The notes under the pieces were generated by a model. That model made no database searches. It worked only from the letters and a program-made list of their open reading frames with translations, and had not been told where the DNA came from. Of a DNA stretch of 36,554 bases, positions 1-36,554 are shown piece by piece. Within the stretch, counting starts at the first letter, position 1; every line of letters begins with the position of its first letter. The DNA is taken from the NCBI GenBank assembly GCA_937863605.1, contig CALMGN010000069.1:1-36554 (forward strand). The letters are read 5' to 3'. The translations under genes and the position numbers were made by a program. This stretch comes from an uncultured Anaerolineaceae bacterium. Its GTDB lineage: Bacteria; Chloroflexota; Anaerolineae; Anaerolineales; Anaerolineaceae.

Positions 1-252
1 GAAATTGCCAGAGCACTCAGGCGGCTATCCAACCCGGAACCTGAGGTTGTCGAACAGTTGGATCTATTTTCGCGCACATTGGTCCGAAAAATATTACATG
101 AACCAACCATGCATTTGCGCACAGAAACAAATCAAGAAACCCTCAAGGATTATGTCGATATATTATCCCGATTATTCGACCTCAGTGAACTTGAGCCAAA
201 TTTTCCGCTAAAGAAGGATGAAAAATGGGATTTTCAGACCCCCGCACGATAA
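1..252 (+). CDS. hemA: Glutamyl-tRNA reductase, C-terminal part (partial at window edge)
   Basis: Only the last 83 codons are in the window, in frame 1 from base 1. The visible residues form the usual C-terminal dimerisation helix of glutamyl-tRNA reductase, including the family-typical stretch KILHEPTMHLR near residues 30-40 of the fragment. The full enzyme reduces glutamyl-tRNA to glutamate-1-semialdehyde with NADPH, the first step of C5 tetrapyrrole synthesis. HemL, the next enzyme of that step pair, is encoded at the other end of the same operon, which supports the call. The end overlaps the start of hemC by 28 bases, so the genes are probably translationally coupled. The catalytic Cys and NADPH domains are outside the window. 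Confidence 0.9.
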   Translation, partial: EIARALRRLSNPEPEVVEQLDLFSRTLVRKILHEPTMHLRTETNQETLKDYVDILSRLFDLSELEPNFPLKKDEKWDFQTPAR

Positions 253-1142
253 CTCTGGGAAGCCGGCCGTCAAATTTGGCCCGTTGGCAAACCGAGCACA
301 TCCTCAACCTCCTGCAATCATCCTCGTCGGGTTTTTCTTATCGGCTCGTCACTTTGGTCACGACCGGAGATAAAATACTCGATCGTCCTTTACCCGAGAT
401 TGGTGGAAAAGGTGTTTTTACTGAAGAACTTGAGGCCGCTTTACGCTCTGGTGAAATTGATCTGGCAGTTCATTCACTCAAAGATCTTCCTGTTGATGTC
501 CCTCCAGGATTGATCATCGGCGCGGTGGAATCACGCGCCTGCGCACAAGACGTGCTCATTTCTGCCAATGGAGAAACGCTTCAGCAATTATCGGAAGGAG
601 CAAGAGTGGGGACCTCAAGCTTGCGCCGCCAGGCCCAAATTAAAGCCATTCGACCCGATTTAAACATTCTCCCGCTTCGTGGAAACATAGACACCCGCCT
701 CAGAAAAGTTTTTGCGCGAGATTACGATGCAATAATTCTGGCGGCTGCCGGAATCGAGCGGCTTGACCTTGGAAATCACATTACTGAATACCTTTCTTTT
801 GACGTTATGCTGCCAGCTCCCGGTCAGGGTGCATTGGCCATCCAATGCCGGTCGGATGATCGTGAATCGATCCAGCTTCTTCAACCAATTCATGATCTCT
901 CCACATATTTTTCAATTACTGCGGAACGTTCTTTTTTGGCAGCGCTCGGCGCAGGTTGTTCCGCGCCGGTGGCGGCATACGCCCAGGCAATTGGTACAAA
1001 GCTGGAAATTACTGGAATGGTCGGATCGATCGATGGCGCACGGATCATTCGCGTCTCAGCGGCTGGTGATGAACCCAAGGCGTTAGGCGAACTTTTGGCG
1101 AAAAAAGCATTTGATTTGGGTGCTGCGGAGTTACTGAAATGA
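225..1142 (+). CDS. hemC: Porphobilinogen deaminase (hydroxymethylbilane synthase)
   Basis: This 305-residue cytoplasmic enzyme polymerises four porphobilinogens into hydroxymethylbilane. Visible motifs are HSLKDLP (residues 83-89, with the catalytic Asp at 87), the cofactor- and substrate-binding stretch RGNIDTR (152-158), PAPGQGALA (198-206), and GAGCSAPVA (243-251), where Cys245 should carry the dipyrromethane cofactor. Length is normal for the family. The ATG at 225 has an AAGGA ribosome site a few bases upstream and lies inside the end of hemA. The stop overlaps the hemD start (ATGA). Nothing looks unusual. Confidence 0.96.
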   Translation: MGFSDPRTITLGSRPSNLARWQTEHILNLLQSSSSGFSYRLVTLVTTGDKILDRPLPEIGGKGVFTEELEAALRSGEIDLAVHSLKDLPVDVPPGLIIGAVESRACAQDVLISANGETLQQLSEGARVGTSSLRRQAQIKAIRPDLNILPLRGNIDTRLRKVFARDYDAIILAAAGIERLDLGNHITEYLSFDVMLPAPGQGALAIQCRSDDRESIQLLQPIHDLSTYFSITAERSFLAALGAGCSAPVAAYAQAIGTKLEITGMVGSIDGARIIRVSAAGDEPKALGELLAKKAFDLGAAELLK

Positions 1143-1918
1143 ATAATTTAATCGGAAAACGTGTTCTTGTTACCCGCCCAAGAGCTCAATCAGCCGATTT
1201 TATCGCGAAGATAACCGCTCTGGGAGCTGTGCCAGTTATTTTTCCTACCATTGAAATCTCCATGATAGAAGATACAACTCTGCTTGATACAGCCATTGCC
1301 AATCTTGCCACGTACCAATGGATCATTTTTACCAGTGTCAACGGTGTAACCGCCTTCTTTCAGCGACTGAAAGACCTGGGTAAGCGTACTGAAGTGTTGG
1401 CGGGTATTCGGATTGCAGCAATCGGGCCGGCAACCGAAAGCGCGCTGATCGAAATGGGGGCACATCCCTGTTTCGTCCCTGAAGAGCATGTGGCCGAAGC
1501 CATTTTGCCTGGCCTGGGTGATGTGACCGGTCAGAAAATTTTATTGCCACGCGCAGAAATCGCCCGCAAAGCCTTGGTTGATGCCCTCAAAAAACAAGGG
1601 GCTTTTCCTGATGAAGTTGCAATTTACCGTACACTACCGACCCGCCCGGATTCATCTTCGATGACCGAATTACAAAAAGGGGTAGATATTGCCACTTTTA
1701 CAAGTTCTTCAACGGTAAATAATCTTTTTGACCTGTTTGGCGAGAACACCCGGGAGATCCTAAAAGGGGCGGTGATCGCTTGCATCGGACCCATTACAGC
1801 CGAAACAGCGCGAACGCGCGGACTGAACGTAAGTATCGTAGCAGCCGATTATACGATCGATGGGCTTATTGAAGCTTTATTAGAAAATCAGCAAATTCCA
1901 TCAGGGACAATCCAATGA
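1139..1918 (+). CDS. hemD: Uroporphyrinogen-III synthase
   Basis: A 259-residue protein starting with [13 protein letters not shown], the typical beginning of HemD, which cyclises hydroxymethylbilane to uroporphyrinogen III with inversion of ring D. HemD is poorly conserved, so the call rests on this N-terminal strand, the later [16 protein letters not shown] segment (a common TSxxxVxxF-type HemD motif), the length, and its place between hemC and hemB. Both ends overlap the neighbouring genes by four bases (ATGA), showing tight translational coupling. No methyltransferase domain is fused, unlike some bacterial HemD proteins. Confidence 0.93.
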
Positions 1919-2979
1919 ATATTCACAATAATTTTACGAAGAAACAAGCGGTTGAGAAGATCGCCAGCTTTCCAACCGTTCGCCCAAGGCGTTTACGGAC
2001 TTCACCTCAAATCAGGGCGATGGTGCGAGAAACCAGGCTGGATCCAGGCGACTTGATCTATCCCCTTTTTGTAACCCATGGCACCGGAGTGAAAACCGAA
2101 ATATCGTCTATGCCAGGTGTATTCAACCTGTCGCCTGATATGCTTGCGGAAGAAATTCATTCCATCGCTGAATTGGATATACCGGCTGTCGTTTTGTTCG
2201 GCATACCAGCAACCAAGGATCCCATCGGGCTGGAAAATTTTTCGGAAGATGGCATTATCCAACAGGCCACCCGGATGATAAAAAAATATAATCCCGAAAT
2301 GGTGGTGATAACCGATGTTTGCCTTTGCGAGTATACCGATCACGGTCACTGCGGTATTTTGAATGTGGGTGAGCATAAGCGGCCCAATGTTCATCTTCCT
2401 GAAGGCTATGTGCTTAACGACGAGACGCTTGAAATCCTTACAAAAGTTGCCATTTCGCACGCAGCAGCCGGAGCAGATATCGTCGCACCTTCCGGGATGA
2501 TGGATGGCATGGTTGTGGCAATCAGAGCGGGTCTAGACTCGGTCGGGTACGAGCATCTCCCTATCCTTTCGTACTCCACAAAATACGCTTCCGGTTTTTA
2601 CGGGCCATTCCGTGAAGCCGCGCAGGGAGCCCCCAAAAGCGGTGACCGCCGCAGCCACCAGATGGATCCGGCCAATATTCGCGAAGCCTTGCGGGAGACA
2701 GCGCTGGATGTGGCTGAAGGCGCAGATATGCTGATGGTCAAGCCTGCCCTGGCTTACCTGGATGTAATCCGCGCGGTCCACGAGAGCTTTTCGGAACTTC
2801 CTCTGGTCGCCTACAACGTCAGCGGTGAATATTCAATGTTGAAAGCGGCCGCCGCCCAGGGTTGGCTGGATGAAGAACGAGTCGCATTGGAAATTCTGAC
2901 CGGAATTCGCAGGGCCGGAGCCGATATGATTATTACCTATCATGCCAAAGACGCAGCCCGTTGGTTGCAAAATGCCTGA
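1915..2979 (+). CDS. hemB: Delta-aminolevulinic acid dehydratase (porphobilinogen synthase)
   Basis: A 354-residue protein that condenses two 5-aminolevulinates to porphobilinogen. The two active-site lysines are visible in [15 protein letters not shown] (Lys223) and [13 protein letters not shown] (Lys276). The cysteines of [14 protein letters not shown] (136, 138, 146) match the catalytic-zinc type of HemB rather than the Asp-rich magnesium type. About 30 residues precede the usual RPRRLR start of the core. The ATG overlaps the hemD stop. It is the third fully visible gene of the haem operon and looks intact. Confidence 0.96.
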
Positions 2980-3029
2980 ATTTGAGACCTTCACCCCCTT
3001 ATATATTTCACGAAAGCAGCCTTGATCCT

Positions 3030-4076
3030 ATGGAACCCTTAACTTCTAGTCAGCGATTTCTAAATGCCTGCTGGCAAAAGCCAGTTGACAAAACACCGGT
3101 GTGGTTTATGCGGCAAGCCGGCCGCTATATGAGCGAATATCGCGCGATTCGGGCCAACAACACGCTTCTAGAAATTTGCGCTCAACCGGAACTGGCTGCG
3201 GAAGTAACGCTACAGCCCGTAAAGCGGCTGGGCGTAGATGCGGCTATTTTATTTGCTGATATTCTATTGCCGCTCATCCCAATGGGCATTCAATTGGAAT
3301 TTGCCGCTGGAGAGGGTCCAGTCATATACAATCCCATTCAGAGCTCAAGTGATATAGCCGCCCTCCGGGAAGTTGACCCGTATGAGTCGCTGTCCAACGT
3401 TCTGGAGGCCGTCCGAATTGTTCGCAAAGAATTGGATGGTAAAACAGCAGTAATCGGTTTTGCCGGCGCTCCATTTACTTTAGCCAGTTATCTCATAGAA
3501 GGCGGCTCCTCGCGCAACCTGTTGAAAACAAAGCAAATGATGTATTCAAATCCGCAATCCTGGCATCAATTGATGGAAAAATTGGTGGTCGTTATTACGG
3601 ATTACCTGGCCGCACAGGTAGCTTCCGGAGCGCAAGCCGTTCAACTTTTCGATAGTTGGGTTGGAACACTCACACTGGATGATTACCGCGAGTTTGTATT
3701 GCCGTACTCGAAAAGCATATTTACATCTCTGCAAAACACAGGAGCACCAACCATCCATTTTGGCACAGGAACTGCCTTACTGCTCCCTCTGATGAAAGAC
3801 GCCGGGGCGAATGTTATGGGAGTGGACTGGCAGACGCCATTGGATTGGGCCTGGCGAACATTAAAGTACGAGGTGGCCGTGCAGGGTAACCTGGATCCGG
3901 TTGCGTTATTTGCGCCTGAGGCGGAACTGGAACGCCGCGTGAATCTGGTGCTGAACCGTGCAGGCGGCCGGAGAGGACATATTTTCAACCTGGGACATGG
4001 GATCTTGCCAAACACTCCCGTGGATCAAGTCAAATATGTAGTCGACCTGGTGCACGCTCATCCAGGTGTTGCATGA
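3030..4076 (+). CDS. hemE: Uroporphyrinogen decarboxylase
   Basis: This enzyme decarboxylates the four acetate side chains of uroporphyrinogen III to give coproporphyrinogen III. From the ATG at 3030 it is 348 residues, near the family norm. The start matches the usual HemE beginning ([31 protein letters not shown]), with the conserved Arg and Gln of FMRQAGRY, then FADILLPL with its Asp, and [17 protein letters not shown]. The frame is open further upstream to a TTG at 2961 inside hemB, but those residues do not resemble HemE. No clear ribosome site precedes 3030, so coupling to hemB translation is possible. The stop lies 10 bases before hemL. Confidence 0.94.
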
Positions 4077-4086
4077 TGGAGAAATA

Positions 4087-5376
4087 ATGGACACCTCGAA
4101 ATCACAACAGCTGTTTTTTGAAGCCCAGAAACGCTTTCCTGGGGGAGTTAACTCACCGGTCAGGGCTTTCCGGGCAGTGGGAGGACAACCGCTGTTCATT
4201 GACCATGGTGAAGGAGCTTATATATATGATGTCGACGGAAATCGTTTCATAGATTATGTTTTATCCTGGGGGCCTCTGATTTTAGGCCACGCGCACCCGG
4301 CAGTCGTTGGTGCAATTTCTGAAACTGCCTCTCGGGGAACCAGTTTTGGCGCTCCGAGTGCGCTTGAGATAAAACTGGCCGATTTGATCCGGGCATTTAT
4401 GCCGACCATAGAATTGCTGCGTTTTGTAAACTCAGGCACAGAAGCGACCATGACGGCATTGCGATTGGCCAGAGCATTTACAGGGCGTTCAAAGATCGTC
4501 AAGTTTGAAGGCTGTTACCACGGGCACGCGGATATGCTGCTGGTGAAAGCCGGTTCCGGGGTGGCTACTCTCGGACTGCCTGATTCCCCCGGTGTTCCAA
4601 CCGCGAGTGCGGCAGATACGCTGGTGGTCCCCTATAATGATATCGCTGCGGTGGAAATGCTTTTCAATCAAATGGCCGTTGATATCGCTGCGGTGATCGT
4701 CGAACCGGTCGCAGGGAATATGGGAGTAGTGCCGCCTGAGCCCGGATTCCTGGAAAGTTTGCGCCGCTTAACGACCGAACACGGAGCTGTGCTGATTTTT
4801 GACGAAGTGATGACCGGATTCCGCGTTCACCGGGGCGGCGCTCAGGAGTTATATGGCATTCAACCTGATCTGACCACGTTGGGCAAAGTGATTGGCGGCG
4901 GTCTGCCCGTGGGAGCTTACGGTGGAAAGCAGGAAATCATGCAAATGGTGGCTCCCTCTGGGCCTATGTACCAGGCGGGGACACTTTCTGGAAATCCGCT
5001 GACCATGGCGGCAGGCATTGCAACCCTGGAAGAGTTAAGAAAGCCTGATTTCTGGAATAACATTGAGCGTAGGGCAGTCGATCTTGCAGATGGGATACGC
5101 GCAGCGGCAGAGAACGCCGGTATAAAGGTTGTGGTGCAAGGAGTGGGCAGCATGTTTACGACTTTTTTCACCAGCCAACCGGTAACAGATTGGGCAAGCG
5201 CGAAGCAGGCGGATACACAGCTTTATGGCGAATACTTTAGGGCGATGTTGTCGGAAGGAATTTACCTGGCTCCTTCCCAATTTGAGGCGGGCTTTCTGTC
5301 ATCCTTCCACTCTGAAGAAGTGGTGGAGAAAACGATTAAAGGTGCCCAAAACGCATTTCGAAGAATTTCGAAATGA
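4087..5376 (+). CDS. hemL: Glutamate-1-semialdehyde 2,1-aminomutase
   Basis: A 429-residue PLP enzyme that isomerises glutamate-1-semialdehyde to 5-aminolevulinate. Motifs include [12 protein letters not shown] near the start, [16 protein letters not shown] (115-130), [17 protein letters not shown] (238-246), and [18 protein letters not shown] with the PLP lysine at about 267. The start at 4087 follows a GGAG ribosome site six bases away. The frame is open to 4066, but those codons overlap hemE and look unlikely. It is the last gene of the operon and is followed by a terminator. With hemA at the other end, the operon covers glutamyl-tRNA to coproporphyrinogen III, but hemN/hemF and later steps are not here. 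Confidence 0.96.
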
Positions 5377-5407
5377 CATATAGCCTTTGACGAAAACCAA
5401 TCTTCAT

Positions 5408-5448
5408 GTGGGCTTTCTCCGCTACAAACCTCTGTTGGGAAAGCCCAC
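5408..5448 (+). terminator. Intrinsic terminator after the haem operon
   Basis: A perfect 10-bp stem (GTGGGCTTTC / GAAAGCCCAC) with a 21-nt loop lies 31 bases after the hemL stop and is followed by a short AT-rich stretch (TAGATTTTAAAT). The loop is long, so efficiency is uncertain. Confidence 0.6.
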
Positions 5449-5466
5449 TAGATTTTAAATAACACA

Positions 5467-5508
5467 CGGGATGGATATTAAATTACGGCAAATTAATATC
5501 CATTCCCG
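5467..5508. repeat. Inverted repeat, 14-15 bp arms
   Basis: CGGGATGGATATTAA pairs with TTAATATCCATTCCCG with a single bulged A and an 11-nt spacer. It lies in the gene-free stretch behind hemL. It is not followed by a T tract, so it is not an obvious terminator. Function is unknown. Confidence 0.6.
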
Positions 5509-5558
5509 CCATGATAATGTTTATTCGTCTGCGCCTGACCGCTGAATCACAGCCAAAG

Positions 5559-5588
5559 TAAGGGTTGGGGAAGCGCAGCGAACCCACG
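5559..5588. repeat. REP-like palindrome remnant
   Basis: The segment AGGGTTGGGGAAGCGCAGCG followed by AACCCACG has GGGTT/AACCC ends around a GCGCAGCG core. This resembles the widespread REP-type extragenic palindromes (GGGTT...GCGCAGCG...AACCC) known from many bacteria. The match is by eye from memory. Only one copy was noticed in the window. Confidence 0.35.
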
Positions 5589-5641
5589 ACCTTTTACCGG
5601 TAAATTCGACCGGCGGGTTGGCCACGGTGTCCATACCGCAC

Positions 5642-5675
5642 ATGTGGTGATACCATGTTTATGGTATTACCACAT
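5642..5675. repeat. Inverted repeat, 15-bp arms with 4-nt loop
   Basis: ATGTGGTGATACCAT and ATGGTATTACCACAT pair over 15 bp with one G.U pair around the loop GTTT. It is a very stable hairpin with no T tract after it, in the same gene-free stretch as the two repeats before it. It could belong to a structured RNA, a protein-binding palindrome or a mobile-element end. Confidence 0.6.
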
Positions 5676-5818
5676 ACCGGAGTTGGTTTGTCCACTGAGA
5701 GCATTGTTTCCATGGCGTGCTAACGTGTTTGCACGCGGTTGCACACGACATGGTGGAAGAAAGGCGACTTGTAAGGTGGCTTTTGGGATAATGACCGGTG
5801 TAGGGTTATCCTATCCCC

Positions 5819-6232
5819 TTAAAGCTGTTCGTTTGCTATATTTAAATTATTAACCACATCCGTTTGCTGGAGCAGTTTTTGTGCGGTTTGGATGATGATT
5901 CTTTCTATCACTTCTCTTGTTGCTGAACGAATGGCAGGTCCTTTATCATCAACGATAAAAAGATAAGTTTGTTCATCCCTCCCGTCCAAAACCAATGTAA
6001 TGGGATCGCCATGCGCCCGATATACCAGGAGGACGACCAGTTGGCAATTGCATTGACTGGTGCCATGATAGGCGCAGGTGCAGCCTTCATGCAGTGCCCG
6101 GGTGCTCTGCAAATCAAAGGATTGAAAAGCCCATAAGCCGGAATCTGTAAAACCCTTTTTAAGTGGCTCGACAAATTTTGAGCACTGCATGTCAATTATT
6201 CGGAGTGGTTTCTTTCCCTGGTGGTTCATCAT
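5819..6232 (-). CDS. Small Cys-rich protein of unknown function, possible metal binding
   Basis: A protein of about 137 residues that I cannot name. Its most striking part is CTCAYHGTSQCNCQLVVLL, with four Cys and one His in a short space, as in metal-binding loops; it reads as a soluble mixed alpha/beta protein with no membrane segment. The frame is open to an ATG at 6250, but that ATG overlaps a predicted -10 box (6249-6254). The ATG at 6232 has an AGGA ribosome site six bases upstream and fits the promoter, so it is preferred; 6229 is also possible. It lies downstream of the L,D-transpeptidase on the same strand but has its own copy of the palindromic operator. A role in metal handling is inferred from context only. 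Confidence 0.65.
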   Translation of the reverse strand: MMNHQGKKPLRIIDMQCSKFVEPLKKGFTDSGLWAFQSFDLQSTRALHEGCTCAYHGTSQCNCQLVVLLVYRAHGDPITLVLDGRDEQTYLFIVDDKGPAIRSATREVIERIIIQTAQKLLQQTDVVNNLNIANEQL

Positions 6233-6248
6233 TAACAATCCTGATTTC

Positions 6249-6315
6249 ATTCTAGCCCTCTGCCAGAAATCTTTAAAGCGCAGCGATGCTTAACCATAAG
6301 CAAGCGTTTTTGCCT
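6249..6315 (-). promoter_or_regulatory. Palindromic operator (6302-6315) with -10 box TAGAAT
   Basis: AAGCG-TTTT-TGCCT at 6302-6315 is a member of the repeated palindrome. Reading leftward, the -10-like hexamer TAGAAT occupies 6254-6249, starting exactly 54.5 bp from the operator centre. Transcription would begin near 6242, just before the ribosome site of the Cys-rich gene. The site abuts the end of the L,D-transpeptidase gene. Confidence 0.65.
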
Positions 6316-7381
6316 ATTTAACCACTTCCACCAGGGTTCCGCCGGGCATGCCAACGGTCACATCGCCGGGATCGTATGGTACCACTGGTAACGTCCAACG
6401 GAAGATCCATTGTGCATCTTCAGGCCGGCAATTGACGCAACCCTGACTCATTGCCTCGCCAAAATTATTGTGCCAAAAAGTTGAGTGGATGGCGACGCCG
6501 TTACCTTCGAACAGAGTCGTCCAACTGACACCAGCTATGTCGTAGCCACCACCTGTGGTTCCGCCGGTCATGTGCACGGAGATCAACTTTCTCCAGATGG
6601 GGCGGATGCCTTCCGGCGTTTCCCATTTATCCGTGGGATTGCCATAATAATCATTCATCATTCCAGTGGATACCTGAGTGAAATACACCTCAGATTTGCC
6701 TTCAAAGCAGGACAAGGTCTGACGGGACACATCCACCACCACCCGCTTTTCAGCAGCATTTGGTGAGATGGGCGCGGCATCGGCTTCCGTCAGCGGACGG
6801 AAGCCTTCTGCACGCGCCCACATCACGTCCCCAAACCCAAACCGCTCGTTAATCCGGTACCAGATCTGCCCCAGTTCGTCAGTCTTGATTTCGTCGATCC
6901 AAAATACCTGGCTGTAATATACCCGGGGCGTTTCAGTGTTTTGCAGCCAGGGCGACCTGGCTGGTGGGTTTCCCAGGACCACATCCAGATAAGGAACACT
7001 TACCTCGGCCCATAAGCCAGACCCCAAAGAACTTTCCGGCAGCTCAGTCAATACCGAATTGGGAAGATTTTTCACCGGCTGCAGGTAGGGCGACCAAATA
7101 TAACCATCCGGGGTTTCCACCCAGCGCTGATTTCTCCGCCAGGGCCGCCGGCCGACTACTTCCCGCAGCCAGGGAACGACACTATCGCCATAGACCTGCC
7201 CAATGGTGTCACTATCCGAGTCTGGGCGGGCTTTAAGTTCCGTCATGCCAACGTTCACTCGGCCAAGGCGATCGACCTGTGGAAATTCAGGCAACTTGTA
7301 TGCGCGAAATGCCAGGCTGGATAAGCCGAGCAGTGAAAATTTCAAGAATTCGCGCCGGGAAATATTAACCGTTATCCGCAT
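6314..7381 (-). CDS. L,D-transpeptidase (YkuD domain) with Tat-type signal
   Basis: A 355-residue exported protein. The N-terminus has a twin-arginine pattern (SRREFLKFSLLGL, residues 8-20), suggesting folded export by Tat. Residues about 40-105 look like an SH3-type domain. The YkuD catalytic domain lies at about 213-340, with VAIHSTFWHN (His299) and MSQGCVNCRPEDA (Cys315); the usual SHGC is SQGC here. Such enzymes make 3-3 cross-links in peptidoglycan or attach proteins to it. The start overlaps the end of the DUF2933 gene by 17 bases, so the two are co-transcribed from the 7663-7729 promoter. The extra Cys318 next to the catalytic Cys is unusual. Confidence 0.88.
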   Translation of the reverse strand: MRITVNISRREFLKFSLLGLSSLAFRAYKLPEFPQVDRLGRVNVGMTELKARPDSDSDTIGQVYGDSVVPWLREVVGRRPWRRNQRWVETPDGYIWSPYLQPVKNLPNSVLTELPESSLGSGLWAEVSVPYLDVVLGNPPARSPWLQNTETPRVYYSQVFWIDEIKTDELGQIWYRINERFGFGDVMWARAEGFRPLTEADAAPISPNAAEKRVVVDVSRQTLSCFEGKSEVYFTQVSTGMMNDYYGNPTDKWETPEGIRPIWRKLISVHMTGGTTGGGYDIAGVSWTTLFEGNGVAIHSTFWHNNFGEAMSQGCVNCRPEDAQWIFRWTLPVVPYDPGDVTVGMPGGTLVEVVK

Positions 7382-7628
7382 TCCGCTTTAATTGTTTAGG
7401 CTGTTCGCAGTGGCTGTGGTCCTGCCCAGCCGCCCCATGGTTATGATCTCCCATCCCATGATCATGCCCCATGAATTTCATCATGAACACATGCGAGAGC
7501 GGGCAGACCAACACCATTAGACCGACGAACACGGTGCTCAAGGGGAGTTTAAACACAAAGTAGGCTGCTGCTGCTCCGGCCAGCACCAAAATTGAACCTG
7601 CAAGCACAATTCGAGTCGTTTTCGTCAT
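7365..7628 (-). CDS. DUF2933 small membrane protein with His-rich tail
   Basis: An 87-residue protein starting MTKTTRIVLAGS, with two membrane segments (about 7-27 and 32-50). A motif CPLSHVFMMKFMGHDHG is typical of DUF2933, followed by a tail rich in His and Asp (HDHGMGDHNHGAAGQDHSHCE) that could bind Cu, Ni or Zn. The ATG at 7628 has a perfect AGGAGG ribosome site. The frame is open to 7697, but those codons lie across the promoter and start site and are not used. It is the first gene of the minus-strand operon with the L,D-transpeptidase and divergent from the YHS gene. DUF2933 genes are often found with copper genes, as I recall. Confidence 0.8.
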   Translation of the reverse strand: MTKTTRIVLAGSILVLAGAAAAYFVFKLPLSTVFVGLMVLVCPLSHVFMMKFMGHDHGMGDHNHGAAGQDHSHCEQPKQLKRNADNG

Positions 7629-7662
7629 CCAAAACCTCCTGAAGGGAAATGACTTCAGCTGG

Positions 7663-7729
7663 ATGATATTCGGTAGTGCACTCCACGTCATCAGCAACCC
7701 TACCTGAAAAATTGCGGGTATTTTTGCTT
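7663..7729 (-). promoter_or_regulatory. Palindromic operator (7716-7729) with -10 box TATCAT
   Basis: GGGTA-TTTT-TGCTT at 7716-7729 faces leftward. The -10 hexamer TATCAT (7668-7663) begins exactly 54.5 bp from its centre. A weak -35 (ATGACG, 7691-7686) is present. Transcription would start near 7656 and give a 28-nt leader containing AGGAGG before DUF2933. Confidence 0.75.
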
Positions 7730-7763
7730 ATTATGCTTTTTTTCTTGCCGCTCATCCTGGAAT

Positions 7764-7830
7764 GGGCAAAAATACCTATCCGGCCGCGCGCTATACTACG
7801 CTACCGTTTAGCGGCTTCACCTTTTATACT
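7764..7830 (+). promoter_or_regulatory. Palindromic operator (7764-7777) with -10 box TATACT
   Basis: GGGCA-AAAA-TACCT at 7764-7777 faces rightward. TATACT (7825-7830) begins exactly 54.5 bp from its centre, with no good -35. It would drive the YHS gene and perhaps lgt. It is 48 bp from the operator of the divergent gene, centre to centre. Confidence 0.75.
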
Positions 7831-7902
7831 AAAAGCATCCACCAGCAACGTCTGTTGGATGTCATCAGGAGAATCAGCCACGGAGGTTAATCCAACTTTA
7901 TT

Positions 7903-8076
7903 ATGGAAAAAGATCCTGTTTGCGGTATGAGCGTCGATCCCAAGACTGCGGCCGGTAAATCCGAGTATCAGGGGAAAACCTATTATTTCTGCTCACTCGG
8001 ATGTAAAAAATCGTTTGACAGCGACCCGGCTAAATATGTCGGGAGTGCACCTTCTGCGCATACCCATCACCACTAA
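7903..8076 (+). CDS. YHS-domain metal-binding protein
   Basis: A 57-residue cytoplasmic protein, nearly all of it a YHS domain: DPVCGMSVDPKTA at the start, then YYFCSLGCKKSFDSDPAKY. Cys7 and the CxxxC pair (Cys30, Cys34) are the metal-ligand positions seen in YHS domains of copper ATPases and TRASH-like proteins. The C-terminus ends in SAHTHHH, a further possible metal site. The ATG at 7903 has GGAGG at 7882-7886, farther away than usual. It lies downstream of the operator at 7764 and upstream of lgt. A role as a copper or heavy-metal chaperone or sensor is inferred. Confidence 0.85.
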   Translation: MEKDPVCGMSVDPKTAAGKSEYQGKTYYFCSLGCKKSFDSDPAKYVGSAPSAHTHHH

Positions 8077-8103
8077 ACATTTCGCGTTCGATTCTCTCCT
8101 TAC

Positions 8104-8146
8104 TTCCCCGCAGGCACCCTCACCTCTCCGGTTGACCTGCGGGGAA
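8104..8146 (+). terminator. Hairpin between the YHS gene and lgt
   Basis: TTCCCCGCAGG (8104-8114) and CCTGCGGGGAA (8136-8146) form a perfect 11-bp stem with a 21-nt loop, followed by CCATTTT. It could be a weak terminator or attenuator ending the short YHS transcript before lgt. Without a T tract the terminator role is uncertain. Confidence 0.45.
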
Positions 8147-8164
8147 CCATTTTGAAAGCCTGGC

Positions 8165-8950
8165 ATGATAACAGTTTCCATCGACCCCATTCTTTTTTCA
8201 ATCGGTCATTTTCATCTGCGCTGGTACAGCCTGATCGTCATGCTGGCAATCGGGGTTGCCTTTTGGCTGGTAACGAAAGAAGCCACGCGAAAAGGTTTTG
8301 CTAAAGAGTCCATATACGACCTCGCTATCTGGGTAGTCGTCGGCGGGATGATCGGCGCCCGTTTATTCCACGTCATTGACCATTGGCCGGATGTGTTCTC
8401 CAAAGACCTCGGGCGGATATTCGCCATTTGGGAAGGCGGCCTGGCAATTTGGGGCGGCATAGTCGGCGGATTGATCACGCTGGCATTCATTGCCTGGAGA
8501 AAACGCTGGAACCTGGCCCGATTATTGGACTCGTTTGCGCCAGGTGTAGTACTAGGACAGGCTATCGGCCGTTTCGCCTGCATCATCACCGGTGATTCAG
8601 TAGGCAAGCCTACGGATGGACCATTCGGTCTGGCTTATACCAATCCAGAAGCCATGGTACCGCAAACGGGGGTTTATTACACTCCCACGCCCATCTATGA
8701 AATCATCCTTAACGGTGCGATTTTCGCCATCCTGTGGCGCTTGCGCAAGTTGAAAATGCCAGACGGCGCCTTATTCCTGATTTACCTGTCTCTTTATTCG
8801 GTTGGACGATTTTTCATCACCTTTATGAGCAGTTACCGCGAATTTGCCTTTGGGCTGAACCAGGCCCAGGTGATGAGCCTGGTGTCCCTGGTGGTTGCGG
8901 TACCTCTGTTATTCCGGGTGTTCAGAGGCCGAAAGTCCGAGTTGGGTTGA
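8165..8950 (+). CDS. lgt: Prolipoprotein diacylglyceryl transferase, variant active site
   Basis: A 261-residue membrane protein with about seven hydrophobic segments. Lgt moves diacylglycerol from phosphatidylglycerol to the lipobox Cys of prolipoproteins. Lgt features seen are LRWYSLIVMLAI (Tyr21), IWEGGLAIWGG, the signature region GRFACIITGDSVGKPTDG (Arg136) and TPTPIYEIILN. Compared with E. coli Lgt as I remember it, His103 is Trp96, Asn146 is Cys139 and Glu243 is Thr219, while Tyr26, Arg143 and Arg239 are kept. This may be a divergent lineage type or a paralogue with altered activity. Three predicted lipoproteins are encoded in this window. The stop overlaps the next operator. Confidence 0.88.
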   Translation: MITVSIDPILFSIGHFHLRWYSLIVMLAIGVAFWLVTKEATRKGFAKESIYDLAIWVVVGGMIGARLFHVIDHWPDVFSKDLGRIFAIWEGGLAIWGGIVGGLITLAFIAWRKRWNLARLLDSFAPGVVLGQAIGRFACIITGDSVGKPTDGPFGLAYTNPEAMVPQTGVYYTPTPIYEIILNGAIFAILWRLRKLKMPDGALFLIYLSLYSVGRFFITFMSSYREFAFGLNQAQVMSLVSLVVAVPLLFRVFRGRKSELG

Positions 8951-9015
8951 GCATTTCTGCCTATTGTCCAGCGTACCTTTTCGCTCTGGAAAGAGATCGT
9001 CGTTTCGGGTATAAC
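8949..9015 (+). promoter_or_regulatory. Palindromic operator (8949-8962) with -10 box TATAAC
   Basis: GAGCA-TTTC-TGCCT overlaps the lgt stop codon. TATAAC (9010-9015) starts exactly 54.5 bp from the operator centre, with a weak TGGAAA at the -35 position. The start site would be near 9022, 27 nt before the tandem HMA gene. Confidence 0.7.
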
Positions 9016-9048
9016 TGGTAAATAAAATCCAATTATTAGGTAAACTTC

Positions 9049-9591
9049 ATGACACAACTCTCCCTTCAGGAAATCACCATACCCGTTGACGGCATGACCT
9101 GCGGCGGCTGCGCAGCCAGCGTTGAACGCGCCTTGCGAAAGCTGCCCGGTGTGGCACGCGTTATGGTTGATCTGCCGAAAAAGCAGGCTAATATTGTCTA
9201 TGATCCCAACCAGGCGGACCTGGTCGAATTCCAAAATGCGGTGCAAACAGCCGGATATTCCATCCCTACCAGCGAAATCACACTGGATGTGGCAGGAATG
9301 ACATGCGTCTCTTGCGCGACGCATGTGGGTGGAGCCCTGGAAGGGCTCGACGGAGTTTTAAGCGCAGAAGTTAATTTAAAGAAAAACACCGCTCAGGTGG
9401 CATACCTGCCGGCGCTGGTGGATGTGGTGAAGATGAAAGCGGCGATTGAGCATGTTGGTTACCGGGTCAGCGGCCATAATGGGACTGAGCTAGGAGTCGA
9501 AGGCGTGACCGCTGCTAGCCCAGCGAAGGGCGAACCCCGTTTCACCACTGAGCGTTTTTCACGCTTCAAGAAATTGATCACACGGAGTTAA
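9049..9591 (+). CDS. Free-standing tandem HMA (heavy-metal-associated) protein
   Basis: A 180-residue soluble protein with two HMA domains at about 8-72 and 76-142. Metal-binding motifs are GMTCGGC (Cys18, Cys21) and GMTCVSC (Cys86, Cys89). It resembles the N-terminal metal-binding half of CopA cut free of its ATPase, followed by a basic, weakly conserved tail of about 40 residues. It probably acts as a cytoplasmic Cu(I) chaperone or buffer. It is the first gene after the operator at 8949 and is followed within five bases by the DUF2085 gene, so the two form an operon. The start has AGGT ten bases upstream. Confidence 0.88.
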   Translation: MTQLSLQEITIPVDGMTCGGCAASVERALRKLPGVARVMVDLPKKQANIVYDPNQADLVEFQNAVQTAGYSIPTSEITLDVAGMTCVSCATHVGGALEGLDGVLSAEVNLKKNTAQVAYLPALVDVVKMKAAIEHVGYRVSGHNGTELGVEGVTAASPAKGEPRFTTERFSRFKKLITRS

Positions 9592-9595
9592 CCCG

Positions 9596-10363
9596 TTGTC
9601 GAGCGTAGTCCATACCGAACCAGTTAGCCAGGCCAGGCTGTGGGCGCGGCGCTCCAACCGCTGGGCGTATTGGCTTGCCCGGCATTGGATACTCGGATTT
9701 AGCTTGTTAATTGGTCTGTATGTCGGGCTGCCGTTCCTGGCTCCTGTCTTAATGAGTCTTGGGCTCGAGCTGCCCGCCCGGGCCATTTATGGAATGTACT
9801 CGCTTCTTTGTCACCAACTGCCGCAGCGCTCGTACTTCTTATTCGGGCAGCAGTTCACCTATTCGCTACCGGATATTCAGGCAGCCTGGCAGAACACGAC
9901 CAATTTTTCCATCCTGCGTCGTTTTATCGGCAATCCTGAGATCGGTTGGAAGGTGGCCTGGTCGGACCGTATGGTCTCGATGTACGCCAGTATCTTGATT
10001 TTTGGTTGGATCTGGTATCCTTTGCGAAAACGCCTGCGCAGTTTGAGTTGGCAAGGTCTGCTGCTGTTTTTGCTGCCAATGGCGCTCGACGGGTTCAGTC
10101 ACATGGCCAGTGATTTAGCCGGGCTTGGGCAGGGTTTCCGCGACACCAATTCCTGGCTGGCTGCTCTGACCAACTATTCGCTGCCCGCCAATTTTTACGC
10201 TGGCGACGCCTGGGGCTCGTTCAATTCGATCATGCGTTTATTAACTGGGGTGTTTTTTGGCGCGGGTGTTGTCTGGTTCCTCCTGCCGTACCTGGATGAA
10301 TTCTTTGAGGATTTTAAGCTCAGAATCGAAGAGAAGTTCAAGCGGGCTGGGGTTTCAATCTAG
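9596..10363 (+). CDS. DUF2085 membrane protein
   Basis: A 255-residue membrane protein with four or five hydrophobic segments (about 30-55, 125-145, 150-170, 215-240). The motif YSLLCHQLPQRSYFLFG (residues 68-84) identifies DUF2085, whose function is unknown. In many members a second Cys pair follows in a CxRC-type motif; here that region reads AWSDRMVSMYA without Cys. The start is a TTG at 9596, with GGAG about nine bases upstream. Co-expression with the HMA protein suggests a membrane role in metal or redox handling, but this is inference. A strong terminator follows. Confidence 0.78.
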   Translation: MSSVVHTEPVSQARLWARRSNRWAYWLARHWILGFSLLIGLYVGLPFLAPVLMSLGLELPARAIYGMYSLLCHQLPQRSYFLFGQQFTYSLPDIQAAWQNTTNFSILRRFIGNPEIGWKVAWSDRMVSMYASILIFGWIWYPLRKRLRSLSWQGLLLFLLPMALDGFSHMASDLAGLGQGFRDTNSWLAALTNYSLPANFYAGDAWGSFNSIMRLLTGVFFGAGVVWFLLPYLDEFFEDFKLRIEEKFKRAGVSI

Positions 10364-10376
10364 CCACAGCGAGCGA

Positions 10377-10420
10377 AAACAAAGAGAGGCAGTTCTTGTA
10401 AGAACTGCCTCTCTTTGTTT
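10377..10420. terminator. Strong bidirectional terminator
   Basis: A perfect 21-bp stem (10377-10397 with 10400-10420) and a minimal loop, with A-rich and T-rich outer parts (AAACAAAGAG / CTCTTTGTTT). It separates the plus-strand DUF2085 gene from the convergent response regulator gene and should work in both directions. Confidence 0.9.
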
Positions 10421-10437
10421 CAAATCAGGACACCTTC

Positions 10438-11115
10438 TCAGGATTCCACCTCGTGTGCGATGTCGGGAGGAATCAAGCCCATGGAAACAGCCTTCATGAC
10501 GGCTTCGGTACGGCTGTTGGCCTGCATCTTCTCAAAGATACGGGCGATGTGCCCCTGGACCGTCCGGTCGCTGATAGCCAATTTCTGAGCGATAGCTCGG
10601 TTGGTAAAGCCTTTGGCTGCAAGTGTCAACACTTCCATCTCGCGGTCAGACAGATTGATGGTGATCGCCGGGCCGGCCGGAGACGAAAGATAGGCCATTA
10701 CTTTAGAAACAATGGCGCGGTCGAGCACCGATTTCCCCTGGTGCACATCGCGTACGGCCTGGATGATCTCCTGTGGCCGGGCAGTCTTGAGGACATAACC
10801 ATTTGCACCTGCCTTGAGGACGGCCGTGACGTAAGGGTCATCTTCATAGGCGGTGAGTACCAGCACGGCAACCGCCCAGCGGTTCGAGCGGATGTGGCGG
10901 GTTACCTCTATCCCTGAGGACCTGGGCATTTGTATGTCCAGGATGGCAACATCCGGTTTATATTGCTCTATCAGAACTTTTGCCTGTTCGCCGTCATCGG
11001 CTTCCGCCACGACTTCAAAATCTTCTTCCATATCCAAAAACTGGCGAATACCCGCCCGAACGATCAAATGATCATCCGCCAGCACCAGACGAATTTTGTG
11101 TTTTTCCGACATCAT
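10438..11115 (-). CDS. NarL/FixJ-family response regulator
   Basis: A 225-residue two-component regulator. The receiver domain (about 8-125) has the acidic pair Asp14-Asp15, the phosphoacceptor Asp60 in VAILDIQMP, LTAYEDD, and the Lys of YVLKTARP. A LuxR-type helix-turn-helix lies at about 153-215 (LSDREMEVLTLAAKGFTNRA and DRTVQGHIARIFEKM). The likely partner is the HisKA_3 kinase encoded upstream on the same strand, with a methyltransferase gene between them. The start could be the first or second Met. Its target is unknown. It is one candidate for the regulator of the repeated palindrome, but nothing shows this directly. Confidence 0.92.
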   Translation of the reverse strand: MMSEKHKIRLVLADDHLIVRAGIRQFLDMEEDFEVVAEADDGEQAKVLIEQYKPDVAILDIQMPRSSGIEVTRHIRSNRWAVAVLVLTAYEDDPYVTAVLKAGANGYVLKTARPQEIIQAVRDVHQGKSVLDRAIVSKVMAYLSSPAGPAITINLSDREMEVLTLAAKGFTNRAIAQKLAISDRTVQGHIARIFEKMQANSRTEAVMKAVSMGLIPPDIAHEVES

Positions 11116-11143
11116 TTATATCCTTATCCCTTGCAAATACATA

Positions 11144-11794
11144 TTATTGCCGAAAGCCGCCATAAAAAGAAAGCGGCCCAAAAACACTGCGCATAAATCC
11201 TGTTTCTTCAACCTGGGAGAAGCCGGCGGCAACCAGCAATCCCGGTATTTTGCCCTGAAAATTTTCCGCGGTGCGCTCCAGGCGCGACATATAACCGGAG
11301 ATAAACCGCATCAATCGGTCATGCGGCCTGCCGAAGTCAACGATGTGGAAGCTGCCACCGGGCTTAAGAACCCGGAGCACTTCCTGAAACGCTTTTGACT
11401 TCTCCCTCAGGGTCAGATGGTGCAGCATCATGCTTGACAAAACTTTATCAAAATGGGCGTCGGCATAGGGGAGTTGATCAGCAAAACCTTTGTCCCACCG
11501 GATCATGGGTATGCCGACCTTCGCTGCTTTGCGGCGAGCAATCTCCAAAACCTGTTGATCGCCATCCAGGCCGATGATCTCTGCGCCAGGCTGCCGCCGC
11601 TGCGCCATCACGGTCAATGTACCTGTCCCACAGCCTAAATCCAGAACACGTTCCCCTGCTTGCAGATTGGCTTGATCCAGGAGCCGCCGTTTGAATCCAT
11701 CCTCGCGCATGAGGTAGCGCAAGGCGGGATCGTAGAGCGGGGTGAGCCAACTCCGATTTAACGCAGGGATATACTTTGGCCGTTTCTGATTCAT
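11144..11794 (-). CDS. Class I SAM-dependent methyltransferase
   Basis: A protein of about 216 residues with the SAM-binding motif VLDLGCGTGTLT (about 50-62), EIIGLDGDQQVLEIAR, a LPYADAHFDKVLSSMMLHHL post-motif and LKPGGSFHIVDFG, as in the UbiE/Methyltransf_11 group. The substrate is unknown. The frame is open to a TTG at 11839 with ATGs at 11818 and 11815, but these overlap the predicted -10 box TATGAT (11819-11814). The ATG at 11794 is the first start after the predicted transcription start near 11807. The gene sits between a kinase and its response regulator but has its own copy of the operator. Confidence 0.82.
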   Translation of the reverse strand: MNQKRPKYIPALNRSWLTPLYDPALRYLMREDGFKRRLLDQANLQAGERVLDLGCGTGTLTVMAQRRQPGAEIIGLDGDQQVLEIARRKAAKVGIPMIRWDKGFADQLPYADAHFDKVLSSMMLHHLTLREKSKAFQEVLRVLKPGGSFHIVDFGRPHDRLMRFISGYMSRLERTAENFQGKIPGLLVAAGFSQVEETGFMRSVFGPLSFYGGFRQ

Positions 11795-11813
11795 CGAAAT
11801 TTCACTGGCATTC

Positions 11814-11880
11814 ATCATATCATCCGGTCGACCTATCAAAGAAGCGCAATCCTGCGTGGTTCAGACAGGCAAATTGGCCT
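11814..11880 (-). promoter_or_regulatory. Palindromic operator (11867-11880) with -10 box TATGAT
   Basis: AGGCA-AATT-GGCCT lies just upstream of the methyltransferase gene. Reading leftward, TATGAT (11819-11814) begins exactly 54.5 bp from the operator centre. The position fixes the likely methyltransferase start at 11794. Confidence 0.65.
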
Positions 11881-11892
11881 ATCTCCTTCCAA

Positions 11893-13650
11893 TTAATCGA
11901 TGCTTCTGGCTGAATTACCGGTCACGCGGACGATCACCTGGGTACCTTCACCGGGTTGTGAGCGGATGGTCAGTTTAGCGCCCATGAGTTCGCTGCGTTC
12001 GTACAGACCCAACAGACCATAATGTCCCTTGCGAGCAAAATGGATTGGGTCTGAGGGAACAATAAATCCCTGGCCGTCATCGCGAATTTCCAGAACCACA
12101 CTTTCCGGTTGGAAATATAAGAATATCCAGGCATTCCTGGCCTGCGCATGTTGGATGACGTTGCTCAGGGCAGTCTGAGCCATGCGGTACAATGCCATTT
12201 CCACATCGGACATCAACCTCCGCTCTTCACCCTCCTGATAGAAATGAATGCGCACAACCGGGTTGGGATCGTTTTCATTGGATTGCATCGCGAGGGCGGT
12301 GGCTAATCCCAAATCCTCGATATAGATAGGCCGCAGCCCCTGGACTACTCTTCGCAGATTTTTGGTTCCTTCGTCCGCCAGATTGACGACCTGATCGAGC
12401 GTCTTTTCGACCTTGGGATCCTGGTTCCAATGGAGGGCATATTGGGTGTACTGGCCGAGCGCAATCAAGTTTTGCAGGGTTTCGTCGTGTAACTCGCGCG
12501 ACAGGTTGCGGCGTTCGCTTTCCACGCTGGAGGTAATGGCGCCGATATAACTGTGCAGGCTGTTCTGGGCTTCCTTAAGCTGCGCCGCCATATTAATTAA
12601 AGTGGCCTGCAGGTGTCGGATTTCCAGCACCCCGCCGACGGGTTCCCGTATGGATTCGAAATTCCCGGAGGCAAGTTGCCCCGCTTTCGCTTCAAGCGCC
12701 AGCATGGGCTGGACGATGCGGCGCAACCCAAACCAGATTGCCAGCAAACTCAGCGCCATGATCGGAAAGGCGATCATTGGCGCATTCTGTGTTGCTTGCA
12801 ACAACGGGCTGGCAATATCCTCCCAGGATTCTTCGATCATCAATGCCCAACCTACCGGTTGAATGGCACTGGTGGTAACCACATGTTCGCCCGAATCGGT
12901 CTGGAAATAGTCGATGCCGCCAATTCCGTCCAGGGCATTTTCCAAACCAGGGTGAGTTTTCAAATCCTCATCCACATCCAGTATTCCTTCGCGGAATAAT
13001 ACTTCATACTGATTGTCGACCACCAATACCGTAACCACACCTGAATTTGTGATAGACCGTAAATCTTGTTCCAGCATCGCCTGCGGAGAAATTAACCCCA
13101 CCAGAGAAGAGCCTTCAGCGGTGTTCACCCATAACGGAATAAAATATTCTCCGCCGATCGACATCACCGGTAAAAAAATGGCTTTCCCAGGAGGAAATTT
13201 CACGTACTGCGCTTGGATGGCTGCTGCAGTCGATCCCTTTAACCATTTGAGCACCTCACCGCCGGTTGAGGAGGCGATAGAACCAGTGGAATCGATGACT
13301 GCCGCTCCACCCTCGAAAACGGCCAGATCGCGCGGGAAATTACGATCAGTTGCTGGCAGGTTATCGGCCAGGGCCAGGTAAGTGGATACCAATTCCAGAA
13401 TTGCCATGCGGTGATTGATCTCTTTTTCAACGCCGGCTGCTGCATATTGGACTGCGCGTAAATTTCGATTGGCCACGAGCGAGCGCATGGCATCGTGATG
13501 GAGCGTGAGGCTGCCGAAGGTTACCAGCAATACCAGCATTATTAAAGGCAACACTGCAACCAAAAAGAGTTGCAGTGTAACCCCGCGTAGATTTTTCATG
13601 CTCAAACGGTTTGAGGGTTTTCGTTCAGTTTTTGTCACCGCATATACCAT
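11893..13650 (-). CDS. Membrane sensor histidine kinase (HisKA_3 type)
   Basis: A 585-residue sensor kinase. Membrane segments at about 27-49 and 290-309 enclose an extracytoplasmic sensor region of about 240 residues, which looks like a double-Cache-type fold. A HAMP-like linker (about 310-365) follows, then ERRNLSRELHDETLQNLIALGQ with phosphoacceptor His388, typical of HisKA_3 kinases that pair with NarL-type regulators. An ATPase domain closes the protein (MALYRMAQTALSNVIQHA, DDGQGF, GHYGLLGLYERSELMGA). The partner is most likely the regulator at 10438-11115. The start is uncertain: the ATG at 13650 sits right against AAGG, and a GTG at 13638 or an ATG at 13599 are alternatives. The ligand is unknown. 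Confidence 0.9.
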   Translation of the reverse strand: MVYAVTKTERKPSNRLSMKNLRGVTLQLFLVAVLPLIMLVLLVTFGSLTLHHDAMRSLVANRNLRAVQYAAAGVEKEINHRMAILELVSTYLALADNLPATDRNFPRDLAVFEGGAAVIDSTGSIASSTGGEVLKWLKGSTAAAIQAQYVKFPPGKAIFLPVMSIGGEYFIPLWVNTAEGSSLVGLISPQAMLEQDLRSITNSGVVTVLVVDNQYEVLFREGILDVDEDLKTHPGLENALDGIGGIDYFQTDSGEHVVTTSAIQPVGWALMIEESWEDIASPLLQATQNAPMIAFPIMALSLLAIWFGLRRIVQPMLALEAKAGQLASGNFESIREPVGGVLEIRHLQATLINMAAQLKEAQNSLHSYIGAITSSVESERRNLSRELHDETLQNLIALGQYTQYALHWNQDPKVEKTLDQVVNLADEGTKNLRRVVQGLRPIYIEDLGLATALAMQSNENDPNPVVRIHFYQEGEERRLMSDVEMALYRMAQTALSNVIQHAQARNAWIFLYFQPESVVLEIRDDGQGFIVPSDPIHFARKGHYGLLGLYERSELMGAKLTIRSQPGEGTQVIVRVTGNSARSID

Positions 13651-13692
13651 CCTTAAGGCGAAAGCGCACCTTAATTGTAAACCATGGGCGGC

Positions 13693-14919
13693 TTAGATCA
13701 CCCATAACAGCATGGCTGCACCCATCACGACCATTACCAGGCCGTACCAAAGACGGATTTTGAGCGAATGCTCGCGCTCCCAACCAGCCCAGCGCTTGGC
13801 GACCAGGCGGTTTCCCAGCCCGATCAGAATAATAACCAGTGGCAGGACGAAGACCAGGTTGTAGAGGAACAGATAGACCAACCCCCAGGAGTAGGTGGTT
13901 TTTGCGTTTAGCAGGGTGATGATGGAGACATAAATTCCGCCTGAGCAGGGAAAGGTGCATAAGCCCACCAGGAAACCGGCAGCAATGGTGGCTGGCAGGG
14001 TAGCTTTTTTGATCAGCTGTTGGGTGCGGTCACCCGCCAATGCCGGCATATGCAGTTTGATGGGGAATTTCGGGAAAAAGTATTCGAGCAGGTTAATCAC
14101 GCCAAGGCCGATGAGCAGCCAGGAGCCGGCACGAGCGACAAAATGCGGGTCGCTGGAAAGCCGCACTGCCCGGAAGATCCCAAGTCCGATGCCAAAATAC
14201 ACGATGAAGATCATCGCGATGTACACCAGGCCTAACTTGAGGATCCGTCCGCGGGATTGGCGCTGCGTGAAGAGGAAGGCGATCAGCAGCAGAATCACAG
14301 CAAAAGCGCACGGGTTGACGGAGTCGATTAACCCGGTGATCAACACGGCGGGCAGCAATTCGGGAAGGTTAGCCAGACCTACCGGCAGCGCACCTCCCGC
14401 TCCCTTCAATGTCTTGAATGCATCCTCGATGGGCGTGTCGATCGGGTAGGTTTGAACCTCGCCCTTCCAAGCCCAAAGTTTGTACTCGTCCGGTTCACCG
14501 TGCATTTTGGGCTGCCACAAAATCATCTTTTCCGGCAAATTGGGTGACTTCAACGCAGCGTCGATCAGGTTGGCTGGTACATGCCCCATCACCACCAGCG
14601 TTCCTTTACCGGTTGGGATGAATGCATAGAGGGAATCAGCGATGGAGCGCGGCAGTTCAATCGCGTCGATCATGTCCGACATGCGCTGACGTTCTGCTGG
14701 AATGGTGTAGTCATGGATCTCGTTGGGTAAGGTAATTCCGTTGGCTTTTAATACCGGCAATAAGACATCATTCGTATATGGCCAACAATCCGCGCATCCA
14801 GCGGAGAAGAAGATCTCAATTGTGTCTGTTGGCACCGTCTCCTCGGCATGAGCCGGAGTGACGCTTGCAAAGAGGAAGGTGAACAGCAGGAGCAATGAGG
14901 GCAGGTATCGCTTCATCAT
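13693..14919 (-). CDS. Thioredoxin-like domain fused to CcdA/DsbD-type membrane domain
   Basis: A 408-residue protein with a signal peptide (1-25), then a thioredoxin-like extracytoplasmic domain with IEIFFSAGCADCWPY (CxxC at 42 and 45). A CcdA/DsbD-type membrane domain follows from about 180, with LIDSVNPCAFAVILLLIAFL (Cys204) and GFLVGLCTFPCSGGIYVSI (Cys321, Cys325). Such proteins move electrons from cytoplasmic thioredoxin across the membrane to an extracytoplasmic thiol partner. Having the CxxC domain in front gives a self-contained relay, as in DsbD but in a different order. It is the last gene of a three-gene operon with a lipoprotein and a small membrane protein. Pro-Cys in the first half and CxxxC in the second are as expected. 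Confidence 0.87.
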   Translation of the reverse strand: MMKRYLPSLLLLFTFLFASVTPAHAEETVPTDTIEIFFSAGCADCWPYTNDVLLPVLKANGITLPNEIHDYTIPAERQRMSDMIDAIELPRSIADSLYAFIPTGKGTLVVMGHVPANLIDAALKSPNLPEKMILWQPKMHGEPDEYKLWAWKGEVQTYPIDTPIEDAFKTLKGAGGALPVGLANLPELLPAVLITGLIDSVNPCAFAVILLLIAFLFTQRQSRGRILKLGLVYIAMIFIVYFGIGLGIFRAVRLSSDPHFVARAGSWLLIGLGVINLLEYFFPKFPIKLHMPALAGDRTQQLIKKATLPATIAAGFLVGLCTFPCSGGIYVSIITLLNAKTTYSWGLVYLFLYNLVFVLPLVIILIGLGNRLVAKRWAGWEREHSLKIRLWYGLVMVVMGAAMLLWVI

Positions 14920-14925
14920 GTTGGT

Positions 14926-15462
14926 TTATTGTCCATTCAATTGCCAGGTAAAATTTCGCTCGGGCACATCCACATTAACCAGGGTCAGTTTTATTGTGGC
15001 CGCCCCTTCCAAGAATGGCGAACCATCGAGAGAAGATTGAAAGGAAAGAACGCCAGAGACGTGATGTCCACCCATAGGCGCATCCCACTTAAGCGGTTGA
15101 ATCGTCTTTCCGGTGTCAGTAGTCAGGCTTGCCAGTTGAGACAGGTCCATACTCAAGTCGACTGAATGCGTGTCCATGGTAATTTCAAAATCCAGGGTTT
15201 CACCCTGTTGCTCTAAGTTGAGCGGCGTAACGTAGACAACCACATTTCCCTGGGCATCTTCCCTCCCTGATTCGTTTTCTGGCGTTGTGGTCTCGACTGA
15301 AGGTGCTGTCACAATCGGGGTTTCTGCAGGTGGCCGAATGGTTTCGGTTGGCAACGAAGGCAACGGGGTTAGTACGTCGACTGCAGATTGAACATTACAC
15401 CCACTCAAGAGGATGATCGTTGATAATAGAACGAGAATACCGATTTTGGATTTTATTTTCAT
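14926..15462 (-). CDS. Lipoprotein of unknown function
   Basis: A 178-residue predicted lipoprotein. The signal peptide ends in a lipobox LLSGC (Cys22), followed by a Pro/Thr/Glu-rich linker (about 25-70). A beta-rich domain of about 100 residues contains DTHSVDLSMDLSQLA and APMGGHHVSGVLSF. The GGHHV pair could bind metal. I do not recognise a named family. It overlaps the upstream membrane protein gene by four bases (ATGA) with a good GAGGAAG ribosome site and lies six bases before the thioredoxin-CcdA fusion gene, so the three are one operon. Confidence 0.8.
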   Translation of the reverse strand: MKIKSKIGILVLLSTIILLSGCNVQSAVDVLTPLPSLPTETIRPPAETPIVTAPSVETTTPENESGREDAQGNVVVYVTPLNLEQQGETLDFEITMDTHSVDLSMDLSQLASLTTDTGKTIQPLKWDAPMGGHHVSGVLSFQSSLDGSPFLEGAATIKLTLVNVDVPERNFTWQLNGQ

Positions 15463-16001
15463 GCTTCCTCGTAACTCATGGCTATTTTCAATTGACGGGA
15501 TATTTCAATTCTCCGCTCTTTAAAAATGACCATCAGAATGATTGCGATGCCAATGACATTGGTCACTAGACCGACAACCATAAAAATTGTCTGGTATTTC
15601 GCCAGGAGGGTGGCAGCGGCTGTCAAGCCAAGCACCGGTAAAACATCGGTCACATGATGGGCGCAGCAAGCAACCATCGCGAGTGTCGAGGTGGTTCCCC
15701 CTGCGCCCATGCCCACTGTGGATGCCGGTACCGGCGCCGGTATCAGACCTGGCGGCAAGTTCGGAATATGCAAGCGCATTCTTAACACACTGTATAACCC
15801 GACTTGAACACCAAAACCAAGCAATATAGGAATAACAAGACCTCGTTCCTCAAGGAACAGCTCAATTGCATGCGAGGGGCTTTCAGCCCAGGAGACGATT
15901 CCAAAATACAAACCGGTCAGGAATACCGTCCCGAGAAGACCAAAGCCAAATGGAATAAGAATTCGAAGTCGTGATTTCATAGCGAAGTTTATTAACACCA
16001 T
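15459..16001 (-). CDS. Small membrane protein with Cys-Cys-x-His-His motif
   Basis: A protein of 173-180 residues with four hydrophobic segments (about 14-37, 54-75, 105-130, 136-160). The third carries MVACCAHHVTDVLPVLG, with Cys112, Cys113, His115 and His116 next to the membrane, a likely metal or haem site. The family is not recognised. It is the first gene of the operon with the lipoprotein and the thioredoxin-CcdA fusion. The start is uncertain: ATG at 16001 (used) or 15980, neither with a strong ribosome site. The shared operator at 16075 has a TACCAT hexamer at the standard distance in this direction. Confidence 0.75.
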   Translation of the reverse strand: MVLINFAMKSRLRILIPFGFGLLGTVFLTGLYFGIVSWAESPSHAIELFLEERGLVIPILLGFGVQVGLYSVLRMRLHIPNLPPGLIPAPVPASTVGMGAGGTTSTLAMVACCAHHVTDVLPVLGLTAAATLLAKYQTIFMVVGLVTNVIGIAIILMVIFKERRIEISRQLKIAMSYEEA

Positions 16002-16021
16002 GGAGTAATCATACCGTTTTG

Positions 16022-16141
16022 ATGGTACATCCCTAAGGGTTTGAAGTCATCAGCATTGACACTTGAATAAGAATAAGCAAAAATACCTGTTTTTCTTTGA
16101 ACGTTTGTACGCTTGAGAGATAACATTTTCTTTGGTAAGAT
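16022..16141. promoter_or_regulatory. Bidirectional promoter around one palindromic operator (16075-16088)
   Basis: AAGCA-AAAA-TACCT at 16075-16088 is flanked on both sides by -10-like hexamers at exactly 54.5 bp from its centre: TAAGAT (16136-16141) rightward and TACCAT (16027-16022) leftward. Rightward there is also a good -35, TTGAGA (16113-16118), with a 17-bp spacer. It would drive the single HMA gene and the divergent membrane protein operon. Confidence 0.65.
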
Positions 16142-16207
16142 AAAGGCTGTAATTTCAGAGTGATCTGATCCGATTTATCTATTACCTTTTTTCAAGGAGT
16201 GTTCATA

Positions 16208-16513
16208 ATGGACGATCCGTGTCGCGAGATCCTGCCTTTAGTCAAGCAACCCGACCTGGCTGAACAGGACCAACAAAGCACAGTTTATTTAGGAATTGAT
16301 GGGTTGAATTGTGGAAATTGCGCCAATCGGGTACGTAATTCATTACTCACCACTTACGGAGTGACCGCTGTAACGATCGATCAACCACAGGGTCTGGGAG
16401 AAGTACGCTATAACCCCAGCCTGACCAATGTTGAGGTATTAGTAAGGTCAGTTGCCGCGGCTGGAGGCGATGGTCACCACAACTACTCTGCCGTGGTCCT
16501 TTCCATGGATTAA
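16208..16513 (+). CDS. Single HMA-domain metal-binding protein
   Basis: A 101-residue cytoplasmic protein. After about 30 less ordered residues comes one HMA domain with GLNCGNCANRV (CxxC), a NPSLTNVEVLVRSVAAAGG helix and a final GDGHHNYS segment. It differs from CopZ-like chaperones in the long N-terminal extension and in the Asn before the first Cys. It is probably a copper chaperone. The ATG at 16208 has AAGGAG nine bases upstream and is preferred over a GTG at 16199. A terminator follows directly, so it is a single-gene unit under the operator at 16075. Confidence 0.85.
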   Translation: MDDPCREILPLVKQPDLAEQDQQSTVYLGIDGLNCGNCANRVRNSLLTTYGVTAVTIDQPQGLGEVRYNPSLTNVEVLVRSVAAAGGDGHHNYSAVVLSMD

Positions 16514-16526
16514 CCCCTTTCCGAAA

Positions 16527-16560
16527 CAAAAAGAGGCCAGCCAAAGGCTGGTCTTTTTTG
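16527..16560. terminator. Intrinsic terminator, probably bidirectional
   Basis: CCAGCC/GGCTGG with an AAA loop, extended by GU and AT pairs and flanked by AAAAAG and CTTTTTT. It ends the HMA transcript and lies 16 bases from the stop of the convergent M23 peptidase gene. Confidence 0.85.
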
Positions 16561-16575
16561 TTGAGCTTCAGCCGC

Positions 16576-17631
16576 TCACGGCAGGAAATTTGCTGGATTG
16601 AGGAAGCTGCCGCCATCTACTCGGATGCGAAAATCGATATGGTCACCAGTGGAATTACCGGTACTGCCCGATTCAGCGATTTGTTCTCCCTGCAGCACCC
16701 CCTGGCCGGCAGACACCAGGTTGAAGGAATTATGGGCGTAATATGTCCAATATCCATTACCATGGTCGATAATGATGAGATTGCCATAACCAGTTGTATC
16801 CCAACCTGAAAAGATGACAGTACCGTTGTCGGAGGCGAAAATCGGCTGGCGATAATAGGTGTCGATATCGATAGCCGGATGGCCGCTCCAATATGGCTGG
16901 GTGATGATGATCGGTGATACCGGCCAGGTGAAATAACCGCTGCCCGTGTAGATCAAATTTCCGGAATAAAATCCGGGTGACTTTCGCCCTTTGCCCGGCA
17001 CCACAGCCGGGCCTGGTTCGCGCCAAACAACAGGATTAATGCCGCCAGGAACGATGATTTTGGCTCCGACCGGTAATTTCTCAGCATGTGCCAGACCTGC
17101 TAAATCGTTGCCCGGGTAATTCTGAATGGTTTCGTATGGGACACCATGCAGGAGTTGCAGCCGGTCGAGGGTGTCGATGTCCGACACCGTGTGCAGCACA
17201 CCGTCCGTAGGCAGTATGTTGATGACCCGATCGATCTGAAGGTCGCCGGCATCTGCGCTCATGCCCTCATTGCCCCACAAGATACTTTCGATCCGCAGGT
17301 TGAATTTTTGCGAGATGGACCAGGGTGTATCGCCTTTTTGCACGGTATATTTGAAAACTTTAAAACGCGGGCGCTCGGGGCGCTCGGTATGCACTTGAGC
17401 CAGGCGTGTAATACCGGTAATTCGGTCGATGGAGGCTTCTATCCTTGGCAGTGGTACCACAACTGGGGCCGGCGCAACTTCCGGCGCCGGTGTGGGGGTT
17501 ACCGTTATGGATGGGAACCGGTTAAAGCCTGCTGCAACCGGTGCACCACTTATGGTCAGGGCAATGATCGCCAGTCCCAGTGATAACACCCGTTTTCCAG
17601 GCCAAAAATTCAGTTTTTTGCGTAAGGTCAT
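16576..17631 (-). CDS. Exported LysM / M23-type peptidase with altered zinc motif
   Basis: A 351-residue protein with a signal peptide (about 1-34), a Pro/Val-rich linker, one clear LysM domain (FKYTVQKGDTPWSISQKFNL, about 93-140), a second degenerate LysM (about 145-195), and an M23 domain (about 235-351). M23 motifs are GHPAIDID (His251, Asp255), TYYAHNS (His300) and GNSTGDHIDFRI. In ordinary M23 enzymes the last motif is HxH and its second His binds zinc; here it is His331-Ile-Asp333. Zinc could still be held by Asp, or activity may be lost and the protein may only bind peptidoglycan. It is a single gene between terminators, with no operator copy. Confidence 0.88.
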   Translation of the reverse strand: MTLRKKLNFWPGKRVLSLGLAIIALTISGAPVAAGFNRFPSITVTPTPAPEVAPAPVVVPLPRIEASIDRITGITRLAQVHTERPERPRFKVFKYTVQKGDTPWSISQKFNLRIESILWGNEGMSADAGDLQIDRVINILPTDGVLHTVSDIDTLDRLQLLHGVPYETIQNYPGNDLAGLAHAEKLPVGAKIIVPGGINPVVWREPGPAVVPGKGRKSPGFYSGNLIYTGSGYFTWPVSPIIITQPYWSGHPAIDIDTYYRQPIFASDNGTVIFSGWDTTGYGNLIIIDHGNGYWTYYAHNSFNLVSAGQGVLQGEQIAESGSTGNSTGDHIDFRIRVDGGSFLNPANFLP

Positions 17632-17819
17632 ATTGGTTAATTATCCTCGAGATGATTGATCCATTGTAGCTTTCAGGGGGACTGGTTCAAACGAGCAATT
17701 CTGCGAAATTATTTACCCGTAATAATGCTTGTATAGAATGGAGCGTTTTGTACGGTATCCACCGAAAACCAATTCATTTATGCTTAGGATGCCATTAATA
17801 TTCCAGCGAAAGTATCCCC

Positions 17820-18476
17820 ATGCATCCGATCCCCAGAAAAACAACTCCTCATGTGCTAACCTATATCATCCTGGGGGGATTGCTGCTGGGTCTCCTCGTT
17901 GCCTGGCAATGGAATCGCGCCACAGGTGTGCAAAAAACTGCCGGCCTGCCAAACCAATCTGCTGATCGATCGGCAACGCCGGTATACTTTTTCTCAGTCC
18001 CAGCCCAACCTACCGAAGAGACTCTTACAATTAACCTCGGCGCCCCGGCAGTCGGCACAATCGCTCCTGACTTTGTGCTCTTTGACGTTAACGCAAATCC
18101 TTTTCGACTTTCAGAATTACGCGGCTCGGTCGTCGTGATTAATTTCTGGGCAAGCTGGTGCGACCCATGCCGGGAAGAAATGCCCATTCTTCAGGACCTG
18201 TACGAGCGCTATTCTATGGACGGCCTGATCATCCTGGGTGTGAATACGACCTACACTGATTCCTGGGAAGATGCTGTTTCCTTCGCTAAGGAATTGGGGC
18301 TGACCTTCCCGATCCTGTTTGACGACACGGGTGCTGTGGGCGAAACCCTGTATAAAGTATTTGGTTTACCGACATCGTATTGGATCGATCGTGATGGGGT
18401 CATCCGGTCATTCCAATTAGGGGCGTTAACCGAAGACCAGATGCTGGTGATCCTCTCCTCATTATTAGAACTCTAA
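17820..18476 (+). CDS. Membrane-anchored TlpA/ResA-like thioredoxin
   Basis: A 218-residue protein with one N-terminal membrane anchor (about 12-31), a Thr/Pro-rich linker and an AhpC-TSA/Redoxin-type thioredoxin domain from about 75. The motif NFWASWCDPCREEMP holds the active CxxC (114, 117), and GLPTSYWIDRDG carries the cis-Pro loop. It is likely to reduce apocytochrome c or copper-site thiols outside the cell. A second protein of the same type is encoded at 20901. The ATG at 17820 has no clear ribosome site, and no good operator copy is found in the 188 bases upstream. Only degenerate half-matches were seen there. Confidence 0.88.
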   Translation: MHPIPRKTTPHVLTYIILGGLLLGLLVAWQWNRATGVQKTAGLPNQSADRSATPVYFFSVPAQPTEETLTINLGAPAVGTIAPDFVLFDVNANPFRLSELRGSVVVINFWASWCDPCREEMPILQDLYERYSMDGLIILGVNTTYTDSWEDAVSFAKELGLTFPILFDDTGAVGETLYKVFGLPTSYWIDRDGVIRSFQLGALTEDQMLVILSSLLEL

Positions 18477-18498
18477 CCAGATCACAGGGAGTTTAATC

Positions 18499-18564
18499 AG
18501 GCATTTTTGCCTATAGCGGCATGTTGATTCTGCCCTTTGTCGGGCACATTGAGCGAAGTAAACT
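18499..18564 (+). promoter_or_regulatory. Palindromic operator (18499-18512) with -10 box TAAACT
   Basis: AGGCA-TTTT-TGCCT is one of the best copies. TAAACT (18559-18564) begins 53.5 bp from its centre, one base shorter than most. TTGTCG lies 16 bp upstream of it as a poor -35. The start site would be near 18571, 28 nt before the DUF1573 gene. Confidence 0.65.
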
Positions 18565-18598
18565 CAAACCATAGCCTGTCCAAAAAAGGAGAATTCCC

Positions 18599-19090
18599 TT
18601 GGCGCGGTCTAAAACTAAATTACCTCCACGCAAAGCCCGAAGAAAGAACGTTCCCATTTGGTTGATACTGAGTGGGATTGGTTTGATTTTGGTAGCATTG
18701 GTCGTGTTTCTCAGCTCCATCGGTCCTAAAAAGGCTGATATCGAAGTGACCGGAGCCCCGAAACTCAAAGTTGAACAGGAAGTTTACGATTACGGCGATG
18801 TCAAATTGGGTGGCGTCCCCATTCGGACGGTGGTTAAAGTCACGAATGTTGGCGACCAACCGCTGCGATTTAAAGAAGCGCCGTATGTCGAAGTATTGGA
18901 AGGGTGTTGACCGCCTAATCCTGCCATCGGTTCGATGGCTCTCAAACCCGGTGAGACCACCAATATTTCCATGGAATTCTTCATGCACGGCGATATGGGA
19001 GGTTATCATAATTTCAGCCTCCACCTGGTCACCAACGACCCGGCAGAACCCGATAAAACCATCTCCATCCGCTCCAATTGGGTTGAGTAA
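18599..19090 (+). CDS. DUF1573-type membrane-anchored protein, probable selenoprotein (Sec at codon 104)
   Basis: Read with TGA at 18908-18910 as selenocysteine, this is a 163-residue protein with a basic N-terminus, one membrane anchor (about 19-42) and an extracytoplasmic beta domain. The domain has DYGDVKLGGVPIRTVVKVTNVGDQPL, typical of DUF1573. After EVLEGC comes the TGA, and the same frame goes on for 59 codons (PPNPAIGSMALKPGETTN, then MEFFMHGDMGGYHNFSLHLV) to a TAA at 19088. As I recall, related Chloroflexota proteins have Cys-Cys-Pro-Pro here. The TGA is ordinary stop in hemB, hemC, hemD, hemE, hemL and lgt, so the code is not reassigned. Start is TTG at 18599 after AGGAG. A premature stop is the alternative, but the intact downstream frame argues against it. 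Confidence 0.82.
18908..18939 (+). promoter_or_regulatory. Putative bacterial SECIS element
   Basis: After the TGA, GCCATC (18923-18928) and GATGGC (18934-18939) form a 6-bp stem with loop GGTTC; an inner G-C pair could shorten the loop to GTT. Counting the U of UGA as 1, the loop has G22, G23 and U24. These are the same positions as the SelB-binding G23 and U24 of the E. coli fdhF element as I remember it. Spacing from UGA to loop is 18 nt, within the usual bacterial range. Confidence 0.7.
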
Positions 19091-19094
19091 TGAT

Positions 19095-19125
19095 AAAGAG
19101 CGCCCTGGAACACAGGGCGCTCTTT
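19095..19125 (+). terminator. Intrinsic terminator after the DUF1573 gene
   Basis: A perfect 12-bp stem (AAAGAGCGCCCT / AGGGCGCTCTTT) with loop GGAACAC, four bases after the TAA at 19090. The stem ends in TTT. Its place directly behind the TAA, not behind the TGA, supports the longer reading of the gene. Confidence 0.75.
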
Positions 19126-19150
19126 ACGCTTAACAGGAATCCTCCCATTT

Positions 19151-20149
19151 ATGTCTCTACAAAACACCCCCCCACCGCAAGAAGAAATTTCCATGCCTGA
19201 ACCAACGCAGAGTGTGCTTCCTCGTCGCCGTCAGGATCTGCGCCGCGGCGCCAGACCCTGGTGGCTGCTGGTCGCCATTCTGACCTATGTGATGGGTTTG
19301 GCCAGTGGATACGGAATCTGGGGTCGACAGCAATCGGCAGGCCAGGCCAAAAGCAATCCTTCCGCAGAATATGCAGCACTTGTAGAGCAAATTAACCCGA
19401 AGGAGGGATATATTCTCCCGGTCGATTTTGGCGACCTTGGCCCTCAAATGATGGCAGCCGGGGTTTTTGACCGTGAACAGTTTATTCAAGTGTATCAAAA
19501 TGCCAATCAGCCGCTGACCAATGACCAGATGTCCATGCTGGACGGGACACACAGCGGTCCGGTGGTAATGAACAACGAAAACGCCTATTTCCTGCTCAAT
19601 TTCCTGTGGGGGCTGGGTCTTTCCAACAATAATCCAGTGCTCGATTCCGGCGCCATTCAAAAAAGCGGTCAAAATGGCGTTGAGGGTTTTGCCTCAACCG
19701 GCGGATGGACTTTGGCCACAAAGCCTATTCGGGAGATCTTCTCTACCTCTAAACATTTTGTCCTGAATGCGGAGCAGCAAAAACGCCTGGAAGAAGCCGC
19801 GGCTGCAGTATACCGCCCCTGCTGCGACAATCCGACGCATTTCCCGGACTGCAACCACGGCATGGCCATGCTGGGCCTGCTCGAATTGATGGCTTCACAA
19901 AATGTCAGCCTGGGAGAGATGCTGGAAGCCGCGAAATATGTCAATGCATTCTGGTATCCACAGCAAACCCTTGAACAGGCCGTCTATTTCCAGAATACAG
20001 AGGGCAAAGCCTACCAGGATGTGGAAGCGAACCTTATCCTTGGGTTCCAATATTCTTCGTTGTCCGGTTTCAAGCAGATTCACCAGCTTTTGGAAACGAA
20101 TGGCTGGCTGCCGCAAGCTCCGAATGGTGGCGGGAGCTGCGGCGTGTAA
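19151..20149 (+). CDS. Membrane-anchored Cys-rich protein of unknown function
   Basis: A 332-residue protein with one N-terminal membrane segment (about 38-58) and a long extracytoplasmic domain. Its centre has VYRPCCDNPTHFPDCNHGMAMLG (about 219-241), where three Cys and two His are arranged like a metal or haem ligand set, and the C-terminus ends GGGSCGV. I do not recognise a named family. Helices with Leu and Tyr dominate the second half. The ATG at 19151 is used; its ribosome site (AGGA, 12 bases away) is distant, and an ATG at 19193 is possible. A terminator lies on each side, so its promoter is either read-through or within 19126-19150. Context suggests a role in copper or cytochrome assembly. 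Confidence 0.78.
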   Translation: MSLQNTPPPQEEISMPEPTQSVLPRRRQDLRRGARPWWLLVAILTYVMGLASGYGIWGRQQSAGQAKSNPSAEYAALVEQINPKEGYILPVDFGDLGPQMMAAGVFDREQFIQVYQNANQPLTNDQMSMLDGTHSGPVVMNNENAYFLLNFLWGLGLSNNNPVLDSGAIQKSGQNGVEGFASTGGWTLATKPIREIFSTSKHFVLNAEQQKRLEEAAAAVYRPCCDNPTHFPDCNHGMAMLGLLELMASQNVSLGEMLEAAKYVNAFWYPQQTLEQAVYFQNTEGKAYQDVEANLILGFQYSSLSGFKQIHQLLETNGWLPQAPNGGGSCGV

Positions 20150-20173
20150 GCAGCGCCATAGGCAGGGTCGAAT

Positions 20174-20205
20174 AGCAGAGGAAGGCATCTTCTGCTTTTT
20201 ATTTT
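20174..20205 (+). terminator. Intrinsic terminator
   Basis: AGCAGAGGA (20174-20182) pairs with TCTTCTGCT (20188-20196) with one mismatch, loop AGGCA, followed by TTTTATTTT. It ends the transcript of the Cys-rich protein gene. Confidence 0.8.
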
Positions 20206-20234
20206 AAACAACATAGATCACCGAATTTCGGACT

Positions 20235-20301
20235 AAGCATAAATGCTTAACAACATCCCCGAGAATATACGCTGATGAAAAAGAATGCCGGCCGATATAC
20301 T
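20235..20301 (+). promoter_or_regulatory. Palindromic operator (20235-20248) with -10 box TATACT
   Basis: AAGCA-TAAA-TGCTT, extended to TAAGCATAAATGCTTA (20234-20249), is a nearly perfect palindrome. TATACT (20296-20301) begins exactly 54.5 bp from the centre. It should drive the five-gene cytochrome c maturation operon starting at 20361. Confidence 0.75.
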
Positions 20302-20360
20302 GTAATTTGGCTATCGGTGTTTAATTGCCAAATTTCCCCTGACGTAAATAATTTGCGATT

Positions 20361-20879
20361 ATGTCATCCTACAAATGGCTTCCTATTCTATTGATCCTGC
20401 TCGGGGGAGCAGTGTTGTTGACAATGGTCATCTTCAGTATATTTGGGTTTCCTCAACCCAACCAAAAAACCGACCTTGCACTGCCGCCTCAACTAGGCGG
20501 TTATTCGCTATCCAAACAAATTACCGGCATCGCAGCGGTATCCGAGTTTACCGAACTCCATGGGAAAAACCTGGCCATCCAGGGCGGAGTGAAAGGAATA
20601 TATGGGGAGTGGGGCGTAGCTACCGTCTGGGTGGCGGTAGCCCAGACTGAAAATGCTGCCTGGCAATTGATGACCGACATGGAAGCAAAAATCGCTGAAG
20701 GCCGGTCGCCTTTTACCATCCAAACACCCATGGTCGTGAACGGTCGGACCATCAACGTATTAGATGGAATGGACCAATCCCATTTTTACTTTTTATCCGG
20801 AAAAGCTCTCATATGGTTGGCTGCAAACCCCACCATCGCCGGCCAGGCTTTGCAGGATGCACTCAATTTTTATCCATAA
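20361..20879 (+). CDS. Membrane-anchored protein of unknown function, first in the ccm operon
   Basis: A 172-residue protein with an N-terminal membrane segment (about 7-29) and a soluble extracytoplasmic domain without Cys. The segment GGYSLSKQITGIAAVSEFTELHGK and the later DQSHFYFLSGKALIWLAA suggest a small alpha/beta domain, but I do not recognise the family. No clear ribosome site precedes the ATG at 20361, and there is no better start in frame. It is 21 bases ahead of the CcmG-like gene and has the operator and TATACT promoter in front, so it is the first gene of that operon. A helper role in cytochrome c or thiol handling is inferred only from place. Confidence 0.72.
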   Translation: MSSYKWLPILLILLGGAVLLTMVIFSIFGFPQPNQKTDLALPPQLGGYSLSKQITGIAAVSEFTELHGKNLAIQGGVKGIYGEWGVATVWVAVAQTENAAWQLMTDMEAKIAEGRSPFTIQTPMVVNGRTINVLDGMDQSHFYFLSGKALIWLAANPTIAGQALQDALNFYP

Positions 20880-20900
20880 GATTGTTCGAATAGGAGCCTT

Positions 20901-21491
20901 ATGACGGATACCAATTCGGAATTAATTGCGGTATTCCAGCCGGAACAAAAACCGCCATCAAAATTCTGGTCTGCAGGCGGCCGATATTTTGTTGTCTTTC
21001 TAGTGGTTGGGTTGATCGCACTGCTGGCCTGGGGGTTGGTGCAGGCATCAAAGACGCCTTTGGAAGAAGGCATGGCGCCTGATTTTACTTTAACCAGCTT
21101 CGACGGTAGCACCTATACCCTTTCCGATTTGCGCGGACAGGTGGTCATCATCAACTTTTGGGCATCCTGGTGCCCGCCCTGCCGCGAAGAGGCCGCTTAC
21201 CTTGAACGCACCTGGCGTAAATACAAGGATCAGGGTGTCATTTTCATCGGGGTGGATTATGCCGACGCAGAAAAGCCAGCCCTGGCTTATATCGATGAAT
21301 TTGATATCACCTATTTTAACGGCCCCGACCTGGGCACTCGCATTTCGCAGCAATTCAACATTAAAGGGGTGCCAGAAACCTATTATGTGGCTAAGGATGG
21401 CACCCTGCGGGGCAATCACATTGGTCCGTTGTTCCCACCGGAGCTGGATAACCGCATTGACGAGTTGTTGAAAGAGACGTACACAAAATAA
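20901..21491 (+). CDS. CcmG/TlpA-like membrane-anchored thiol reductase
   Basis: A 196-residue protein with one membrane anchor (about 29-49) and a thioredoxin-like domain. MAPDFTLTSFDGSTYTLSDLRGQ leads to the active motif NFWASWCPPCREEAAYLE (CxxC at 91 and 94), and KGVPETYYVAKDG carries the cis-Pro loop. CcmG/DsbE proteins reduce the haem-binding cysteines of apocytochrome c before ligation. The neighbours CcmF, CcmH and a CcmI-like protein in the same operon support this more specific role over a general TlpA. The ATG has GGAG five to six bases upstream. Confidence 0.9.
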   Translation: MTDTNSELIAVFQPEQKPPSKFWSAGGRYFVVFLVVGLIALLAWGLVQASKTPLEEGMAPDFTLTSFDGSTYTLSDLRGQVVIINFWASWCPPCREEAAYLERTWRKYKDQGVIFIGVDYADAEKPALAYIDEFDITYFNGPDLGTRISQQFNIKGVPETYYVAKDGTLRGNHIGPLFPPELDNRIDELLKETYTK

Positions 21492-21507
21492 CGTTTTCGG
21501 AGAACTT

Positions 21508-23607
21508 ATGATCCCAGATATTGGTTTAATTGCTCTGGTCATTGCATTCGGCATGTCCGTCTATGCGACTTTGATGGCGATCAATGGTGAGTGGTCTCAA
21601 CAGGCGCGCTGGGTGGCTAGTGCCCGCAATGCGACTGTAGCTGTTTTTGGGCTGTTAACGATTTCAGTTCTGACAGTAGTCTATTCCTTATATGTGATGG
21701 ACTTCTCTCAGGCGTACGTAGCCGATGTATCCAGTACCGCCATGTCGCCTTTTCTGCGCATCACCGCCTTATGGGGCGGTCAGCAGGGGTCGGTCTTGTT
21801 CTGGGCTTGGATGATGGCTGGTTTTGTTGCTGTGGTCGTACTGCGAAAGTGGGAGTCAAACGCAGCTTTAATGCCTTACATCATCTTCGTCGCCATGTTG
21901 ACCACAACCTTCTTTGTGGGGGTGGTGGTGTTTATCACTAACCCGTTTACGAAAATGTGGCTTGTGCCTGGCGCAAAGGATCTGGTAATCGCCATTTTTC
22001 AGCCAGCCAATGGACAGCAATATATTCCGTATAACGGATCCGGGCTCAATCCCTTGTTGCGGCATTTCGGCATGATCGGCCACCCTCCGACGACCTATTT
22101 AGGCTTTACTGGCTTTGTGATTCCATTTGCCTTCGCCATCGCGGCACTGATGAAAAAAGACACCGTCAGCGATTTATGGATCCGATCGGTCCGCCGCTGG
22201 ACTCTGGTAGCCTGGATTTTCCTTTCGATTGGCTTGATCCTTGGCGGCCGTTGGGCTTACGACGTTCTGGGCTGGGGTGGTTTCTGGGGATGGGATCCTG
22301 TAGAAAATGCCATGCTCATGCCCTGGCTCACAGGCACCGCTTTCCTGCATTCGGTCATGATGACCGAAAAACGCGGCATGCTAAAGCGTTGGAATATCCT
22401 GCTCATCATCTTGACCTACTCCCTATCGCTGTTTGGCACCTTTATCACCCGCACCGGCGTAGTTGGGTCGGTGCACGCCTTCTCCAAGACCGCGCTGGGT
22501 CCAGCGTTTCTGGTGTTTATTAGCATCACATTTATCGGAGCAATGGTGCTGCTGATGTCCCGCTGGAATGACCTCAAATCTGAACATGAGATGGAGAGCA
22601 TCCTTTCCCGGGAGGCAGCGTTTGTTCTGCAAAATATGCTTTTCCTGGCCATTACCATTGCGGTCCTCTGGGGCACAGTCTTCCCTTTGATCACCGAGTT
22701 GTTTACCGAGACCAAGATCACCGTCGGACCGCCGTATTTCAAGCAGGTGACCGGACCCATGTTCATGGCGCTGATTACCCTCATGGGTATCACACCCCTT
22801 TTGGCATGGCGAAAACAATCTCCCCGCAAGCTGCTTTTGCGGTTGGCTGTCCCATTATCAGGTTCAATCGTCGCAGCCATTGCTTGGGCGTTGCTCCATC
22901 CGAAATCGCAGCTTATTTCCATTTTTTCCATGGGGATGGTGTTTTTCGTGATCATCTCCATCCTGGCGGAATTCTGGCGCGGTACCAGCATTCGCATGTC
23001 CACTCGCGGTGAGAATCCACTCCTGGCGCTGATTAAGTTGGTGATGAACAACCGCCGTCGGTTTGGCGGATATATCATCCACCTGGGTGTAGTGATGATT
23101 GCGCTTGGTTTCATTGGCGATGCTTTCTATAAACAGGAAACTCAGGGAACCGTGTCGGTCGGTGAATCGCTGACCATTGGCGAATACAGCTTACGCTTTG
23201 ACGGGTTGGAAAGCTATATGGGCTCAGACGGCCGCGAAATTGTCGAAGCGAAAACTATGCTATTCAAAGATGGCCAGCCAGTTAAAGAACTTCGCCCGCG
23301 GCGTGACTATTTCGTCGTACAGGAGCAGCCTGTAAGCATTGCCGGAGTACTTTCCACGCCTGCCGAGGACGTGTATGTACTGCTGGTTGGTTGGGAAACC
23401 GTGAGCAACCAGAGTTCGACATTTAAGATCTATGTGAATCCCTTGATCAATTGGGTTTGGATCGGAGGCTTTGTACTCGCGTTTGGGGTGCTGATTGGCG
23501 CATGGTCCAAGTCTCGCGGAAATGGTGAAGCCACCTACTCGCTCAAAAACAGGTCGGATGAGCTGGCAGGCGTTGTCCCGGTAACACAAGTCAGCACCGG
23601 AGATTAA
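21508..23607 (+). CDS. ccmF: Cytochrome c haem lyase subunit CcmF
   Basis: A 699-residue membrane protein with about 15 hydrophobic segments. The haem-handling WWD region reads WGGFWGWDPVENAMLMPWL (256-274), the usual CcmF/CcsA tryptophan-rich motif with slight change. LWGGQQGSVLFWAW (about 88-101) and FITRTGVVGSVHAFS are also typical. A large extracytoplasmic domain near the C-terminus (about 550-640) precedes a final membrane segment. CcmF works with CcmH and CcmI to attach haem to the CxxCH of apocytochrome c on the outer face of the membrane. The start follows GGAG, 16 bases after the CcmG-like gene. CcmA, B, C and E are not in the window. Confidence 0.95.
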   Translation: MIPDIGLIALVIAFGMSVYATLMAINGEWSQQARWVASARNATVAVFGLLTISVLTVVYSLYVMDFSQAYVADVSSTAMSPFLRITALWGGQQGSVLFWAWMMAGFVAVVVLRKWESNAALMPYIIFVAMLTTTFFVGVVVFITNPFTKMWLVPGAKDLVIAIFQPANGQQYIPYNGSGLNPLLRHFGMIGHPPTTYLGFTGFVIPFAFAIAALMKKDTVSDLWIRSVRRWTLVAWIFLSIGLILGGRWAYDVLGWGGFWGWDPVENAMLMPWLTGTAFLHSVMMTEKRGMLKRWNILLIILTYSLSLFGTFITRTGVVGSVHAFSKTALGPAFLVFISITFIGAMVLLMSRWNDLKSEHEMESILSREAAFVLQNMLFLAITIAVLWGTVFPLITELFTETKITVGPPYFKQVTGPMFMALITLMGITPLLAWRKQSPRKLLLRLAVPLSGSIVAAIAWALLHPKSQLISIFSMGMVFFVIISILAEFWRGTSIRMSTRGENPLLALIKLVMNNRRRFGGYIIHLGVVMIALGFIGDAFYKQETQGTVSVGESLTIGEYSLRFDGLESYMGSDGREIVEAKTMLFKDGQPVKELRPRRDYFVVQEQPVSIAGVLSTPAEDVYVLLVGWETVSNQSSTFKIYVNPLINWVWIGGFVLAFGVLIGAWSKSRGNGEATYSLKNRSDELAGVVPVTQVSTGD

Positions 23608-23611
23608 ACCG

Positions 23612-24130
23612 ATGTCAAAAATACGATTCCTGATCATTTTCTTGTTGACGGCGCTGGCCGCTCTGCTTGTGACGGTCAATGTATTGGCCCAAGATCCCGC
23701 ACCAACGACCGCCCCGCTTGTGTCCATCAGCGACAATGACGTTAATCTGGTAGCAAAAAAGTTGTACTGCCCGGTTTGCCCCAACACACCGCTCGATGTG
23801 TGTGAAACTAAGGCGTGTAAAGACTGGCGGGCGCAAATCAAAGATCAACTCTCCCAGGGCTGGACCGAGGAAGCCGTAATCGATTATTTCGTCACGCAAT
23901 ATGGTGAACGCGTGCTGGCTGAGCCAGAACGGGGCGGTTTTACCTCTCTGGTTTGGATATTGCCTGTGTTAATTTTCGCACTTGGTTTGGTTATGGTGTG
24001 GCTGGTTCTAAGGAGTTGGCGTAGTAAACGGATTTCTCAACCAGCAGTGTTGGCACCCACACCCGCGTCATCCGGACTATCAAAAAGCCTGTTGGATAAA
24101 ATCGAAGCCGAAATCCGCAAGGTAGATTAG
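23612..24130 (+). CDS. ccmH: Cytochrome c maturation protein CcmH
   Basis: A 172-residue protein with a signal peptide (1-26), the CcmH domain and one C-terminal membrane segment (about 112-134). The redox motif is KKLYCPVCPNTPLDVCETKACKDWR. Cys53 and Cys56 match the LRCxxC pair of CcmH; Cys64 and Cys69 are extra. The later VIDYFVTQYGERVLAEPERGGF is the usual CcmH helix motif. CcmH holds or reduces apocytochrome c thiols for haem ligation. It begins four bases after the ccmF stop. The second Cys pair could allow an added disulfide exchange or metal binding. Confidence 0.92.
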   Translation: MSKIRFLIIFLLTALAALLVTVNVLAQDPAPTTAPLVSISDNDVNLVAKKLYCPVCPNTPLDVCETKACKDWRAQIKDQLSQGWTEEAVIDYFVTQYGERVLAEPERGGFTSLVWILPVLIFALGLVMVWLVLRSWRSKRISQPAVLAPTPASSGLSKSLLDKIEAEIRKVD

Positions 24131-24139
24131 GAGTACTTT

Positions 24140-24685
24140 ATGAATCCGTTTGCATTAATCCTTGGTTTTATTCTCTTTGTCGGTTCGGTTTTTTATGTTG
24201 CGGCACCGTTACGATGGGATGAGAAGAAACTGAAAGCAAAAAAACCGATCGGGCTAACTCATGAAACCATGAAAGACAATCATCAGGCGGTCATCCTGGC
24301 TTTGCGGGATCTGGATTTTGATTATCGGGCAAGCAAAATCAGCGAGGAAGACTACGGCAATTTACGGACGGCTCTGCTAGTCAGGGCTGCCACTTCATTG
24401 CAGATTATTGACGAAACATCCGATGCCAGGCTGGAGAAATTAATCCAGGCCCGGCGCAAACAGCAATCCTCCCCGTCGGATTCAGCTCAGATGCAGAACA
24501 CCCCTTCAGGGAATCTTTCTTGTGCGAAATGCCAGTCTCCGCTGGCTGTCGATGCCAATTTCTGCATGAAATGCGGCACGCCGGTTCAACGCACTTTCTG
24601 CCCGCACTGCGGCAAGCCGACCCTGGCAGAAGACCGCTATTGCCCAAATTGCGGCAAGTCCATCCCGCAAGTAACACAGGTTTAA
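24140..24685 (+). CDS. CcmI-like protein with C-terminal zinc ribbons
   Basis: A 181-residue protein. An N-terminal membrane segment (about 4-23) is followed by VILALRDLDFDYRASKISEEDYGNLRTALLVRA, the CcmI N-terminal pattern of a helix with Asp/Gly-turn and Dy..L. In place of the TPR region of CcmI there are two double-Cys zinc ribbons: CAKC and CMKC (about 129-150), then CPHC and CPNC (about 158-174). It starts 10 bases after ccmH and ends the operon. The zinc ribbons would be cytoplasmic if the N-terminus is outside. It may be an adaptor for the haem ligation complex, which is inferred from position and the CcmI-like start. Confidence 0.8.
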   Translation: MNPFALILGFILFVGSVFYVAAPLRWDEKKLKAKKPIGLTHETMKDNHQAVILALRDLDFDYRASKISEEDYGNLRTALLVRAATSLQIIDETSDARLEKLIQARRKQQSSPSDSAQMQNTPSGNLSCAKCQSPLAVDANFCMKCGTPVQRTFCPHCGKPTLAEDRYCPNCGKSIPQVTQV

Positions 24686-25041
24686 CCCGACCTGGGAAGT
24701 TGAATGAAAATTCTTCGCAGCTTACCCGTAGTCTTTGTCATAAGTCTGGTCCTAAATCTCTAAAGGTCATAAGTATTTGCCGGAACCGCTTTATCCTAAC
24801 CAGTAATCTGGGCGGAAAATCGCGTTCAAAAAGCAGCGGTCGATTATGCAGTAGACGAGGTGACTCTTGATCTGGCGAATGTACGCTCTCAATTTCATAC
24901 CTGAAACACTTGAGGTGGGCAGCCGATCAAGTCAACAGGCGATTTTGCCTACTCCCGGTTGAGTGATACAACCGATCAATTTACAGCCATTGGCCTGTAT
25001 GATTACATGGTAAGCCAGTCCTCCTCGTCAGATCGGTAGTC
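24686..25041. other. Intergenic region with gene remnant
   Basis: No full gene is present. A 19-codon start (MKILRSLPVVFVISLVLNL) at 24704 looks like a signal peptide cut short by a stop. At about 24804-24894 another frame reads AENRVQKAAVDYAVDEVT and on to a stop. Together these suggest a decayed gene, but the evidence is thin. The last 100 bases hold the operator and promoter of the CcdA gene. Confidence 0.35.
24937..25003 (+). promoter_or_regulatory. Palindromic operator (24937-24950) with -10 box TATGAT
   Basis: AGGCG-ATTT-TGCCT is followed by TATGAT (24998-25003), starting exactly 54.5 bp from the operator centre, with no recognisable -35. The start site would be near 25010, 32 nt before the permuted CcdA gene. 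Confidence 0.7.
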
Positions 25042-25842
25042 ATGACTAAATTAACTCCGACCTTCTCAAAATCTCAAGGATCCACCCGTTGGACCACATT
25101 CTTCCATGCCTGTCTGTTCGTCGCCGGGTTTGCATTGGTATTCATCATTGGCTGGGGCGGCGCAGCCACCCTGTTCGGCCAGGTCTTCGCCTCGATTAAA
25201 ACCATCCTGGCCCGGGTTGGCGGAATTCTCATTATCACGTTTGGTCTCTCGACCCTTGGCTTATTCCGCCTACCATGGATGTATTATTCGGATACCCGGC
25301 CAGCCATGCCCGGATTGGGTAAATCAGGTGGTTGGGCATCGTCCGCATTGATGGGGGTTGTATTCGCCGCCGGCTGGACGCCGTGCATTGGCACGACGCT
25401 GGGCGCTATCCTCACCCTCGGCTTCAGCCAGAACGGAGCTGGCCAGGCCATGTTGCTCGCCAGCGGTTACGCATTGGGCCTGGGCATTCCGTTCCTGCTC
25501 CTTGGGTTGGGTGTTGACCGGGCAGTAGAATTCATTGGCCGCTTCCGCCGCTATGCGCGTATTTTTCAGATCGTCAACGGCGTTTTCCTGATTGCCCTTG
25601 GATTGATACTATTATTTAACAAAATGACGCTCATATCCATCTTGGCGCAGAAGAACGGCTGGTACTTTGACCTGTCCTTGGCTGGAGCGATGACGCCATC
25701 GTATCTTCTGTCGATTGCAGCTGGCATGATTTCCTTCTTTTCACCATGCGTTTTACCACTGGTGCCTGCGTATCTCGGTTATTTGAGCGGCCGCGCGACC
25801 AAAGGGGGGGAATTTACGGCGGTTAAAGCCACCGTGAATTAA
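25042..25842 (+). CDS. CcdA-type membrane thiol transporter with permuted segment order
   Basis: A 266-residue membrane protein with six hydrophobic segments. In usual CcdA the order is SFFSPCVLPLVPAYLGYLSG first, then HALLFVxGFALVF, then GWTPCIGPxLG. Here HACLFVAGFALVF comes first (about 24-36), AAGWTPCIGTTLGAIL follows (about 111-126), and ISFFSPCVLPLVPAYLGYLSG is the last segment (about 231-252). Both half-domain cysteines of CcdA are kept, but the first helix has moved to the end, as in a circular permutation. The two ends would sit on the same side as needed. CcdA supplies electrons to CcmG-like thioredoxins. It has its own operator and promoter and its stop overlaps the convergent DUF1461 gene. 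Confidence 0.86.
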   Translation: MTKLTPTFSKSQGSTRWTTFFHACLFVAGFALVFIIGWGGAATLFGQVFASIKTILARVGGILIITFGLSTLGLFRLPWMYYSDTRPAMPGLGKSGGWASSALMGVVFAAGWTPCIGTTLGAILTLGFSQNGAGQAMLLASGYALGLGIPFLLLGLGVDRAVEFIGRFRRYARIFQIVNGVFLIALGLILLFNKMTLISILAQKNGWYFDLSLAGAMTPSYLLSIAAGMISFFSPCVLPLVPAYLGYLSGRATKGGEFTAVKATVN

Positions 25843-26513
25843 TCCTTCACCTGAGCCACTTCCCTTATTCTGAGTTTATAACCGGTATAGGTGGCAGTGA
25901 AGCCGCCGACCAGTGTAAGCACAGAAATTAAGAGGACGCTGTCGAACCAGAACTTGATTGGGAACAAGCGGATTAAAGTGTCCGCCGGGCTGAATAGCCA
26001 GCTTCCGGGAAGAAAAAATAACTGGTGAAAGGCCGTAAACCAGGAATCCCAACCGATCACTGCCAAAGTCCCCACGGTGATGATGGCGAGCACAGTAACT
26101 GCCCCGCCGATCTCAATCGCTTGAAAAAGTTGAGATCGGGTTTTCGGTTTGATCCACAGACCGACGCCCGACACAAACAATATCAGTGTGGCGATCCCCC
26201 AGCCGGACCAGGCTCCCCGGAATACGTTCTGCACATCGGTCATATGCCCCAGCTCGCGCTCATTAAAGAGCGGCTGGCCGGCATAGGTCTGATTCCCGAG
26301 AAATTCGATAGGCAGCGGTTCCCGTACGAATTTCAGGCTCGAAATGGCAATTTCCCGGCGTTCATCCATGGAAAAACCATATTTATCCGCCGGGAAGGCA
26401 GGTTTGTTATATTCGAAGGACAAATATTGCGGGGAAGTTAATATTCGAATCGCACTAATGATAAGGAAAAACGGCAGCGCGATGATGATGCCGATTTGAG
26501 CAAGTTTATTCAC
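25839..26513 (-). CDS. DUF1461 / TIGR01906-type integral membrane protein
   Basis: A 224-residue protein with four or five membrane segments. It matches TIGR01906 proteins as I recall: an N-terminal segment, an extracytoplasmic region with NERELGHMTDVQNVF, then AFHQLFFLPGSWLFSPADTLIRLFPIKFW. The function is unknown. The start is a GTG at 26513 that overlaps the stop of the upstream gene (GTGA); the frame is open to 26591 but those residues do not fit. It is the last gene of a three-gene operon divergent from copA. Its stop overlaps that of the CcdA gene by four bases with no terminator between. Confidence 0.78.
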   Translation of the reverse strand: MNKLAQIGIIIALPFFLIISAIRILTSPQYLSFEYNKPAFPADKYGFSMDERREIAISSLKFVREPLPIEFLGNQTYAGQPLFNERELGHMTDVQNVFRGAWSGWGIATLILFVSGVGLWIKPKTRSQLFQAIEIGGAVTVLAIITVGTLAVIGWDSWFTAFHQLFFLPGSWLFSPADTLIRLFPIKFWFDSVLLISVLTLVGGFTATYTGYKLRIREVAQVKD

Positions 26514-26794
26514 AAAATATCGCCTTTCCACCGGAACCACAGTAATCCTAAAAAGTAGCCCAACACACCTCCGAGAATGGCAGATAGCCAATGGATGGGG
26601 TGCGGACGAGCTGCCAGAATTATTTTGCCTAGGACCACGTAGCCGAGGAGGGCGAAGACAAAAGCCATGAAATATGCAACAAGCGGAGTTTCTTTCCGTT
26701 CGCGTTCCAAAACGTCAGTTTTCGGTTTAGCTTTATTCGCCAATTTATTACCGTCCTTTTGATTATGTATGGGGATCGCTTTGTTCCTCACCAT
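26510..26794 (-). CDS. Small two-helix membrane protein
   Basis: A 94-residue protein with a hydrophilic N-terminal third (rich in Lys and Asn) and two membrane segments (about 37-56 and 66-86). It ends WFRWKGDIL. The family is not recognised. The ATG at 26794 has AAGGA five to six bases upstream; the frame is open to 26842, but that would overlap the upstream gene more deeply. It overlaps the upstream gene by 32 bases and the downstream gene by four, so the three are co-translated. Confidence 0.6.
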   Translation of the reverse strand: MVRNKAIPIHNQKDGNKLANKAKPKTDVLERERKETPLVAYFMAFVFALLGYVVLGKIILAARPHPIHWLSAILGGVLGYFLGLLWFRWKGDIL

Positions 26795-27014
26795 GGACAT
26801 CCTTGCGATCGCGGTAGCAAACCTGGAATTTTTTAACTCCACAGACGCCCCAACAAACAGCCATGATCAGGAAAAAAGCGGCGGTCGCGATGAACAACGC
26901 CTGCCAGCGGCCGAGTAGCGGGATGGCGATGAAGCCAATGATGGGCAATGTGCAGAACCAAACCGCCAGGGCAAGCGCCATATCTCCAGAATCGATGTGG
27001 AGTTTATTGAGCAT
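26763..27014 (-). CDS. Small two-helix membrane protein
   Basis: An 83-residue protein with two membrane segments (about 13-34 and 39-58) and a C-terminal tail CGVKKFQVCYRDRKDVHGEE, with three Cys near the membrane edge. The family is not recognised. The ATG at 27014 has GAGG five bases upstream, and the ribosome site and start codon lie within a further copy of the palindrome (27009-27022). It is the first gene of the minus-strand operon divergent from copA, with the promoter at 27060-27127. A link to copper export is inferred from the shared regulatory region. Confidence 0.65.
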   Translation of the reverse strand: MLNKLHIDSGDMALALAVWFCTLPIIGFIAIPLLGRWQALFIATAAFFLIMAVCWGVCGVKKFQVCYRDRKDVHGEEQSDPHT

Positions 27015-27022
27015 TTCTGCCT
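27009..27022. promoter_or_regulatory. Extra palindrome copy over a start codon
   Basis: GAGCA-TTTC-TGCCT covers the ribosome site and ATG of the small membrane protein gene. The 16-mer TTGAGCATTTCTGCCT is identical to 8947-8962. No -10-like hexamer lies at the standard distance in either direction, so it may be a second, repressing site, or chance. Confidence 0.4.
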
Positions 27023-27059
27023 CAACCAGACCCGATCAAGTCCTTCGGAATTCATACTG

Positions 27060-27127
27060 ATCATATCGGGAAGGTACAGGTTGGGAGAAGCGTAACAATA
27101 CGGGTTATCCATCCCGCAGATTTGCTT
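27060..27127 (-). promoter_or_regulatory. Palindromic operator (27114-27127) with -10 box TATGAT
   Basis: CCGCA-GATT-TGCTT is a weaker copy. Reading leftward, TATGAT (27065-27060) begins 55.5 bp from its centre, one base longer than most. The start site near 27053 would give a 39-nt leader before the minus-strand membrane protein operon. Confidence 0.5.
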
Positions 27128-27152
27128 ATACACCGTTACAGGGACTGTTTGT

Positions 27153-27219
27153 ACGCAAAAATACCTGGGTCAAATACCAGTTAACGGCGCTTTGATAGCG
27201 AATTGCATGAATTTATACT
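27153..27219 (+). promoter_or_regulatory. Palindromic operator (27153-27166) with -10 box TATACT
   Basis: ACGCA-AAAA-TACCT is followed by TATACT (27214-27219) exactly 54.5 bp from its centre; TTGATA lies 16 bp upstream as a fair -35. Transcription would start near 27226 and give a 99-nt leader before copA. Confidence 0.75.
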
Positions 27220-27324
27220 GGGATCGTGATGGGGTTGCGTAAGTTCCCCCTTCGCAAGCCGTTAATTTTTATGATCACCTGCCGCTGCGACAGGAAACCA
27301 TCAAAAGAAGGAGCAAAAAATCGC

Positions 27325-29934
27325 ATGGCAACATTGAACAATCCTTTAGCGCTCACGCTTCCAGTGGAAGGAATGACTTGCGCCTCGTGCGTTGGTCATG
27401 TGGAGAAAGCACTGACAGAATTACCGGGCGTTTCCGACGTAGTTGTCAACCTCGGGACGAATAAAGCCAACTTAAATTACGACCCTGCCGAAGTGACCAT
27501 TCCTCAGATGCAAAAAGCCATATCTGACATTGGGTATGGTGTCCCAACGGATGAAATTACACTGCAAGTATCCGGGATGACGTGCTCGTCCTGCGTGGGG
27601 CATGTGGAAGGCGCATTAAGAGGGTTACCCGGGGTGGTGGACGCGACTGTCAACCTCGGGCTGGAAAAAGCGCGCGTCCGATTTATTCCCGGGGTAGTGA
27701 CCCCTTCACAAATGAAACGGGCTGTGGCGGATGTAGGCTATCAGGCAATAGAACAGACCACGGGAAAGGATCATCTTGACCGGGAACGCCAGGCGCGGGA
27801 ATACGAGATCAAACGCCAGGGCAGGAACCTGATTATTGCCGGGACCATCGGCGTTTTGGTGATGATAGGCACCTTCTACGACATGCTTGGCCCCGTCCAA
27901 AAATTCATTCCCGAATTCCTATCCTACAAGTGGGTTCTCGGACTGTTGACGACCCCCATTGTCTTCGGCCCGGGCCGGCAGTTCTTTGTCAATTCCTGGC
28001 GCGGATTGAAACACGGCGTCACCGACATGAACTTGCTCTATGCCACTGGAATCGGCGCGGCTTACGGCATCGCGGTGATAAACACGCTGTTCCCGACAGC
28101 TGGTTTCGGCGGCGAAGGCGCGACCTTTTTTGAGAGTGCAGCCCTTTTAACGGCCTTTATCGTCCTCGGTCGGTGGCTGGAAGCCCTAACGCGCGGGCGA
28201 ACCTCCGAGTCGATCCGTAAGCTGATGAAACTCCAGCCCAAGGTGGCAAATGTAATCCGCGATGGCCAGGAAATCACGATGGCCGCGGAGGATGTGGAAG
28301 CTGGCTTCTTGATCCAGGTTCGGCCAGGTGAGTCGATCCCGGTGGATGGTACGGTCCAGGACGGCTACAGTGCCGTGGACGAGTCCATGTTGACCGGCGA
28401 GAGTATGCCGGTTGATAAGAAAGCCGGTGATGCGGTGATCGGCGGCACGATCAACAAAACTGGCGCATTCCGGTTCGTCGCCACCAAAGTAGGCAAGGAT
28501 TCGGCACTGGCACAAATCATAAAGCTGGTGGAAGACGCCCAGGCCAGCAAGGCGCCCATTCAAAAACTGGCAGATTGGGTTGCTGGCCATTTCATTCTCG
28601 GCGTCCACCTGCTGGCTGTGTTGGTTTTCATCTTCTGGTTCTTTGCTGGCTATAACCTGTTCTTTGATGCCAGCAGCCGCTTTATTCTGTCACCGTATGC
28701 GCTGGGTGACATTGGGGTCTTCGGTTTTTCGCTACTCCTTTCCGTGACCGTGCTGGTGATTTCCTGCCCGTGCGCTGTTGGATTGGCTACCCCCAGCGCC
28801 ATGATGGCGGGCACTGGCAAGGCTGCCGAATATGGTGTGCTTTTCAAAGGCGCAGAGGCGATTGAAAATGCCAATAAATTGCAGACGATTGTTTTCGATA
28901 AAACCGGCACCCTCACCAAAGGCGAACCATCGGTGACGGATATTGTCCTCGCGAATGAAGGCATCAACACCGACCGGCAACAAAGATTGAATATATTGCG
29001 CTATACAGCCATTGCTGAAAAGAACAGCGAGCATCCACTGGGTGAAGCCATCGTCCGCGGCGCACAAACCGAAGGCGTGGTCCTCTCTGAACCCGATTGG
29101 TTCAACTCGATCCCCGGACATGGAGTTGAAGCGCACATTGAAGGCGCTGCCGTATTGGTCGGTAATCGAAAGTTGATGTCCGAAAAAGGTATCGGTTTTC
29201 AGTCGATGATGGCACAGGCTGAAAAACTTGAGGGTGAAGGGAAAACCGTAATGTTCGTAGCCCTGGACGGGTCCCCGGCCGGGCTGATTGCTGTGGCGGA
29301 CACGCTCAAAGAGACATCGGTTGAAGCCATTCGCCGTCTGCGGCAGATGAAATTGGAAACGGTGATGATCACTGGCGATAACCAGCGCACCGCCGAGGCG
29401 ATCGCACGCCAGGTGGGCATTGATCGGGTATTGGCTGAGGTTTTACCGCAGGACAAAGCTGAGGAGGTGAAAAAGCTCCAGGCACAGGGTAAACGGGTGG
29501 CGATGGTAGGCGACGGCGTAAATGATGCGCCGGCGTTGGCTCAGGCTGAGGTCGGCATAGCAATCGGGTCCGGTACCGATGTTGCCAAAGAGACCGGCGA
29601 TGTGATCCTCATCAAGTCGGATCTAAACGATGTGATCGTCGCCCTGGAGGTCGCGCGCGCCACCATGAATAAAGTCAAACAAAACCTTTTCTGGGCGTTC
29701 ATCTATAACACCCTTGGCATCCCGCTGGCAGCCGGCTTGTTTTACCCGGCTTTGAAACTGGTCGTCAGCCCTGAGGTAGCCTCGGCTTTCATGGCCATCA
29801 GTTCGGTTTCGGTAACGCTCAATACCCTGCTGCTGAAGGGTTTCAAACCCTCCACCTTACGCAAATCCAGGCGGACGAAGCCTGATAAACCATCGGTCGG
29901 TCAATTGGCACCCTCAACCACCAGCGGCGATTGA
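27325..29934 (+). CDS. copA: P1B-type Cu(I)-exporting ATPase
   Basis: An 869-residue ATPase that pumps Cu(I) out of the cytoplasm. It has two N-terminal HMA domains (GMTCASC with Cys19/22, GMTCSSC with Cys87/90), eight membrane segments, the ion-site motif [13 protein letters not shown] (Cys481, Cys483), the actuator motif TGES, the phosphorylated Asp525 in [21 protein letters not shown], and [15 protein letters not shown]. All core residues are present. The ATG at 27325 has AAGGAG 11 bases upstream; the frame is open to 27226, the predicted transcription start, so those extra codons are not used. A small membrane protein gene follows after 22 bases. Confidence 0.96.
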
Positions 29935-29956
29935 GGAGACAGGAAGGAATATAAAA

Positions 29957-30184
29957 ATGGAAACGGAAGCTGTAGATCGTGAAATCGCACGAAAAAGCGC
30001 TGCAAGGTATCTGACAATAACCGGGGTGGTAGCGCTGCTTTTCTACGCCATTACAGGGTGGATTGGTACCTACCCATGGGTCGCACGGATTGGGGGCGTG
30101 GTATGGATCAGTTTATTGACCTTGATTGTCTCCATGCCGGTGGTGACATCAAGGATGAAGAAGCAGGTGAAAGCGTTGAAGTAA
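29957..30184 (+). CDS. Small two-helix membrane protein after copA
   Basis: A 75-residue protein with two membrane segments (about 18-38 and 43-64) and charged ends (METEAVDREIARKSAARY at the start, MKKQVKALK at the end). No Cys or His-rich motif is seen. The family is not recognised. It begins 22 bases after copA with a GGAAGGA-like ribosome site, so it is in the copA transcript. It may support or stabilise CopA, but this is only from position. Confidence 0.7.
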   Translation: METEAVDREIARKSAARYLTITGVVALLFYAITGWIGTYPWVARIGGVVWISLLTLIVSMPVVTSRMKKQVKALK

Positions 30185-30225
30185 AAAAGGTTGCGGCTAA
30201 AATTATGTATAATTAAGATCAATAT

Positions 30226-30292
30226 AGGCATAAATGCTTAGTTTTTATCCCGCAAAATGGCGCTTTGCCACGAGCGGGATATTGCTTATGAT
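30226..30292 (+). promoter_or_regulatory. Palindromic operator (30226-30239) with -10 box TATGAT
   Basis: AGGCA-TAAA-TGCTT, extended TAGGCATAAATGCTTA, is close to the consensus. TATGAT (30287-30292) begins exactly 54.5 bp from its centre, with TTGCCA 16 bp upstream as a -35. The start site near 30299 gives a 45-nt leader before the multicopper oxidase gene. Confidence 0.78.
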
Positions 30293-30343
30293 CGAGCAGA
30301 CCATCCGTACATCATCTCAGAAATTCGAAGGATTAAACCGATC

Positions 30344-31414
30344 ATGCATTGGATCAAAGTTGGCTTGCTGTTCACACTCCTCCTGGTAATTACTGGCTGT
30401 TCGAACAGCCTACCGAAAATTCCTGAGCCAAGCCAAACCGAAAACGGTGTATCAGCGGTAGCAGCAACCCCAACCCCTGGAAGGATGACCAGCGTGGAAG
30501 GTAATCACATGATGGAACCGATATCCGGCGACCCGCAAGGGGGAGTATCCACAGAGAAAGGCGGCCAACCACTGGCTTTCACGCTGGACGGGGACACCAA
30601 AGTGTTCGAGCTAACAACCAGAGCGGTGAATTGGCCCATTCTGGATGAGGTGGTGGCGGCAGCCTGGACATATAACGGCACCATCCCCGGACCGATGATC
30701 CGAGTCACGGAAGGGGATAAGGTGCGGATCAACCTCAAAAATGAATTGCCTGTGCCAACCACGATTCACTGGCACGGCATCGCTGTACCGAACGCCATGG
30801 ACGGCATACCCAATGTCACCCAGGATCCGGTTGCGCCCGGGGAAAGCTTCACTTATGAGTTTACTGCCAGCCCGGCCGGAACCTATATGTACCACTCTCA
30901 TTTTGAAGGAGATATCCAGGTTAGTGCCGGCCTTTATGCGCCGTTCATCATCGACCCGACAGAACCGACAGCTACCCAACCCGATGTCGATGTGAATCTT
31001 ATGTTTTCCGAGATGCTGATTAAGGACGGGCAGACCTTCGCCGCCATGCCCATGGCTGGGATGGAACCAAATTACTTCACGATCAACGGCAAGGCATTTC
31101 CGAATACGGAAACCATTGAAGTGAAGAAAGGGCAGCTCGTCCGGTTGCGGCTGACCTCCATCGGTCAATTCGTTCACCCCATCCATTTGCATGGCGTGCC
31201 GTTTAAAATCGTCGCAACCGACGGCCATCCGGTGCCCGAAGCAGCACAATTAACCAAAGATACGGTGTTGGTGGCACCCGGGGAACGCTATGATATTGAA
31301 TTTGTTGCCACCGAGCCAGGCCAATGGATGCTGCATTGTCATATTCTGCACCATACCACCAACGATAATGTCGAGCCTGGCGGTTTGATGCTGATGATAA
31401 ACGTCTCTGAATAA
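30344..31414 (+). CDS. Two-domain multicopper oxidase lipoprotein
   Basis: A 356-residue lipoprotein (lipobox VITGC near residues 15-19) with two cupredoxin domains. The first has TIHWHGIAVPNAMDG and GTYMYHSHFEGD; the second has HPIHLHGVPFKIVATDG and WMLHCHILHHTTNDNVEPGG. These supply the HxH pairs of a trinuclear copper centre and the His-Cys-His of a type 1 site. With two domains it is shorter than CueO, and it may form a trimer like other two-domain oxidases. Oxidation of Cu(I) or organic substrates outside the cell is likely. The ATG at 30344 follows AAGGA; an upstream open frame to 30257 lies before the promoter start and is not used. Confidence 0.9.
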   Translation: MHWIKVGLLFTLLLVITGCSNSLPKIPEPSQTENGVSAVAATPTPGRMTSVEGNHMMEPISGDPQGGVSTEKGGQPLAFTLDGDTKVFELTTRAVNWPILDEVVAAAWTYNGTIPGPMIRVTEGDKVRINLKNELPVPTTIHWHGIAVPNAMDGIPNVTQDPVAPGESFTYEFTASPAGTYMYHSHFEGDIQVSAGLYAPFIIDPTEPTATQPDVDVNLMFSEMLIKDGQTFAAMPMAGMEPNYFTINGKAFPNTETIEVKKGQLVRLRLTSIGQFVHPIHLHGVPFKIVATDGHPVPEAAQLTKDTVLVAPGERYDIEFVATEPGQWMLHCHILHHTTNDNVEPGGLMLMINVSE

Positions 31415-31439
31415 ACGCAAAACATTAAGGAGAACATTT

Positions 31440-31835
31440 GTGATGAGCGTTCGAAGAATTTTACCGTTTTTGGCGCTTGGATTGATCCTGATCCTGGCAG
31501 CCTGCTCTGGGTCCTCAGATAAAGCAAACCCGAATTCTGAAAGTTATACAGTGACCATGAATGTGCTGCCCGATCCTCCGGTCGTGGGAGACGTGCTGCT
31601 CTACTTTACGGTTTTGGATGCGCAGGGCGTTCCAATCAGCGGAGCGACTGTGGAAGTCGGTGCGGATCATATCGATATGACTGGCATGGGCATGCACGGA
31701 CCTGCGACCGATCAAGGCAAAGGAATTTACGCGGTGACGACGAATTTCTCGATGAGCGGGAATTGGAAAATTAGTGTTCGCCTTGAGGATGGAGCCAAAA
31801 CCTATTCAAAGGAATTTCAGTTAATCATCCAATAA
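31440..31835 (+). CDS. Lipoprotein with YtkA/FixH-like domain
   Basis: A 131-residue lipoprotein (signal peptide with lipobox LAAC, Cys22) and a beta-sandwich domain of about 95 residues: YTVTMNVLPDPPVVGDVLLYF, GVPISGATVEVGADHIDMTGMGMHG, then GIYAVTTNFSMSGNWKISVRLED. This pattern is typical of YtkA-like domains. The Met-rich DMTGMGMHG loop could bind Cu(I). It follows the multicopper oxidase by 25 bases in the same operon, so a periplasmic copper delivery role is plausible. Start is GTG at 31440 with AGGAG seven bases upstream, or ATG at 31443. Confidence 0.82.
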   Translation: MMSVRRILPFLALGLILILAACSGSSDKANPNSESYTVTMNVLPDPPVVGDVLLYFTVLDAQGVPISGATVEVGADHIDMTGMGMHGPATDQGKGIYAVTTNFSMSGNWKISVRLEDGAKTYSKEFQLIIQ

Positions 31836-31854
31836 ACTGAAATTAACTTGTATC

Positions 31855-31896
31855 CACTCCTCCAGTGCCTTTAGCTAGTATGGCATTGGAGGAGTG
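31855..31896 (+). terminator. Strong hairpin after the oxidase operon
   Basis: CACTCCTCCAGTGCC (31855-31869) pairs with GGCATTGGAGGAGTG (31882-31896) over 15 bp with one G.U pair. No long T tract follows, but its place 20 bases after the stop suggests transcription termination or mRNA end protection. Confidence 0.65.
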
Positions 31897-32168
31897 CGAT
31901 TCTATGAGTCTCGGGCCCAAAAAACTAAACAGTCTTCGGTCTTGGTCAATGTTATCTGGTGCAGCGAGGTTAGAAACTCCCCCAAAATTATCCAAATTTC
32001 GGATTGTATCGTTTTGATTCTTGTCAGTGCTGCTTCTCGCACCAATGAAATTATTTACCATACGGATCTATTCTTTACAGAAACTTTATTTTTGCTTCAC
32101 GATCAATTTACTTTCGACATGTATCCTTACGTAGTAAGTTCGAATTTAATTTGATATGGAGAAAAAAA
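31897..32168. other. AT-rich gene-free region before the Met-rich gene
   Basis: About 270 bases without a credible gene. The 86-codon frame at 31894-32154 starts inside the terminator hairpin and has no ribosome site, so it is rejected. A weak TGCTT half-site at 32093 with a TTTAAT hexamer at 32145 lies at the standard operator distance, but the left half-site is missing. The region presumably holds the promoter of the gene at 32169. Confidence 0.4.
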
Positions 32169-32990
32169 ATGAACAAATCGTTGGGTATTGCTTTATTGGT
32201 TGTCGGCGGATTAATCCTCGGCGCTCTAATTTTTGGGGCTGGCTTTATGGTTGGGAATTCGAGTTATGGGGCGACTAATTTTAGCCCATTCAATTTGGCA
32301 GGTGTGGGACGGAATTTCGCCAGCCAAGGCTTTTCGATGATGGGGAATGGTCAGAACATGATGGGTGGCAGTGGGATGATGGGCGGCAGCTACAACAACA
32401 TGATGGGGGGGTATATCAACGGTAGCACGGCTAACACAACACCGCTCACGATTGATCAGGCCAGACAAGCTGTGGAAAGTTATTTGAAGGGGTTAAACAA
32501 TTCCGACCTTGAGCTTAAAGAAATCATGATCTTCAATAACCACGCCTATGCTCGCATCACCGAGAAAAGCACAGGTATCGGAGCGATGGAATTGCTGGTA
32601 GACCCCACCAGCTTATCTGTTTTCCCTGAATATGGTCCCAATATGATGTGGAATCTAAAATACGGCCACATGAGCGGTTATGGGATGATGGGTGGCTCAA
32701 GTGGAATGATGGGAGGCCGCGGCATGATGGGCGGTTATAACAACAACCCCGTTTCTGTCTCTGCGGACATGACAGTAACCTCGGAACAAGCGCTCCAGGC
32801 CGCTCAGCAGTACCTGGATCAGGAGTACCCCGGTTATACGACTGCGGAGGATGCCGACCCGTTCTATGGCTACTACACGATCGATATTCTTAAAGATGGC
32901 CAAGAGACTGGAATGCTCAGCGTCAACGGCTTCAGCGGACAGGTCTTCGTCCACACCTGGCATGGAACATTTATTGAAATGTATGAGTAA
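32169..32990 (+). CDS. Met-rich membrane-anchored protein with two PepSY-like domains
   Basis: A 273-residue protein with one N-terminal membrane segment (about 5-26). Two blocks rich in Met-Met-Gly (about 57-79 and 168-191: MMGNGQNMMGGSGMMGG and MMGGSSGMMGGRGMMGG) look like Cu(I)- or Ag(I)-binding Mets motifs. Two related domains of about 75 residues (about 90-160 and 200-273) start with LTIDQARQAVESYL and VTSEQALQAAQQYL, a PepSY-like pattern. The ATG at 32169 follows GGAG seven bases upstream. It stands just ahead of a two-component system whose kinase also has a Met-rich sensor loop, so it may be both target and partner in copper sensing. This link is inferred. Confidence 0.8.
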   Translation: MNKSLGIALLVVGGLILGALIFGAGFMVGNSSYGATNFSPFNLAGVGRNFASQGFSMMGNGQNMMGGSGMMGGSYNNMMGGYINGSTANTTPLTIDQARQAVESYLKGLNNSDLELKEIMIFNNHAYARITEKSTGIGAMELLVDPTSLSVFPEYGPNMMWNLKYGHMSGYGMMGGSSGMMGGRGMMGGYNNNPVSVSADMTVTSEQALQAAQQYLDQEYPGYTTAEDADPFYGYYTIDILKDGQETGMLSVNGFSGQVFVHTWHGTFIEMYE

Positions 32991-33013
32991 TCACATCTGA
33001 CTTGCCAAACTTC

Positions 33014-33044
33014 AGGGATCGGCTGTTCCGCCGGTCCCTGTTTA
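33014..33044 (+). terminator. Intrinsic terminator after the Met-rich gene
   Basis: AGGGATCGGC (33014-33023) and GCCGGTCCCT (33030-33039) form a 10-bp stem with one G.U pair and a 6-nt loop, followed by GTTTATATG. It separates the Met-rich gene from the two-component genes. Confidence 0.65.
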
Positions 33045-33086
33045 TATGTAAAATAGATAAACAAACCAATTTGGAAAGGATCAAAA

Positions 33087-33770
33087 TTGCCTGCAGCCAA
33101 AATACTTCTGATTGACGATGAGCAATCGATCCATAATGTCATTACTGCGTATTTGAAAGCAGAAAGCTATGATTTCAAATCAGCGTTGGACGGGATAACC
33201 GGTCTAAGCACTGCCCGTTCCTTCAAACCGGATGTCATCATTCTGGATGTGATGCTTCCAGGTATGGATGGCATCGAGCTGCTGGCAAACCTGCGGCGCG
33301 AGTCGAATGTTTACGTCATCATGCTCACTGCCCGTTCAGAGGAAACTGACAAAATCGTCGGCCTGTCAGTCGGTGCGGATGATTACCTGACGAAGCCTTT
33401 CAGTCCACGGGAATTGATCGCCCGCATAAAGGCTGCCCTCAGGCGTTTGCAGAATCTGCCCTCGACTGCGAATGAACCTGCCACGCTCAATTTTCCTCAC
33501 CTTCACATAGACCTTTCAGCGCGCCGGGTGTGGGTGGGTGAGCGTCTGGTAGAACTCACCGCTGTTGAGTTTGACCTGTTGGTTGTACTCGCACAGCATC
33601 ACAGGATGGTGCTCAGCCGTGAACAGTTAATGGAAAAAGTCTGGGGGTACGATTATTACGGCGACACCCGTGTTGTGGATGTTCATATTGGTCATATCCG
33701 CCAGAAACTGGGAAACGATCATTTTATCGAAACCATCCGTGGGGTTGGTTATCGTTTCGAAGATAAGTAG
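33087..33770 (+). CDS. OmpR/PhoB-family response regulator
   Basis: A 227-residue regulator. The receiver domain (about 1-120) has Asp10-Asp11, phosphoacceptor Asp54 in VIILDVMLPGMDG, MLTARSEE and YLTKPFSPREL. A winged-helix DNA-binding domain follows (about 130-227) with VELTAVEFDLLVVLAQHHRMVLSREQL and DTRVVDVHIGHIRQKLG. The start is a TTG at 33087 with AAAGGA six bases upstream. The kinase gene begins eight bases after its stop. A TAAAAT hexamer at 33049 may be the -10. Three 11-bp repeats before the SHOCT genes (34943-34975) are a possible target. Confidence 0.93.
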   Translation: MPAAKILLIDDEQSIHNVITAYLKAESYDFKSALDGITGLSTARSFKPDVIILDVMLPGMDGIELLANLRRESNVYVIMLTARSEETDKIVGLSVGADDYLTKPFSPRELIARIKAALRRLQNLPSTANEPATLNFPHLHIDLSARRVWVGERLVELTAVEFDLLVVLAQHHRMVLSREQLMEKVWGYDYYGDTRVVDVHIGHIRQKLGNDHFIETIRGVGYRFEDK

Positions 33771-33778
33771 GTGATCTC

Positions 33779-34927
33779 ATGTTGAGATTTTTACGATCGC
33801 ATCTCGCCTGGAAAGTATTCTTTTCTTATGTGGTGGTTGTTCTGGTAGGTGTCATCGTTCTCGCTACTGCCACTAGTTTATCCGCTCCAGCAGCTTTCGA
33901 TCGACACATGGCGGGGATGAGCGCGATGATGTCGGGAAGCAATATGATGGGGAATGCCCAACCGATTGAGGATGAATTATTCGCCAACTATACTGCCTCG
34001 GTCACTGAAGCGCTTTCATTGGCAACGATAGCAGCCTTGTTTGCAGCGGTGCTGGCCAGCTTTCTAATCAGCCGTCAAGTGGTCTCCCCGGTTCAACGGA
34101 TGAAGACCCTCAGCCATCGGATTGCGGATGGAAATTACGAAGAGAGGCTCCATATCTCTAGCGGATTGAGAACCAATCAATTGGACGAACTGGACCAATT
34201 GGCATTAAGTTTCAATCAAATGGCAGATAAGCTCGAAAAGACTGAAAAAATGCGCCGACAGTTGATTGGTGACGTCACGCATGAATTGCGCACCCCACTG
34301 GCTGCTGTCAAAGGCTACATGGAAGGGTTAATCGACGGTGTTCTTCCAGCAGACCCGGCCACTTACCAACAACTTCACACAGAAATTGACCGTCTGCAGC
34401 GTTTGGTGAATAATTTGCAGGAGCTCAGCCAGGTTGAGTCTGGTGCTTTCCAGCTTAACCGTATCATCGTGTCGGCTGAGGAGCTGATTAGTACCGTCGG
34501 GGGAAACCTTGGACGCCAATTTTCTGAAAAAGGTGTCCAACTTGAGGTCGAGATCGAACCAAACCTGCCAGCTCTATCGGTCGATAAAGATCGAATGATC
34601 CAGGTGTTAACGAACCTTATAGGAAATGCGTTGCAATATACGCCGGCGCCGGGCAAGGTGCGTATTTCTGCATTCAGGAAGCAATCCGAGGTTTTTATTT
34701 CCATTGCCGATACAGGAATTGGAATTTCAACCGATCATTTGCCCTTCATCTTTAATCGTTTTTATCGGACTGACAAGTCCAGGGCCAGAGCCAGTGGTGG
34801 TAGTGGGATTGGTTTAACCATCGCTCAAGCGCTCGTAAAAGCTCATCATGGGCGTATCTGGGCAGAAAGCCCCGGAGATGGCAAAGGGAGCACATTCTTC
34901 CTGAGCCTGCCAATCGGACCGGATTAA
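33779..34927 (+). CDS. Sensor histidine kinase with Met-rich sensor loop
   Basis: A 382-residue kinase. Membrane segments at about 13-34 and 78-98 enclose only about 43 extracytoplasmic residues, containing HMAGMSAMMSGSNMMGN (Met44, 47, 50, 51, 56, 57 and His43), a likely Cu(I) or Ag(I) ligand set. Then come HAMP (about 99-155), HisKA with phosphoacceptor His168 in DVTHELRTPLAAVKGYMEG, and the ATPase domain (NLIGNALQYTP, DTGIGI, SGGSGIGLTIAQALVKAHHG). The partner is the regulator directly upstream. The same Met-Met-Gly style is used by the protein at 32169, which supports metal sensing. The start has AGGTGAT five bases upstream. Confidence 0.92.
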   Translation: MLRFLRSHLAWKVFFSYVVVVLVGVIVLATATSLSAPAAFDRHMAGMSAMMSGSNMMGNAQPIEDELFANYTASVTEALSLATIAALFAAVLASFLISRQVVSPVQRMKTLSHRIADGNYEERLHISSGLRTNQLDELDQLALSFNQMADKLEKTEKMRRQLIGDVTHELRTPLAAVKGYMEGLIDGVLPADPATYQQLHTEIDRLQRLVNNLQELSQVESGAFQLNRIIVSAEELISTVGGNLGRQFSEKGVQLEVEIEPNLPALSVDKDRMIQVLTNLIGNALQYTPAPGKVRISAFRKQSEVFISIADTGIGISTDHLPFIFNRFYRTDKSRARASGGSGIGLTIAQALVKAHHGRIWAESPGDGKGSTFFLSLPIGPD

Positions 34928-34942
34928 GGATATTTACCAAAC

Positions 34943-34986
34943 CTTTACATTTCCTTCAACGAAGCTTCACCTTGATCCGCTATCAT
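34943..34986 (+). promoter_or_regulatory. Three 11-bp direct repeats and -10 box before the SHOCT genes
   Basis: CTTTACATTTC, CTTCAACGAAG and CTTCACCTTGA stand head to tail (34943-34953, 34954-34964, 34965-34975), each starting CTT-Y-A. A -10-like TATCAT follows at 34981-34986, so the second and third repeats cover the -35 position. Direct repeats at one-turn spacing over a -35 are typical of OmpR/PhoB-type activators, and such a regulator is encoded immediately upstream. Confidence 0.5.
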
Positions 34987-35040
34987 TGGAAAGTAAAGTT
35001 CGACAAAAACAAATCAATTACAAAAAGGATGGAAAACACA

Positions 35041-35298
35041 ATGATGGGTGGTTATGGTGGCTTTGGCGGTTTTGGTTGGATCGGTATGATCATCAATCTG
35101 GTGATCACGATCGCAGTCCTGGTCGGTTTGGTCTTATTGGTGGTATGGGCAGTTAAGAAATTTAACCAGACTAATTCACAGACCGATTCCCGGAACACTT
35201 CAGGCGATTCTGCTCGGGATATCGTCCAGGCACGCTATGCTAAAGGCGAGCTCAGCCGTGAAGAATATCAACAAATATTATCGGATCTTAGCCGATAA
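35041..35298 (+). CDS. Small SHOCT-domain membrane protein
   Basis: An 85-residue protein with a Gly-rich start (MMGGYGGFGGFGW), one membrane segment (about 16-38), a polar linker and a C-terminal SHOCT motif: ARDIVQARYAKGELSREEYQQILSDL. SHOCT is a short helical module of unknown function found at protein ends. The ATG at 35041 follows AAGGATGG; ATG at 35029 or 34972 is open in frame but 34972 overlaps the promoter repeats. It is followed after 15 bases by a second SHOCT gene, and both probably respond to the upstream two-component system. Confidence 0.75.
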   Translation: MMGGYGGFGGFGWIGMIINLVITIAVLVGLVLLVVWAVKKFNQTNSQTDSRNTSGDSARDIVQARYAKGELSREEYQQILSDLSR

Positions 35299-35313
35299 GG
35301 AAGGCAGATCATA

Positions 35314-35526
35314 ATGGGATTCGGAATGCTTGGTGGGATGTTCTTCTTTTGGATCATTTTGATTGTTCTGGCAGTGTTCGTCGTGCGGGGATTATTCCAA
35401 TCGAATTCACCAGCCAATGACAACAGGAACCGGGACCAGCTCTCAGCGCGTGAAATTCTTGAACAGCGATATGCCAGGGGCGAAATAACCCAGGACCAAT
35501 TTCTGCAGATGAGAAAAGATCTCTAA
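35314..35526 (+). CDS. Small SHOCT-domain membrane protein
   Basis: A 70-residue protein with one membrane segment (about 9-27) and the SHOCT motif SAREILEQRYARGEITQDQFLQMRKDL. It shares its layout with the preceding gene, so the pair is likely an ancient duplication. The ribosome site GGAAGG lies 10 bases before the ATG at 35314. A terminator follows 22 bases after the stop. Confidence 0.78.
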   Translation: MGFGMLGGMFFFWIILIVLAVFVVRGLFQSNSPANDNRNRDQLSAREILEQRYARGEITQDQFLQMRKDL

Positions 35527-35548
35527 CCAAATTATAGAAACAAACATC

Positions 35549-35587
35549 AACCACAGCTTCAGGTCCTACCGAAGTTGTGGTTTTTGT
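35549..35587 (+). terminator. Intrinsic terminator after the SHOCT genes
   Basis: CCACAGCTTC (35551-35560) pairs with GAAGTTGTGG (35571-35580) with one G.U pair and a 10-nt loop, followed by TTTTTGTTT. Confidence 0.85.
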
Positions 35588-35726
35588 TTCGTACGCAGGC
35601 TTAAGATTATTGCAGAAGACCGCCATGTGGCATGCTAACAGCTCATTAATTTAACGGTTACTCGTTCGGGGTGGGAATCTCCTGTCTTGTTGCGCCGGAT
35701 CTCAAGGGCAAGATGGAAATTCAAAG

Positions 35727-35770
35727 AAGAACCTCCATCGCATCTAAGACTTCGTGCGATGGAGGTTCTT
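35727..35770. terminator. Perfect 16-bp hairpin, probable terminator of the DoxX gene
   Basis: AAGAACCTCCATCGCA (35727-35742) and TGCGATGGAGGTTCTT (35755-35770) pair perfectly with a 12-nt loop. It lies 24 bases beyond the stop of the minus-strand DoxX gene. T-rich sequence follows in the minus direction only weakly (CTTTGAATTT). It may also stop read-through from the SHOCT genes. Confidence 0.7.
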
Positions 35771-35794
35771 TCTACTGGGGGTTATTCAAAGCGA

Positions 35795-36361
35795 TTATTT
35801 TTGGAAAATCTTACCTGGTTGCCACGGCGTACCAACAAGCTTAAGTACAAGCCGGTCCAATCCCCAATATCCGGCTGTTCGCCAGGCTAGGATCAACAGG
35901 ATCGAAATAATGATCATTACCGGGTTGGCACTCGCCGTCCCTGCCATCATGAAATTCCAATTCATGAATCCGCCGAAGAAGGCTGCAACGGCGGTGAACA
36001 ATCCCAGAATTAACGCAATTCCGATCAAAATTTCACCGGCTACAACGAGCTTCGCAAACCAGACATGCGATCCACTGTCGAGCAACCCCTGGATAAATGC
36101 TCGATACCAATCGAAGACGATCAGGGGACGGGCGGGGGCTTCTGGAATCGCGACCGCCCGGGTCCAAAAGCCTTTAAGAACTTCACCAGTCTCTACCCAG
36201 CCCGGGTTACTAAATTTACCAATTCCCGAGGAAAGCCATTGATAGCCGACATAGAGTCGGGCGACCAACCAGAGAAAGGCCCAGGGTGTGGTATTGAAAA
36301 GTTGGTTTACAAAGGGCGGGTTTGTAAACGTCGTGCTGGTTCTTAACGAAATCGTGCTCAC
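35795..36361 (-). CDS. DoxX/DoxD-family membrane protein
   Basis: A 188-residue membrane protein with four segments (about 27-48, 104-122, 126-142, 146-165). The pattern RLYVGYQWLSSGIGKFSNPGW (about 35-55) and the later VVAGEILIGIALILGLFTAVAAFFGGFMNWNFMMAG are typical of the DoxX/thiosulfate:quinone oxidoreductase small-subunit family. The substrate in this group is usually unknown; some members act in sulfur or quinone redox reactions. The start is GTG at 36361, with AGGAGG six bases upstream. It is a single gene with its own promoter and no operator copy. Confidence 0.87.
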   Translation of the reverse strand: MSTISLRTSTTFTNPPFVNQLFNTTPWAFLWLVARLYVGYQWLSSGIGKFSNPGWVETGEVLKGFWTRAVAIPEAPARPLIVFDWYRAFIQGLLDSGSHVWFAKLVVAGEILIGIALILGLFTAVAAFFGGFMNWNFMMAGTASANPVMIIISILLILAWRTAGYWGLDRLVLKLVGTPWQPGKIFQK

Positions 36362-36411
36362 TTAATCCTCCTGGAAACCAAATGAAATGGAATGGATGCT
36401 GAATGGCCAAA

Positions 36412-36439
36412 TTATTATGGTTAACCAGAAGGCTGACAA
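36412..36439 (-). promoter_or_regulatory. Probable sigma-70-type promoter of the DoxX gene
   Basis: Reading leftward, TTGTCA (36439-36434) and TAATAA (36417-36412) are 16 bp apart, about 50 bases before the GTG start. Unlike the operator-linked promoters it has a good -35. Nothing further is seen in 36440-36554. Confidence 0.5.
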
Positions 36440-36554
36440 CGATTGGAATACCTGTTTCCAATGAGCCATTCTGCGCAGGCCAAAAGCGCAATATTATTCC
36501 TGAGATGCACAAAGGAAATGGGATCCATACCCCCGACTCTGAAGGTTGCCCCCA

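Follow-up and report, generated by a model that had tools for sequence, protein, structure and literature searches.

The window considered here (the whole 36,554-nucleotide stretch of DNA that was analysed) lies on contig C69 of the 2.86-Mb, 92% complete genome of an uncultured Anaerolineaceae bacterium. It carries a gene for a protein with a DUF1573 domain, together with genes for thiol-redox, cytochrome c maturation and copper proteins (Table 1). The DUF1573 reading frame, beginning at TTG 18599, contains a single in-frame TGA (18908-18910, codon 104) directly after a Cys codon (TGT) and then remains open for 59 further codons up to a TAA, as had been described in a first-pass annotation of this DNA that took the TGA for a selenocysteine (Sec) codon. 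The motif at this point is EGC-U-PP. UGA is an ordinary stop elsewhere in the window, as that annotation had also stated, ending 10 of the 33 main genes, and in none of these ten TGA-terminated genes do more than 45 open codons follow the stop. Directly 3′ of the gene, where a perfect terminator had been proposed, there is indeed a perfect 13-bp inverted repeat (arms 19095-19107 and 19113-19125), but only TTT follows, within the repeat, and the element is absent from the output of a terminator scan.

On the reading developed below, the UGA at codon 104 would specify Sec, with SelB and tRNA-Sec as the decoding factors and a SECIS hairpin, beginning 12 nt after the UGA, as the signal. The product would have 163 residues and consist of an anchor in the membrane at its N-terminus and an extracytoplasmic domain of the DUF1573 (Ig-like) type, in which a vicinal Cys103-Sec104 pair is found.

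Table 1. Positions of the gene, its elements and its neighbours in the window
Feature	Position	Strand	Evidence
ResA/TlpA-like thioredoxin-fold protein, immediate upstream neighbour	17820..18476	+	domain search
Ribosome-binding site AGGAG, 5′ of the TTG start	18586..18591	+	read directly from sequence
Predicted DUF1573 selenoprotein gene, 163 residues with UGA as Sec, stop TAA 19088-19090	18599..19090	+	sequence and comparison
Predicted N-terminal membrane anchor helix (residues 20-39), Lys/Arg-rich tail before anchor	18656..18715	+	AlphaFold model helix 20-39; sequence
Cys103-Sec104-Pro105-Pro106, UGA 18908-18910 as predicted Sec104	18905..18916	+	TGA in 100 contexts, TGT/TGC in 9
Putative bacterial SECIS hairpin, stem GCCATC/GATGGC, loop GGTTC (18929-18933), starting at +16 from the U	18923..18939	+	folding, covariation, bSECIS constraints
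Codons Met129-His130-x-x-Met133-x-x-x-His137, possible metal ligands	18983..19009	+	M129, M133, H137 invariant
Perfect 13-bp inverted repeat directly 3′ of gene, terminator-like, without long T run	19095..19125	+	sequence
332-residue neighbour with YRPCCDNPTHFPDCNHG motif, no Pfam/NCBIfam match	19151..20149	+	domain search
Second ResA/TlpA-like protein	20901..21491	+	domain search
CcmF and CcmH cytochrome c maturation genes	21508..24130	+	domain search
DsbD/CcdA-type transmembrane protein	25042..25842	+	domain search
Copper P-type ATPase (two HMA domains), multicopper oxidase, YtkA-like protein	27226..31835	+	domain search

The recoded codon across relatives

A search of 101 genomes (the source genome and its relatives) identified 24 homologues scoring above 100 bits, in 22 genomes including the source, and all 24 have exactly one in-frame TGA, at the aligned codon. 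With 396 further Anaerolineae genomes added, codon 104 is TGA in 100 distinct homologous contexts and TGT or TGC in nine, and no other codon occupies the position among full-length class members. The G-C-U-P motif is present in every one of the 100 TGA contexts. The alignment of homologues at residue 104 that had been proposed as a check therefore finds Cys, TGA and nothing else, and the suggestion that the UGA stands where homologues have Cys holds at the same residue in a form from Pelolinea (L020, with GCCPP at the recoded site) and in eight others. In nine genomes from other Chloroflexota classes every homologue has one TGA and none is a Cys form, and a scan of contigs, considering close relatives only, returned matches solely from Chloroflexota.

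A quick tree of 108 sequences requires five changes between Sec and Cys, four of which are imposed by branches with good support; Sec and Cys have thus switched about five times on this tree, Sec being the usual state in the Chloroflexota subfamily. Within the genus, dN/dS 3′ of the UGA is about 0.07-0.13, and this part of the sequence is under purifying selection. Were the UGA an ordinary stop, the gene would encode a truncated protein of 103 residues and its 3′ part would either be decaying or form a unit of its own, a reading in keeping with the ten window genes that UGA does terminate. The conserved residues and the dN/dS of about 0.1 downstream, the exchange of TGA with Cys codons only and the covarying hairpin described below all argue against this, however, and we regard it as very improbable. 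Less credible again is the idea that a TGC or TGT at 18908-18910 was misread in sequencing or altered in assembly: the Cys codons at this position in nine relatives would fit such an error, but it is refuted by the recurrence of the same TGA, together with the hairpin, in 100 distinct contexts that were assembled independently.

Additional copies were seen in some genomes. G226 has a tandem pair of genes in the same orientation (L082, 7077-8079), one a Sec form and the other a Cys form that has lost the hairpin. In G342 (L089, L118 and L121) three copies are Sec forms and one is a Cys form. An extra, frame-shifted Sec copy is found in G309 (L128) and an extra broken copy, a C-terminal fragment, in G071 (L051).

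The SECIS hairpin

The hairpin loop GGUUC places GGU at +22 to +24 from the U of the UGA, where the SECIS of E. coli fdhF also has its GGU. No SECIS family match was returned by Rfam, either for the whole window or for 18850-19000, and the hairpin was therefore judged by published constraints and by covariation. The bSECIS model specifies a loop of 3-9 nt with G in its first two positions, a stem of 4-16 bp, a UGA-to-loop distance of 16-37 nt and a minimum free energy of -7.5 kcal/mol or lower (PMC13188914). The hairpin at 18923-18939 lies within all of these limits, with its 5-nt loop, 6-bp stem, spacing of 18 nt and folding energy of -10.5 kcal/mol. In the window sequence alone, about 11% of synonymous recodings pair equally well, making the hairpin only moderately unusual, and the proof consequently rests on comparison.

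The covariation set comprised 110 distinct UGA-form sequences, after removal of two that carry an insertion of one codon. Pairing is found in 99.1% of stem cells, a share that is no higher than 68% in controls with the partner strand slid by 1-3 nt, and two-sided (compensatory) changes occur at five of the six stem pairs. None of 500 shuffles matched the observed pairing, although such counts cannot be read as probabilities because the sequences are related. The loop is mostly [GA]GUNN, with G at +23 in all 110 sequences and U at +24 in 108. Codon choice carries the pattern beyond what the protein sequence would demand: the codon at +18 is GTC or ATC in 99 of 99 scored UGA forms, whereas elsewhere in the same genes GTC accounts for 32% of Val and ATC for 53% of Ile codons, and that at +21 is GGT or AGT in 98 of 99, GGT making up 17% of Gly codons elsewhere. 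The Cys forms have neither preference. Within the genus, the hairpin codons show 0-1 synonymous changes, against a dS of about 0.7-2.4, where estimable, for the region 3′ of the UGA but outside the hairpin. The position given for the SECIS in the first-pass annotation, 12 nt after the UGA with GGU at 22-24, holds.

Eight of the nine Cys forms retain 1-3 of seven tested pairs. In the ninth, L020 from Pelolinea, which is sister to the window's genus group, the stem persists in weakened form, three of its pairs being G-U, and U24 is gone, the pattern to be expected of a decaying SECIS. In view of L020, the hairpin of the Cys forms is better called lost or decayed than absent.

Selenocysteine machinery

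The four genes for which a search of the genome had been advised are all present in the source assembly: selA (537 bits), selB (323.5 bits, above the curated cut-off), selC encoding tRNA-Sec (72.9 bits, above the Rfam cut-off, and also called by ARAGORN as tRNA-SeC with anticodon tca) and selD (L016, G000:C110:30577-31509), which itself has one in-frame TGA and so is probably a selenoprotein gene. Amongst class genomes with a UGA form, 63 of 64 have at least one Sec-machinery gene. selA is found in 56 of the 64, and seven of the other eight have tRNA-Sec or selB above cut-off; in the remaining genome, G225, selA, selB and tRNA-Sec all score below their cut-offs, perhaps owing to an incomplete assembly. 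Five genomes have Cys forms alone, three without selA and two with the full set, a trend that fits loss of the machinery but is weak and blurred by incomplete assemblies; being partial, this association was left out of the proof.

Readthrough without Sec could also come about by reassignment of UGA (to Trp, for example) or by suppression with a near-cognate tRNA. Nothing but the readthrough itself speaks for this; UGA is a stop elsewhere in the window, the site is occupied by Cys but in no case by Trp in homologues, tRNA-Sec, SelA and SelB are present and the SECIS-like hairpin is tied to the UGA forms. We consider it highly unlikely. The comparative evidence instead demonstrates recoding, a SECIS and Cys/Sec exchange, and the Sec insertion claimed for codon 104 is upheld by 100 TGA contexts exchanged only with Cys, a covarying hairpin and the presence of the Sec genes. 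Gene 18599-19090 almost certainly encodes a genuine selenoprotein.

Domain structure and conserved residues

The window protein scores 26.4 bits against DUF1573 (PF07610), for which the Pfam cut-off is 26.1, the match covering residues 56-152 of the readthrough protein and hence both sides of the TGA; its relative L091 reaches 42.6 bits. A basic tail is followed by a hydrophobic anchor (helix 20-39 in the model) and the DUF1573 domain, which we infer to lie outside the membrane. In an AlphaFold model built from five alignment rows, taken from the window and related loci, residues 52-163 form a confident Ig-like sandwich with strands A (56-69), B (75-83), C (89-101), D (about 109-115), E (120-127), F (135-145) and G (152-162). 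The best solved structure for model residues 52-161 is 2qsv (Z 13.9, rmsd 1.8, 102 residues), a match that gives the model the Ig-like/PapD-like fold of DUF1573, and sequence searches of solved structures returned chiefly Hydin-type Ig repeats.

Gly102, Cys103, Sec/Cys104 and Pro105 are invariant across the Sec and Cys forms. So too are Met129, Met133 and His137, kept in 99 of 99 scored Sec forms and 9 of 9 Cys forms, with His130 and Phe139 nearly invariant. In the model the Cys-Sec pair falls in the C-D loop and the Met-Met-His set in or just after the E-F loop, which by the standard alternation of Ig strands would put both at the same end of the sandwich.

Gene neighbourhood and possible function

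The nearest window neighbours of the selenoprotein gene are thiol-redox and cytochrome c maturation genes; HMA proteins are also encoded in the window, beside the copper ATPase, multicopper oxidase and YtkA-like protein. The neighbourhood of distant relatives differs from this. Across 20 long loci of relatives the recurrent neighbours are PCYCGC proteins (13 loci), NapH-like ferredoxins (11), cupredoxin-cytochrome c proteins (11) and COX2-like cupredoxins (10), with a copper ATPase in six, and the recurrent PCYCGC/cupredoxin/NapH-like set looks like an uncharacterised electron-transfer system. In L085 (5891-9798) PCYCGC, COX2-like cupredoxin, NapH-like ferredoxin and cupredoxin-cytochrome c genes surround the subfamily member, and a similar PCYCGC/cupredoxin/ferredoxin set is seen in L082, L084, L086, L087 and L089-L092. 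A relative of the 332-residue window protein encoded at 19151-20149 adjoins the Pelolinea Cys form (L020, 2991-3995).

The candidate Cu(I) ligands of a putative copper chaperone (Cys, Met and His) are invariant in the subfamily. Our best guess is that the window protein is a membrane-anchored, extracytoplasmic Ig-fold protein that may act by Cu(I) binding or thiol/selenol redox chemistry in copper or cytochrome assembly. Copper handling appears the most likely single function, with the chances about evenly balanced, and is favoured because of the invariant Cys-Sec-Met-Met-His set and the copper and extracytoplasmic electron-transfer neighbours. Cys103, Sec104, Met129, Met133 and His137 would together bind Cu(I), and the copper and cytochrome c proteins encoded nearby would receive it from this protein, or would have thiols or copper reduced by it. 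That Sec serves as a physiological copper ligand, in an anchored extracytoplasmic Cys-Sec-Met-Met-His Cu(I) protein widespread in Chloroflexota, is put forward more tentatively; if true, a Sec-ligand protein would supply or reduce copper for a cupredoxin, a multicopper oxidase or cytochrome assembly.

The first-pass annotation had favoured a strong extracytoplasmic redox site, which is possible. Cys-Sec would then form a vicinal selenenylsulfide redox couple working with TlpA/ResA and CcdA/DsbD to keep haem-binding or copper-site Cys residues reduced, any metal being incidental. The two ResA/TlpA-like proteins, CcmF, CcmH and CcdA-type protein flanking the gene fit such plain thiol chemistry equally well, and vicinal Cys-Sec pairs are redox-active in other selenoproteins, animal thioredoxin reductase (GCUG) having one. 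However, Met129, Met133 and His137, as invariant as the Cys-Sec pair itself, are left unexplained, and TlpA, CcdA and CcmF are not common neighbours of most relatives. We hold this purely redox role to be plausible but short of an even chance; given the invariant Met and His residues, a copper role seems at least as likely as a redox site.

Comparison with known systems

The first-pass annotation knew of no described DUF1573 selenoprotein, and in this it was mistaken. OS_HP2, assigned to pfam07610 with the motif UxC, was listed in a 2008 GOS paper (PMC2398784), and two selenoprotein reviews include a DUF1573 selenoprotein whose motif is UGC; this protein (OS_HP2, NF041425) has thus been on record since 2008 (PMC2398784, PMC9312934, PMC13188914). 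OS_HP2 resembles the window protein in having a PF07610 domain with Sec in the region of a Cys motif. Its Sec precedes Gly-Cys, however, lying two residues before the Cys, whereas in the Chloroflexota subfamily Sec directly follows Cys (GCUPP), with G-C-U-P rather than UGC in 100 of 100 contexts. The window protein scores 19.8 bits against NF041425, where the cut-off is 100, and the best of 25 subfamily members reaches an E-value of only 9.7e-10 against the OS_HP2 model. A 2026 inventory of 119 prokaryotic selenoprotein families and subfamilies divides the proteins that share a domain into subfamilies according to where their Sec lies, and a DUF1573 protein with CU is not among its 119 entries. 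For these reasons (failure against the OS_HP2 model, CU in place of UGC, the inventory's division by Sec position and the lack of an entry) the Chloroflexota CU-type proteins appear to be a new, unlisted selenoprotein subfamily. This reading, selenoprotein and Chloroflexota subfamily together but leaving aside any role in copper handling, is very likely correct.

The subfamily, which numbers around a hundred members within a single phylum, is missing from the 2026 inventory and has no NCBIfam model, and its genes are for this reason probably annotated as truncated or missed at present. The roughly five switches between Sec and Cys, of which two fall in genomes where Sec copies persist as well, amount to a natural experiment, and the other conserved residues point to metal binding as a candidate property. 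The advantage of Sec over Cys at an extracytoplasmic, possibly copper-binding site is thereby made directly testable.

Ordinary DUF1573 proteins with a CGC motif share the Ig-like domain, the N-terminal anchor and Cys in the same loop region, but have C-x-C rather than C-U and lack Sec, a SECIS and the Met-His set of the subfamily. One such protein, the second DUF1573 protein of the source genome (contig C61; L159, 1234-1797), has a TTCGCT motif, adjoins a PCYCGC protein and a cupredoxin-like protein and comes closest to OS_HP2, at 62.9 bits, below the cut-off.

Other CU-motif selenoproteins are SaoL, HgcA, MbdU and the CopZ-like Csac_0668, several of them named for metal or organometal chemistry (PMC13188914); a vicinal Cys-Sec is what they have in common with the window protein, the families being different. 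OS_HP4/CYCXC (PCYCGC, PF13798), the neighbour in 13 of 20 loci, belongs to another family again, of small Cys proteins with known Sec forms. The copper chaperones PCu(A)C and Sco are extracytoplasmic, use Met, His and Cys ligands and are found near copper enzymes. The window protein is of a different family but has candidate Met/His/Cys ligands like theirs.
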